Origin: Akanthomyces muscarius
Lineage: Eukaryota; Ascomycota; Sordariomycetes; Hypocreales; Cordycipitaceae
Assembly: GCF_028009165.1 (NCBI RefSeq)
Contig: NW_026611618.1
Span: 806,001 to 870,000 of the forward strand
DNA: 64,000 nucleotides
Direction of reading: 5' to 3'
In this document: positions 1-64,000 of the stretch, in pieces
How the letters are laid out: each line of letters starts with the position of its first letter
Numbering within the stretch: position 1 is the first letter of the stretch
The notes under the pieces: generated by a model
Database searches by the model: none
Told to the model about the DNA's origin: nothing
Seen by the model: only the letters and a program-made list of their open reading frames with translations
Position numbers and translations under genes: made by a program

Positions 1-3000
1 GGAGTATCAAGGAAAGTTGTCCGAGAGAAAACCCTGCTTGCTTCGTTCCAACAGGCAGAGCTTCATTAAGATCAGCGCAGTACGGCAGGGCGCTAACGTC
101 CGGCGGAGGAGGCATCGAGTCCCGCTTCTCGTTGGGTACCATGGCCTTAGGCGTGATTTGCAGCAGCAGAAACTCAACCACTTTGATACCAGGCGTGCCG
201 CTTGTGGTTGACAGAAAAACGACAATCTGCTTCGCGTATTCGACAAAGTTTTGTTCCCGCCGTTCAAGGCAGAGTTGCATGATAAAGTCCAAAACCAGCC
301 GCACATTTCCAGGGTGCGGACCTGTCGCCAAGGCCTGCCATAGCGCTTGTACCTCGTTATGCAGGGCAACGCTCGACTTGATCGTGATTTCGAGCAGGTT
401 AGCGAGCAGGACGTATGATTGAGCTGTGGGTCCGCCGTTCGGATCCAGTTTCAGTTCAATCGCCTGAATCCACGGCAGGATGACTGCAACAACATTTCGC
501 TGTGCATGCGGCTGGAGGTCTTTGAAATAGAGAGTAAACTCTGAGACAATGTGAAAGGCCAATTCAGTGTACGAGTTTGCGAGTCGCTTTGATATCTCAA
601 ACTGGGCCAGCTTGTACACCGCCTGCGTCTTGTCGGCAATACTGATGTCAAAGTCGCGAATCTTGGAGTTGCGTTGCTGCCTAAGCTCGAGGGATCGCAG
701 AGCTGCAGCAGACTTTGACCGAATCTCGCTCTGGTCATTTCCGAGAGTGAAGAGACAGAGGCCAAGCATTTTCCAGAACGGGCAAGGATAGTCGGGGCAT
801 TCTTGAAGAACGTCCATGCAGACCATGAAATAGCTCTCGAGCACTTTGGGGGCCTCTGCGAGATAGCAGCGTGCGATGCAGTGATCAAGGAGATACGGGT
901 AGTCTTTGTTGTGGATGACAAGGTTTTTCAGCGCCAGTCGGCCAGTGACATTCATACGGTCACTTCCAGAATTAAAGATGGCTTCAACCCATGCCAGCAT
1001 GCGGCGTACGTCAAACTGCAGCGTAACGCCACTCTCGGTGGTAAACGTAACGGGGCCTGCACAGAGTGCTGCCATTGCGCTCAGAGCAGCGTTGCGCAGA
1101 TTTCGTTTCTCAATCTCCATGGCTGCCGTCACGGTACCTCGCTCTCCCATCGACTGCTGGTCAATGACAGACTGCCTCATCGTATCTTCCCTAGCACGAA
1201 TTTGGTTTTGGTTCGGGGAAAAGCCGCACCAGTCTTCCATCAAGGAGAAGGCAGACTTGCGTGACTCAAAGGTCATCCACCGTGAAGGGTCTTGGGTTCG
1301 GTTGATGCCCTCAAACAAGGTCTCCATCAGACCGCAGTAGTGCTGTCGCAGCTTTTGAAACTCCCAGTCCATCTGCACTTCACCGTCCATGAGGAACAGC
1401 TTCAAATCTTTGGCATATGATGTCAATGTTGTCAAGAAAAAGTCGTTGCCATGTACACGCTCATCCCGAAGGTGGTGCGATGTCAATTTGAGTACGTGCG
1501 TGATTTCCGTTCGCAGCAGATCCATCTTTCTGTTTCGACGGGGGCTGCTGTTTGTGCGCTGGTGAATTCTGGCTCTAGCCTCGTCGTTGCATCGAGCAAC
1601 CTGGCCTTGCAATTCCTCCAGCAAAGATCTGTAAATATGGATATTGATTGAGCCCATCGCGACGACAGTAGCGTCGCGGCTGGACGCGGAGTGGGCTGAA
1701 AGCATAGGTATTAGGTATTTGAACAAAGTTCTGGCCGTCATGATCTTGTCGGTGGACGCATGCCGGGAGCCTTTCCGAGTATGTTGCAGGTCTTTCGGGT
1801 TGGTTGGTGCTGGTAGCGCTCCCGGATCGGCCATAGTTGTGCATGCAAATATCAGGTACAGCTTCCACTGCTCAATCATAACCTCTGGGTGCGCGGCCGC
1901 AGATCTGTTGCCCATTCGCTGATTCCCAGACTCTCCGCCGTACAAAAGGCCACGTGAAGGCTCTGATATACAAACAATCGACTTGTATAGCTGAATTATG
2001 CGATTGCAAATTAAGTCGCGGCAGATTGTGACTGCAAATGGGCATCTCTCAAAGAAGATGCGTATCAGATTCGGTACGATTTTGAACCACAGCGTTGCAT
2101 CATACGTAACATCGCTGGTACATAGCTCAACAACGGCGCCTTTGCTGTTGATGTTCTTCAGGCCCCGCTGCAGGCGACTTCGCTCCGCAACAGAGAGGCT
2201 TTCCTCGTTGAAATTCATCACTTGGATGGAATCGTTTTCAAGGATGTCAATGAGCCTGAGCGTATCCTTCTCAGTAGAAGCGTCTTTCCCGAGGGCCTTG
2301 TCGAATTCGGTGATTAGACGCAGCACGGTAATGGCAAAGTGGCGCACGCGTCGAGATTGAGAGCAGAGGAAGAAAAGACCATGTGCTTCGGCTTGGTCAA
2401 CTTCACCCCAAACCTGAGACAGATCCAGCTTAAGCGCTCTTTGGTCGGCTCCTCTGCCATCGCCCTGAACTGAAGCTGCATCTCGCTTCTTCTGACGGAT
2501 TTCTTCAATCCAGATCTGCAACAGCTCTACATAGAGGCGCAGCGTATTCTCAATGTGTCCCGGCCCAAGCATCCCACCATCAGACATGGTCGAATAACGG
2601 TCTTCAAAATTAAAGATGTACCGTGCAAAGCCCATGGTGACTTGCTGGGCGTGAGCATGCTTGGCAATTGCCTTGAGCGAAGCGGCGGATGAATCCGCAA
2701 TATGGAATTGAACATGAGCAGTGCCAGTGCACAGTAGATTGATCAGGGTATTGAAGGGCACATCGGTGGGGAGGCACCTGGGCAGCGCCTGCACAGAAAT
2801 AAGAAGTAGTTCATAGAATGCGTGCCGTTGATCCTGGGCAGTTTGGCCGTCGTCTCTGCGGGAGAATGTAAAGGACTCGGAGATTGGCGTCTTGGGCCCT
2901 GGACTGTTGAACTTTTCATCCAGGGTCGCCTGTCCACCAAAGGTATTATCACATACAATTGTGATTTTGCCCAAGACTTCGCAAAACTTGAGGTAGTATT

Positions 3001-5532
3001 CGCGCACCCCATCTGTAAGAACAGAGGTGAGCACTGGTCTCGAGATTGTCTCTTTCTTAGACGAGGCTGTCGGACTTGAAGGTGACCTCGATCTCGCAGA
3101 GATCACAGGGGACGTAGAAACTCTCTCAAGGTTTGATGTGGCTTCGAATGTTTGCGGAAAGGGGGGGCGGCCTTGTTCGCCTCTTTCGAGGTCTGACATG
3201 ATGCTGAGAAATGCGCGAATTCCGATCACGATTCTGTCGGGGTCAAGCTGGTCCACCTTGGGGTCTTTGGTAAGCATGAAATGGTCGGCATTAATCAGAG
3301 GGAAGATGATGGTTCGGAAGCAAAACTCTGGGTGTTTGAATCCAATGATGCGAATCAGCTGGATCAGAGGCTCAGTGACGGCAGCATCTGCAGCGATGAG
3401 ACTGCGCTTCGAGGAAGGCATGACAAGTCGGATGACATCTTCTAGCTTCCTGCAGGCGCTTGGAATGCTGTCGTTTGTGCGATATAAATATGTCCAGACA
3501 AGCCGGGAGATGACCTGCAGGCAAAGAGGCTTTGTAAATCTATCCTTGATCTTGGTTTGCAGCGGCATGATCAGCTGCAACCACTGCGATGTAAAGTTCT
3601 CTGGTGGCGAGACACAAAGCAGAGTAGCTGTGAGAGGAAATGACACAGCCCAGTGCCTCGGCTTTGTATACATTTGTGCGAGGCGCGGTCCGATGGCAGA
3701 AAGCACATCGGCCCATTTGGGATGCATCAGATGACTGTTGAGAGCTTTGGCCGCAATGGGTCGCAGAAGCGTATCGAGCACCTGGCAAAAGGCGGACTTA
3801 ACTCTCTGGCCATGGGATTTGCTGAACAGACGACCCAGTTTAATGAGAAAATCGCAGGACTGCTCCCACGACTCTTCCGGTGACACCTTGACGCGCAGGT
3901 GTTTCATACCATTCAGGACGAGATCGATCTTGCCGTCTACTTCCCGGCCCGAAGCTGATGTGGGACTCTTGACAACTCGTTCATGGAGACAAGCACTCAA
4001 GTCTTCGATGAATCGGCGAGTGATTCCTGCAAAATTAATTTCACTCATGTATCCAAGGAGTTGGGCGAAAAGGTTCCAGTTGGCCATTTTAAGCGGCGAG
4101 ATAGCCAGCTGTTCGGGGTCGGCCTGTTTGAGCTGTCCAAATATGATACTCTCCAGTTTGTCCTCCATTTCTGGCGTGATTGATGCAAGACTGCTTTGGC
4201 AGATGACCTCGACAAGCACGCGACAGAGAATATAGATGGAGACTGTAGAGCGGCGTTCCTGTTTGGCAACATCCTCTTGCGTCGCGCCCAAAGATACGCC
4301 CGTCGGAAACGCATTATCGGCCGGGCTTATGCCTGTGGGCTCCGTGTTTCTTCGCATCAACGGTGTACCGGGTGTGTTGTTGCGTAGCTGCTGAAGCTTG
4401 CTGCGGGCATCGTTGGCGGCGTCGCTCTTGCTTTTGCGCCAAAGCATCATGGAATCTATCAAGGCCTTCGGTTTGGGGCTCGCAATGTGACCTAGAGCGA
4501 CAATAAGCTGGTCAAAGGCGGGGTCAACGCCTGGACCGCATATTTGATCAACATTCGGTTCGGGGTCGAAGGGGACGGTAATGCATTCGTTGAGTTTTTC
4601 TTCAGCTTGCGCAATGAAGGATGTGAAGAGGACGTGAAGGGCATATTCTCCCACTGTTTTTTGGTCGTCACGATGTCGAGAGGAATGCGAGTGGTGGTTC
4701 GGGTGGTCGCGGCGTGATTTGCTGTGCATCTGGTCGACTTTGCGCTGGGTCGAGCCAAACGCGGGCACGTCGGTCGTCGAGGCTGACTTTTCCATCGCAG
4801 TTGGAGATACAGTGCCTGCCGCGGCAGAAGAATTTGTCGTGACGATGGCATCCATCCTAGCGCTGACCGAGTCCATGTCGAGCCCGACGCCAGCGGCGGC
4901 TATCATCTGGGGGCTCAAGGGGCTGGAGGCAGAGCTGGCGATGCTCCCATTTCTAGAGTGCTGTATGCCATGCACGATGGAAGTCTGCCGGTGGTGTCCG
5001 TAGGCAGCAACGCGCGTGGCGTCGATATTTTGTCGGGCGGCGGCACTGGTGGCGGATCGCGGCGAGGTCAGCGAGGCCTGGAGGCGCGGTACCTTTTCTG
5101 CGGAGGACTCTCGCGAGTGGGCGACGGTCGGCGGGGACAGCACGGGCTCGGGCGACACTAGACGGATAGTGTGCTCCCAGGAACGGTCATCTTCGTCGAG
5201 GCGCGAGGCCGATCGCGAGATGGTGGGATACTTGGGTTGCGGTGGCGGCTCCTGCGCAGAATCGGGGGGCGGTTGCGACGGAGCTGCGATGACGGATCGA
5301 TTAGCAACGTGATAAGGGTCAGAGCTTTGGGGGTTTGAAGAGCGTCTGAGCAAATTGGGTGAGGTTGCGAGGTGATTGGGCCGCTACAGCAAAACGCGCA
5401 ACAGTGCGCGGCATGAACGGATGATTTTCGCCCGAAGCACGTGTAGCTATTCTGGCCATTGGCTCAAGTGAGGCGGAGGAGCGAAAATCATCAGGTTGAG
5501 GCCGGGCGTGGGTATATTTGAAACTCACCCAT
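1..5532 (-). CDS. TAO3: Cell morphogenesis protein TAO3/PAG1 (Furry family), 3' end outside the window
   Basis: Large HEAT/armadillo-like scaffold of the RAM/MOR kinase network that controls polarised growth and septation. One frame stays open on the minus strand from 5283 to the window edge, giving about 1,760 residues. The N-terminus is a Pro/Ser/Gln-rich disordered region, followed by long helical repeats typical of Furry/Mor2/Tao3 proteins. The family is usually over 2,000 residues, so the C-terminus lies beyond position 1. The main frame has no upstream ATG before a stop at about 5385. The best start is a 4-nt first exon (ATGG, 5532-5529), then an intron 5528-5284 with donor GTGAGT, branch-like GCTAAT and acceptor GCAG. 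The protein then begins Met-Ala-Pro-Ser-Gln. Family assignment rests on recognised sequence character and length; the start is inferred from splice signals. Confidence 0.88.
5284..5528 (-). other. Intron 1 of TAO3/PAG1
   Basis: Predicted 245-nt intron with donor GTGAGT (5528-5523) and acceptor GCAG ending at 5284. It joins the 4-nt first exon to the long second exon in the correct phase. It is the only nearby arrangement I found that supplies an ATG to the long frame. Confidence 0.65.
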
Positions 5533-6638
5533 TGCGTATTTCAATCAGGGGCTTCACCCCGTCATTGGGTTTCTAATCATGCGTGGCGGACGCTTAGAGA
5601 CAGAGCGAAGCGTAATGGGGCGCGAAAACGTTTCGAAACTGAGGGTGGCTTGCAAAGGTGGGATGATGGACAAAGCACACGTCCAGCGAGACTAGCGGGA
5701 GCTGCCTGGATGACGCTACTCAAGCTCTGGGGCGAGCTAATGGTGTGCCTCCCTTGTTGGCGTGTTGGCCTGGCTTCCTTTTGCTTCCTTTTGGGCTCTT
5801 CTCGCCTTTTCGGTGGCCCTTCTGGAGCCGGCGAGTCAAGGAGTGTGCAGAAGTCAGTTGGCAGTCCAAGCCAGACTCCAGGCCAGGCACAGGGTCCAAG
5901 CGGGTCCGGGGCGGAGATGTCTCTAGGGTAGGCCCTGCGAGTTTTTGGTGGTTGTGTTTTGTTTCGCTTCCGAACGAGGTTTATAGGTGTTGGGGGTAAA
6001 TCCGCTGGGTTTTATTTTCTAGGTGAGGAAATATATTCTTTCATGTTGTGCTACCAATACTGAGGTTGGTAATTGGCTGTGGATAGAATCTTATGCGACA
6101 TGCCACACAACGCAAACACCGGCTACCAGCAGTCTCTACTCGAGGTGTAAATTGGCTTAGGCACACAGTCGCTGCACCCAGCCAATGATGTCTAAATTAA
6201 GCATTGTTTGAAGTGGGCAAGAAAGAAACATAGAGGAAAATCAAAGAGAGCATTTGGCCAGGTAGAAATGAACAGCGATGGCGCACCGAAATACTGATTA
6301 AATATCACGACAGAATCAGCCTCTACAAACCGAGCATGCCAGATCCCCCCACCCATTGCAATGAGCTTGCGCCACCATTTCTCGTACTTGCCGTATTGCA
6401 GTCAACTATCCAGGCGAGCAGAATGCGAGCTTTGCGGCGCCCATCAGCTGCGCAGTGAGGCTGACGCGCCATCCCGAGCTCTTCCAGGCTGCCATCGACA
6501 TGTTAAAATATAAAAAAGTGCAAATCCTCGTCAACAGTGATACTAAACTCTATGCATGTAATATTTTCTCTGTCTGGCTACTAATCCCAAACAACCATTA
6601 CACCACTATATCACAGACAGTTGTGCCAATCCCTCATC
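5533..6638. other. Intergenic region between TAO3 and the LURP-like gene
   Basis: Divergent promoter region of about 1.1 kb. Open frames here are short and show no family resemblance. I see no transposon, RNA gene or clear repeat. Confidence 0.5.
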
Positions 6639-7283
6639 ATGGCGCGCATATACGCCATTCATAAGCCGGCTCTCAAAAACCAGTACACTATTCATGGTCC
6701 TAGCCGGGACACCAACAAAACGGAGGAAACCAAATTCGCCAAGTTGCGTCCTGCACTGAACAAGAGCCCTTTTATTGTCATATATGATGGCCCCGACGCC
6801 AATTGCCCCGTCGCAGCCGTGTCTCACCTACCACCCTTTGCGCGACACTTTGCAATTGGGCTGGGAGATTCCACGGCGGCAGACAAGCAAGTCACAGACA
6901 TGGTCTGGGAAGAGCTCCATATGGCGCACTCGTCCGGAAAGAAGCACACTTGGGCGATGGACGTGGCCGGCGACGGTAGTGGTGGTGGTGGTGGTGGTGG
7001 TGATCGGCGCCGACGCCTTAGCCTAGTCTGGACGAGGACACGCAGCGTCACTGTCGATGGGATGACTCGGCCACCACTCAGCACGCGCAATTGGAAGCTC
7101 ACCGAAATATCAGCCGCAGGTGACCACGTCGGGCGAGAGGGAGACCAGCCAATTCTGGCCGTCTTTACCACCACCACACAAATGGGCAAATGCGGCAACT
7201 TGCAAGTCAATGTGGACTATGGTCGGGAATTTGACCTCATGCTGTTCGTCACCTGCCTCTCGCTCTACTCTTCTGGGAGATGA
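6639..7283 (+). CDS. Small uncharacterised protein, possibly LURP-one/tubby-like
   Basis: Single-exon frame of 214 residues starting at an ATG in good context (ATCATGGCG). An in-frame ATG-less extension begins at 6621 but is less likely. The protein opens with an Ala-Arg-Ile-Tyr-Ala-Ile stretch, followed by alternating hydrophobic and polar residues like a beta-rich fold, and has a poly-Gly tract (about residues 114-121) encoded by a GGT repeat. It ends with a hydrophobic strand. The overall pattern resembles fungal proteins of the tubby C-terminal/LURP-one superfold, but no catalytic motif is visible and function is unknown. The reverse strand frame over the same bases looks like a shadow because of its Pro/Arg bias. 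Confidence 0.55.
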   Translation: MARIYAIHKPALKNQYTIHGPSRDTNKTEETKFAKLRPALNKSPFIVIYDGPDANCPVAAVSHLPPFARHFAIGLGDSTAADKQVTDMVWEELHMAHSSGKKHTWAMDVAGDGSGGGGGGGDRRRRLSLVWTRTRSVTVDGMTRPPLSTRNWKLTEISAAGDHVGREGDQPILAVFTTTTQMGKCGNLQVNVDYGREFDLMLFVTCLSLYSSGR

Positions 7284-8178
7284 GGATTTTCAGCCACTTG
7301 CAGGACAACACGCATCTGCGCCCACACCCAGAAAAAGGCACGGAGGGCTTGGCAGCCAAAAATACTCCGGGTGCTGTGGATATGATGCATTGATGCGCAT
7401 CGGACATGCGGCATCATCAAGCCATGTAATGTATAGTTTTAGCACCAGTAGCAAGCACTCCAACCGAGATGAAAAGAATCCAAGCTCGGCAAAACAAGAC
7501 TGGCCATCAATTCCGACGACACCTGCTACCTGCCACTCAACCTTTACCTGACCCGTCCCACCCCTGCCCGCCAATTAGTTGTTAGTCCGATGTACGGCAG
7601 GGACAACGAGCGCGATCGGTTGACGGAATCGGGGCAGACGGTAAAAGTGGACATGCGAGCAGTATTCCGACCGGAATCAACACAACGGGTGGTGGTCGAC
7701 GCACCACCAGCAGAGACTGATTAACTAGTGTGTCTGCGCTTTGCTTGGCTGCCAGCATTGCAACGTTAGGACGCATGCTCTGCTGCGATTCTGCACCCTA
7801 AGGCCGGGATTCCGTGGCTTCTTACTGGAGGAAACCCCGCGTCGGGAAGCCCTTCTCCCTCCGTTACCCCATAACGTTGCCCGTTGGCGTATTAACTACG
7901 GTGGCTTTTTTTTTGTGTGCGAGTGACGGGGTGAGGGGTGGGTGGTACGGCGTAACACTGGCCAAGCAGGAGGCAGCGATTTGGCATAAATATGTAGAAG
8001 CCGCCGGTAGCCATTCACCTCGAGTCTCTCTTTCTCTCTCATATTGTTCCGGCCATGAGGTTCTGATCGCTTTCCTCTCTCTTCTATCTTGTCTGTCTAC
8101 CGTTGCCTGTTCGTCACCAAGGACGAAACCCCAGATCGTGACACAAGCCGGCGCTAAAAAGGCCTACACTTCATAATC
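7284..8178. other. Intergenic region and CYP504 promoter
   Basis: No convincing gene. The last 160 bases before the P450 start are rich in CT tracts, with a TATA-like ATAAATATG near 7985, as is common in fungal promoters. Short frames on both strands lack family character. Confidence 0.5.
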
Positions 8179-9929
8179 ATGGCGTCCTACGAGGTCATTG
8201 GCATCGCCGCCCTCGCCGCGGTGTATTTCTTGTACAAGTTTCTCAACGCGACCGACACGCCCAAGATCAAGGGTCTGCCCGAGATCCCCGGCGTGCCCAT
8301 CTTTGGCAATCTTATACAGCTGGGCACCGACCATGCCCGCGTCGCCCAGAAATGGGCAGCCAAATACGGCCCCGTCTTCCAGACCCGTCTAGGAAATCGA
8401 GTAAGTGCCAGTATTGCTGCGGAAAATATCTAGGCTGCTTGTCTTGAAATCCAAGCTGACATGCCGGCCCCTGCAGCGCGTCATCTTTGTCAACTCGTAC
8501 GATTCGGTCAAGCACTTTTGGATCACGCACCAGTCGTCGCTCATCTCGCGCCCAACCTTTCACACCTTTCACTCTGTCGTGTCCACCTCGCAGGGCTTCA
8601 CGATCGGCACGTCGCCGTGGGACGACTCGTGCAAGAAGCGGCGCAAGGCGGCGGCCACAGCGCTCAACCGGCCCGCCGTGCAGTCGTACATGCCCATCAT
8701 CGACCTCGAGAGCATGGCGAGTATCCGCGAGCTGCTGCACGACTGCGACGGCGGCGGCCGCGACGTCGACCCCATCTCGTACATGGCGCGCTTCGCACTC
8801 AACACGTCGCTCACGCTCAACTACGGCTTCCGCATCGAGGGCTCCGTCGACAGCGCGCTGCTGCACGAAATCACCCACGTCGAGCGCATGATTTCCAACT
8901 TTCGCTCCACCAGCAACAACTGGCAGGACTACGTCCCGCTGCTGCGCGTGTGGAACAAGCAAAATACAGAGGCCCAGGAGTTTCGCGCCCGCCGCGACAA
9001 GTACCTGACGGACATGCTGACGGATCTCCAGAAGCGCATCGCCGACGGCACAGACAAGCCGTGCATCACGGGCAACATTCTCAAGGACCCCGAGGCCAAG
9101 CTCAGTATGGGTATGTTATTTTTGCAACTCTGAAGCAGAAAAAAAGTGATGTTGATGCTGACTCGAGACCAATAGCCGAACTCAAATCCATCTGCCTCAC
9201 CATGGTCTCTGCTGGTCTTGACACCGTGCCTGGCACCCTCATCATGGGACTGGCTTATCTTTCCACACCGGCCGGCCAAGCCGTCCAGGCCAAGGCTCTC
9301 GCCGCCATCCAAGAAGTCTACCCCGACGGCGATGCCTGGGAAAAGTGCCTAGTCGAGGAAAAGGTCCCCTACGTCACTGCTCTCGTCAAAGAAACGCTGC
9401 GCTTCTTCACCGTCATTCCCATATGCCTCCCCCGCACCAACATCAAGGACATTCCATACGAAAACACCGTCATCCCCGCCGGCACCACATTCTTCATGGT
9501 ACGTACAAGCTCCGGACACAACTGGACAGTCTGCTGACAGAAATTTTCTTTCTATAGAACGCCTACGCGGCGGATTACGACGACGACCGCTTCAAGATGG
9601 CGGATCAGTTCATCGTCGAGCGCTTCCTCAACGACCACGAGGTCGGCACGCCGCACTACGCCTACGGCGCCGGCTCGCGCATGTGCGCCGGCTCGCACCT
9701 CGCCAACCGCGAGCTCTTCACCGCCTACATCCGCATCATCACCGCCTTCCAGCTCACGCAGGCCGACGACCCGGCCGACCGCCCGGTCATGCACTGCCTC
9801 GACTGCAACGCCACGCCCACGTCGCTGACCCTCGACCCCAAGCCCTTCAAGATGAAGCTCAGGCCCAGAGACGCGGAGCAGCTGCGCCGATGGATTGCCG
9901 AGGCGGAGGAGCGCACCAAAGACCTCTAA
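8179..9929 (+). CDS. phacA: Cytochrome P450, CYP504 type (phenylacetate 2-hydroxylase-like)
   Basis: Haem-thiolate monooxygenase of 516 residues, probably ER-anchored, closely resembling Aspergillus PhacA, which hydroxylates phenylacetate on the way to homogentisate. Four exons: 8179-8400, 8477-9110, 9176-9498 and 9558-9929, with donors GTAAGT, GTATGT and GTACGT and YAG acceptors, all in phase. An N-terminal membrane segment covers residues 5-20. The Pro-rich hinge contains Gly-Leu-Pro-Glu-Ile-Pro-Gly. The I-helix has Ser-Ala-Gly-Leu-Asp-Thr, the ExxR motif (Glu-Thr-Leu-Arg) is near residues 358-361, and the haem loop YGAGSRMCAG places the haem Cys at about 436. Length matches the family. The neighbours are not phenylacetate-catabolic genes, so the substrate is inferred from sequence class only. 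Confidence 0.9.
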
Positions 9930-10859
9930 AGGTTACATCAGAGGTGGGAAAGACCATCTTGTACTCCAAGGCCACTCCAGAGTGTTCATGGACCCGGCTG
10001 TGGGCCGGTCTCGCCAGTCTACATGCAATCACCTCTCTTATGCCGTCACATATGGGCCAACAATAACGAAGAGAATGAATAAAATAAACACTTGAAATAA
10101 TCGATTCATCAGCCAAAGTACCGTGCTCTCTAACTTTTTGGTGCTATCGCGCGAAGACCTGTACTGTCTGATCATGTGAGTAGAAAACGACGCAGAACAA
10201 GTCCGCATTGTGCTGTCAATGCCGACCGACAATTTTGCTTTCATCGCCATCCAGTCTCCCCAACATGACAGCAATCAAGGCAGCCATTACCTCGCTTTTG
10301 CGCTTCGGCTGAAGTAAACGCAACGAAAAAAAATCGAACTCGACGAGAAGAACCAGAAACACGACGAAAGATAATCAACCATAACAAAAAAAAAACAAAG
10401 ATGTTCTCTAAAGCACTCAAGGTAGCCTGCCCATATTCTTCTTTCCACGTTTCAGCGAATTAAAATCCTCCTCCCTCTGTGTGGCCGCAATCCTTCTCAC
10501 CGACAAGAGAAATCGTTCAGATCGTCCAGATCGTCAACAAGTTGTTTTTTGGGTCGTCGGCGTCGTGGTCCGTAAAACATAAGTCGTTGTTGTGCTATGA
10601 AATGCGTAGCGTTCCGTTCTCCGGCTTTGGATACATGAAAATGTCAACTCGAAAACGCGCTTCCAAAGTCTCAAGAAACCCTTTTTGTCTTTTTTTTTTT
10701 GTGGTGAGATGCAACCAATAAACTTTTTTGTCTGAAATAGCAGCAGGCGTCGCCCTGCCTGGAAAAGGCCCTCGTCTATAGTCGTGAAATCAAAGAGCAG
10801 AAAATATGGGGGGCGGCTAAATGTACAATCTCTTTTCTTGTCTCCTTTTTGCCTCCCGT
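9930..10859. other. Intergenic region between CYP504 and eIF4B
   Basis: Tail-to-tail stretch. An ATG at 10401 follows an A-rich leader, and its seven codons are followed by a possible donor (GTAGCC), but no continuing exon was found. The part nearest 10860 is probably the eIF4B 3' UTR. Nothing else is supported. Confidence 0.4.
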
Positions 10860-12902
10860 TTAAGGGCGTCCCTGACGACCCTTCTTGTTGGGCACAGTGG
10901 TCCAGCCATCCTCGTCAACAGTAGTAGCGTCGCCGGCCTCAGAGGGGGCAGCGCTCTGCTGAGCACTGGCACCGTTGGCACGGGGTCCGCGGGTATCATT
11001 GCGACCGCCCCGGGGAGCGCCGCCGCGGCCACCGCGGCCACCACCACGACCGCCGCGCTGTTCACCGGAGGCCGATCTCCAGCTCCCGGCCTCGGCAGCT
11101 CTTGACTTGTAGTTGGGAACGCCCTCCTTCGGCTCGCGCGGCTCGCGAGGCTCACGAGGCTCACGGCTGCGCACGGGCAGCTGCTTCTCGGCGCCATTTT
11201 GCTTCTCCTCATCATCCTTGGCCTCGGTGGCGGCAGGGGTTTCCTCTTCTTTAGCCTCCTCCTTGGCCTCCTCCTTGGCCTCCTCCTTGACCTCCTCCTT
11301 GGACTCAGCCTCAGCCTCAGCCTCAGCCTCCTTGACCTCGGCTTCGGCCTCGGCCTCCTTAGCAGCCTGCTTAGCGAGACGGCGCTCTTCCTTGGCCTTC
11401 TCATCGGCCTCGCGCTTCTCCTGGATAGCCTGCTGGCGCTTCTCCTCAACCTGACGCTCGCGAGCAGCAGTGTCAATGGGACGGGCGGCGCCAAATGGGC
11501 TGGCCTTGGCGTCGCCAGCGGAAGCGCTGGCGTCACCAGACTCGGTGACCGTACGCTTCTGGAGGTTCAGACGGGGACGGCTGGCAGGGGCCGGGGCAGC
11601 AGCGGGAGAAGCAGCGGGAGCGGAAGTCTCCTCACCTCCCTCCTGGGAAGGCGACTGCTTCCCGGCATCCGGGCGCATGCGGTCGCGCCACTGGAAGTCC
11701 TTCTCGGCGGCAGTGGGGCTCCTCTCGACTCTCTCGGGCCTCTCGGGTCGCTCAGCGCGAGACCCACGGAACGACTCGCTGCGCTCACCCATACCCTCGG
11801 GGGCAGGACGAGGGGGACGGCTGTCATCGCGGCCTTCGCGACCACCAAACTCTTGGGCTGGGAGAGGAGAGAGAGGACCACGGCGTTCCCAGTTAATCTC
11901 GCGAGTAGGGCCGCCACGGTTCGAATCTAGAGCAGGGTCGCGCATTCTGCGCTCGCCACCAAACTCGGAGGGTTGACGACTGCTACCACCACCACGGCCT
12001 GGAAGATCAGGCAGGGGGCCCTTGCGAGTCCAATCGCTGAGATCGCGGTTCGAGTCCATGCGGCTGTCACCACCACGGGCTGCAGTTGTATTAGCAAGAG
12101 TGAAAAGACTGTGTTCTGCGTCTGCAAGTACTTACGAGGATCGGCGACCTTGATCTTGATCATGCGTCCCTGGAAGGACTCGCCATCAAGCTGAAGAGCT
12201 TTCTTGAGGCTGTCAAGATCGGTGAACTCGACATAACCGAAGCCCTTGGGGCGCATCATTTCCCGGTCTTCAATGATTCGGACGCTCATGATTTCACATC
12301 CGGCGAAGAAGTCAGTGACGGATTCGACCGTCGCATCGTAAGAGAGGTTTCCGAGATGAGCAGTGAATGGAGGACGCTCAGGAAGTGTCGCGGGGGCACT
12401 CTCGCGAACAGAATAGCCTTGTATCGAGTTAGATGGTGCTGGCCTAACACATCAAGGTTGAACGATGCACTCACCTCGGTCCTGCCAGGACGAAGTAGCG
12501 CCGCTGCCACCAAGGCGGGAGCGGTCGCTTGAGGGGAGGGGCTGAGTGCCTGATGTATGCTGTTAGTTTCGATCACTGCGACTCGGACACGGTATCTTGC
12601 ATACCAGTAACTAGAGGAGCGTTAGTACAAGGACATGCAATAGGGGTTCCCAGGACAGAGCATTCACGTACCATAGGTCTCCTCAACCTCATCAGCCCAA
12701 GAGCCACCACCAAAACCTGTTGGAAATCGGTCAGCATATCGTTGCAGGTTGCGCTCTAGTGTTGGCGTGCGACGACGAACCAGAATCAGTCAGAAAGTCC
12801 CCCAGGGACATAGTCTGCTGTTGCTTCTTCTTGGGAGCTGAGAAAAGGACATGTCAGCATGGAAGCAGGATATGAGGATCGGTTTGACATGGACGGACCC
12901 AT
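10860..12902 (-). CDS. TIF3: Translation initiation factor eIF4B
   Basis: RNA-binding cofactor of the eIF4F cap complex. Seven exons give 562 residues: 12902-12899, 12837-12781, 12716-12672, 12610-12605, 12549-12475, 12417-12136 and 12079-10860. The N-terminus reads Ala-Pro-Lys-Lys-Lys, then a conserved block with Met-Ser-Leu-Gly-Asp-Phe-Leu and a Gly-Gly-Ser-Trp-Ala-Asp-Glu motif. One RRM lies at about residues 75-155, with RNP2-like HLGNLSY and RNP1 KGFGYVEF. The C-terminal half is charged: a Glu/Lys/Ala coiled repeat, Arg-Glu-Pro repeats, an RGG tract, and a conserved end with Glu-Asp-Gly-Trp. The first exon is only ATGG, with donor GTCCGT. Exon 4 is a 6-nt microexon. Cytoplasmic, constitutive expression is expected. 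Confidence 0.9.
12605..12610 (-). other. Six-nucleotide microexon in eIF4B
   Basis: The hexamer TTACTG is preceded by a TACTAAC branch and CTAG acceptor and followed by a GTATGC donor. The next intron has its own ACTAAC branch and CATCAG acceptor. Inclusion adds two residues (Val-Thr) in frame. Skipping would also be in frame through one 122-nt intron. Confidence 0.6.
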
Positions 12903-13640
12903 GATTGCGGCTTAAATAACCACGCGCAGCGGATTAGGTGACCGGTGCGCGTAGGGGACGAAAGTTAGAGGGGCGAGAGCCGACCGAAGCAGCTCCTGCG
13001 GGAAATTGATAAAATAGTCGAAAACTGGCGAGCGCAACAAAGACGGACGGCCAGGAGTTTCGAGATTCGGAGGAAGGGCGATAGTTATGGGACCCCGATA
13101 GCGTTACCGTGTCTGGGGTTGACGAGTCGAAATTTGCTCGAACGTGGGAAAAAAGACGAGGCCACCAAGGGCCACACACAGCAGGGTTGCCTCAATTTTC
13201 ACCAGCAGGCGTGGTTGATGAGTGGGAGGCGCTAGCCTGGATATGGACTAGCGCAGTCTAGATTTTGGGCGGCCCACCAGATGTTCGCCAACTTGCCGGC
13301 GCAGCATGCCGTTGCTGAGCCACCTTCGCCGCCACAGCTTCAGCTTCTTGATAAATTAGCTGAAAGTCTTGGTGGCTGGTGCGCTGCCTGCTTCGGACCA
13401 AGGACGCGACCCTGATTTTCGAGGCCCATGAACCCGCATACCTCTGTATTGTACTCGCTTCCATCGCCCTGGCCGCGGCATTCTTTCTCCTGCTCTATAT
13501 ACTGGATCTAATTCAGCGCGTTTAGTATTTGTGCCGTGTGCCTGCATTTTTTTTATATCCAGACTGGCGACTTTCTTCGGCGTTGGAGCCTTTTGCCTTC
13601 TATCTGGCGCTCCCTTTTTCATCACCCCATCGTCACCATC
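12903..13640. other. Divergent promoter of eIF4B and the small membrane protein
   Basis: Head-to-head spacer of about 740 bases with no supported gene. Minus-strand frames here are Arg/Pro-rich and short, and I treat them as chance. Confidence 0.5.
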
Positions 13641-14458
13641 ATGGCTTCACAACCAAGGCCCCAGGACTCACAAGGATTAGCTCAGCGCAGAAAGCAGGGC
13701 TTCTTCTCACCAGAGCTGGCCGAGCTTATTTTCCCGCCATTTAAAGTTGGGTTTTGGGCTGGTATGTGGTCCTGGCGACACACTCGACAAGAGGATGCTA
13801 ACTCTTCTGGCTCAACAGGAACTGCTGGAGTATTGGCTGGCGTTGGAGGTGCTATTGCTAGAGAGACAAATCCAATTCTCAGTGGATCCGTCACTGGTAT
13901 ACAGTGGTTTACTCTGGGCACCACGTTCTGGTGTAGGTATCATATCCCGTCCAGCCCTGGCCACCTGCTGACAGAAGCACAGTCTCAAGGACTCTCGCGA
14001 TGCGGACATGGGGCAACCAGGAAGTGATGCGATCGTCTGATAGAGTCATAATAAGCACAATTGCCGGAACAACCACCGGCGCTGTATCAGGACTTTTGCG
14101 TGAGTTCCACTCCGGCCGTGGCAAACACGATTGCCTCTGCTAACCAGAAACAGGCGGTCCTACAAAAATCATACCAGCCATGATCATGTGGGGTTTAACG
14201 GGCGCTGGAGGACAGATGCTCGTACATCGATATGAAGCCAACCAACGTAAACCCCAAACAGATAACGGCCCCGGATTCTGGTCGCGACTGAATCCGCTGA
14301 GGAAGCTCACGGATGAGGAGTACATGGACATGATGAGGGAAAAGAAGCTCAAGCTCGATGTCGACATTTCGTTAATCGACGACCGTATCGCAGAACTCAG
14401 GGCAATGGAGCACAAGGCGCGGGAAGCCGAAAACGTGGCATCCCCCAAGCAAAACTGA
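13641..14458 (+). CDS. Small multi-span membrane protein, Tim17/22/23-like
   Basis: 218 residues from four exons: 13641-13761, 13819-13932, 13983-14099 and 14154-14458. Introns are 50-57 nt, with donors GTATGT, GTAGGT and GTGAGT and a clear CTGAC or CTAAC branch in the last two. The middle of the protein has about four Gly/Ala-rich hydrophobic segments with GxxxG spacing (for example around Gly-Val-Leu-Ala-Gly-Val-Gly-Gly-Ala). The C-terminus is a charged helix rich in Lys/Glu. This resembles Tim17/22/23-type inner mitochondrial membrane proteins conserved in filamentous fungi, but I do not recognise a named ortholog and the mitochondrial location is an inference. Confidence 0.75.
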
Positions 14459-15751
14459 GCAAAGTGGAAGAAGGATGCAGTGTATGATTATGAAATGTAT
14501 GAGATATAAGCGCATCTCAAAACATTAAAAATGCCCAGCATAGCCACGGGTGGCTCAATGGCATTGATATTTAACAATCAATTGTGCCTCAACTTCATTA
14601 GCGTGGTCTCTGCATGTTCCAGAAGCTTTGCCCGTTATCAGTCAATCTAGCGTGCTCCTCTTCCTTCTTGAGCGGCCATAGATGATGGACGTCGTCACCA
14701 CGTCACTAAGCTGCGCCGCATGCAGGCAATAAGCCACAGCGCGATAAATGGTCCGCTACCTATCACAGCAGAGTAACCCTGCTGGCGCAGAATCTCATGA
14801 AATTGTTGGTCTCTTCGACAACATAAGTTCGTACGATGGAGTAAATAAATAATGCAGCGGCTGGTATGCTTCCTAGCGCCACGCTGTAATTAATTGAGAA
14901 GCGTGATGGCAAAGGTGCTAATTTCACGACACGCGCCACACGTCATCGCTATCTAAGCACCTAAGGCAAGGTAGGTAGGTAGGGACTGATGGTTGTTGGG
15001 GCAGGCTGGGGCCATCAACACTGCTGTAGACTGCAGCCCAGCCCAGCTCCCTGGCCTACCTACCTAAGGTACCTACCTAGCCAGCCCACTTGCCCACCAA
15101 CCGCTAATAATCAAATTCATGCAGCCACTATTACCCCAGCCCAGTCCAGAGGCCTCTTCACTGCTTTGTCTCACTCTGCATACCGCACTGGACAAGTCTC
15201 GCCAGCTGGTTTCTACCACCATCACCGTTCCCCAACGATTCTCGGGCAGGCCAGCCAAAACAATAGCCACTGCCATTGACCGTTTCGCAACTTGGCGGAT
15301 GTCACGGTAGCTGCCCACAACCCACAGCCGGTCAAGCCACGCTATCCCCGTTCTGCTAAAAGAGGAGTCTGTCATTCTCCTGTACCGATAGCTACTCCAA
15401 CTTTGGGATCAGCGCTCCATCGACCACTTCCTCGCCGCACTTCCGTACAGTCACACCGGCCGACGAAACAATCATTGACGACCTTTGGAGCTCGACTTAT
15501 TACCCGAGTGTTGTCCTGTATCGCCCTGACGCCTGGTCCTCCTTATCCTATACGCTTCCGACTATCCGCCTTCGCCATGGCTCGCGTCGCTCCTCAAGCT
15601 TTTTAGAGCGGTTGGGGCGGATTATTACACTGCCCGCGCCAGACTGTTCGCCTTTCAAATCCCGAGACCAGGCTTTCCAGAGCCGAAGAAGCGACCAAGC
15701 TCATAAACACACGTCTTCCGCGCCGTCGGCCAGCGAAGACGTTGCGCAGCC
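14459..15751. other. Intergenic region upstream of FMP27
   Basis: About 1.3 kb without a supported gene. It contains GGTAGG repeats at 14970-14984 and complementary CCTACC/TACCTAAGGTACC repeats at 15055-15080, which could pair as a loose hairpin. Such TACCTACC tracts recur in promoters of related fungi. The bases before 15752 are probably the FMP27 5' UTR. Confidence 0.5.
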
Positions 15752-18700
15752 ATGGCTCTTCTAAACCCGACCTTTCTACTCGGCGTCGTCGTCCTCCTTT
15801 ACCTATCGTCCTTTGTTCTTTTCGCCGTCGTCCGAATTCTTACCGGCATTTCCATCCAGCGAATAGGATACCTCTCCCTCCGGAGACTCGCCTACACCCC
15901 TAAGGATGGCTGTACGGTGGAGATTCGCAGTCTGGGCCTCCACATCCATCGCCCAACCTTTGCGCAGCCTACGTGGCTAAGTATCGTTCTGAACGAACTT
16001 GTTGTCACTCTAAACGTGCAGGAGCTGGAGGGGAGTAAGCCTTCCGAGAGTGGCGAGGAGACCGATGTGACAGGTAGCGAGTCCGAGTCCGCCAAGCGCG
16101 ATGTCCCCAAGAAGCGCCCTTCGATGCGACAAGATGCCGATGCATCTTCACGACGCGATCCCTGGAAGCGGCTCTCGAAAATCAAAGACAAGATCAAGAA
16201 AGTCCATCGAATGGTGAAATGGCTGCGAATGATTGATGTTGTTGCGACCAACTCTACCATTCATGTTGTCGACGTGGGCAATATTCAGGTCGGCAGCATT
16301 ACCCTGGCAGTCGACACGCGAAACAAAAAGGTCGATCGCGCTAGATTTTTTCATCAAAAGTCGACCTACTATAAACATGGACACCAAGCCGAGTGGATTG
16401 TGACAGTCCGCAGTGTCCTCTTCACGGCGGATGGGAACGAGTCTCTGGAAATCCTGGACAATGCACTGCTTAATGTGCACGGCTTTCTCCATCACTCCAG
16501 AGAAGGCCTACGCGACGCCACTGTGGCACTCAAGCTTGGCCGCGTCCACGTTCCGTATGATGATTTGGAGCTCTGTATTGCACATTATAAACGAGCCCGC
16601 CGGCGGGCAACCTTTTACGAACCCAAGGACTCCGGCGACATCTCCATTCGTGCTCCGCGGCAACGATCAGGCATTGAAGAGAAAGACGAGTCTGGTGAAG
16701 AGGTACCCAAGACCACGCCGGGCTCGCATGACTTTTTCAACTCTATTCTTCGTGGAATCAAGGAAGTGCAGTTCGCTGTCAGCTTCATCAGCATCAACAA
16801 AAGAGCAGGCTCGGTGCGGCCTAACGCTCAGCCCGTTTTGCTCAGTGCTTCTATGAAGGAAGTTGGCGTTGATCTTCACAGGTTAGATCCAAACTCGCCC
16901 TCACACAGAATGTACTTTCCTTCCAAGGATGTCGCCCACGAGGGACTTGCTGCTGCACTTTCACTCTCGGTTGGCCTCGACGACGGCAACGGAAAACCAG
17001 AACGCCTCCTTTACATTCCCATGGCTACGACAACAATTCGCACGACTCTCCCCTCCAAAACCGTACAGTTATCCGACGACAGCCATGGTAGTGTTGAGGA
17101 GAAGAATGCCAATATTTTATTCGCCAACTCTGTTGTCACTTCGCCTTCAGTCGACCTCGATCCAGCACATCTTCCACTTTTGATTGCTCTGCTACAACCA
17201 AAGCCTAAACCCCCAAGAACGAGTCGAGAATCCCGCAGCAATCTTATGTCGCGATTTTTGCCCAAAGCCAACATGAAATTTTCAATGCATGAGCCCGTTA
17301 TCCGCATCAAACTCAAGACGCTTGAGAAAACAGATGACCCCGATGACTTTGATCTCATAATCTCGTCCATCTCATCTATCTCTCTTGACGTTGAGTCATC
17401 TCACTCTCCCCTCGAAGACATGCATTATTCCCTAGATGGCGCCATGCGAATTCAATCACATCAGCTATACTACCACACCAATTGCGGAGAAAGATTCAAC
17501 CTCATTACCACGGAAGCAACGGAGCTGAAAGTACATCTTGCAGCCAACCCTGACGTGTCTGTGGAAATAAATGGCCTCATTCAGTCACTCGCAATTAGCA
17601 TGGTTCGACCGGAAATCACAGATGGTCTCCATCAAATCATTCGCCAACTTCGCATAGAGGTTGAGCCTGAGAAACGAGCTACTCCTAAGAGCACCAGGCA
17701 CAATAATATGCTGCGTCGAGCGCCCGACTGGCTACTGCGCTGCCACCTTGAAGCGAAAGACTTCAATCTCGAAATTGCCGGCATTGACGAAGACATTTCG
17801 GATGACACTCGCGGTGTATCTCTGCACCTCGATACGATTGCCGCAGAGTATCGTGCCCACCGCTTGGACGGACTGCAGCGTCGTTTACCTAGGAGAAGAA
17901 CTCATAGCAGATCCATTACACAGTCCGACTCTGACATCACACCGTCTTCTTCGCCACGCATCAGGCGTAAGGGTCAAACACATGGCGACGGGAGAAGGTT
18001 ATCGTTCAACATCAGGGGTGTCGAGGCGCAGATTATGGAAAGTATCGACCGGCTGGAAGTCGAGCCATTCATCAACATTCCACGTCTTGAAGTTCTGCTT
18101 TCCGCCGCGAGCGATAACCATGGTCCCATGTTCAACGTTCAAGTGTTGGTTCGGACAATAATGATGCAATATTCGCTTTTCCGCCACTACTCAGTTGGTG
18201 TTGCTGCGTTGACTTTGAGAAAAGCATTCATGAGGCCCGGACGAGAAGCACCACGAGCTCATGAGCCGTCGCACTTCAGGGCGAATCGTCTAGCTCCACC
18301 AAGCCGTTCTGGCGCAGATTCATCAACTACAACCCCAGAGCTGATCATATTGGATGTCAAGGCTGCTCTGGTGCAGCTCAAAGCGGAGATGCCTCATGAT
18401 CCGCTCACTATGCTGCGAATTTACGGCCTGGAGGCGGGGAGACACAGATGGTCGACGCCGTACATGACATCCAAGCTTATCCGCCTCTATGTTCAGCCGC
18501 CGAGGATGCGGAACGTTTGGGCTCGTATGATTGGCATTAAAGCCGGCCGTCTTGATTTACGAGAAACACGACACAAGACTACAAGTGGACCTGTTGTTGA
18601 AGAGCGGCTCATTGACATCTCCACGGAGGCAATTCGAATTGCTGTGCCCCACGAGGTAACCGTCGCTCGAATCAGCGACAACATCGTAAATGTCGTCAAA

Positions 18701-21700
18701 TCTGTCCAGCAACTTCATCATCGTTTCAAGACGGGAACCAATGAGTACATCCTCGAAAAGAAACCAGAAGGCCCGAAACATGTGCCAAAAATAGCTATTC
18801 GCTCGCGCAACTTTTTATTCGAAATCGAAGACGGCGCCTTCGAATGGAAGCTCGGAATGATCTATCGTGCTGGCCGTCAAGAACAAGTGCAGCGCTTAGC
18901 TCGTGAGGGGGCTTTCAAGTTGAAGATCAAGAAAGTTCAAGAAGAAGAAGCACGGCGAGGTGGTAGCAAGCTCCGCTCTCGATCTACATTCGCACGTGGG
19001 CGAGTCGACAAGAGCTCGACGTCTTGGTTCCGAAATCACAGTGCGGACCCTTACCAGCATGATCGCAGGGCGCGCTCCCCGCGCCGGGGCGGCATTCCCA
19101 CGTACGACCCAGAAGGTGGCAACCGCGCTGTCAGCGGCGACGCAAAGATCAGCGAATCTGATGCTCGCGCTCACCTGGACATGTTCAATGCCCAATCATG
19201 GAAGAAGCGGATTGATCAGGCTTGCCGAATGTCCCAAGACAGCATTCGCGAGCTGCGAGAAACATTTTGGGGGCATAACCATCTCCCTGACGACATCCAA
19301 GAAACTGAGAATATTTTGGAGGTGCCACCCCGGCCGGCGCTCATGTCCACAATGGTTTCAGACTTGCAAGTGATCATCGACAAGCCTACCTTTGCCATGA
19401 AAGATCTTCCGGATTTTCTTTACAAAGTTGGCAAAGGTATGCCACGCGACATGAAATATGGCCTATTGATACCGATGCACATTGCAATCAATATGAATGA
19501 GGCGAGGGTGACTTTGCGAGACTACCCACTTCCAGTGTTGCACATCCCATGTCTGAAATCTGGGCAATCCTCGAGACAACCATCCGTCTCGCTTAAGACG
19601 AACTTCGTCCTGGCGGAAGAATTTCGCGGGATCGAATCCACAAGACGAGTTCGTGTCAATGTTGTTCCACCCAAGAGCAATGATCCTACCGCGTCCAATG
19701 ACGGTGGCTTTGCGATCGAAGTCCGGCGAACAATGGGACCTGTGAAGTCTTTTACAGACGTCTCCATGGATATCAATACGGCCTTGCCTACTCGAATCAC
19801 CTGGAGCCCATGCTACCAACCAGCTATCCAGGATATGATGATGGCCATCGAATCGTTTACGAAGCCACCCATTGACCCTTCAGAAAGGGTGGGTTTCTGG
19901 GACAAACTGAGGCTTAATTTCCATTCTCGAATTCATGTAGCTTGGAAGGGCGACGGCGATGTACATCTGGCACTGAAGGGAACTCGTGACCCATATCAGG
20001 TTACTGGCAATGGCGCGGGTTTTCTCATGTGCTGGCGAAATGATGTTCGCTGGAATATCAATGCAGACGACAACGCGAAGCAGTTCATGACAGTTGACAG
20101 TGGAGAGTACGTGCTGGCTGTACCCGATTATAGCCATCAAGTACGCGAGTCTGCCAGAAGACGTATCGAGGATGGCAGCCATCTGGCCGAAGACAACCTA
20201 AGGCAGGCAACGTCGTTCAAAAAGGTGATCATGAAACTCTCGGGCAAAGTTCAGTGGCTGGCTGGGTTGGTCTTTGAGAAGGAGATTGAAAATGGGCATC
20301 GCAGCTTCGATTTTATCCCGCATTACAACGTTGTGCTAAAGAATCCCCATTTTGCTCACAGCGACGGGAATCTTCCATATGATGCTTTCCGCGGTTTCAG
20401 AAGTCGCCATATCCATCTGTCGATTGCAGTGCGAGCGCCTGTTGACCGCGAATGGATGTCCTCGAATCCAGAGCCGTCGCGAAGCTACAACACCATTCAT
20501 CTATCACCGAGGTTCTTTACGCACTTCTTCACTTGGTGGGGTCTCTTCAGCCAACCCATGTCCCTTCCGATCCGGCAAGGTAATCTCTTCCCTGGTAGAG
20601 AGAAGAGCAGCAAAAAATTTGGCAGACATCTGGCTACAGTCAAGTATAGCATCTTGCTTGCGCCGCTTTTCTTGAGCCATATCTATAAGCACAAGGACGC
20701 GGAGGACTACGCACAGAACGAGGCTGTATCGGCTACCGGTCTGAAGGTTCGCTTCGACAGCTTCATGCTCGATCTGCATCAGCGCCGAGAGGAATTCAAC
20801 ACTCTGGCGAAGACGAAGAACTCCCCTAGCCGGACTTCAGGTATCAAGATCCATGCTGGCCACCTTGATCTCGCCGCTGCGGACATTCGAGCTGTATCGG
20901 CAAGCTTGAAAGGAACAACGAGTGAAGCGATCAAGAAGGGCTCCATCTCATCACTGATTACGGACCAAGATGACAAGCCCGATCTATCACATTTCACTAT
21001 CCCCGATGATGACTTGAGTTGGATAGATATGGATGATTTCGTTGAGCTAGACTGGATCTTGCCGACTGAGGCGCACCCTGATACCAAGATCCTTCCCCTG
21101 GCGTACGCCCCAAGATTCACGTACTTCCGGCAGACAGATATCGGAGGCGTTATCAATGGCGATCCGAACCGAACCAGCCCGTTTGGAAACGAACCAACTC
21201 ACTTCTGTCTGCTCAGTCAAGAGGACGACAACAAAAAGGTTCAGATGGAACTGATTCAGGAAAGACTTGATCAGCTGGAAATTCAGATGCTTTCTCACTC
21301 GCGGCATGTGGGCGAAGCTGAACTGAAGCTTGTTCAGGCCGCGACCAAGGATAGCAGTCTCCTGGACGACCTTGATGCTCTGAAGCGGCACACGAACGTT
21401 CTCAAAGACAAGAAGACATTCCTGGAAAATATGCTGGAACAAGTCCGAAACAAGATCAAGGGTAGTCGCAGTCGAATGTTCACTTCCTCTGCTACGCGCG
21501 ATTCGTCCCCGGATAGCTCTAGTAGCGAGGAGCAAGTCATGGACATCCCGCCCACCTCTCATTTTGAGAGTGAATTTAACAATCGGTTTGTCATTCACAA
21601 TATGCAGCTCAAGTGGAACAATATGCTGCGAAACATTGTGCTGCGCTATTTTCACCAAAACAGTCAGAGGCGAGGCTTTGTTTACTACCTCTCTCGACGT

Positions 21701-24667
21701 GCAATCAAGTTCATTTTGGATATGGTAGATGAGCAGAACAAAACAAAGACCGCACAACCCGCAAGATCCCAAGCAACGCCAGCTGCCAACTCCTCTCCAG
21801 ATACACCAAACAACGGAAAGCAAGCCCCCCAAGACTTGGAGGATCGCATCCGAAGCATTTTGGAGGATGGAAGGAGATTTTCTGCTAATTCCAACTTCCA
21901 CCCGAATGACGATGGATCCATCAGCGGCACAATCGAAGATCTCGAGTGTGGTATCTCCAAGGACTTTAGTCCACAAAACAGCTATCACGTGCGGCTCATC
22001 GCGCCACAAATTCAACTACAGAGTGAGAAGAACAAGAAACACGTCGTCCTCATCACTGCCAAGGGCATGGAGCTCAAAGTCGTGGAGGTCATGGACAAGG
22101 ACCGCATCTCTGATACTGTCAGCGGCCTGGTCCAACGCCGATTCCTCGTCAATATGGACAGCACTCAATTCTTCGTCACTCATCAAAAGTGGTTCCACAC
22201 CCACCTCGTGTCTATGTATGCTGGCAGCAGATATGGTACCCCAGGGGGTTCAGCTTGGCCACCGTGGGTTCCCATGGAGATCATGTTCGACTTCCAAGCG
22301 GATCCATTCGGGTTCAAGCGTGTCGTCCAGAAGACGTCCGCAATGCTTCGATTCGACAAATACAACACGCTGCGCTTAAAATACAATGCGGAAGTCAGTA
22401 CAGAGGAGAATGGCGAATCGGATGAGCAGGTTACGGAGTCTAGGACAGACAATCTCTGGGTCGAATTTCCCCAGGTTCGAGCCCTATGCAACTCGTCGCA
22501 ATACTATGCCATGTACGTCATTGTGCTTGACTTGCTCATGTACAGCGAACCGCTTGAGAAGACGAGAAGCGAGCGACTGGAAAAAATTATGCTGGCATCG
22601 GACTTCAGCGATCTCAGCGGCGCGCCTGCAATGGTGATGAAACTACAAGAGCGAATCAAGCAGCTGGAAGAAATTAAGATGCACTTCCAGGTGTACTCTA
22701 AGTACCTTGACAAACGAGGCTGGGAAGAACGTCTGTTTCTGGAGCGCGATTTGGCTTCTTGTGAGGACGAGCTGTTTTTCCTGATGAAAGCGATAACAAC
22801 CTCGCAGCGCAAATACGATGTGAATGCGGACTCTACACCATTGGTAAAGTGGAGTATTGCTGCTCGTGAGATCGTGTGGCATCTCATCCAAAACACGAGC
22901 GAACCTCTGGTGGAGATGCAGCTGAAAGACGTCGAATATGACCGGACTGACAACTCGGACGGTTCTCACGTGAACCTTATTCGCATCAAGAAGATTCTCG
23001 GTCTGAATCTGCTAAAGGACGCAACCTATCCAGAGATCATCGCGCCGTATATTGATGGCGACAAGGTCAAGAACAAAGACAGTGAGAACCAGGACATGAT
23101 TCGTGTGTACTGGCACATGCTCGACGCCATTGCTGGTATACCGGTAATGGATAGATTTGAAGTGAACTTGTTTCCAATGAAAGTTCAACTGGAGCGTGAA
23201 GCTGGGCAGCGCCTTTTCGAGTACATTTTCCCCGGTATGGACGGGGAAAAATCCTCTGGAGGCAAACACGAAGCCCCGGCGATCATCAAGACGGAAGCAG
23301 ATGACGATGACACCGAATCGCTCGCTAGCTCAACCGGCAGGCTGGGAACGCCGGGAGGACTGACTGCCGACAAGGAATCCAACTTTGCCACCCGCCCTGG
23401 GTCGTTGGAGCTACGACTACGTCCCACGCTGTCCTCTCTGGGCCCCGAAAAAGACCCAAGCCCTAACAAGGCCTTGAGCGTACACTCTACAGAGAGTCAG
23501 AGCGCCTTCCGTCTTTTCCGGTCCAGCGGAACCGGCAAGACAATTGCGAAGAAGTCTTCTCATGATTCCCTGAGATCAGGCCGGCCCGGTGCTTTGGGCC
23601 GGACTTCAACGGGCTTCTCGACCAAGGACAGCCGAGAGGCGGAAACCAAGAAGTCCTCGCGGTTCAACAAGAGCAAGAAGGTTGCTGACAAGCAATCCGA
23701 CGATCTTACCAAGATGATGGATCGTGCCAGCAATTACATGACTTTTGCCCATATCAAGATGCCCTCGGTTGTCCTATGCCTGAGCTACAAAGGCAAGGAC
23801 CAGCGCAACTTTGAGGATGTCCACGATTTTGTGTTTAGACTTCCGACCATAGAGTGGCACAACAAGACGTGGTCGAACCTGGACCTAGCCCTCGCGCTGA
23901 AGAAGGCGGTTGTCAAGGCCCTCATCTCGCACACTGGTGCCATTATCGGCAACAAATTCTCCAAGCACCGCCCTAACGCCGAGCAGAGAAGCAAGCTTCG
24001 CGAGATGGCAAACAGCTCGGTTCTGATCGCCCCTCTTAACACGAGCGGCGCAGCTTCTTCGACCTACGCGGGCAGTATCAATGACAGCGACGATTCTTCC
24101 AGTCTGTACGGCGCGTCTCCCGTGGATTATTCTCGATCACCACCGCAGTCGCGCGGCAGCACTCATAGCAACATGATGCCATTCCCGCGCTCGGAAAGCC
24201 GCAGTAGCAGCATCAGCGGCATCAGTCAAATGACTAGTGGCTCCGGGCAAACTGGCGGCGGAACTATCCCTGCCTTTTTGACCATGACGCCACCAACGCC
24301 CGTGGAGGGGAAAAAGCCAGAGGGCAGTGGTTTTGGCCTCGGAATCGATTACCTACGTCCGTCGTCCAGTGGTGGCGTAGCAGGCTCATCGCACCGTCGA
24401 TTGCTTAGAAACATACCAGCGAACGACAGCAGGCCGGCCACCAGCGCAAGCAACATCAGCAGCAGTCATGCCGAGAGCTCGCCCCCTGCGGCCGAAGGAC
24501 GTCGTAAGAGCGGCGGCGGAGGCCTCAAGGGCAAGATTAGTCTGTTTGGACGCAGGAGCCACAGGGAGAGCTCGGGGAAGACAGAAGATGAGGAGTCGGG
24601 GGATGAGGAGAAGAGCTCACGAGGGAAGCGACTGAGTTGGGCTCAGGGTCGAACAAAGACCGGGTGA
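15752..24667 (+). CDS. FMP27: FMP27/Hobbit-type bridge-like lipid transfer protein
   Basis: One uninterrupted frame of 2,971 residues. FMP27 (YPR117W, BLTP2/Hobbit in animals) belongs to the repeating beta-groove family that forms hydrophobic bridges for bulk lipid movement at membrane contact sites, anchored in the ER and reaching toward the plasma membrane or mitochondria. Visible features are an N-terminal membrane segment at residues 5-30, a polybasic/acidic loop at about 90-150, the GFWDK domain signature near residue 1380, the WPPW signature near residue 2168, coiled-coil stretches near 1830-1910 and 2290-2330, and a long Ser-rich disordered C-terminus with an Arg/Lys-rich end. The absence of introns over 8.9 kb contrasts with every other multi-domain gene here. 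The ATG has good context (GCCATGG). Confidence 0.93.
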   Translation: MALLNPTFLLGVVVLLYLSSFVLFAVVRILTGISIQRIGYLSLRRLAYTPKDGCTVEIRSLGLHIHRPTFAQPTWLSIVLNELVVTLNVQELEGSKPSESGEETDVTGSESESAKRDVPKKRPSMRQDADASSRRDPWKRLSKIKDKIKKVHRMVKWLRMIDVVATNSTIHVVDVGNIQVGSITLAVDTRNKKVDRARFFHQKSTYYKHGHQAEWIVTVRSVLFTADGNESLEILDNALLNVHGFLHHSREGLRDATVALKLGRVHVPYDDLELCIAHYKRARRRATFYEPKDSGDISIRAPRQRSGIEEKDESGEEVPKTTPGSHDFFNSILRGIKEVQFAVSFISINKRAGSVRPNAQPVLLSASMKEVGVDLHRLDPNSPSHRMYFPSKDVAHEGLAAALSLSVGLDDGNGKPERLLYIPMATTTIRTTLPSKTVQLSDDSHGSVEEKNANILFANSVVTSPSVDLDPAHLPLLIALLQPKPKPPRTSRESRSNLMSRFLPKANMKFSMHEPVIRIKLKTLEKTDDPDDFDLIISSISSISLDVESSHSPLEDMHYSLDGAMRIQSHQLYYHTNCGERFNLITTEATELKVHLAANPDVSVEINGLIQSLAISMVRPEITDGLHQIIRQLRIEVEPEKRATPKSTRHNNMLRRAPDWLLRCHLEAKDFNLEIAGIDEDISDDTRGVSLHLDTIAAEYRAHRLDGLQRRLPRRRTHSRSITQSDSDITPSSSPRIRRKGQTHGDGRRLSFNIRGVEAQIMESIDRLEVEPFINIPRLEVLLSAASDNHGPMFNVQVLVRTIMMQYSLFRHYSVGVAALTLRKAFMRPGREAPRAHEPSHFRANRLAPPSRSGADSSTTTPELIILDVKAALVQLKAEMPHDPLTMLRIYGLEAGRHRWSTPYMTSKLIRLYVQPPRMRNVWARMIGIKAGRLDLRETRHKTTSGPVVEERLIDISTEAIRIAVPHEVTVARISDNIVNVVKSVQQLHHRFKTGTNEYILEKKPEGPKHVPKIAIRSRNFLFEIEDGAFEWKLGMIYRAGRQEQVQRLAREGAFKLKIKKVQEEEARRGGSKLRSRSTFARGRVDKSSTSWFRNHSADPYQHDRRARSPRRGGIPTYDPEGGNRAVSGDAKISESDARAHLDMFNAQSWKKRIDQACRMSQDSIRELRETFWGHNHLPDDIQETENILEVPPRPALMSTMVSDLQVIIDKPTFAMKDLPDFLYKVGKGMPRDMKYGLLIPMHIAINMNEARVTLRDYPLPVLHIPCLKSGQSSRQPSVSLKTNFVLAEEFRGIESTRRVRVNVVPPKSNDPTASNDGGFAIEVRRTMGPVKSFTDVSMDINTALPTRITWSPCYQPAIQDMMMAIESFTKPPIDPSERVGFWDKLRLNFHSRIHVAWKGDGDVHLALKGTRDPYQVTGNGAGFLMCWRNDVRWNINADDNAKQFMTVDSGEYVLAVPDYSHQVRESARRRIEDGSHLAEDNLRQATSFKKVIMKLSGKVQWLAGLVFEKEIENGHRSFDFIPHYNVVLKNPHFAHSDGNLPYDAFRGFRSRHIHLSIAVRAPVDREWMSSNPEPSRSYNTIHLSPRFFTHFFTWWGLFSQPMSLPIRQGNLFPGREKSSKKFGRHLATVKYSILLAPLFLSHIYKHKDAEDYAQNEAVSATGLKVRFDSFMLDLHQRREEFNTLAKTKNSPSRTSGIKIHAGHLDLAAADIRAVSASLKGTTSEAIKKGSISSLITDQDDKPDLSHFTIPDDDLSWIDMDDFVELDWILPTEAHPDTKILPLAYAPRFTYFRQTDIGGVINGDPNRTSPFGNEPTHFCLLSQEDDNKKVQMELIQERLDQLEIQMLSHSRHVGEAELKLVQAATKDSSLLDDLDALKRHTNVLKDKKTFLENMLEQVRNKIKGSRSRMFTSSATRDSSPDSSSSEEQVMDIPPTSHFESEFNNRFVIHNMQLKWNNMLRNIVLRYFHQNSQRRGFVYYLSRRAIKFILDMVDEQNKTKTAQPARSQATPAANSSPDTPNNGKQAPQDLEDRIRSILEDGRRFSANSNFHPNDDGSISGTIEDLECGISKDFSPQNSYHVRLIAPQIQLQSEKNKKHVVLITAKGMELKVVEVMDKDRISDTVSGLVQRRFLVNMDSTQFFVTHQKWFHTHLVSMYAGSRYGTPGGSAWPPWVPMEIMFDFQADPFGFKRVVQKTSAMLRFDKYNTLRLKYNAEVSTEENGESDEQVTESRTDNLWVEFPQVRALCNSSQYYAMYVIVLDLLMYSEPLEKTRSERLEKIMLASDFSDLSGAPAMVMKLQERIKQLEEIKMHFQVYSKYLDKRGWEERLFLERDLASCEDELFFLMKAITTSQRKYDVNADSTPLVKWSIAAREIVWHLIQNTSEPLVEMQLKDVEYDRTDNSDGSHVNLIRIKKILGLNLLKDATYPEIIAPYIDGDKVKNKDSENQDMIRVYWHMLDAIAGIPVMDRFEVNLFPMKVQLEREAGQRLFEYIFPGMDGEKSSGGKHEAPAIIKTEADDDDTESLASSTGRLGTPGGLTADKESNFATRPGSLELRLRPTLSSLGPEKDPSPNKALSVHSTESQSAFRLFRSSGTGKTIAKKSSHDSLRSGRPGALGRTSTGFSTKDSREAETKKSSRFNKSKKVADKQSDDLTKMMDRASNYMTFAHIKMPSVVLCLSYKGKDQRNFEDVHDFVFRLPTIEWHNKTWSNLDLALALKKAVVKALISHTGAIIGNKFSKHRPNAEQRSKLREMANSSVLIAPLNTSGAASSTYAGSINDSDDSSSLYGASPVDYSRSPPQSRGSTHSNMMPFPRSESRSSSISGISQMTSGSGQTGGGTIPAFLTMTPPTPVEGKKPEGSGFGLGIDYLRPSSSGGVAGSSHRRLLRNIPANDSRPATSASNISSSHAESSPPAAEGRRKSGGGGLKGKISLFGRRSHRESSGKTEDEESGDEEKSSRGKRLSWAQGRTKTG

Positions 24668-25164
24668 GACAAGAGGTGGAAATCAAACTATGAAATACCG
24701 GACTAGGGAAGGGTCGTTGACGGAGGTTTGGAAAAGGAAAGTTAGATGACGCTTGGGGTGGTTACATGGTAGAGGGCGGGTTTGGCGTTGAGTGGTACAT
24801 ACGAGCACCTGCACACAGGCATGGGCATCTTTTGTGGTTGGCTTTTTTGATCATTAGAGGGCAGGGCGGCTACCCCGAGGCGGGTATTGATGTTTTTGTT
24901 ACGCTTTCTGTGAGCCCACTTTCTTTCCCGACTTTTTTCTTTTACTCTTTTTATTATATGGTACTGCGCCAGAGGCGAAACCTCTTTGGTGTCGGGAACA
25001 CAAACGCACATTTTATTCAGCAAGCAGAGTTCTATACACAGTATAGTCGTTAGTAAATAATTCGTATTTTTCAAGCTAATTTTTGTTCCAAATCGTTGCT
25101 TCGTCATGATGATCCACAATCTAACTACTATCCAAACACACAACGCCCCAAGCACACCGACTCG
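24668..25164. other. Tail-to-tail spacer between FMP27 and the MGMT gene
   Basis: AT-richer 3' region of about 500 bases holding the UTR ends of both genes. No gene is supported. Confidence 0.5.
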
Positions 25165-25743
25165 TTATTCATCAAGCACATCCCACGGCCCATCAAACAG
25201 AACCTTGTACTTGTTCTGCAGCATGCCCTTGGCATCAAACGAAACGCCCTCTGTCCTCAGCAAATCGAGCTTTTTCTGTATATTCGTCCCCGACGGCGGC
25301 TCCGTCCTCTCTTGCTCCTTCTTCCTCATGTCCGCCTTGACCCTGCCGGCTCTGCTCTGCGAGGCCTTGCCCGTGACCACCTGGCCGCCGCCCTCGCGCG
25401 CAAACGACGAGCGCTGAATCACCTCGCCGTCGTAGCCGTTGACGTAGCCGGTGCTGGCGACACAGCGGTGGCACGGGATGCGCGGCGCAAAGACGTTGTT
25501 GCGGAGGGCGTTGCCGACGGCGCGCGGCGAGGTGCGCAGCGCGCGGGCGAGGCTGCCGTAGGTGGTGACGCGCCCGGCGGGGATCTGCTGCAGGAGGTGG
25601 AAGACGCGTTTTTGAAAGGGCGTAAGCACAGCGGCTTCCTCGGCGGAAAGGACGGCGGAGGAGGAGGAGGAGGGTGTTTTTGTGAGCGTGGTGGTGGTGC
25701 CTTGGGGGTTGGCGGGCGTGTACATGGTGATGCGTGTAGGCAT
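25165..25743 (-). CDS. MGT1: Methylated-DNA--protein-cysteine methyltransferase
   Basis: Suicide DNA-repair protein that takes alkyl groups from O6-alkylguanine onto a cysteine. Single exon, 192 residues, with an alternative start at Met7. After a Thr/Ser-rich N-terminus comes the ATase domain: Pro-Phe-Gln-Lys-Arg-Val, Pro-Ala-Gly-Arg-Val-Thr-Thr-Tyr-Gly, the helix-turn-helix with Arg-Ala-Val-Gly-Asn-Ala-Leu, the Asn hinge, and the active site Ile-Pro-Cys-His-Arg with Cys at about residue 91. Most family members have PCHRVV; here the residue after Arg is Cys, an unusual change beside the acceptor. The basic C-terminal tail (residues 125-192) is longer than in bacterial Ogt. Confidence 0.9.
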   Translation of the reverse strand: MPTRITMYTPANPQGTTTTLTKTPSSSSSAVLSAEEAAVLTPFQKRVFHLLQQIPAGRVTTYGSLARALRTSPRAVGNALRNNVFAPRIPCHRCVASTGYVNGYDGEVIQRSSFAREGGGQVVTGKASQSRAGRVKADMRKKEQERTEPPSGTNIQKKLDLLRTEGVSFDAKGMLQNKYKVLFDGPWDVLDE

Positions 25744-26396
25744 GGCTGAGTGAGGGTTCAGTTAGAGGCTAATGGAAGGTAAAGCTCTGGGATATCGGTG
25801 ATGGAGAGTTAAGAAGTGCAATGTGAATATATAAGTTGTTGATATTGTTGATATTATTAAGATTGTTGCTGAAAGGCGAATGAGTCAATCGGGTGCAAGC
25901 GCGTCATGCACGGTTGCTTTGAAAGTTGTTCTTGGGACGCGCGCTGGCAAGTGGATTTCCAAGCGTGAATTTGTTCCTACGTTTTTTTGGTGTTGCTTTC
26001 AATGTCGAATGTCTCTGCTTTTAGCGTCCGTCTCAGCCCCTGGCAATGGCACAGAGGAGCTCGGGTGAAGTTCTGCAGAAGAGCAGCTGTAACTAAGTCG
26101 CAAGATCACGAGGGCAATGGTCATGGTAAATCATCAATAAAGGAAACATTGTATACGGACTTTATTTACATTATTGCTGCGTTGCATGGGCAGGTGTCTA
26201 CCTTTTGCGCCAGTTGCGCCTTCCCAGCTCAGCTCAGCTCGCTGTTAAGGGCCCAACAACTTTTGCTAGTTGACAAATCACAAATCTCGTCGCCAAAATC
26301 ATTCATGCTGTTTTATACCTACTTTTCGCTGCTAGAACTCATTTTGTCATCTTTCGCTACTTGTATATCGTCTTACCCTCGGCTGTCAAGTCCAAC
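25744..26396. other. Intergenic region left of the accessory block
   Basis: About 650 bases between the MGMT start and a candidate small gene. It includes an AT-rich tract (25830-25870) with GTTGATATT repeats. No coding region is supported. Confidence 0.4.
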
Positions 26397-26715
26397 ATGG
26401 GGATTGTCACAGGTAGGCTCACTAACATTATGTTTATCGGTACATGCTCACATACTAGTACCGATAATCCTAACAATCCTTCTGTATCCTGAAGTCATGG
26501 CAAGACTTCTTGTGCGTCCCGGACACATATTTCCTGCTGCTTCAGGCTACGTCTTTATCTGCAACGACAATGACTTAGCAAATACATGCCGCAGCCCACC
26601 CTACAATTTTACTCGCACTTTGGAAGGCTTTTTGAATGCAGACTTGCCCTTGGAAATTTGCAGAGAAGAGACGAAATGTACTTGTGAGCTGCAGTCACCG
26701 ACTCATATCTCGTGA
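26397..26715 (+). CDS. Candidate small Cys-containing protein (two exons)
   Basis: Weakly supported gene of 90 residues from exons 26397-26412 and 26459-26715. The 46-nt intron has donor GTAGGC, branch CACTAAC and acceptor CTAG. The spliced N-terminus becomes hydrophobic (Val-Pro-Ile-Ile-Leu-Thr-Ile-Leu-Leu-Tyr), like a signal peptide or anchor. The rest has five cysteines, including a Cys-x9-Cys pair and a Cys-x-Cys near the C-terminus. I recognise no family. It sits beside the OPT gene and may be a small secreted protein or a chance frame. Confidence 0.3.
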
Positions 26716-26899
26716 TATGCAAGATACCATTCGACGGCGACCAGTGCCTAGGAGTAGTATCCAGCGTAGGCTGACGCAGAGGTCAAGTCTCAGTTCATTG
26801 AAGCGCGAATTCTGCCGTTTATAGACTTCACTGTACAGAAAGCTAGAAAAAAACCACAAGTTTTACATGATAAAGAAGCAAGCCGGAAGCGTTTCCCAG

Positions 26900-29432
26900 C
26901 TATGCAAGCCCTAATAGGGACAGAGCGCAAAGAATCGTGCCACCGCTGCCTTCGCCAGCGACAAACCCAGCGGCCACTCCAAATGCATACATTTCAAATC
27001 TTTGCACACTTTTCATTCGCCATGCCGCCGCAACTAGAGCACCGATCATCATGGTTGTTGCCGTCTGCGCGTTGGGAAGGGTAAAGGCCAACCCGAATAT
27101 CATCATGTTGGGCCAATAAGCCTTGACGCATGAATATCCCGAGCTGCAAAGAATGTGCTTTGCAATTACCAAAACACTGGCAAACGCCGCTAGCAGGATG
27201 GAAAAATACAAACTCGAAGAAGGAATCGAGGGATTCGGGGTGCTGGCAACGACGGCCACTGCTCGCCAGGCCGCTACCGTTGGCGCTGGGAAGTCGCATG
27301 TACTTGCCTCCCCAGAAATAATGCATGGGTATGCTGTGGTAAAGAGAAGGAAGATGGCAGGCGCCACAAGTGCCGCGACGAGCGTGCCGATGAGCTGAGC
27401 CGCGTACTGGAGGTGCGCTGGGGTGCCCAGTAAGAAGCCGACGCGAAAGTCACCCATGAGATCTTTCTACGCGTTAGTTTGCTTGGACGCCAAGAATTGT
27501 TCTCGAGGGAGATCATACCGCAGCCTTGACATGCTCCAATGTTGGTAATGCTGGCGCCCACCAGATTGAGCCGTTGGGCCGCCTCCACGGATGCTCCAGA
27601 CGCCCGCGTGATGGAACCGAGAGCGATTTGGGAAACTTTGGAGATGGCATTGATCGGAGTTGTGTCTGAATCGGCGAAATCAGTAGTGATTAGCCAGAGC
27701 TATCTTGTCAAATGGCGCTCAGGACTTACCAGTTGCGCCCGTAGCTTGTATGGCAATTAGCGACATGCAGAATGACAGGATCAAGGCTACGATAGCTTCC
27801 AGGAATGGCATGCTGAACTGAAAATGCAAAATTACAACTGCCGCAAGCATGACAATCCCAAGACCTGGAAGCCACATCCACAATTCAATGCCATCTTTTG
27901 CCTTTATCTTCTCGCTCAACTGGCCCGGGTCTTGGCCGACAGCCGCGTACTGAAACGAGTTGTCGCCTGCTCTGCGCACCAGTGACCGCAGCAGGCCCTT
28001 CATTGCAGTAGCGACAAGCGTACAGATCTTGCTGGATTGGCACAGAAGCTCTGCAATCTCCATTAATGGCTGCGCGTATCAACGCGCAAAGCGAACATCC
28101 TAGAAACGCCATACCTAAGAAAGCGACGGCGAGCGTACATGCCACGCCTGGCCACAACAACCAATATCGAGGGCTTGGGTACTCCGCTGTGGAAAATGTA
28201 CTCGACATTGTCGTGTATGATACTAAGCCCGGCAGCGCTGCTTCTGTGCTGTCTGATGGCTTGCCGAATGCTAATTCAACAAACACAAGATATGGCCCTA
28301 ACAAGCCCCTGCGCCAAAAGTTAGCTTGTTGGTAATTGTCAATAGGCGCGCAACATTTTGCGTACCATGCAAAAACAGCGCCGGTAAAGAATGAGCACGC
28401 GACGCCAATATCAACGAGAAACCCAGAGCCAATCATTGCCGGCGACCAGTCCAACAGCCAGCCCCAGCTCTCGGCAGCAATGGCAAATTTGGTAATCCCG
28501 GTCGAGATGCGTGCTTGTGCGATCCAGGCGAACACATGCCAGTTCTGGTGAGGAAGAGTCAGAGACAGCTCCGGAAGGATGAGAAAATTGAGCATGTCAT
28601 ACTCACCCAGAGAATATTGGGCAGGAATATGGAAGCTACGCGTAGTGCCATCGCGGCCACAAAAGCGACCACCGTCCACTTCATCTTATCCCTCGCCAGC
28701 TTCTCACCGCCAGCCGCCGAATGCATACTGCGAATTGTGGCGGCCGTTGCATAGGACGAAGGAAAAACGAGGTTCAAATCTCGCGCTGCCTTGTGGATAA
28801 ATAATTTACGCACTAGGGCTGACATGAGAAATCGGGTTGGAGAATGAACGGTCTGGGTCACTTACATGGGACAATGGAGAGAAGGCCGAAGTAGCCGCCA
28901 ATCGTGGTGAGGATCACCAAGCGAACAAAGTCTTTGGCGGGCGTAGTGAGGAGATTCAGCTGGTACAGCGCGGGGATGCCCGAGATGAAGACGTTGGACA
29001 TGCCGCCGGAGGCAGTCGCCATGGTTTGCGCAATGTTGTTCTCGTGCGGGCCAAATGTCGAAGAAGCTCGCTTTAGAACGGTGAAGCTGACTATAGCCTA
29101 CATGTACAGTGAGTTGGTATCTTGCGACAAGAAGAATGGCTGTAAAGGAAGTGTTCGGTAAACCTTACGCCTAGAACATTGGCCGAGGTGGTCCAGCCAG
29201 CCCGGAGTCCAATGTAAATGTTGGATGCATTCACGAGGACACCGCATAAAACTCCTACCACGGCCGCTCGAAGAGTGACGATGGGACCTGTGCAGTCTGG
29301 TATGTCGGCAAAAGGTACGAATGAATCCGACAAAGCTGGCACATCTGGCCCATCAGCGGCAGGAGTTGCGGCCAGTGCTTCGACACTGGTTTCGTCGCTA
29401 TCGGTACTGGCTGTGTCTCTGTGAACAGACAT
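26900..29432 (-). CDS. OPT-family oligopeptide transporter
   Basis: Proton-coupled membrane transporter of 701 residues, from eight exons: 29432-29169, 29097-28866, 28812-28607, 28544-28366, 28308-28115, 28050-27730, 27665-27519 and 27462-26900. All junctions keep frame with GT donors and AG acceptors. The first membrane region has Asn-x-Tyr-Ile-Gly-Leu-Arg-Ala-Gly-Trp, followed by a Phe-Gly-Pro-His-Glu-Asn-Asn block, a Phe-Pro-Ser-Ser-x-Ala-Thr-Ala block, and a late Thr-Pro-Ile-Asn-Ala-Ile-Ser-Lys-Val block, all characteristic of OPT/YSL proteins. About 13-16 hydrophobic segments are present. As the leftmost gene of the peptide cluster it could move precursor-derived peptides or take up peptides freed by the neighbouring sedolisins. 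Metal-chelate transport (YSL-like) is the alternative. Confidence 0.88.
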
Positions 29433-29789
29433 GTCGCCGTTTGTTCAACAAGCAGGTACTAGCACACCAGGTTTTGGAGCAGAAAGGAATAACCTTGCAG
29501 AGTAAAATTCGCCGATGGCTACAATAGATTCGTTGGTTGGCGCTCTACAGGCAAGCGGCTGTGTCATCCTACAGCATTGGCTGTAACTGTATGACAGCCT
29601 CCACAGTCACTGTGGTTTTTTTTTTCATTACATTCAGCTTGTCACCTTTATTCAGTGGATTTTTTAAATCTATTTTTTTTTCATTCTCCGCTGACAGTGG
29701 AAATCTGACAAGCCGAGTAGCCCTACGGAAAAGAATCACAATGAAAGCATGGCGAGTTAGGAAAATTGTAATCTGTACTATTGAAACAT
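29433..29789. other. Spacer between OPT start and UstYa-like A 3' end
   Basis: T-rich tracts at about 29610-29690 and a small inverted repeat around CCACAGTCACTGTGG (29600-29614). It serves as OPT promoter and UstYa-like A downstream region. No gene is seen. Confidence 0.4.
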
Positions 29790-30970
29790 TTAAGCAATTT
29801 GCACCGAGCTATGGTGTAACTCTTTGTCAATGGCCCCGATCCGGTCCCCTTCACCGTTTGGATACACCACCCCTGCCCAGACAAAACATTTTAGTATTCC
29901 AAAAAAAATGGTTTCTATTGATTTTGATCCAACTTACCCTTTGTCGGATGGATTAGCCACCCTGGCTTGAGCATGTCGACGGCGCGGTCTTGGCTCCAGT
30001 CATAGAGCTTCTCCCAGTTTACGCACTGATGCGATGTCGCGTTGACGACGGGTTGCAGGCTATCTTGTCTCCAGATGTATGTAATCAGGCCGATATCGCC
30101 GTGGCACATGGCAGACTGTCGTAAAAAGTCAAGGCAATGCTCTCCGCGACCGCATGTTAGCAGCCGTTTTGCAAATAGTAGGAGCGACAAGTAACTCACC
30201 GTTGTGCAGCCTGTTCATTTCCAGTTGATGCTCAGTAAAGTCGGGAAAATAATAGTCTGTATACATGAATTGGTGTAGTCTCTTTATGCAATGCAGCTCG
30301 TGAAAGACGTTCAAAGTGCCAATGTAGTGGTCGCTTCCTGGTACGGCGACGCCAATTTTTTCGCGACCATAGTGCTTGTAATATTCGGGTGCTACTTGAA
30401 CATTCTGGCCTAAATGACAAATTAGCTGGCGTCTTTCAAATGAAAGGCTTCTACGTTTGCAGTTTCGGCAAGCCGGTGCTAGACGTACTGTTCAGCAGAT
30501 CATGCCAAGCCTTGTCGAGCTCCGGCGACGGGGCACCTGAGTAGATGCTCAAATCTTGAATGTGGTCCTCGAGTGTGAATTTTGTGTCTCTCCATTCGAT
30601 GATGCTTGCCGCTGGCGCTGTAGAAAATGTTACTCAGCACATTCTTCTGACTCGACACGACGTATGGGAGCTGCGTACAATATGATCTTCCATGTGCGTC
30701 AGAGCAAGAAGGCACTTTGCTGGCCGCCACCAGAGACAAAACCAATAGATAGAAACTCAACAGAACCCCTTGAAAAATGAGGAATGCTGGATCCTTCCAC
30801 AATGGTCTTGGAGTTGCGCGCGACGAGTCTGCAGAGCCCTTTTCTAGTAAGCCTTCGCTTGAGCCACGCTCATCTTCATCATGAGTAGCAATAGGTAGAA
30901 ATGCTGGCTGTTTGGCACGCTTAATGTTTGACCAGCTATACTGTTTGGCATAGTGAAAAGTGGCCGCCAT
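29790..30970 (-). CDS. UstYa-family (DUF3328) oxidase-like protein A
   Basis: 305 residues from five exons: 30970-30679, 30617-30489, 30409-30200, 30141-29938 and 29872-29790. UstYa proteins act in fungal RiPP pathways, where they perform oxidative macrocyclisation of the core peptide. Visible features are an N-terminal cytosolic region, one membrane segment (about residues 68-85), the linker motif Ser-Pro-Ala at the first junction, a Leu-Asp-Lys-Ala-Trp-His-Asp-Leu-Leu block, and the two family metal-type motifs: HELHC at about 177-181 and EHC (211-213) in EHCLDFLRQ. The Lys-Pro-Gly-Trp-Leu-Ile-His-Pro block follows. The longer start at 30979 is GTG, so Met at 30970 is used. Compared with copies B and C, the intron inside the first HxxHC region is absent. 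Confidence 0.9.
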
Positions 30971-31450
30971 TTGGTGCACCGTTCGTTCGCTGCTGCGAAG
31001 TGATTGAGAATATGCGAATTTGATGTGAGGGCCAACTCTACCAAGCTAGACAGAGGGCCAACATTGCATGCACCCACTACTGGACGCAGGATATCCTGAT
31101 CTACACGATGCAACTGCTGACTTTCGAAAAGTAACGGCCTCTGTAGGACATGGCGTGTTTTTAGAAACGAGAGGGGGGCGCCTTTAAAAACCGTGACTGT
31201 CATCATGACCGTGCATAAGTCGCTGACTGACGGCCAATTAGGCGCCAGCATTCCCGACTTTGTTATCCGTTTTGGGACACTACTGTTGCCTGCCTTCAAG
31301 CCGAATCGCACATTGACGGAAGAAGCCGAACCGATGCTTGAAAGACATGAGATTCAAAAAAGTGCTCATTAATGATTTCTCGCTTATTTGACGTTTACTT
31401 GGGTGCTTAGACACAGACGTCAACCAGGTGTTCTTGACTGGAGATGCAGC
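30971..31450. other. Promoter region of UstYa-like A
   Basis: 480 bases between the UstYa-like A start and the 3' end of sedolisin 1. Contains closely spaced CCGTGACTG and ATGACCGTG sequences at about 31190-31215, which may be regulator sites. No gene is supported. Confidence 0.35.
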
Positions 31451-33443
31451 CTAAAGCCATGATGCAATATACCAGGGCTTCGAAGACTGGGGTGCGGTAA
31501 AAGCTTCACCGCGTGTCACCAATTCTTTTAGCCTTGGAAACCACTAGCGAGTACAATTAACAGCTGATTCACAGAACCGGTTCAAAAATCAATTGTTTAA
31601 ATCCACTTACTGGTGTGCCGAATCCACTGGCCACGTCCCAGCCTCGAGCCGCTGGAAATCCTGTAGTATTGCAGCCAGCAGTGCTTCCGTTTACAATATC
31701 CGTAAAGCCACCTTCCGATTCCACCGAGTATATCCAAGGGTTCAAAAAGCCGAGTGCCGATTTTCCTTGCGCCAAGCGTGCGTCGTTGAGCAAAGCGACG
31801 ACACCCGCAAAAATTGGCGCCGATGCGCTGGTACCGTCCACAATCTTGGGCTGTCCGTTCCAGACTGTGACGATGCGATATCCCATTGCTGCCACATCAG
31901 GATAAGCCCTCCCCTGTGCATTGTACAGTCCCTTGTGCTGGTTGCCCAACTTGCCCAAGTACTGAGAAACGGCTTTTTCTTGGTACCTGGGCCGGGCAAA
32001 GTATTCGCTGAAGCCGCCACCACTTACAAAATGGTTGTTCTCATTATAGGCCACCACCTGGGGATGAATGCCGCGCGTCGCCGCCACCGAAGTTATGTAC
32101 GGGCAGCTATCCGGGAAGCGCGCCGCAAAGCGATGGTGGCCGGCCTTGTTGTGGCACTGCGTGGGGTTTCCGACGCCCCAGTCGCCGGAGCCAAAGATCA
32201 CGCTGACGCCCCGGGCGCCGAGCTGTGCGAAGCCCTGGCAGACGCGCCGGGCGTAGGACGGCGGCACTGTGTACTCGGTATCGGCGTAGGAGATGCTCAG
32301 TACCGTTGGCAGGTCTTTTTGCGCGAGCAACCAGTTGATGAGGAGCAAAAACGGCTCATTGTCATTGTCGGGGGCAGACGTATCGGCCGCAAAAGGTGGC
32401 AGCGGGCCACCCGTGGTGTAAGTGACCATGGGCGTCGGATGGCCAATCCCCAGGAGAACTTGCGCGTCCAAGCCGCCCTCTTTGCCGGCACCTTTGTCCA
32501 GCTCTTCTTGAGTAGACTGAGACTGACGATTGATGCCACCGGCAATCTCTACGATGCCGAATTCATCGGCAGCGGCTGCGGCGTCGGGGCGATAGATCTC
32601 TAGGAAGCGTTCGGCGTCCGTTCGGTTGTTAAATTCGCCGGAGAAATTGCATAGCGCCATCTTGTTTTTGTGAGTGGCTCGTGCTGTGTAGTTCAAGGTC
32701 CCATATAGAATGCGTAGACACAAGGGCGTAATGGCGGTTATGTTGCAAGCCTGCGCAGTGGTCAAATTCAAAGGAGGGTTGGCCATATCGATTCCGTTAA
32801 GAATCGCGAAACCATTATGAATATCTTCAGCATAGTCACTCATAGTCCCCGTGGAGCTTTTCGAAGATTTCCCTTTGGTGGCATCTCTAGTTCGGATGCC
32901 AAAGAAAGAATTGGTAGGATAAATCAGATCGATGATGTCGTGGAGGCCAGACGGCAGAGACCATTCTTGTGACCGAACGACGTCCTGGCCCTCGCGGCGA
33001 TAGACATGATAGTTGGTCTTGAGAAGAGACTCTGCCACCGAAACTGTGATATTTGGTATGCTGATCCAATCCCTTGCTGGGCTGTATTGCAGCTGTTTTT
33101 GGCCGATGCCATGGGATTCTAGCCATGAGTGTAGCTTTGCTATTGTCTCATCCAAAGGGGCAATGAAGGTATTCACTTGCTCCGCAGAAAGATGTGCGCC
33201 ATAGCTGTGGTGCAAAGGGTCAGAAATCTCGAACAATCGTTTTTCGAGGCCAGCAAAATTGCTTTGTCTGACTCCGATATGTAGGTGGAATAAATGGTTC
33301 GGGTCCGCCTGCGCAAGCCGAGTCCAGTCGTCAGGCGCAGCATGGCGCTCTTTCAGAATATGCAACGGTGGTATAGACATATCGCCGCCGCCCCGGAAAA
33401 ATATACTGGTGGGCAAAGTGAGTAACAGCCAATATTTTGACAT
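31451..33443 (-). CDS. S53 family peptidase (sedolisin) 1
   Basis: 641 residues from exons 33443-31611 and 31543-31451. The intron has donor GTAAGT and acceptor CTAG and adds a 30-residue end beginning Trp-Phe-Pro. A hydrophobic N-terminus suggests secretion. Residues about 40-180 form the pro-kumamolisin propeptide (Leu-His-Ile-Gly-Val, Ser-Asp-Pro, Tyr-Gly-x-His-Leu). The catalytic residues of the Ser-Glu-Asp family are visible: Glu322 and Asp326 in KEGGLDAQ, oxyanion Asp421 in GSGDWG, and Ser539 in DGTSASAP. Fungal sedolisins are acid endopeptidases or tripeptidyl-peptidases. It is divergent to UstYa-like B and paralogous to sedolisin 2. In this cluster it may trim the Kex2-released repeat units; that role is inferred. 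Confidence 0.92.
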
Positions 33444-33961
33444 TGTGATTTATTCTTGCTTTCTCCACGACAAGATAAGAGTTCGCCCCAGATCCCTGTT
33501 GCTGCAAGTCAAGAAATTCTTAGAGATTCGTGTTGGGCCTCTCAGACAGCCGTCGCCGCCACCTACTCACTCACGGCCCCATGTTGAGTCGCTTGTACAT
33601 AGGTTGCAGCGCTAGTCATCGCTATCCTCTGGGGAGCTAACGTTAGTCCTTGCTCGGTCACTTCGCTGTAGCTTACGCAGGCCCAAATTCCAGTGAAGAA
33701 GTGACATGACCGACGGCCAGGTGTGACTGCTAGCCCAGCCGTCACAGCACCCTTATTAGCTAATGGCGCTGCCGGTCACCAAGTACGGCACACTAACACG
33801 CACCGTCACAGCTCTATTTTGTAACCAAGACTCCACGTCCTGCTGCTTTTCTGTTCAGTAGATCTTATGAAAAATTGTACGCATAGCTTGCAAGGTCTCT
33901 AGCGTTAGGCATTCTCATTGTCGTCTAAGACTAAGCACATATTTCTGGTTGCCGGACAATT
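33444..33961. promoter_or_regulatory. Divergent promoter of sedolisin 1 and UstYa-like B
   Basis: 518-base bidirectional spacer. It holds two exact copies of CCGTCACAGC (33739-33748 and 33803-33812), plus further GTGAC/GTCAC words such as CCGGTCACC near 33772. The same word family recurs upstream of the precursor gene, which suggests a shared activator site. Confidence 0.5.
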
Positions 33962-35109
33962 ATGTTTTTTAGCAAAAGGAAGCTCCCTTTCCTCGTTGAC
34001 AGAGCTGCGATGGAAAACGCAGCGCTAACTCGCCGCAAAACTGTTGATGGGTCGGAGAGCGGCGACTCATTCCTCGACGAGGAGGAGATTCGGAACGTGA
34101 GATCCAGGAGAGCATCGCAAAAACAATGGTGGATTGGGTTTCTCATCATTCATTCCATTATTTTGGCCATTTATGTGGGTACAGCTTTGCGCATGCAGGG
34201 ACAGTTGACGACACTGCGCAAACATGGACTGCAGCTAGTCCAGTGTAAGTGACCCCCGCCGAACTTGTAATGGACATGATGACGATGTTAACTGCCAACT
34301 TACGCTTTAGCACCGGCTTCTGAAGCGCTGGAATGGTCTGAGACGACATTTGTTGAGAACAGCTTTTCCCATGGCCCATTTTCTGGATATCCCCGGGACG
34401 AAATTAATCAAAACTGGCATGACCTTATCAACGGTAGGTTCTGACAAACATCGCTTGGAAGAAAGAATTTTCAAATTGTTGTGGATCGATAGCTGACCAC
34501 GAATAGCTGAAAACATCATCGTTGAGCCTGAAATCATCGCTCGCCTCGGGCGCGAAGACATTGCGCTGGCCGATCCCGAAGGTCGAGGCTATCTTGGAAC
34601 GCTAAACGTGTATCATCAACTTCATTGCATTGTGAGTCTAGACTTGCATCACGCGATGCTGCGACTAATGTTTTTATTTTTATTTTTAGAAACGACTCTG
34701 GCAGTATACTTATCCAGAAGTCTACCGGAAAAACCAGACGGCGGCGCAAGCTGAAGCAGATCGCCTGCACAAAGGTACGCCCGGTTTGCTAGCCCAGACT
34801 AATTCGCTAACCGCTAGATAGAGCACTGCTTCGATTTCCTTCGCCAGTCTATAATGTGCCTTGCCGACGTTGGCATCATCACGTATCAGTGGTCTGATGA
34901 TCGCCTGGTGCCCATCGCCAACTCGACCACACACCAGTGTGCCAACTGGAAAAAATTGGATGATTGGACCAAGAAGCGAACCGTCGATATGATGAAGCCG
35001 GGCTGGCTAATCCACCCGACTAAAGGTAAGCAATCGGCCAATTCGTGTAGCAATTCCATTATTGACTTTCTTAGGGTACGCATACAAAGACGGAGATCAT
35101 CAGCATTAG
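33962..35109 (+). CDS. UstYa-family (DUF3328) oxidase-like protein B
   Basis: 284 residues from six exons: 33962-34244, 34311-34433, 34507-34631, 34690-34774, 34822-35025 and 35075-35109. Each intron shows a GT donor, AG acceptor and usually a CTAAC or CTGAC branch. A second start at 34010 is possible. The single membrane segment is Trp-Trp-Ile-Gly-Phe-Leu-Ile-Ile onward (about residues 59-78). After the Ser-Pro-Ala linker come Asn-Trp-His-Asp-Leu-Ile, Gly-Tyr-Leu-Gly-Thr-Leu-Asn-Val-Tyr, HQLHC at about 172-176, EHC at 206-208 in EHCFDFLRQ, and a Lys-Pro-Gly-Trp-Leu-Ile-His-Pro block. It is flanked on both sides by sedolisins. Its role is probably oxidation or cyclisation of the RiPP core. 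Confidence 0.9.
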
Positions 35110-35408
35110 CTACTGCATTTCTTTTTATCTATTTTCTTTGTATTTCACCGCCTCTTTCTCGCCCAAATAAATTGGATTCATTTTGTTGCGTTTGGCGTGC
35201 GGGTGAAAACAGTGCGTAGCGCTGGACTCGAGCGTAGCGGCTGTTGGTGACTGCTCTCGGTGTCAACCGCGCGCGCTGCGACAATGACAGCGCAAAGCGA
35301 AGTATAATGGATTGATTAGTAAATTTAGGCTGCCCGGAAATTTGAAAGTCTCTTCCAGAATTTCGTCCTTTTTAAACTATTCCTAGATTACTCGGGAGGC
35401 TGTTACCA

Positions 35409-37514
35409 CTATACAATGTACCAGGGGTGATCCCAGCGAAACTCTCTAGCGAGAGCTAAATCTTTCAGTTCCGGGAACCACTTCTGGATGTCAGTAATGA
35501 GACTAAAACGATGACATTTCGTACACGAAGCTGCACTTACCGGTGGCCCTAATCCAGTTGCAGCATCCCAGCCGACGACCGCCGGAAATCCCGTGGTATT
35601 ACAGCCAGTTGCCGAACCATGGGTAACATCGCGTAGCCCCGACCTCGCAGAGTAAAGCCATGGATTCAGAAATCCCAGAGGCGGCTTTTTCTCTGCTATG
35701 AGTGCGTTGTTGAGTAGGGCAACAATCGCGGCGAATGTCGGCGCCGAGCCGCTGGTACCATCCATGAGATGCGCCGTGCCGTTGTATATGATGGCAAAGT
35801 GGTATCCATGAGCGGACACATCTGGAATGGCTCGTCCATGGGCATTGTAAAGACCCTCGTGAAGCTTCCCGATGCCGCCCAAGTACTTACCTACTACCTT
35901 ATGTTGGTATGATGGCCGACTAAAATAGTCACTGAAACCGCCACCTGGGGAACATCAGTTGGCATAACACAAATCAATGTAATCGAGTGCGGGCGGATCA
36001 ACTTACCAGTAACAAAGTCTGATCGTCCATCAAAGGCAGCAAAAACCGGATCAAAATGGCGCGTTGCGCCAACAGCTGTGACAAAGGGACAGGATGCAGG
36101 AAAAGCAGGCATAAACCGTGGAGTGTTTTTGCCATCGTTTGTGACGCATGTTCCATCTTTACCTACGCCTTCATCTCCAGATGCCACTATGACACTAACA
36201 CCTCGCGCCCCCAGCTGCGCGAAAGCAGCACAGACTCTTTTCGCGTACGCTTCGGGCACTGTCTGCTCTTCATCCGCATATGATACCGAGATGACAGATG
36301 GAAGATCATCCTGTTCCAGCAGATGATTGAGCCATTCCATGTACGGCTCATTGGCATTGTGTACTTTGTGGACGCTGGCTTGGAACGGGGGCTGGCTGCC
36401 AACATTCCACGTCTTCAACGGCGTCGGGTAGCCAATCCCTAGAATGGTTTCCACATCCAAAGCACCTTCCAACCCCATGTGGCGATCAAATTGTTCCTGG
36501 GTGTTGGGAGTCTGCTGGTCTTCTGCTCCAGCAAGTAGCACCGTTTCAAAGCTCTCGGCGGCCCCAGCAGCCGCTGCGTCTGGTCGGTAAATATCGAGGA
36601 AGCGCCGAATGTCGGACCGATTGTTGTTGTTGCCCAGAAAATTGACGACGCCCATACTGTTGGTGGCAATGGACTGGGGCTGGTATGAAAGAGTGCCATA
36701 CAGGACTCTCATACACAAAGGGGAGACAGCCAGTCGATTACAGGCATCTTTTACCGTGGGATTGGCAGGAAGCTCATCGATTTTCGGGATGTCCAGGTGG
36801 CCTCTTTCTATTATATCCTCTTCTGCCAGCTCTGCGTGGGTTGGTAGCCGCCCTTGTAGCTCCCAATCTGGAGGGGGTGGCCCTCCGTAGCGGTTCGAAG
36901 GTTTGGGGCGGAAGAATGAGTCAGTGGGCTGGATGACATCGACGTATGGCGCAATACGCTCTGGCATCGACCACTCTGTGGTTCTGACCAGGAGAGTGCC
37001 ATCTTGAATATTTTTAAACTCAAAGTAACGGCACTGGAGCAAGGTTTCCGCCTGCCGAGCTGGTAGTGAAGCTTTGATCCAATCGTTGCCGGGAAATTTT
37101 GTGAAGTTTGTGACGTTGTTAGAGATGAGCCATGCTTCAATCAAGTTTGTCGCTTCGTCGGATACTCTCAGAAAACTTGCCAATTCTCTTCGGTCGAGAT
37201 GTCGTCCATATTTTGTGCTTCTCGGGTCCGAGACTATGTGAGAGAAATACCACATATTAACCTGGCTACGAGCATTAAACCCGATCATGTTCATAAGGTA
37301 ACTTGCCTTCGAAAAGTCTCAGCTCCAGTTGGCTAGTCGCATCCTCTTTTTGCTTGATTCCAATTTGTAAATGGACTATGGCGGCATCGCTTGCTGGCCC
37401 AAGCCTCTTCCAGGCTGGAGGTGTCGCGGTCTTTTCGGTGACACGAGCTTCTTGGGCGGGCAACGCAAGGCCATGGGCTAGTAGCGCCACGAAAGTAATG
37501 AGCTGTTTCAGCAT
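35409..37514 (-). CDS. S53 family peptidase (sedolisin) 2
   Basis: 637 residues from exons 37514-37307, 37233-36007, 35944-35541 and 35483-35409. Intron 1 has a GC donor (AG/GCAAGT) and CATAG acceptor. The last junction matches that of sedolisin 1 and again yields a Trp-Phe-Pro end. Signal peptide at residues 1-20. Propeptide about 35-180. Catalytic residues: Glu325 and Asp329 in LEGALDVE, Asp423 in ASGDEG, and Ser near 543 in DGTSGSAP. It has the same length and domain order as sedolisin 1 but clear divergence, so an older duplication. An upstream in-frame extension begins at a TTG codon and is not used. It is divergent to the DOMON-b561 gene. Confidence 0.91.
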
Positions 37515-38155
37515 CTTCTCGGCGTCTTTTCCTAGAAACGAGCGTTGCAACTTGCCGCAATACGCATGGGCGGAAAGTCGAGGCTCTCGAGCGGCATGGG
37601 CTAAGCTGGCAACTCCAGCACACGTTCGTCAATAGCCAGATTTCCGCGTATAGCTAGGCTATTTCCGCCGAGAAATACCACATTTGCTTCCAACGCCTAG
37701 GTAAAATCGCTATTCGGCTGTATCGGGATTTAATGGAAACATGCACGGTCATGTCATACTACTGTGACGCTCGCAGTTAGTGAACCTTGGCAGCTCAGAA
37801 GCACTGTCATGCATTGTAGAACGTCACTATGACTATGGCCCCTTCGATTGCCTAAGGCATGTCCGAGCACCGTAAACTGAAGATTTTCGATACCAAGTGT
37901 GCTGTAGCAGGACAGGAGTTGCACATAAGTCGTGTCAGAGGGGCTCCAGCTGTGCTGCGCACTGTAAGCCACCATAGAACAGGACATTCAGTTCATCTCT
38001 ACGCTGTAATTCTCCGACACGAAGCCAAGTCTTTTCTTATTGAAGGCAAAAACGTATCGGCAAGCGTATCGTGAGTAATTTCATCTTGCTTTCGCAGCAG
38101 ATCACAGTAACTTTACACAATCGTTCTTTACCACTACACATCTGTTTCTTCCAAA
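37515..38155. promoter_or_regulatory. Divergent promoter of sedolisin 2 and the DOMON-b561 gene
   Basis: 641-base bidirectional spacer with no gene. Contains a CTGTGACGC word near 37762, similar to the cluster GTCACAG words. Confidence 0.4.
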
Positions 38156-39556
38156 ATGCAGAGAGGGTTGCTTGGCCGCAGACTTCAATCTTGGAGCTTA
38201 TTCCTTTTCCATCTGATACAATTTTGTGTCGCGGAGCCCTCGCAGTTCTGCAAATTTGGCCACCAGTCCAACCAGGTAGACTTCTGCAGCAGCTTCATGG
38301 CACACCACAATGAATCCACGAACGAGCACAATGTCTATGTCACATTCTCTCACGTTCGTCCAATCAACTCAGCCAAGGGGTGGTCGGCAATTGGCTTTGG
38401 AGAAGAAATGAAGGGTTCTCTCATGGTCATTGTCTATGGAGACCCAGCGTCTGGGGAGCGTCCTATTGTCAGCGTGCGGGCTTCGCAGGGTCATTCTCAG
38501 CCCACGCTGATCACGCCAAATGATCTAGCTGGAGGCGATCTTCGCGTCTTGAGATCTGACTGGACATTGAACAATTCTCCGGTCGGTACCGTCACGGCTA
38601 TTGTTTCTCTGGTTTGCTATTCTTGCACCAAATGGCCGGGGACTAGCATCTCAGCGGCGTCTACTTCTCAGCCGTTCATCTGGGCGTGGAACGATGCCCA
38701 AGAGTTTGATGTTCTCACATACGACGCCCATCTGAAGATGCACAAGCACCACGCGGGAAACGGTGGCTGGGGTCGCTTTTACGTCAATATGGACCATGTC
38801 ACCAGCAAAGTCCCACAGCTGCCTTCAGTACCTTACATTCGTCCAGGAGTTGCAGCATTTGCAGCTTCCGAAGAGCCTGACATCTTTGCCGGTGGCATAC
38901 TTGACGCCATAACGAAATGGGCGCTAAACAATCGGGCGCTTCATATTCATGGCGCTCTCATGAGTGCTGCATTCCTACTTTTCATCCCCGCTGGCGTCGT
39001 AGCCATGAGATCTGGAAGTCCAAACTCGTTCAAATATCACTGGATCATCCAAGTGACAGCCGCGAGCACTATAGTCGCTGGGATGGGTGTCGGTCTTACA
39101 CTCCAGAGGAAAGTCAACACAACTCACCAGATTCTGGGGCTAGCTATTGTCGGCTTGCTCTTCGTTCAATCTTATCTGGGGTTCAAGCATCACTTCGACT
39201 TTGTGAAAATCCGGCAGCGCACATGGATTTCGCACAGCCATATATGGACCGGCCGCGCGGTAATGGCGGCGGCATCAAGCAATTTGCTGCTTGGCATGAC
39301 CATGAGCGGATATCCTCGAATCACAATGTCCTTGGCAGCCTCCTTCATTATCTTTGGGTTTTTCGGGCTCTCGTTTTATGTCTGGAGAAAAGCAAGGATC
39401 ATGGCTAAACGTCCTGCCGACTCTCAAGAGGTCGATCAAAGCGATCAGGCGCATCGCTATTTTACTATTGCAGATGACACTGATGACGAAACGAGCGACA
39501 CGGAGAAAGAGACTGAAAAGATGAACAAGTCGGGCGAGTCTTTTGCTACCGGGTAG
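38156..39556 (+). CDS. DOMON-cytochrome b561 membrane protein
   Basis: Single exon, 466 residues. A signal peptide (about 1-26) precedes a secreted DOMON/CDH-cytochrome-like haem domain (about 30-225), with a Gly-Trp-Ser-Ala-Ile-Gly-Phe-Gly motif. A b561-type core follows with five to six membrane helices (about 255-420). Its conserved histidines sit in HIHGALMS, KYHWIIQ, THQILGL and HSHIWTGR, placed as haem ligands. The tail is acidic and Thr/Glu-rich. Such proteins pass electrons across a membrane to or from an extracellular haem domain. Within this cluster it could supply electrons to the UstYa oxidases or to a secreted copper/haem enzyme; that link is inference. Confidence 0.9.
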   Translation: MQRGLLGRRLQSWSLFLFHLIQFCVAEPSQFCKFGHQSNQVDFCSSFMAHHNESTNEHNVYVTFSHVRPINSAKGWSAIGFGEEMKGSLMVIVYGDPASGERPIVSVRASQGHSQPTLITPNDLAGGDLRVLRSDWTLNNSPVGTVTAIVSLVCYSCTKWPGTSISAASTSQPFIWAWNDAQEFDVLTYDAHLKMHKHHAGNGGWGRFYVNMDHVTSKVPQLPSVPYIRPGVAAFAASEEPDIFAGGILDAITKWALNNRALHIHGALMSAAFLLFIPAGVVAMRSGSPNSFKYHWIIQVTAASTIVAGMGVGLTLQRKVNTTHQILGLAIVGLLFVQSYLGFKHHFDFVKIRQRTWISHSHIWTGRAVMAAASSNLLLGMTMSGYPRITMSLAASFIIFGFFGLSFYVWRKARIMAKRPADSQEVDQSDQAHRYFTIADDTDDETSDTEKETEKMNKSGESFATG

Positions 39557-39736
39557 TGTAACTTTGGCAAACATTTACTATAGTGACGCTTAGTGGGAAA
39601 ATAATGAACTGAGTTCTTCAAATAAACAAATTGTCAATGTCATTTCCGCTCTTATTTGTGCTGCTCCAACTGTAATTCTGGTAGGGCGGGGTAAATCGCT
39701 GACAGGCACATGCAAATTGAAATATCACTGGAGTGG

Positions 39737-41230
39737 TCAAATTGCAGGTGATGTTAGCAAGTACAATATGATACAGGCAGTTGCAGCCTTTTGCTGTGGC
39801 GATTGTCCCGTGTTGTGGACGAGCTGTGTAATCAGCGACCATGTGTCTGGAACCTGCACTATGTTAGTCGTTGCTGCCAAGTACTACCAGAGGTCTTCTA
39901 CTTACGGTGTCCTGCAAGTCTTTTCTGTCTTTTCGAACAAAGTCCTGGATATCCTGATCAGACGCGAGACTTTGGAGGCGGTGAGCGATGTACACCCGGC
40001 TAGTCTCTGCCGTAGGCTTTGACGAGCCAGCGATGGCCAGCATCTTACCGCTGCTGGTCCCAGTTGCGCCATTTACCATGTTCGAGAGCTCATCGGCATA
40101 GATGTCTTCAGCGGCGCGGGCTATTTCTTCCCTATAAGCGGTGCGCTCTTGTCCGCCCCATTCGGTGTGGTTACGATGGATAGCGGAGAGAAAGCCACGA
40201 AGGCGCCGCGACTGGCCGACTGCCTGCGCTGGTCGGGACGGCGAACTTGCGTTGAGATTGACACTGTAGTAGGCCACCATCATGGCCTCGAAGCTCTCGA
40301 ATCCAGCATCCTCCACAGATGCTCGAATTTGCTCAAAAGAAATGTCCTGTGCATTGAAACTTGCGCTTCGGCTGTTCGTGGACGGGCGTGACTCGGAGCG
40401 CGGCCAGGAAAAACTTTGCCTACTAGTTGCTATTGACGAGTCTCCAGTAGTGCTGTGGCATGCAGATGCATTGCTGCCAAGCTGCGTAAAGTCGGGTGCA
40501 TGGACTGGTTGGGGAAATTGGTAGGCTGGACCATCGTGTTGCTGGCTTTGTGACAATTGTGTCTGTGGAAACATGGCTAGCAATCGACTGCACGAGTCTT
40601 GAGATAGTTCTGGGAGAGTTTTAGCATCAATGCGTCTGTACAATTATGGCCGGTTTGCCTACCGTTTTGGAGGGTAAGTAAGAACTGATGCAGCGGGCTA
40701 GTTGGAGAGCTCGCTAGCCTCGCCGAGCTACTGTTAGCATTGGAAGACACTAGCTGTGGTTCCGAAATTCCCTTTTCGTTTGCATTTGGCTTTGCTGCCG
40801 GAGAAATCGGTTCTGCAGTGGTGGCTTGCTCTGTGGCAAGCTCTGCAGTGTTGGTGACGGTCGTATAGTGCTGATGACATTGATCGGCAATGCAATCTTG
40901 CTCTTCTAAAAAGGGATCAAAAAAATCACCGTCCGCCGCAAAGTTCCACGTCTTCTCCGATGGCTCCTGATTTTGGCCATCCGGTGAGATTATCGATAGT
41001 GGATCGGTATTGACGCTGGCAGCTCGGTTTCTTTGCCCTAAAGAAGTTCCCTCGTTTAGTCTTTTCGTCTGCATATACAGCTGCATTATATATGAAAATT
41101 GGTCTGCTGGCTGAAGTAGCAGGGGAGTGGGCATGAATTTACTTTCTCGTCGTCTTCGTTGCGCCAATCTGTTTCGCCTTCGTTGCTCTTCAAGTTTTGC
41201 GGCTGCGTCGACAATTTTTGCACCATGCAT
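39737..41230 (-). CDS. bZIP-type transcription factor
   Basis: 427 residues from four exons: 41230-41143, 41037-40663, 40609-39906 and 39853-39737. Introns have donors GTAAAT, GTAGGC and GTAAGT, with branches such as ACTAAAC and GACTAACA. The N-terminal basic region has RRNRLAQRRRR, the fungal bZIP DNA-contact signature. No long leucine zipper is obvious after it. The C-terminal part matches the conserved domain of fungal secondary-metabolism bZIP factors: Phe-Glu-Gln-Ile, a Gly-Phe-Glu-Ser-Phe-Glu block, Ser-Arg-Arg-Leu, Tyr-Arg-Glu-Glu-Ile and Ala-Glu-Asp-Ile. The frame is open upstream to an ATG at 41401, so a longer N-terminus is possible. Probable cluster regulator. Confidence 0.82.
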
Positions 41231-43006
41231 AATGACAGAGAGCAATGGTAGATAACGGCCGAGTATGCAAAAGGACAGTTGTTTGGAATGTTTTGAACCA
41301 CTGAAGGAGACTGCGAATCTAAGTCTGACCAAAATGTCATGTTCAGTAGATGCTGCCGTCGCTTGGAATGCCCGGCCGACAACAGGGGACCTTGGCGTCA
41401 TAATCAGGCAACTTCCGCGCTAATTCGAGAATTGACACGCGCCCCATGGACGAGCGCAGGTGATGCTAGCTGGACCAAATACGGTGGTTACTCGGAAAGC
41501 TGCTGTGATTGCATCCTTCGGAGCTGTTGTGTAACTCTTTGGCTCGGCTGCTCTAGTCCACCAACAGAGAGAAAGTTGGCCGTTAATGACTAGTCAGATT
41601 CGTCCGGTTGCAAGCAAGATTATTGGAGAAATTGTACAAGGGCTGTTGTGGCATTATTGGCGTTGCGTTGTACAACATCCTTAGACGCTGTGGTGCTTCT
41701 CCCAGACGCCGCTTCTTTCGTCTGTGCACCAAAGATGCTGCTGTCTGACTTGATCCAAGTACAGCCAATCGGCCAAGGTCTTCTAATTAGGCTTATAAGC
41801 ATAATTCAGACCTAATAGCAAGCGATGGACATATACTCTCGGTGTTTTGTTGTAAAACTTCTTAATTCCTGTTGTGATGGCACCGCAATCAGACGAGAAA
41901 AGCCTAGCAAGCATGTGAGCTACACAAACAACACGATACGAGGCATAAGCGATCAGCCTCCCAGAGCGGAGATACTGAGCTCTTGAGCTCGCAAACACGA
42001 TTGTGTTGACCCGTTTCAGCTTCAAAGTTCCAGTCTTTCCGAGAAGCAAAGGTAGCGGAATGCCAAATGAGCGACTGTTGGGGCTGGCGGTCTACGCTCT
42101 TTCCAGGATTCACCACAGCTTAGTACGACCGCTTTTCCCTAAGCTTTGGCGCGGTGCGGAAACGAACTGGCCAATAGCTGCTTTCCGATAGTGATGAATA
42201 ATAGCAGTGCTCGAAGTGGTAGCGCGTAATGAAGCGTCCTATCACGTCATTTTCGTTGTGATACACAGCATCATCCTGCCGTGCGCTCTTCGGAACACTG
42301 CAGGTATGACCATGACTCTCGCGATCAGCTCGTCTCAACATTGGCTGCCGCTCCAAAAGGAAAAGAACGAATGATCCCCCGTCGCAGGAAACGGTAGTTA
42401 GAAAGCCATTATAACCATTCGCCATAAAGTTGATGCCTTCCCAATAGTTTCTTTTTCTAGCGAGATTCCGGCGCTCCCTGGTGGCGATGGCCTCACGACG
42501 GCTCCCTATGATCTCCTACTAGCCGTATGTTATGCAGGCGGTGGCCGAACTTTGCCGGTTCAGTCTTGAACCTGCAGAGCGACCCTTGTGGTCTTGGGAG
42601 GAAACATGGCGCACGCATCCTCCCACTGCGCCGCTCTGTCCTGTGGCCGACGCACGACAAAGGCTATTCCTAGACTAGTAAACTAGATATTCAAACACAG
42701 TTTTAAAAGTTTCAACGGTTCTAAGGCAGCTTACTGACTAACTGTTCATGCCAATTTCTGCACTTCACTTGTTCCAGCTTGCTCGTGCGCACTCACCTGT
42801 GCTTAGTTGAAACATACAGGATGACTTTCTGCATATCACAGCGAGAAATCAATAAAAGTTTGTTTTACATATAGAATACAGCACCGGTGGGACATATACA
42901 GATCACATGCCTCACCTAGCTGTTAGGCGTACAATGATGGTGCTCTGTGCTGCTTCTCAGCCCCAGTATTGTCACCGTGCTTGGCGTAGTTCCCCACGCG
43001 ATGATC
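41231..43006. other. Gene-poor region inside the accessory block
   Basis: About 1.8 kb with no supported gene on either strand. Frames are short and lack splice signals or family character. A TGTCACCGTGCTTG word near 42970 is shared with the precursor promoter at about 44506. It might hold relics of lost genes, but nothing is identifiable. Confidence 0.4.
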
Positions 43007-44211
43007 TTACCCGCTTCCATGCTCGTGTAACGCTCCGTTAATATGTTCTTTATCATTCTGTCCTTCGGGATATGCCGGTCCTATTTTCAGAAGGGTAAGT
43101 AGGAAAAAGACATGTTGCGGGTTACTGCGGATGCTGCAATACTGTCTGTGCGACTCACCAAGCTGCGGATGAATAATAAGTCCTGGCTTGTACATGTCTA
43201 CAGTCCTGCCCTTGGTCCATTGCGCTATCCTGTCCCAGTTGGCGCAGGTATGGCCTGTGCCGTTTGCGCCGGGCTTGAGCCTGTCTTTTTGCCAACTGTA
43301 GATGACCAGGCCAACGTCGGCATGGCACATGGCGAAACTTTTCAAAGTGCCAAGACAATGGTCCGATGACGTTTAATTGTTAGCTACGTTGCGAGCAGAT
43401 AATCTGTTAAGACGCGCTTGGAAGCCGCTCGCCCCCGTCTAGTTCTGTGACTTACTGCTGTGGATCTTGTTCTTTTCTCGCTGCTCGTCGCTCAACCCAG
43501 GCCAGTACTCGTCTTGGTAGACGTATTTGTGAAGCCATCTCTGGAAAGGTCATGTTGGCACCAGATTCAAATTACGGCTCCGTTTTACGTACCACGCAAT
43601 GTAGCTCATGGTACACATTCAGCGTGCCCAGGTAGCCACTGCCGTCTGACATCCCAACGGCTGTCGCCTCACGATCAAACGCTCGAACCTCATCCAACGA
43701 TAGTCGCACATTCATTGCTGGAATTATTAGCACTATTGCTCTGACATATGTATTTCAAGCTTCACTTACGCCCTAGTAGATCCTGCCAAGCCTTCTCGAG
43801 CGAGGGCCGAGGTTTCCCGACATACTTGCCGTGGGGATCGTTGCCGTCCGTGAACTCGCCAATATAATATTCCACGGCTTCGTTGGCAGGAGCTGTAATT
43901 ACCGTTGTATCAGCATCTTTTGCAATAGAGCGCAGGTCCCGTAGCTCACAGTATAGATACCGCTTCTTCGCGCTTAACCAGCTTCTGCCAAGCAGGATTC
44001 CCATACCCACCAATGTCAAAATGTAGAAGCTGAAAATCGCCAAGTGAAATTTGGCAGAAGTCTTTTTTTGTAAAAGACGAAAAACTTTGCCATCATTTCT
44101 GTCACTATTCTCCCTCGACCTAAGAAGGCCATCGGAGTCCCTCGCATTCCAGCCTTGGTCTTCTGTGATCGTCGGCGTTGAAGCACGCGTGCCTGACTCT
44201 TCTGACTTCAT
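43007..44211 (-). CDS. UstYa-family (DUF3328) oxidase-like protein C, with a defective splice acceptor
   Basis: Predicted from six exons: 44211-43950, 43892-43770, 43717-43593, 43540-43456, 43362-43159 and 43080-43007 (290 residues if all joined). Exons 2-5 have lengths 123, 125, 85 and 204 nt, identical to those of UstYa-like B. One membrane segment (about residues 55-75), then the Ser-Pro-Ala linker, a Leu-Glu-Lys-Ala-Trp-Gln-Asp-Leu-Leu block, HELHC at about 165-169, and the second His-Cys motif at the start of exon 5. The dinucleotide before exon 5 (43364-43363 on this strand) is GG rather than AG, with no in-frame substitute nearby. The gene may be non-functional, mis-spliced or use a rare acceptor. 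It is divergent to the precursor gene. Confidence 0.8.
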
Positions 44212-45024
44212 TGCACTGTCTTATGAGAAACCCCTTTTCCAGAACGAAGGAATTTAGTTCTTACTTGCTAAGTTACAGATTTTCAGCTATGTCTGAAGAG
44301 AGAAAAGTCACGGGCAGATTTGGGGTGGCATAGTACTTCGCGACCGTGCTGGATCGAGCCACAGGAGCAGTACAACTCACGCATGTGGTGATACATCGTC
44401 ATTTTTTTACTTTTGGTATTCTCTTGTACTCGAAGAAAATTATTTCTGCATTTTGTCACTGTGGAAGAGCATTGAATATGCGCGGTCAGTACGGTGACAG
44501 CCTGCTGTCACCGTGCTTGTAGGAGGTGTCCAACTCGAGCGCAGTGACTGCTTTGGTCACGCGGAAGAAGTATCTACCCACGCATGACGGCCTCGACTGA
44601 CAAGATTGCTTTCCAGGGTCTGCTTTCTTGCAAGCGAAATACTATGACTTTGTAAAAGATACAAGTGATGCAATCAGCTTTCGTGCATTGTGTCGTGGTC
44701 GGATGGTAGCTACCAGGTAGAAACGAGCATCGCCAGGGTATGTAAGGCTGACACCTAGTGGTCGGTCCTGTGAGATTCAGTGACGGCTGACGATAACTTC
44801 AGCACAGGAGAATTAGTCATCTTGTGTTAGTGCAAACTCCACCAGATTCATGCTTGGTCCTACGTGAGTAACAGTTCCAGCGCAATGGTTCGATGCTATA
44901 TAGTGAGCTTCTTCTGAACAGTTTATCATCTCGCGCCTTCTTTCTCAGAACGCATCCTTGATTTACAAAGACTAGGCTACGGAACTTTTTTGCTCGATCT
45001 AAAACTACTCGCAAACCTTCAATC
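44212..45024. promoter_or_regulatory. Divergent promoter of UstYa-like C and the RiPP precursor
   Basis: 813-base bidirectional spacer. It contains a perfect palindrome (44491-44514), further GTGACGG-type words near 44783, and a TATATAG box at 44897-44903 about 120 bases upstream of the precursor ATG. A pyrimidine-rich stretch follows the TATA box, as expected near a fungal transcription start. Confidence 0.55.
44491..44514. promoter_or_regulatory. Perfect inverted repeat, candidate operator
   Basis: Arms ACGGTGACAG and CTGTCACCGT are separated by CCTG. The arms resemble the CCGTCACAGC words at 33739 and 33803 (consensus C[CG]GT[CG]ACAGC). A dimeric bZIP or Zn2Cys6 regulator from this cluster could bind here; this is inferred from symmetry and recurrence. 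Confidence 0.5.
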
Positions 45025-45533
45025 ATGCACTACCGATCCGTTTTCGCCGTCGGCATCGTTGCCACGCTCTCTGCCACTGCCATCGCAGTCCCTGGTTTGT
45101 AGACATAGCTGAGCATTTGTATGACCGGCACGCTAAATGATCGATAGTCTTCGCTCGCTCCGACGCTGATGCAGCTACCGCCTACGTCGTGGATAAGCGT
45201 TCCGACGCCGATGCTGCCACCGCGTACGTGGTTGATAAGCGTTCCGATGCTGATGCTGCCACTGCGTACGTCGTGGAAAAGCGCTCTGATGCCGATGCTG
45301 CCACTGCGTACGTCGTGGACAAGCGCTCTGATGCCGACGCTGCTACTGCGTATGTCGTTGACAAGCGTTCAGATGCTGATGCTGCCACTGCGTACGTCGT
45401 GGACAAGCGCTCTGATGCCGACGCTGCCACTGCGTACGTCGTAGACAAGCGCTCTGGTGCCGACGCTGCTACCGCCTATGTCGTTGACAAGCGCTCTGAT
45501 GCTGATGCCGCCACTGCCTATGTCGTGGACTAA
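45025..45533 (+). CDS. RiPP precursor peptide with nine Kex2-bounded core repeats (dikaritin-type)
   Basis: 151 residues from exons 45025-45094 and 45148-45533. The 53-nt intron has donor GTTTGT, branch GCTAAAT and acceptor ATAG. Signal peptide at about residues 1-22 (Tyr-Arg-Ser-Val-Phe-Ala onward, cleavage after Ala-Ile-Ala). After Val-Phe-Ala-Arg come nine units of SDADAATAYVVDKR; the last lacks Lys-Arg. Unit 3 has Glu for the last Asp, and unit 8 has Gly for Asp2. Lys-Arg pairs are Kex2 sites. The only aromatic residue of each unit is Tyr9. By analogy with UstA (core YAIG or YVIG before KR) and PhomA (YVIPID before KR), the core is probably YVVD, flanked N-terminally by an acidic/Ala spacer. 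UstYa genes around it support macrocyclisation. Absence of tyrosinase and methyltransferase suggests limited tailoring. Confidence 0.9.
45159..45530 (+). repeat. 42-bp tandem repeat array (nine units) encoding the core peptides
   Basis: Eight complete 42-nt units and a final 36-nt unit. Nucleotide differences are almost all synonymous; the only coding changes are at 45276-45278 (Glu in unit 3) and 45456-45458 (Gly in unit 8). The period keeps frame, so units can be gained or lost by slippage or unequal exchange. Confidence 0.95.
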
Positions 45534-45878
45534 ATTATTTTGCAACAGCATCAGCCAGGTTCTTCCAATGGCCCTGCCACTAGTACTCTACGCTTAAAAG
45601 TACAACGGCAGTTTGGTGCTGCTAGGACTCAAGACGAGGCAATGATTTTCTATTTTTTCGGTAACTTTATGAATATTGAGAACCTTCTTAGCTATTCCAC
45701 ATGGACTCTTTTCAATGCATTGGTTCTTCGAAAGCTTGGTTTCCTTTGGCCCCCTAAACTTTTCTTTGGCTCTTAATTTTGACCTGAGTAATTTAATCGT
45801 TGAGCACCGATGTAAGACTCTTTTTCTAAAATGACGATTATCTAGAGGTTTTCCCCTATTATTGTAGAGAGCTACCGA
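45534..45878. other. Spacer between precursor and Zn2Cys6 regulator
   Basis: 345 bases of AT-rich sequence, the precursor 3' UTR and regulator promoter. No gene is seen. Confidence 0.4.
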
Positions 45879-48221
45879 ATGATGTCTCACTTGTCCCGCC
45901 TAATAAGGCTGCGATGGTCGCAGTGGCAACCCCACCTGGCGCAACGGGCGTCCCTTCGCCATTGCACAAAGCCAACGAAAAGCAGAGCCGCTGCGGACAT
46001 TGCACAGTTAGACACGAAGGCTTTTCCGAATCCGGCCTGGATTGAAATCATGCCTCTTCCCCATGGACCCATGGTAGCACAGCAGCTTCGACCAAACGGG
46101 AGCCAGGCGGCATGCGATCCGTGCCGCGCGCGCAAGGTTGCCTGTGATCATGCGCGGCCATCTTGCTTTCGCTGTCGCTCAAGGAATAGAGGAAAGGAGT
46201 GCACCTACTCGGCCAATGCGATGCGCAAATTCAAAGCCAGAGACGATGCGCTACCTACGCCCGGCGATGGCCCGTCCGTGGCTCTACCGCCTCGTCCATC
46301 CAAACGGCCGCGCCCAAACATGCGTCTCGACTATACGACCGCGCTTGAAGAGACGCAGCCTACTTTACGACCAATTGCCCATAGCACCCTATACGGGTAC
46401 ATTTCGCCCATTGAAAAACTTGTACAGGATCGGCAGACAATATTTGGCCAGCTTCCGCGACCCGTCCGCGAAACTTGCCTAGCGGTCCTGCGAGCTCTAC
46501 CCAACCAGCGTGACGAGCAGATGGTGTATCTCGAGGGCGAGTTCCAGGCTAAAGGTTGGCTGCATCTCGCGGCGCATCGGATAATACGATGGCTACAAAC
46601 TGTCCTTGCTGGATCACCTTCACGGAGCGAGCAACAAACCGTGGAGCACGTCGCTGAAATAATATCCAACAATACGTCAAGACCAATGCGTGGCCCTTAT
46701 GTAGACTGGGAGTCTTGGTTGAATTCATTCACGGGCGCTAATACAAGATGGGAATCTATAGGGCTGCTCTGGACGCACATGGAGTGCGTTTCCGATATTC
46801 TGGATGCCCTCATTCCCAGAAAGCTGGTTCGGTCAGACAACAATACGTCTGGTCAGACGGCACAATTTCACGTCGAGAGCTGCATCCGTCTTGCCCGGCA
46901 CTTTACAGATGACAGCGATTTGTTGGCCGACTTGTACCGTCGAAAATCAATTCTGATATCTTTTGTAGACGGCGAATTAGGTGAGAACCCCAACTCAACT
47001 AGTTAGGCGTGCTCGCGGTTATTTACGTGCGGGCAATTCTTAGGACTGCCAATGTGGGAAGCGCACGGCGAATCCGTGACTTATGTCATGTTTCTGGGCC
47101 TTCATGCCTCGGAGAGCAGCACCCCGTATACCCCAACAGCGTGGTCCGAAAACAACCGGCGGCTAGCGGCAGCCATTTTTGTCTTTGACAAAATTGGAGT
47201 TTTGCTGACCGGGCGTCCACCCCTCATCAATCATCGCTACTATACGACGCCGTTGCCTCTTGACCTACGCGATGAAGACCTCATTGCTGGCTCAGCTACT
47301 TTGAACAAAGCAATCACTTCTCTAGATGAACGAGGCTGGAATACAGACGGTGGGCTTTACCCAGCGACAGTAGCGAGAGCCCGCTGCATGATGGCGATGA
47401 TTCGTGATGAAGTTATCGAAGTCACCCTGAGTAACGGCCGCAATCCAAGCCTGGAGAATCTCATGTACCAGCACCTGCAAAATATTGTTTTGCCATTCCG
47501 GTCAAGTTGTGACTAATAGCTTCAGCAGGGATCTCAAGGATCGAGAGTTTACCTTGGTAGCCGAATTCCCAACCAGCCTGAAATACGACCCGCAAGACCT
47601 TGGAAGGCACCAAACAGACGCGAACCTCCTCTATATCAAGGTCATTACACACCTTGAGCATCTTCAAAATTTATTTTTCATTGATCGGCTCTTGATACGC
47701 TGTGGTTATGCAATCCGAGACAACTTGCTGGAGACCAGCCTTGCCCTGGCGAGCCTAGCTCTCCATATTTGGATTCACAAAGACCAGTTTGCGGACGCCG
47801 CTATACAACGCAGCTTCGAGTGGATTGTGAGTAGCACCACGCTTGAGCCGTAAGGATAGTACATTATTTGTCTAACCCCACGCCGTAGATGCTTACCTAC
47901 GGCGCACCTGCAGCTGGCATCTTGTGCCAGGAAGCACTAGGTACAGGTGAGCACAGCAAAGACCCCAACATCAGCCGAGCTACCATAATTCAGCAGCTCA
48001 GCCTTCTCGTTGGTTTTTTCGATTGGGTCCGCCCGTCGGCGCCGAACGCGACGCTCTGCGCCAACTGCCGGAACATCATCCAGCAGGTGCTGGACCAGTG
48101 CCTCAACACAAATACAGATACAAGCGGTTTAACGTACCCAATCTGGGACTTTGGTGATCAGCCGAGCTTCAATTTTGAGCTCATGGATACTTTTGACTGG
48201 CTACGCGCTGCTGAGCAATAG
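45879..48221 (+). CDS. Zn2Cys6 fungal transcription factor
   Basis: Four exons: 45879-46980, 47044-47464, 47526-47826 and 47889-48221. From the first ATG it is 718 residues; a start at 46050 gives 661 residues and places the zinc cluster close to the N-terminus, which is more typical. The DNA-binding motif is C-x2-C-x6-C-x6-C-x2-C-x8-C, beginning CDPCRARKVACDH. A basic Pro/Arg linker follows, then a helical middle region of the fungal-specific type without a strong named signature. Position directly downstream of the precursor suggests a pathway-specific activator, analogous to UstR in the ustiloxin cluster. The exon 2-3 junction (donor GTACCA) is the least certain. Confidence 0.85.
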
Positions 48222-48776
48222 GGCATTTAGGGTGCCAAGCACATTCATCACAGCATCGATTCAGGTCCTTGCTTCCGCGGCTCGGTACAATGTACAAGCT
48301 TTGGTAAACCTAGCTGAGCAATGAAAAACATTTGCGCTTTCTCACTGTATGTCAGCCTCGGAGCTCGGCATCACGAGTGACAAAGTCGTGGTGCGGTCTT
48401 GAAGTCCGCTGCCTCAGTTTTCAAGTCATACCAAACTCGGAGTCCGAAGAAGCCCCGCACTGTGTACAGCAGTGCACGAGTCGCCGCGGCCACAGTGCGT
48501 AGAATTAAATGCACTGTAGCCGAGGCTCCATTTACCCTGCATCTGACGATGAACTCGGAGTTTACACAAAAGGGTCTCTGTTTGCAGCCTGCTCCTTCCA
48601 ATTTGCTTATTTTCTTCTTTTTTTCTCTTCTTCAATATATATCTACCTGCCTCTTGTTTTCTCTTTCCGCCAGGGACACTCTCTTCAATCGCAGCAATTC
48701 GCAGCTTCGTCTAAAGCGCTGGCAATCGAAAACCAATTTCACGGCGACCAAGTATATCCCAGAAAGCCGGCTTTCG
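48222..48776. other. MFS transporter promoter and leader
   Basis: 555 bases. A long pyrimidine tract at 48600-48670 precedes the MFS start, typical of fungal promoters. The upstream frame joined to the MFS frame is unlikely to be translated, because its residues are unlike the family N-terminus. Confidence 0.45.
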
Positions 48777-50309
48777 ATGGCTGATGTTGAAAAGACCACC
48801 GGTGATTCTACGACGAATACCGAAATGGCAAAGCCACGTGGCGAAATGAACGTACCCCAAGCTGATCCTTTGCTGGTAAGCATGGAACACTCCGCATCCA
48901 GGCCGTCCAATATGCTAATGTGACCACGACAGGTTAGCTGGAATGGCGATGACGATCCCGAGCATCCTTACAACTGGAAACAACCTCTGAAATGGGCCAT
49001 CACCATTCTTCTTTCCTTCGGTGGCCTCGTTACCCTCATGTCTGGCGCAATGCTTGCTCCCGCTCTCCAAGACATCGCACACGACTTCAAAACCAACGAA
49101 AATAATGCTCAAATCTTCCTCTCCATCTTCGTTCTGGCTTTTGCCTTCGGTCCTATGGTCCTAGCACCTTGCACCGAGGTGTTTGGCAGACGACCAGTCT
49201 GGATCATATGCGCCTGCTACTACGTGGCATGGAACACGGCAGCTGGATTCAGCAAGTCCCCTGGTGTTCTCATTGTCTGTCGCATCATGTCTGGTATTGG
49301 CGCCAGTGCCGAGTTTGCAGTCACCAGCCCCGTGCTGGCAGATATTTGGACGCCTGACCAGCGTGGCAAGTCGTATGCAATCTCGACATTCTTGCCTCTG
49401 CTAGGGCCAGCTCTCGGACCAATCATCGGCGGCGCCGTGACGCAGACAATCGGCTGGCGATGGATCTTCTATATTCTGTCCATTTTTGACGGAATTCTTA
49501 TTGTTACTGGTGTCTTCTTACTTCCCGAAACCTACAAGGTGATTCTACTGCAAAGGAAGGCAAAGAAGCTGCGCGCGGAAACCGGTGAAGCTTACTATAC
49601 GAAGGAAAGCCGCGAGAAACTAAGCTCAAGACTGGCCATATCATTGACCCGACCACTTCGTCTGCTTTTTACACATCCTACCATTCAGGTTACGGGAATC
49701 CTACTCGCTTACAACTTTGGTCTCTTGTACATTGTTCTCTCGACATTCGCGACGTTGTGGATTGACCGCTACCACCAAAGCAAGTTCATAGGTGGACTAC
49801 ATTATCTTGCGCTGGTGCTTGGTTACACGGTCGCTTCGCAAGTGGGAAGCAGATTTATGGACAAGATCTGGGCACTTCTGAAGAAGCGCGCGGGTGGAAC
49901 CAAGACAGCTCCCGAGTATCGCGTGCCGCTCATGGTTCCTGGAGCTTTCCTGCTTCTCATCGGTATCTTCATCTACGGCTGGACGGCCCAGTATCGCCTG
50001 CATTGGATTGCGCCTGATATCGGCATCGCAATCTTTGGCTGCGGCATTATTCTCAACACGCAAGCGATGCAAGCATACGTCACCGAGGCGTATCTTGGTC
50101 ATGTTGCATCGGCCTCTGCGGCGTCGCAATTTTTGCGCAGCATTACTGGCTTTGCGTTTCCACTTTTTGCACCGGCGCTATACAATAATTTAGGCTATGG
50201 TTGGGGCAACAGTATATTGGGTTTTGCGTTTCTGGTTCTCGCAGCTCCTGCGCCGATTGTTCTGTGGTTGTATGGCGCCAGAATGAGAGCCATCGGGAAG
50301 CACAAGTAG
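48777..50309 (+). CDS. Major facilitator superfamily transporter (DHA1-like)
   Basis: 491 residues from exons 48777-48875 and 48933-50309. The cytosolic N-terminus leads to Asp-Asp-Pro-Glu-His-Pro-Tyr-Asn-Trp, the usual entry to fungal DHA1 drug:proton antiporters. Twelve membrane segments are visible. The loop 2-3 motif reads EVFGRRPVW, and the segment-5 motif G-P-A-L-G-P-I-I-G-G marks an exporter. Members of this group export secondary metabolites. It is the right-hand gene of the putative peptide cluster and could export the mature product or give self-protection; UstT of the ustiloxin pathway is a functional analogue. The substrate is inferred from context. Confidence 0.9.
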
Positions 50310-51630
50310 TTGATTCACCCCACACATATATAGAAAGCTGTCTCATGCTATAAATGCCCAAATCAAACTCATATGCTTTGCTTTATACATGAATCATTCT
50401 CTATTGGTCTTGAGAACGTACGGTGATGGGTATGCACCACTGGAGAGCTAATTAGCTGCCTGTGATCTCAAAACAAGACATGTCGAACTGGTATAGCTCG
50501 ACAGTCGGCTACAGCTCCCCCACTGCTCCGTTGTAGGTTGTCATGTCTCACAGGTCTCATGCCTTTATATGGAAAGCCCTTGGTGGTTTTAGCCAGCACA
50601 CAATCGCTGCAGCGAATGTCTCGTCCTGTGAAAAGTCTCAGGGTGGATTTACGAGCTGCAGGTTGGGCTAGTAGGAGAACAGATCTGCGGCACGCTAGCT
50701 TGGGCATTGTGCTCGGAGACACAGTGTAGCAGACGATATGTTTTCTTTTTCTTTTTCCTGCTTGGCGCGACGGGCTTAGTTTTCTCGAGCATTTCGGCAT
50801 CCCTTTCAGTTCTGTCGCGCAGGACAATTTCGAATCATGAGGACTGGGAGTCCACCAGTAGACACGGCGAGGAATCAATCGACAACAGGACTCAGTGGGA
50901 GCTGGAGGCGGACATGGCCGAGAGATCGACACGAAGCATTTTAGCTTTTCTAGCCGTTGAAAATAGATCCGACTGCTGCTCCGTGTGGGCATAGCAAGCC
51001 ACTGACACTTTCTGCTTGTGCAGCTTCGAGGCGGATTTCCTTCTCGCCGATGGCCAGAAGGCCAGGCTGAAAGTCGCATCATTAATTCATTGCCCCAAAG
51101 CATTGACCGAGAGATCGTTTGTCGCAATCACTCCAACCACCAGACCTGTCCGAGGCCTCTTGACAGGCCCCATTGGAGGGCCCCTTAGCGGCGGAGCTGG
51201 CCGCATTGTCCTATCACCATCGCCATGTCGACCGTGTGCCGTCAGCACCAACTCCACACGACGCACCACGTCTGTGCCGAATCGCCGCCCATCGCGCGTT
51301 GCGGATCTTGACGACCTGCCAAAAGGGGTACTGTCCACCGCGACGCGTGATGTTGCGCCCGCTTAACCCGGCACTTGGGCTGGTAGCGCACGTCTTATCG
51401 CTCGCGATGCCACATGCTATCCTGTTCAGCTCGGCCTGCCTGCTCTGAGTTGAAGGATTCCCCTTTTTACTATATAAAGGATGAGCTGCATCAAGGTTGG
51501 CCCGCCGCTAGTTTGTTGCTTTTGAGATTTGTGCCAAGCCGCTATCTCGATCTGCAGACCCCGATTACGCCAGGTTCATCTCAGCGCAGTCAGTGTGCGA
51601 CATACATTCTTGTCTCCTCTCCACACAGCC
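50310..51630. other. Intergenic region at the right border of the peptide cluster
   Basis: About 1.3 kb. A minus-strand frame at 50468-51127 has no ATG at its start, no splice signals and no family resemblance. The promoter before the nuclease has a TATATAA box near 51471. No gene is supported. Confidence 0.45.
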
Positions 51631-52713
51631 ATGGTGTCATTCTACCACACCGCCGTCGTTGCGGCCACTGCTTTCCAGGGTGCTCAGGCTTGGGGTGTCT
51701 TGGGCCACGCCACCGTCGCTTACATTGCGCAAAACTACCTGACCAACGAAACTGCTGCTTGGTGAGCATATCCGGCCCGCTGTCAAAGGCCCAAAAGGGA
51801 TGAGAAAAAGCAAAGAAAAGGACAATGGCTTACGGCTTTCTGCCACAGGGCTCAAGGTATTCTCGGGGATGATTCCGACTCGTATCTGGCCACCATTGCC
51901 TCCTGGGCTGACCAGTACCGCGCCACCACGGCCGGCAAGTGGTCTGCGCCGCTGCACTTCATCGACGCCGAGGACAACCCGCCGTCGTCGTGCAACGTCG
52001 ACTACGAGCGCGACTGCGGCAGCAAAGGCTGCTCCATCTCCGCCATTGCCAATTACACGCAGCGCGTCAGCGACGGGCGCCTGAGCGGCGACCACCACGA
52101 CGAGGCGCTCAAGTTCCTCGTGCACTTCCTCGGCGACGTCACGCAGCCGCTGCACGACGAGGCGTACGAGGTCGGCGGCAACGACATCAAGGTGACCTTT
52201 GACGGCTACCTGGACAACCTCCACGCGGACTGGGACACGTACATTCCGCAGAAAAAGGTTGGCGGCTCGAAGCTCACGGATGCGCAGTCGTGGGCCAGCG
52301 CGCTCGTGGGCGAGATTGAGTCGGGCGCGCTCAAGGGCCAGGCCGCGAGCTGGATTTCGGGAGACGATGTTTCAAACCCCATCGCCTCGGCTACGAAATG
52401 GGCCTCGGATGCCAATGCCTACGTTTGCTCGGTCGTCATGCCCGGTGGCGCGGCGGCGCTCCAGCAGGGCGATCTCTACCCGGACTATTACAACTCGGTC
52501 ATTGGGACGGTCGAGCTGCAGATTGCCAAGGGCGGCTACCGTCTCGGCAACTGGCTGAACAACATCTACAGCAGCAAGGTAGCTAAGCGCAGTGTTGATG
52601 CTGTGCTGCCTGACCTGTCTGGCCGCGATCTTCTTCCCGCTGACCGCCCGCTGAGCCGTGCGAAGCTCGCGAGGGAGGCGATGGGCGAGAAGTGCTGCAA
52701 CCACAGCCACTAA
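51631..52713 (+). CDS. S1/P1 nuclease, secreted
   Basis: 331 residues from exons 51631-51761 and 51849-52713. These are zinc-dependent single-strand nucleases and 3'-nucleotidases. A signal peptide (about 1-20) is followed by Trp-Gly, the mature N-terminus whose Trp is a zinc ligand. Other ligand motifs are Leu-Gly-His-Ala-Thr-Val-Ala, His-Phe-Ile-Asp-Ala-Glu-Asp, and the His-Phe-Leu-Gly-Asp-x3-Pro-Leu-His-Asp block. Paired cysteines and Asn-linked glycosylation sites are present. A dibasic Lys-Arg and a Ser/Arg-rich tail lie at the C-terminus. Probably a phosphate/nucleotide-scavenging enzyme unrelated to the peptide cluster. Confidence 0.93.
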
Positions 52714-52994
52714 AATCTGCGCATCTCTGTATATAGTCTGGTGCTGAAACAAAAGCCTTTGAAGTTAATAAATTTTGTCGAATCTTACGTTCTCTGCTTC
52801 GCCGCAATTGCCACTCTTCCGTTTGCAAACGCCGGTTGCCAGCTGTCAGCTGCCGCAGGTACATTGAGGCGAAATATACCCTCCTTCACATACTCCGGCT
52901 ACCGTGAACTTGCAACTTTCCATCACCTCATCCATCTAACACAGGACTGCTCCAGCTTTTTTTTTTCTTTTTTTCCCAAGAAGCCCAGATACAA

Positions 52995-54058
52995 ATGTCA
53001 CAACCAGCGGATCGCAGCGCGAGCAGCCAAGCCGCAGGCTCTGTGCTCGCGCAGTTAATGCTTTCTGAGGAGTACTCGGACTTGAGTTTCTCTTGCCGCG
53101 GAGAAGTGTTTCAGGTCCACAAAGCAATCGTCTGTCCACAATCATCAGTCATCCAAGCTGCCGTGAAGTCGGGGTTCAAGGCAAGCATTCCGGCAAATTT
53201 CTGCGTCTCCGCTGCTGACCGATTTGCTAGGAGTCTGAGAATTGCATGTTGAACATGGATGCTTTTGCGCCAGAATCAGTACGAAGGTTCATTCGGTTTC
53301 TGTACACGAAGGATTACAATGCGATCGATATTTCCAGTGAAGGAGCACAGTCAGTAGTCAATGCCAATACGGACGAAAACGCGACGGCCAACGGCGGTGA
53401 GAATGCAAACGAAAGCGCAACGACGGTCAACGACGCCAATTCGACAGATACTTCATCCAAAGCTGTGAAACATGCATCAAAAGGCAAGGAAGTCGAGCAT
53501 CCCGAGACCGGGGACCCAGTATTCAGGACCATACTGGCCCATACCCGCATGAATGCAATGGGAGATTACTACAACGTCCCAGAGCTCGTTAAGCTCGCCA
53601 ACACGCGCATCAATGTCACTTTATCGAGTGCTTCTCCCGATGCCCCTTGGGTGCCAGGCCTTCCGGTATTAGCCGAGACTGCTCTAGAGATTGTGAACAA
53701 CGAAGGCTTATCCGAAGTCCTCACGGCTGCCGTCGCCGAAAACATTGGCACAATCCTCACCATGGGAACCCTCGAAGACTCGCCGCTAATGACACCTTTT
53801 TGTCTCGAAGTGCTAAAGAAATGCAACGCTACAAGCCAAGCGCTTTCGGAAACGCTGTCGTACAAAGTTCGGACCCTCAACGAAGTGAATACGAAATACC
53901 AGAAGGCCGCCGACCAGGCCCTGCAGCAGAAAATGGCGATGACGACTGTGAGCAGCGTGAACAAATGCCGAACCGTTGGTTGCAAAGGTCGATTTGAGTG
54001 CTTTTTCGATCAGAGTAGCGGCAGACTACGATGCCAACACTGTAAGGCGAAGCACTAA
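52995..54058 (+). CDS. BTB/POZ domain protein
   Basis: 337 residues from exons 52995-53180 and 53231-54058. The 50-nt intron is GC-AG (AAG/GCAAGC to GCTAG) with a GCTGAC branch. Splicing joins the BTB strand block to the expected Glu-Ser-Glu and a Val-Arg-Arg-Phe-Ile-Arg-Phe-Leu-Tyr helix. The BTB core (Tyr-Ser-Asp-Leu-Ser-Phe, Phe-Gln-Val-His-Lys-Ala-Ile-Val-Cys) covers about residues 25-100 and is interrupted by an Asn/Thr/Glu-rich insert at about 92-155. A C-terminal Cys cluster (Cys-x4-Cys, Cys-x-x-Cys) could bind zinc. BTB domains mediate dimerisation or Cullin-3 binding; the precise role is unknown. Confidence 0.88.
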
Positions 54059-54262
54059 TAGCAACAAAAAGGAGAGCACTTCTACTGGCTCGAGGTTAAC
54101 GAAGCAGGGTATACTGAGGCGGAGTGGTAGCAAAACAAAAACATCCAGCAGCTAACTAGCTAATAACATGGCCCACCAGTTCTATCAATCTAAAATCTAG
54201 GCTCTTTTCTATCTCAACTTTTTTTTCACTCTTTTTCTTTTTCGAGGGGGGCGCAGCTCCAA

Positions 54263-55845
54263 TCAAGACATTTCCACCATTGTTCCGTGCGCACTGTAAA
54301 AGGACACCGCTTCCGCCTCGCGAAACGGCCGCTCGTCTCTGCTTCGCAGCGTGCCAAACGCCTGCAACAGCCGCACCAGAACGTACGAAATCTCCGTCTG
54401 CGCCATCTGCTGGCCGATGCACGACCGCGGGCCCGACCCAAACGGCATAAAGTGCGGGGACGTTGCGAGCGGGCGCAGATTGTCTGCCCAGCGCTCCGGG
54501 CGGAACACGGCCCAGTCGTGGCCGTAGTGCAGCGGGCTGCGGTTCAGCGCGTAGATGCTCCAAATGACCGACGTGCCGGCGCGCACGGCCACCGGCGACT
54601 GGCCGTCCGGCCCGCCGCCGCGGGGCAGCGTGGTGTCGACGGCAGCCTGCCGGGAGTGCGAGGCCACGGGTGTGTAGAGGCGGAGTCCTGCGTGTAAGTG
54701 GCCAGCAGGTTAGTTCACAGAGCCGGCTGCCTGCTGGCATGGCGGGACGCACCTTCGTATAAAACACAGCGCAGATAGGGCATGGCAGAAATATCTTGCT
54801 TCGTAGGTATCGCTCCTTGAAGGATGGCAATCTCGTCGCGGAGCTTTTTCTGAATGTCCGGTCGCTGAGCGAGGGCATGCACCAGATTGGCGAGCAGCGC
54901 CGTCGTCGTGTCGAAGCTGGCAAAGAAGATGTTTTGCAGCTCGGCCTGCATGTCATCGACCGAGAGGCCCTCCTGCTCGAGCATACGAAAGAGCGAGGTG
55001 CTGCTCTTGCGGCCGCCGTCGCGGTGCAGGTATCGCTGCTTTTCGCGGAGCAGGTCCAGGCGCTGCTTGAAAAAGGCCTTCATGCCGCCAACGACAGCCA
55101 GTAGCTTCCTGTACGAAAAGGCCAGCTTAAGCCAAGCCAGCGCGCCCACGGCGATAAAGAGACCGCATGCCGGCTCAAACGCTTTTACCAGGTCCAGAAA
55201 GTCTCTGCCGTCCATACCGCTCGTCGACGACAAGCTGTCCACGGAGCCGTCAAACAGGAACTCCGTCACCACATCCAGCGAGAAGCGCGTCGCCAGCTCC
55301 ATAAAGTCAAAAGTCTTGCCCTCGTGCCTTTGAATCGCCCTCACCATGTTCCGCACGTGCGGCTCGACCAGCGCCAGCTCGTCGAGTGCCGTCTTGGCAA
55401 AGACGGGCTTGAGGAGCTGGCGAGAGCGTCGCCACGCGTTGCCCTCGTTCATCAGCACGCCGTGGCCAATGTGCTTGGACGCCTCGTCGACCCACGCCGA
55501 CTTTTGAAAGTGCGTAAACTGCGACGTCGTCACGGCGCGGATGTTGGCCGGGTCGACGGTGTAGATGCACGCGCCGCCGAGCAGCTCGCGCGCCTTGAAC
55601 GTCGCACCGCAGCGCGCGTGCCGCAGGCGCAGGCCCTCGGCGAGCCGGCCGCGGGCAAAATCTCGCCACATGGCGAGCGAGAGATCGAGGCCCCAAAAAG
55701 GGTCGAGGTGCGGGTACATGGGTATCGCATCTTGGGGAGGGTTGCGTTGTGATTTCCTCGTCCGGTTGTTGAAGATGTTGTAAGCGGCACGGAGCGTGTA
55801 ATAAGCCAGGGCGCTGGCGATAAAGACGAGGGCTACAAAGGCCAT
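54263..55845 (-). CDS. Cytochrome P450, CYP52/CYP539-like
   Basis: 505 residues from exons 55845-54753 and 54687-54263, intron donor GTGCGT, branch GAACTAAC, acceptor CGCAG. A membrane anchor covers residues 3-22. The substrate-recognition region has His-Phe-Gln-Lys-Ser. The I-helix has Ala-Ser-Phe-Asp-Thr-Thr-Thr. ExxR (Glu-Gly-Leu-Arg) spans the splice junction near 364-367. The PERF-type motif reads Phe-Arg-Pro-Glu-Arg-Trp, and the haem loop FGSGPRSCIG has Cys at about 454. This pattern resembles fungal CYP52 and related P450s that oxidise fatty acids or alkanes. The cyclopropane-synthase-like gene is the next gene and is divergent, so a joint lipid-modifying role is possible. Confidence 0.9.
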
Positions 55846-56824
55846 GTTTCCTTTCTTGATTTATCTTTTCAAAAAGTGATTGGGAATCTGTCTCTTGACC
55901 CTTGACTTTGAAATGCTGACAGTTTGTTATATATCTGAGATGGCGCCATTTATGTCTCCGGTCAGCCCGAGCCTTATTCCCCTCCCCTTCCTCTCTTCAC
56001 ATAAAACGGGCTCTTTTCCCACCTCAAGGGATGGAAATGGGCCAGGAAGGCAGCTGCACGCAAGCTGCACTACCACACCCCGTCGCAGAACAAGTTTGAC
56101 AGCACCTGAACCACAAACATCTCCATCCAGTGTTACCCACATGGAAACTTGGCGAATCTCTTTTTAAGTGCTTTTTTTTGCCTTCGCGCCCATATATGTA
56201 CCCGTATTGGGGCGCTGTTCTGTAAAGACCCCTGCTCTTGCAGTGTAAGCTTTGACCTGTCGTCTCTCATTTTCAACTGAGACCTGCATTGCATCTCCCC
56301 AGCCCACTGGCAATCGCTCCGCAGCACCCCGCTGGCAATCGCTCCGCAAGCCCGATTTCCCATATCGGAAATCTCGCAGGGGGAGAACCGAAGTCTTGGT
56401 GCGTTTGCGTGTCTGAGAGCGGGCTTTGCAAGGGGGGGAGGCCTGCATTGCGGCGGGCGCCTGCATGTTCGAGATGCGCTGCGCAAGGAAGAGCGGGATG
56501 TTACGGCGGCCCAGACAACCCGGTGCAGGCCGCTGCCGGAGACTTTTTTTTTTTCCTTTCTTTGGTTATACAAGCGTCAGACACGAGTTGGATGGTGGCA
56601 CTGACACATCAGCTGGCAGGTAGGGAAATCCAAGTTTGTTCGACCTGTCTCAAAGTTAAGCCCGTACACCAAATCACAGGTTCTCTGCCTTCTGTGGACG
56701 CGCAGAGACGTTAAAAAGGTCGTTGACGGGCGATGAGTCAAGGCCGCATCAAACAACATTCATTCCACGATCGTTGCAACTCGGAGTCCTTCCTTTTTAC
56801 ACTCCAGATATTATCAAGCCTATC
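55846..56824. other. Divergent promoter of the P450 and the cyclopropane-synthase-like gene
   Basis: About 980 bases without a supported gene. It contains a short direct repeat CTGGCAATCGCTCCGCA at about 56309 and 56329, and a poly-T run at 56545-56556. Confidence 0.45.
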
Positions 56825-58242
56825 ATGACTTTGATTTCGCTGTTGTACAGTAGCCTTCGCGGCTGGAAGCTGACCATCCAGTCGTTCCTCCGAGAGGTTG
56901 CCCGAACACTTGTCCTCAGCAGGCTCAGCTCATTTTCTTCAGGGCTTCTCTGCATACAGGACATGTACGGAACTGAGATTGCCGTCCTTGGCGATGCCAA
57001 AGCACATCACTTCCAGGTCCCCGCCGTCCTGGTCGTCCACAGCGACTCCTTCTGGCTGCGGGCGCTCCTCTTTGGCGACATTGGCTTCTCTCAGAGCTAC
57101 ATGCTGCATGAGATTTCGACCCCAAACCTCACCGCCGTCTTTGAGTTTTTTGTGCAGAACGCGTCCAGGAAGAGCAGCTTTGCCAGCTGGCGCGTCGTCG
57201 GCCTCTTCGGCGCCCTGACCCGCGCCGCGTTCAAGAGCGCCAACAACGTCTCGGCCGCCAAGCTCAACGCCATTGCGCACTACTCGCTCGGCAACGACAT
57301 GTTCTCCGCCTTTTTGAGCCCGGACATGACGTACTCGGCCGCGCTGTGGCTGCCCAGCGCGGATCCGCGCTCGCAGACCGAGACCCTGGAGGAGGCGCAG
57401 ATGCGCAAGCTGCAGCATGCCATTTCCGCTGCGCGCATCAAGCCCACGGACCACGTTCTGGAGGTCGGCACCGGATGGGGCAGCTTTGCGATTCTGGCGG
57501 CCAGGACGACGGGCTGTCGTGTCACGACTGTGACGCCGAGCCTGGCGCAGAAACGACTTGTCGAAGGCAGGATTGCGGATGCGAAGCTCTCCGAGCAGGT
57601 TGAGGTGTTTCTCGGCGACTACCGCGAGGTCGGGTCGCTCAACGTCAAGTTTGACAAGATTGTCAGCATCGAGATGATTGAGCACGTCGGCCACAGGTAC
57701 CTCGATACGTACTTTGCGTGCATGGATCGCTACCTGAAAGACGACGGCCTCGGATACTTTCAGTGTATCACCATCCCCGAGGCGCGGTACGACGGGTACG
57801 TCAAGGGCGAGGACTTTATCCAAAAGTACATTTTCCCAGGCGGTCATCTGCCCACAGTCAGCGGCCTGGTCTCGAGCATCAATGCCGGATCCAAGGGCAC
57901 GCTGGTTGTCGAAGAAATCATGTCCTTTGGCGGGCACTATGTGAAGACGCTGCAGTGCTGGAGGGACAATTTCCTCGCCAATTTCGATGACATGATTGCT
58001 CCGGCGCTGCGCAAGGAGCACCCGCGCATGACGGACGCCGACTTGGATGTATTCAAGCGAAAGTGGGATGTAAGATGTATTTGCCGTACTTGCCGATTTT
58101 CTTTGTAGCTGACATTTACCAGTATTACTTTTGCTACTGTGAGGCCGGGTTCAAGACCAAGACCATCGGCGACGTCGGCATCACCGTCGGAAGGGAGGGT
58201 GCACTGGAGCTCCTCGAAGGTATTCCATTTCACAGAGATTAA
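56825..58242 (+). CDS. Cyclopropane-fatty-acyl-phospholipid synthase family methyltransferase
   Basis: 454 residues from exons 56825-58069 and 58123-58242; the intron has donor GTAAGA, branch GCTGAC and acceptor CCAG. SAM-dependent enzymes of this family add a methylene or methyl group to lipid acyl chains. Visible features are an N-terminal membrane-associated domain, an entry motif His-Tyr-Ser-Leu-Gly-Asn-Asp, SAM motif I VLEVGTGWGSFAI (about residue 214), and Ile-Glu-Met-Ile-Glu-His-Val-Gly with its catalytic-region acid residues. Others are Phe-Ile-Gln-Lys-Tyr-Ile-Phe-Pro-Gly-Gly and the C-terminal Tyr-Tyr-Phe-Cys-Tyr-Cys-Glu-Ala-Gly-Phe. The frame is open upstream only from a TTG, so the first ATG is used. 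Sphingolipid C9-methyltransferase is a related alternative, but the N-terminus lacks its paired membrane helices. Confidence 0.9.
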
Positions 58243-58347
58243 AGGATAGATTGATTAATAGTTTTTTTTTACATGACAGTACATAATTCAAAGACGTCGT
58301 CTAGCCTCAGGTACCTCCAGCCCCTCCGCTACTTCACTTGATAGTCA

Positions 58348-58760
58348 CGGCTGCCAGCGTTCAGCGGCCAGCAGCAAGTAAAACAACAAAGAGCGCCCAC
58401 CAAGAAAATGAAAAACGCAAAGTAAGAGACAACAGCAAAAATCAAAGACACGACCGATTTTCGAATCGGAACCTCTGCACTGCTCGGGCTTGCCAGTGTT
58501 TCCTGGTAGCCTCTTTACCAGGGCGGTTTGAGGATGCTGTTTTACCCTGATTCTCCTCTCAACGGTCTGAAGATCGCGGCACACCAAGTTTGTTCGCCTT
58601 TGCTCTCGAGCTCAATTTTAGTGCTCGAGTTAAATTCTGCTGTAGTTGCAGCGGCCGGAGCTTGCGCCTGGGCCGCATACCTGGCTGTGATAGCACTGTG
58701 CCATTCTGCCTCTGATGAGTTGGCAAACAAGCGACTCTATTCCATTTATATACCTTTGCC
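58348..58760 (-). repeat. Diverged repeat element, copy 1 (tRNA-like)
   Basis: Shares ordered blocks with copy 2: CTGCCAGC...GGCC[AG]GCAGCAA at the left, AACAGCAAAAATCAAAGACA near 58431, a tRNA B-box-like GATTCGAAA on the minus strand, and CTGTGCCATTCTGCCTCTGA at 58696. Blocks lie in the same order and orientation as in copy 2. Confidence 0.45.
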
Positions 58761-58837
58761 AGGTTATTACTTGCTTCTAGTAGTGGACAGTCGTTCGCCG
58801 TCATCCAGCCACACGCGCCGCGCCACTTGACCGGCAG

Positions 58838-59321
58838 CTTCACCGGCAGCTGCCAGCTGGCAACGGCCGGCAGCAAACGCATCAGCAAACAACACCCGCA
58901 CGGAGAAAAAAAGGCGTGCATCATCAGCAACGGCAAAAATTCAAGGACAGAACCACGCTTCGAACTCGTGACAACCCAAAGGCTGCGGCCGGTTAGAGAA
59001 TAGAGAAATCCGGACTGGTGCTGTGACACAGTCGCAACAACAACTTGAGGCGGGCGGTGCCAGGCGTCAAGGTTGGATGAGAAGGGCAGATTTTGATCAG
59101 ATTCGTCGATGCAGTGATCAAATCGCAACGAGGATAGTGGCTTGGGCCTTATCTACGAGGGCTGACCTGGTCAGCCGGCCCTGGTAGAAATGACATGCCA
59201 GAGAGAGCGTCGCCGGGACGCCAGATTCGCACCCGACGCTTGGGCAACGCTCGAAACCGCTGTGCCATTCTGCCTTTGATAAGTTGGCAAACGGGCGTCC
59301 GTATTTTATTTATAGGCTTTG
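58838..59321 (-). repeat. Diverged repeat element, copy 2 (tRNA-like)
   Basis: Second copy with matching blocks at 58838, 58929 and 59260. On the minus strand an A-box-like TGGCACAGCGG (59267-59257) is followed 34 nt on by a B-box-like GGTGCGAATCT (59233-59223); a second B-box-like GAGTTCGAA lies near 58957. The stems do not form a standard tRNA, so this looks like a tRNA-derived SINE relic or tRNA-like repeat rather than a working tRNA gene. Confidence 0.4.
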
Positions 59322-60363
59322 GCTTGTGCGCCCCGGCAAGCGGTTCACTTGGTGGGTAGGTAGCCAGCCACCAGCATCAATCACTTCGTTTCTTCTGCTC
59401 CTTGCCCCCATCTAGACGCACCACTGCACTGCGATTCAGTCACTCCTCCGAATAAGTTCTGCGCTGATCATATCTAAATGTATTGAGGTAATTCGCTGAT
59501 TATTTCACAACCAGCGCCTCTCGCCGGCTAGGTGCCGTACCGCATCACTGTGCCATGGCTTTTGACATCGAAATTGCTGCAGACGTGGCCCTGGACAGCC
59601 GTTTTCCATGCTAGCGAGTCTGCGAACCACCCCGAAAGCGCCTTTGACCTTTCAAACTTCGGCAATATCCGAATCAAACTTCAGAGTCCTCAGCCCACTG
59701 GCAGGGCGTCTCCCTTGGTCCAGGTCTACGCAGCCTCATGGAGCTAGGCGCAGCAGTAGCTGGGCTCCTTTCCCACCGACATTTTGCATGTCACAGATAC
59801 AGTTTCCAACAAATTTACGTGACATTCTTTTTTTTTAGGCGAATATGTCAATGCCACATTGGATCTCAGACACTTCCGTTGTTCTTCAACCCTCCATTTG
59901 TCCCTCGCTCTCCCCGAGTTGAGCGGGTGGGACGGTGGCAAACACCCGAACGAGGTTATACAGTCCTCACAGTTGGTTGTCCTTGAACCCCGTTTAGAAA
60001 TCCAAGATACGAGAAATTCGTAGACCAAACGTACTCTCCTTGAGATTTACGAACTCTGCGAGATGCGAGATGTGAGCTTGCCTATCACATCCAGCGAGCA
60101 GGATAACCTATCAGCCAAGCCGGCATTCATTGGTTTTAGGCGCTCTTTCAAAAACTAGCACTAGCTGTACAACAGGCCAAACATACCACAAACTCGTCGC
60201 ATTCTCTGTAAGGCCGAGGGAGGTCTCGCTGCGTCGCAAATCTTTTCTATCTAGTCCTCGCGAGCCTTTGGTCCCGCTACGCAAGCAGACCACCCCAGCA
60301 GTGTCTTCCAATCCTCTCAATTGTTCTTGATCTGACTCTCAAAATCCAATGTCTTGGATAGGC

Positions 60364-61247
60364 TCACGTCAATTTCTTGCGTGCTAGAATCACTCGACTC
60401 TGTGCAACGCGCACCTGGCGGTCGCATCCGGTGATGACGGTAACCTGTGATGAAATTAAAAGCCATTAGCACAACACGACAGCGATTCACGAATCTCGTG
60501 AAGCTCTTTATTTTCATGGTCCAGTATATACTCACAATAAACTCATCAGATTTTAGATAGGTTGGGTCCATGTCGTATTTGGTAGCAAGCACTATCAGCG
60601 CGTTAAGCTCGCTGGTAAGGAGCTCATCTTCAACGAGCCTGTTCTGTTCAATCTGATAGCCGACAACGAACAGTCTTTCTTTGTCGAGTACGCGATATTC
60701 CTTGTAGGCCTCGCAGACGGTCTGGATCTGATAGCGAATTCGCCCTTTCTCATCAAGGCTCTGCAGATATGTCGCTTCGTGACTGTATTTGAGGGTGATG
60801 TTAGCTAAAAACGTGACAAAGCGGTAGCGAGGCGTCCGCCGTAACTTGACGTCATTTTGGTTTCGCATTCAGTTCCTTTTACTCACTGGCCTTGTCGCCA
60901 CCTGGCGCGAGTCGAGAACTCCCACAAGTACACATACGCAGCAGCAATGTCGTGCACGGCCATGGCCTCGTTAAACCTCGTCTCAGGGTCGTCTCTATCT
61001 TCCTGCTCCCAAGCTTCATTACCACGATAGTGAAGATCAGTATGGTCTAGCTCTAGTGGTTCTTTGAAGTCGCCGTCGTCGAGGATCTGTTGGATGGTGG
61101 CGGCTGGCATAGGCACCAATCTGGCCGTGCCCCCCTCATGCCCGATGTCGCCGGTCGTCAGATCTAGATGAGCCAAGCTAATTCCCAGCTTTTTCAAATC
61201 ATCTTTCGAAACGTAAGGCTTCTTTTTGATTATGACAGGAGCCACAT
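60364..61247 (-). CDS. Uncharacterised protein, three or more exons, 5' end unresolved
   Basis: Exons on the minus strand: from about 61247 to 60887, 60782-60536 and 60444-60364. Intron 1 has donor GTGAGT, branch GCTAAC and acceptor TACAG; intron 2 has donor GTGAGT and acceptor CACAG. About 229 residues are visible. The N-terminal part has a Lys-rich stretch and a Lys-Lys-Leu-Gly-Ile-Ser-Leu block; the middle is helical and charged, including a Glu-Ala-Tyr-Lys-Glu-Tyr-Arg motif and an acidic Glu-Asp-Glu-Leu-Leu stretch. I do not recognise the family. The open frame runs past 61247 to a stop near 61290 without an ATG, so a short upstream exon is needed, or translation starts at an internal Met. 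Confidence 0.55.
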
Positions 61248-62235
61248 CTCGGGCAAATAACTCATCGCGGGTTTTAGTCTGCCTTGGGAAGACTCATGTT
61301 TCGACGAATTGCAGCACGCACAGCAGATTCGGAGGAGTAAAGTAGAAAGATTGTGAAGGATGGCGACTCCAAGCAAGGTGTTGTATGTGCTCTGTATTTG
61401 AATAATTCAGTCGGACGCCAAAGTAGGATGATCATCTTGCTCTAGGCAGCGAATCACGGGACAAACATGTTTGGGTTGCACAGCACGCGCAACTCCACCC
61501 CTCACACTGGCGCTGAAAGGGGCCGACTAACAAGCCGCAACTTGTTTTTCCTTGGCGACAAATGTAGACAATTTTGTTTATCCATTTTCCTTCGGTTTCT
61601 AGTCCTACGAGCTGCGTCCCTTCACCTTTCGTGCACTACAGAAGTACCACGTGTTGCCAGTCACACTCCCAACTTGCTTGTGGTACTATTTTTGAGCGGT
61701 ACTATTTTTGAGTTTTCAATCAGATCACATCTGAAGGTTGCATCCTAGCCTGTAAATTGTTTTGGTATAACTGGGAAAAGAAAGCGCTTCAGCTCAAAAT
61801 CCCAATGGTTACATACCACACAGAGTGCTACAGGGACCGGCGCGTGTTTTCACATGCGTCCTTTCGTGAGTCGATGTAGTGCCTACTGCTGAAAGTTTGA
61901 GTAGTTTTTGATGGGCTCTTACGCGCTTGTATTTCATTCTTGGATTGATTGGCTTGAAAACATACCACACTAGGAAGCAGGAGTGGCGCAGAATTCGCTG
62001 TGCCAAGCCGTGATCACTTTCCCCTGTACCACATAGACTATGGGGAGTAAGTGACAAAAGCAGCAATCGAGGCTTTACCAGGGCTGAAGCGCTGTTGCGG
62101 TACTCAGTGCTGGCCAAAGCTTGGCACTGGGATTGACCACTGCACGCGTGTGATTGTGTTGCCGTCAAGTCATCTCACGCAAGTCAACGGCGCTTGATTC
62201 CGTTTTTTAGATGACTTTGAAATTTACACTTCAAA
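61248..62235. other. Intergenic region
   Basis: About 1 kb without a supported gene, apart from a possible missing first exon of the minus-strand neighbour near 61300-61440. A 16-bp direct repeat GGTACTATTTTTGAG occurs at about 61681-61711. Confidence 0.4.
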
Positions 62236-63903
62236 ATGCTTTCGCGAGGCATAAATAGCCATAAAATCAGCCTCCACGGTACCTTTCAATCTGACATGTA
62301 CGCACAACACCACTTGCTTCTCTTATTATACACTCTCACATTGATCAATTCTTTCCTTCTTGCAATGTCCGTCGCTGCGCTTGATGGGGCAACCTGCACT
62401 GAACAGGCTGTTGCAGACTTACGGAAACTGCCGGAATCATCAGTGGAATGGTCAAGACATGTCACGACGCAGGGCCACAAAGACTCCTCCCTTATAAGTG
62501 TCAAGCCAGAATCTGCCTCAGAGGCCAACCTTGTACAGTTCTTCATGCTGAAGACGCTATACCTTCGGCTCAAGTCTCGGAATCAGCTTGAAAGAGATCT
62601 CAAACATCTCCTGCCGGATCCCCCTAATGATCAGCCCATGAATGAAGCGGCCATTACTTGTGATGAGTCCCTCAACAATTATTTTGTGAGAGCTGTCAGT
62701 AAGGCTCAAACCCTTTTGGCAAGCTCTCTTTATTGGTCGAATTACAAGAATTCCTTCTCTCGTTACGATCTATCCGCTAGTTGCAGGCCGTCAGAGGATA
62801 TGTTTGGCTTAGTCAAGCTCTATCAGCAAAGGAGTTCGGATGGCCTGGAAGATAATGAAGCTGTCCGTCGGATTGCCTTCGACCTAGATACATCCCCCGA
62901 TCCCCAGTCTACACCTGCCGAGGCGGGTCCTCAGCCTACTTTGACGAAGGAAACCTCTTCGGCTTCCATCTGGACCAAAATGAGTGCTGATGCAGTGCCC
63001 GATAAGCTAGAGGTGGAAGACGAAGAGATCGTGAACTTTGCACTTATTACCTTGATGAACGCATTGATTCGTACAACTCCCGCAGAAGACGTCCGGGGCA
63101 ACTGGTGGCCGAACCGCTCTAGTTTCACAGTCAGAAATTCCATTATCAAGAAGGAAGGAGGGAAAGTCTATAAAGCGCTTGTCGACGGCATGTTCAGGGT
63201 CGAGGGAGCCAGCTATCGTCAAAGGTGGGACCAAGTTCAACACAAAGATCGAGATCTGTCAGCTCATTCAACAGTCGGTATATCTGACGTGGCAGAGGAT
63301 ATAAAGATATCTTCTAGCTCGGCAGCCGAGCCGGCCGTAGAGAAGAGTACCAGAAAGAGACGAAACGTGAGCCCAGACCAAAATTCGACTAGCAAGAACA
63401 AAGTGCCCGGCACAGGCAGATCCCGCCCGAGGGGGTCCAGAGCAGGCAAGGGTAGTAGCAAAGAATGCTCCGGCAAAGAAAATGCTTCTGTATCATAATC
63501 TGTTAAAGCCGTGGTGATCAGGGATCGTCAGACGCCAGGCTCGACTGTCATCAAAGATGCTACTCAGGAAGCAGAAGACCACCAGCCAAGTGACATCCCA
63601 CCACCGCTGGTGGAGACCTCCAATATAACCATAATCGCGGAAGTAAAGCGTATGGCCCGGTGCCATTCGCGCTTGGCATTGTGCCAACAGATTCTGATTC
63701 AGGAATCGGCACAAATGGCGGCTTGGATCGCCGACGTCCCAATGCTGCTGGGCCAGAGTGCCGACGCGGCGGGAAGATATCGGTGAGTTTTTCTGTCATG
63801 CATATCTCTTCTTTTCCCCGTACTGACGATGTTTAAAGGCATCTGCTTCTATCACAAGGCCAGCGCGAAATTTACCTCACGATCGTGACCTACACTGACA
63901 AGT
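62236..63903 (+). pseudogene. Uncharacterised gene interrupted by an in-frame TAA
   Basis: A 420-residue frame (62236-63498) ends at TAA (63496-63498), yet the same frame stays open for 95 more codons. It then meets a well-formed intron with donor GTGAGT at 63784, branch CTGAC and acceptor AAAG near 63838. A final exon ends with TAA at about 63903. The first part has a hydrophobic N-terminal segment, a helical middle, and a Lys/Arg/Ser-rich end that resembles a nuclear localisation region. I recognise no family. It may be a decayed gene, a gene with stop read-through, a gene with a missed intron around the TAA, or a complete gene ending at 63498 with chance open frame beyond. Position of the true start is uncertain; Met at 62362 is an alternative. 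Confidence 0.4.
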
Positions 63904-64000
63904 AAATTCATTACATTACGGGGTCCACTGACAAGGCCGCCTACGATGCTTCAACTCTCGGTGCATATTTTTTTCTCTCTATGCAACCGTATGGCCCATT

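What the first reader, a model, noticed from the sequence alone, without database searches (positions are those of the whole stretch)
45025..45533. New dikaritin-type RiPP precursor with nine tandem core peptides
Sequence shows a signal peptide, nine 14-residue units ending in Lys-Arg, one Tyr per unit, and near-perfect 42-bp repeats. Known families: UstA, PhomA and related precursors place a Tyr-containing core directly before KR and are cyclised by UstYa proteins. The inferred core YVVD matches the Tyr-x-(Ile/Val)-x pattern of ustiloxin but is not one I know. This is the strongest candidate for an undescribed system in the window.
Basis: partly seen in the sequence, partly recalled or inferred. 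Interest (0 to 1): 0.95.

Follow-up and report, generated by a model that had tools for sequence, protein, structure and literature searches.

The report
Fungal cyclic-peptide precursor with nine repeats
An insect-killing fungus carries a gene for a secreted protein made of nine near-identical short peptides, beside enzymes of the kind that tie such peptides into rings; the repeat family was already in print, but its product is unknown and an electron-transfer protein seems to travel with the cluster.

Summary
Window 45025-45533 encodes a 151-aa secretory-looking precursor with one 53-nt intron and nine units SDADAATAYVVD; eight end in Lys-Arg, the ninth at the stop. Unit differences are mostly synonymous (203 against 18, summed pairwise). 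Three UstYa-family genes lie within about 15 kb.

The genome matches Akanthomyces muscarius, an insect pathogen used in biocontrol. It holds a second precursor of this family, also beside UstYa genes.

The family is not new: Le Marquer 2019 lists DADAATXYV[A/V]D as a conserved Kex2-processed motif. Umemura's DUF3328-linked type G-6 is probably the same. My searches found no report of its product.

The cassette may be new. Both loci hold UstYa, an S53 tripeptidyl-peptidase-like protease, an OPT transporter and a CDH-cytochrome membrane protein. Four of eight CDH-cyt genes lie within 20 kb of UstYa, against 2.5% of the genome. Likeliest reading: Kex2-released, UstYa-modified peptide, with the cytochrome as possible electron partner (untested). 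No tyrosinase or S41 peptidase lies nearby, so the strict dikaritin definition is not met.

The parts
45025..45094 (+). Precursor exon 1: start and signal-peptide-like N-terminus
   Evidence: Spliced translation; hydrophobic N-terminus
45095..45147 (+). 53-nt intron, GT..AG
   Evidence: Sequence; not checked against RNA
45148..45533 (+). Precursor exon 2: nine units SDADAATAYVVD, eight followed by KR
   Evidence: homologs
43205..44211 (-). UstYa family gene Y3, divergent from the precursor; HELHC motif present; the last intron has no AG acceptor in this assembly
   Evidence: PF11807; exon reading
34010..35030 (+). UstYa family gene Y2; two HxxHC motifs (HQLHC, HKEHC); 3' end approximate
   Evidence: PF11807; exon model; motifs
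29984..30970 (-). UstYa family gene Y1; two HxxHC motifs (HELHC, HNEHC); reciprocal best match of a UstYa at the second precursor locus; 3' end approximate
   Evidence: PF11807; model; comparison; motifs
38156..39556 (+). CDH-cyt + cytochrome b561 membrane protein (CYBDOM-like), single open frame
   Evidence: PF16010 and PF03188; genome-wide placement
35412..37318 (-). S53 peptidase (pro-kumamolisin domain), TPP1-like; two open frames, intron between them not resolved
   Evidence: PF09286; PDB TPP1 match; closest to the S53 of the second locus
31569..33443 (-). S53 peptidase (pro-kumamolisin domain), TPP1-like, single open frame
   Evidence: PF09286; PDB TPP1 match
26939..29067 (-). OPT oligopeptide transporter family gene, in several exons
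   Evidence: PF03169
45846..47516 (+). Zn2Cys6 transcription-factor gene (exon-level, limits approximate); possible cluster regulator
   Evidence: PF00172, PF04082; membership of the cluster inferred from position
48924..50309 (+). MFS transporter; possible exporter
   Evidence: PF07690; membership inferred from position

Best explanation
The gene encodes the precursor of a secreted, Kex2-released and UstYa-modified short peptide (an ustiloxin-like RiPP in the wide sense) of the already listed DADAATXYV[A/V]D family. Steps: the precursor enters the secretory pathway (inferred from the N-terminus); one or more of the three UstYa-type membrane oxidases act on the single Tyr of each unit, probably joining it to a neighbouring residue (inferred from the family); a kexin cuts after the eight KR sites (inferred from the sites); the TPP1-like S53 peptidases of the cluster trim the N-terminal spacer, in the register SDA/DAA/TAYVVD (hypothesis); an MFS or OPT transporter moves the product (weak inference). 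The CDH-cytochrome/b561 protein of the cluster may pass electrons to the UstYa enzymes (speculative). Target and function are unknown; a role against insect host or competitors is only a guess from the organism.
For: Precursor anatomy and strong purifying constraint. Three UstYa genes nearby, two of them with both HxxHC motifs. A second family member in the same genome, units DADAATAYKADKR, with two UstYa genes within about 4 kb. Y1 and the second locus's UstYa (C1a) are reciprocal best among 31 UstYa stretches of the genome. S53 and CDH-cyt proteins of the two loci also pair best outside their own locus. Relatives of the precursor appear in Blastomyces, Histoplasma, Nemania and Beauveria. Published: conserved KEP motif; type G-6, with several of the same genera, has DUF3328 genes near 46 of 49 members.
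Against: No expression or chemical evidence. Y3, the nearest UstYa gene, has no AG acceptor for its last intron in this assembly, so that gene may be defective, mis-assembled or unusually spliced. No tyrosinase or S41 peptidase in the window. The OPT genes of the two loci are not exclusive partners: the window OPT matches two OPT genes elsewhere about as well (43% against 48% identity). The second locus also carries an S9 dipeptidyl peptidase not seen in the window Pfam scans.
Confidence: 0.83

Rival explanations
1. The precursor yields linear, unmodified secreted peptides (a pheromone-like or signalling KEP) and the UstYa genes serve something else.
For: Kex2 repeat layout is shared with alpha-pheromone precursors. 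Dipeptide and tripeptide peptidases near the loci would suit pheromone-like trimming. Modification is not shown.
Against: Two loci of one genome both pair this precursor type with UstYa. Umemura reports that almost all mating-factor or pheromone KEPs (with three exceptions) lack DUF3328 neighbours. The units hold no Trp or Cys.
Confidence: 0.1
2. The window cluster is decaying or silent: the precursor is intact but a main tailoring gene is not, and the C1 locus is the working copy.
For: Y3's last intron lacks an AG acceptor; the spliced precursor itself was not among the annotated proteins found, while the C1 paralog was.
Against: Precursor units are held constant with pN/pS 0.03; Y1, Y2, the CDH-cyt protein and one S53 have open models. 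Absence from an annotation set is weak evidence.
Confidence: 0.15
3. An ordinary repetitive surface or cell-wall protein.
For: Tandem acidic/Ala-rich repeat; NCBIfam gives only a compositional match to an adhesin model far below its cut-off (19.1 against 1700 bits).
Against: Regular KR sites every 14 residues, the published KEP motif and UstYa neighbours.
Confidence: 0.03

Closest known systems
Conserved KEP motif 3, DADAATXYV[A/V]D (Le Marquer et al. 2019, PMC6339444)
   Same: The unit DADAATAYVVD fits the published motif exactly.
   Different: The section read gives no UstYa neighbours, cluster or product for it; the second A. muscarius precursor (AYKAD) departs at the position after Tyr.
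KEP type G-6 (#13) of Umemura 2020 (PMC7329392)
   Same: Contains Y and several D; DUF3328 genes near 46 of 49 members; genera include Blastomyces, Histoplasma and Beauveria, also seen.
   Different: The profile is only in a figure that is not held, so identity with this family is inferred, not read.
Ustiloxins and phomopsins (dikaritins in the strict sense)
   Same: Signal peptide, tandem Kex2-cut units, one Tyr, multiple UstYa genes, Zn2Cys6 regulator, transporter, peptidases.
   Different: No tyrosinase or S41 peptidase near; S53 peptidases and a CDH-cytochrome/b561 protein instead; different unit sequence.
Asperipin-2a cluster
   Same: UstYa-type oxidase with Kex2 repeat precursor and no tyrosinase listed in the four-gene cluster (passages).
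   Different: One UstYa homolog and an isoflavone reductase-like gene there; three UstYa genes and peptidases here.

Membership tests
KEP family DADAATXYV[A/V]D | Repeated units with this motif between Kex2 sites | tested here: met
   All nine units contain xADAATAYVV[D/E]; seven match the motif exactly, one has E for the last D (VVE) and one G for the first D (SGADA)
Umemura type G-6 | Profile of the G-6 repeat | tested here: inconclusive
   Only genera, Y/D content and DUF3328 counts could be read
UstYa-type RiPP (dikaritin, wide sense: DUF3328 class-defining) | UstYa/DUF3328 protein with two HxxHC motifs near the precursor | tested here: met
   Y1 and Y2 each have two; Y3 first motif only, the second would span the intron without AG acceptor
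UstYa-type RiPP (dikaritin, wide sense) | Signal peptide and tandem KR-separated units with Tyr | tested here: met
   signal peptide by hydrophobicity and eye only
Dikaritin, strict five-gene definition (Ding et al., as retold in PMC12048977) | Tyrosinase in the cluster | tested here: not met
   13 tyrosinase matches in the genome, none in the window or at the C1 locus
Dikaritin, strict five-gene definition | Methyltransferase in the cluster | tested here: inconclusive
   Only a CMAS-type methyltransferase at 56660-58105, about 11 kb away; 30 chosen open frames between 25 and 64 kb were scanned, short exons could be missed
Dikaritin, strict five-gene definition | Transporter or peptidase in the cluster | tested here: met
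   S53 x2, OPT, MFS
Ustiloxin/phomopsin cluster content | S41 family peptidase | tested here: not met
   2 S41 matches in the genome, neither on C11 or C1
UstYa-type RiPP | Cross-linked or otherwise oxidised peptide product | not testable with these tools
   Needs mass spectrometry
Fungal alpha-pheromone precursor | Trp-containing repeated peptide (recalled in part; WXW for the yeast type) | tested here: not met
   No Trp in the 151 residues

The most novel reading that the evidence does not exclude
A CDH-cytochrome/b561 (CYBDOM-like) membrane protein is a dedicated electron-transfer partner of UstYa-type peptide oxidases, conserved with DADAAT-type clusters and their relatives across several classes of Pezizomycotina. 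This would resemble the way such haem proteins are thought to feed electrons to other copper enzymes (recalled).
Probability: 0.3. Interest if true: 0.78.

Novelty: new member of a known kind. Interest (0 to 1): 0.5.

Why it matters
The precursor family runs from insect pathogens and endophyte-like Xylariales to human-pathogenic Onygenales (Blastomyces, Histoplasma), yet I found no product or function for it. A biocontrol species with two precursor loci is a safe and tractable place to find the compound. If the cytochrome b561 link is real, it would point to the missing redox partner of UstYa enzymes and give genome miners a new marker for such clusters.

Tried and rejected
Rejected: alpha-pheromone precursor (no Trp in the protein; UstYa neighbours), surface repeat protein (see rivals), and 'undescribed family' (motif in print).

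Led nowhere: (a short degenerate pattern matched hundreds of places, control equal in order, useless). Rfam scan of the window: 0 matches. PDB sequence search for UstYa Y1: nothing significant, and the fold of its Cordyceps relative P0012 (mean pLDDT 74.5, one long predicted helix at 65-92 that fits a membrane anchor) matched no solved structure at E <= 0.001. The CDH-cyt fold was run from one sequence and is too poor to use (pLDDT 39). No PDB sequence match for the CDH-cyt protein at E <= 0.01. The C2 CDH-cyt/UstYa pair has no repeat precursor in the 26 kb scanned.

Limits: no fungal genome collection could be searched for synteny. The cross-species link of CDH-cyt and UstYa rests on equal contig lengths (13 of 87 CDH-cyt hits; 7 of the 13 contigs are under 200 kb) and on near locus tags, 63 names. 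74 of 87 CDH-cyt hits showed no such coincidence, which may be absence or only the representative-per-cluster listing. In the tree the four UstYa-linked A. muscarius CDH-cyt proteins do not form one clade among the homologs, and several have long branches; only the four unlinked ones group together (SH-aLRT 99), and these were partial open frames. Literature search asked for three of six terms, so a paper holding only two (for example cytochrome b561 and UstYa) would be missed. Protein searches scored only a capped list of candidates.

Full report
What is there. The sequence at 45025-45533 is as described, with small corrections. Spliced across a 53-nt GT..AG intron (45095-45147) it gives 151 aa: a hydrophobic N-terminus, then nine units SDADAATAYVVD, eight followed by KR and the ninth by the stop. 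TRF finds the array at 42 bp and also at 126 bp, three units; in 20 shuffled windows the best TRF score was 57 against 477 and 552. Among the nine units, pairwise differences fall 203 times in synonymous codons and 18 times in non-synonymous ones (pN/pS about 0.03). The peptide, not the DNA, is what has been kept.

Which organism. G000 has 36,193,312 bases in 12 contigs. Contig C1 is 7,450,776 long, the same as the contig of a protein named LMH87_005652 of Akanthomyces muscarius, and C1 encodes that protein's repeats. The published A. muscarius assembly has 12 contigs, 36.2 Mb and a largest contig of 7.45 Mb (passages of PMC10323777).

Neighbours. PF11807 (UstYa) matches at window 29984-30678, 34506-34979 and 43205-44061 (window offset 806000). 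The models Y1 and Y2 each have two HxxHC motifs, the mark suggested for RiPP-related DUF3328 proteins (PMC12048977, section 23). Y3, next to the precursor and divergent from it, has the first motif, but its last intron lacks an AG acceptor in this assembly; I describe this and go no further. Other genes, by Pfam on 30 chosen open frames: two S53 peptidases with TPP1-like matches in the PDB, a CDH-cyt/cytochrome b561 protein, an OPT transporter, a Zn2Cys6 factor and an MFS transporter. Further off lie an S1/P1 nuclease, a P450 and a CMAS-type methyltransferase.

A second locus in the same genome. The precursor protein finds one other place, C1:2061901-2062353: a single-exon array of eight units ending AYKADKR, a short unit SEAEPVYRR and a last AYRAD. 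UstYa genes lie at C1:2058655-2059437 and 2060223-2060691, OPT at 2063022-2065352, S53 at 2067581, CDH-cyt at 2068724 and 2045251, and a DPP IV-type S9 peptidase at 2055586. Among 31 UstYa stretches of the genome, Y1 and the C1 UstYa C1a are each other's best match outside themselves (55% over 242 and 65% over 184 aligned residues), while Y2 and Y3 have no such clear partner. The second window S53 is closest to the C1 S53 (52%), and the window CDH-cyt to the C1 CDH-cyt (38%). The OPT pair is not exclusive.

The cytochrome. The genome has eight CDH-cyt genes. Four lie within 20 kb of a UstYa match (1.4, 3.9, 8.5 and 14 kb), the other four at more than 100 kb; 2.5% of the genome lies that close, binomial P 2.6e-5, or 5e-4 if the two C1 genes count as one. 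Among 87 homologs of the window CDH-cyt protein, 13 lie on a contig of exactly the same length as one holding a Y1 homolog; seven of those contigs are under 200 kb. Locus tags are adjacent or near in Glutinoglossum americanum (003917/003918), Aphanocladium album (04173/04175) and Colletotrichum higginsianum (06570/06564). This is indirect but points one way. UstYa enzymes have been reported as copper-dependent: I saw only the title of Chiang et al. 2025 in a reference list. CYBDOM proteins pass electrons across membranes in plants and insects (abstracts in the listing). An electron-partner role is my inference. No paper listed holds both cytochrome b561 or DOMON and UstYa, DUF3328 or ustiloxin, with the limit stated under Tried and rejected.

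What is known. Le Marquer et al. 2019 (sections 10 and 16 read) list DADAATXYV[A/V]D among new conserved KEP motifs of Pezizomycotina. Umemura 2020 (abstract, sections 6 and 7) lists type G-6: 49 KEPs, 19 genera including Blastomyces, Histoplasma and Beauveria, 46 with DUF3328 genes within 15 genes, with Y and several D in the profile; I take it to be this family but could not see the figure. The string DADAAT occurs in two papers of the library, Le Marquer and an unrelated Pseudomonas paper. Relatives found here: Blastomyces (MYVVD), Histoplasma (RYVVD), Nemania (YPVG/YSVG), Beauveria mimosiformis (SYVRD), a Penicillium fragment, and unnamed ones; 10 hits in all from a capped candidate list, one of them the A. 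muscarius C1 paralog. The Tyr and most of DADAAT are shared; the residues on either side of the Tyr vary. That is the pattern expected of a recognition part plus a varied core, so the core need not be YVVD.

Mechanism. Shown: gene structure, constraint, neighbours, pairing of two loci. Inferred from family knowledge: secretion, kexin cutting, UstYa oxidation at Tyr. Hypothesis: S53 tripeptidyl trimming (SDA, DAA, leaving TAYVVD) and electron supply by the cytochrome. Function of the product: unknown; an action on insects or competitors is a guess.

Verdict. A real, well-formed precursor of a listed but chemically unknown fungal peptide family; not new as a family. The cassette lacks the tyrosinase and S41 peptidase of the strict dikaritins, so I file it as UstYa-type in the wide sense only. 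Most interesting is the recurring cytochrome b561 neighbour.

Noticed in passing
window 43205-44211 (-): The UstYa gene next to the precursor has no AG acceptor at its last intron in this assembly: possible defect, assembly error or unusual splicing.
   Followed up: partly
L015 5939-6393 (C1:2061.9-2062.4 kb): Second precursor of the family in the same genome; its public annotation (P0002, LMH87_005652) leaves the repeat frame part-way, as if an intron had been called inside the array.
   Followed up: yes
L015 near 6300; protein P0005 (Nemania serpens): A short second kind of unit, ending EPVYRR, occurs once in the C1 precursor (SEAEPVYRR) and once in the Nemania precursor (AELDEPVYRR).
   Followed up: no
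L018 1194-3450 (C2:2855-2857 kb): CDH-cyt/b561 gene 1.4 kb from a UstYa gene, with no repeat precursor found in 26 kb around: a possible precursor-less or single-core cluster.
   Followed up: partly
window 40580-41419 (-): Open frame with a basic run RRRNRLAQRRRRE, bZIP-like by eye; no Pfam match. Possible second regulator of the cluster.
   Followed up: no
window 45156-45530 and L015 5951-6289: Both repeat arrays show a higher-order 126-bp (three-unit) period, suggesting growth by three-unit duplications.
   Followed up: no
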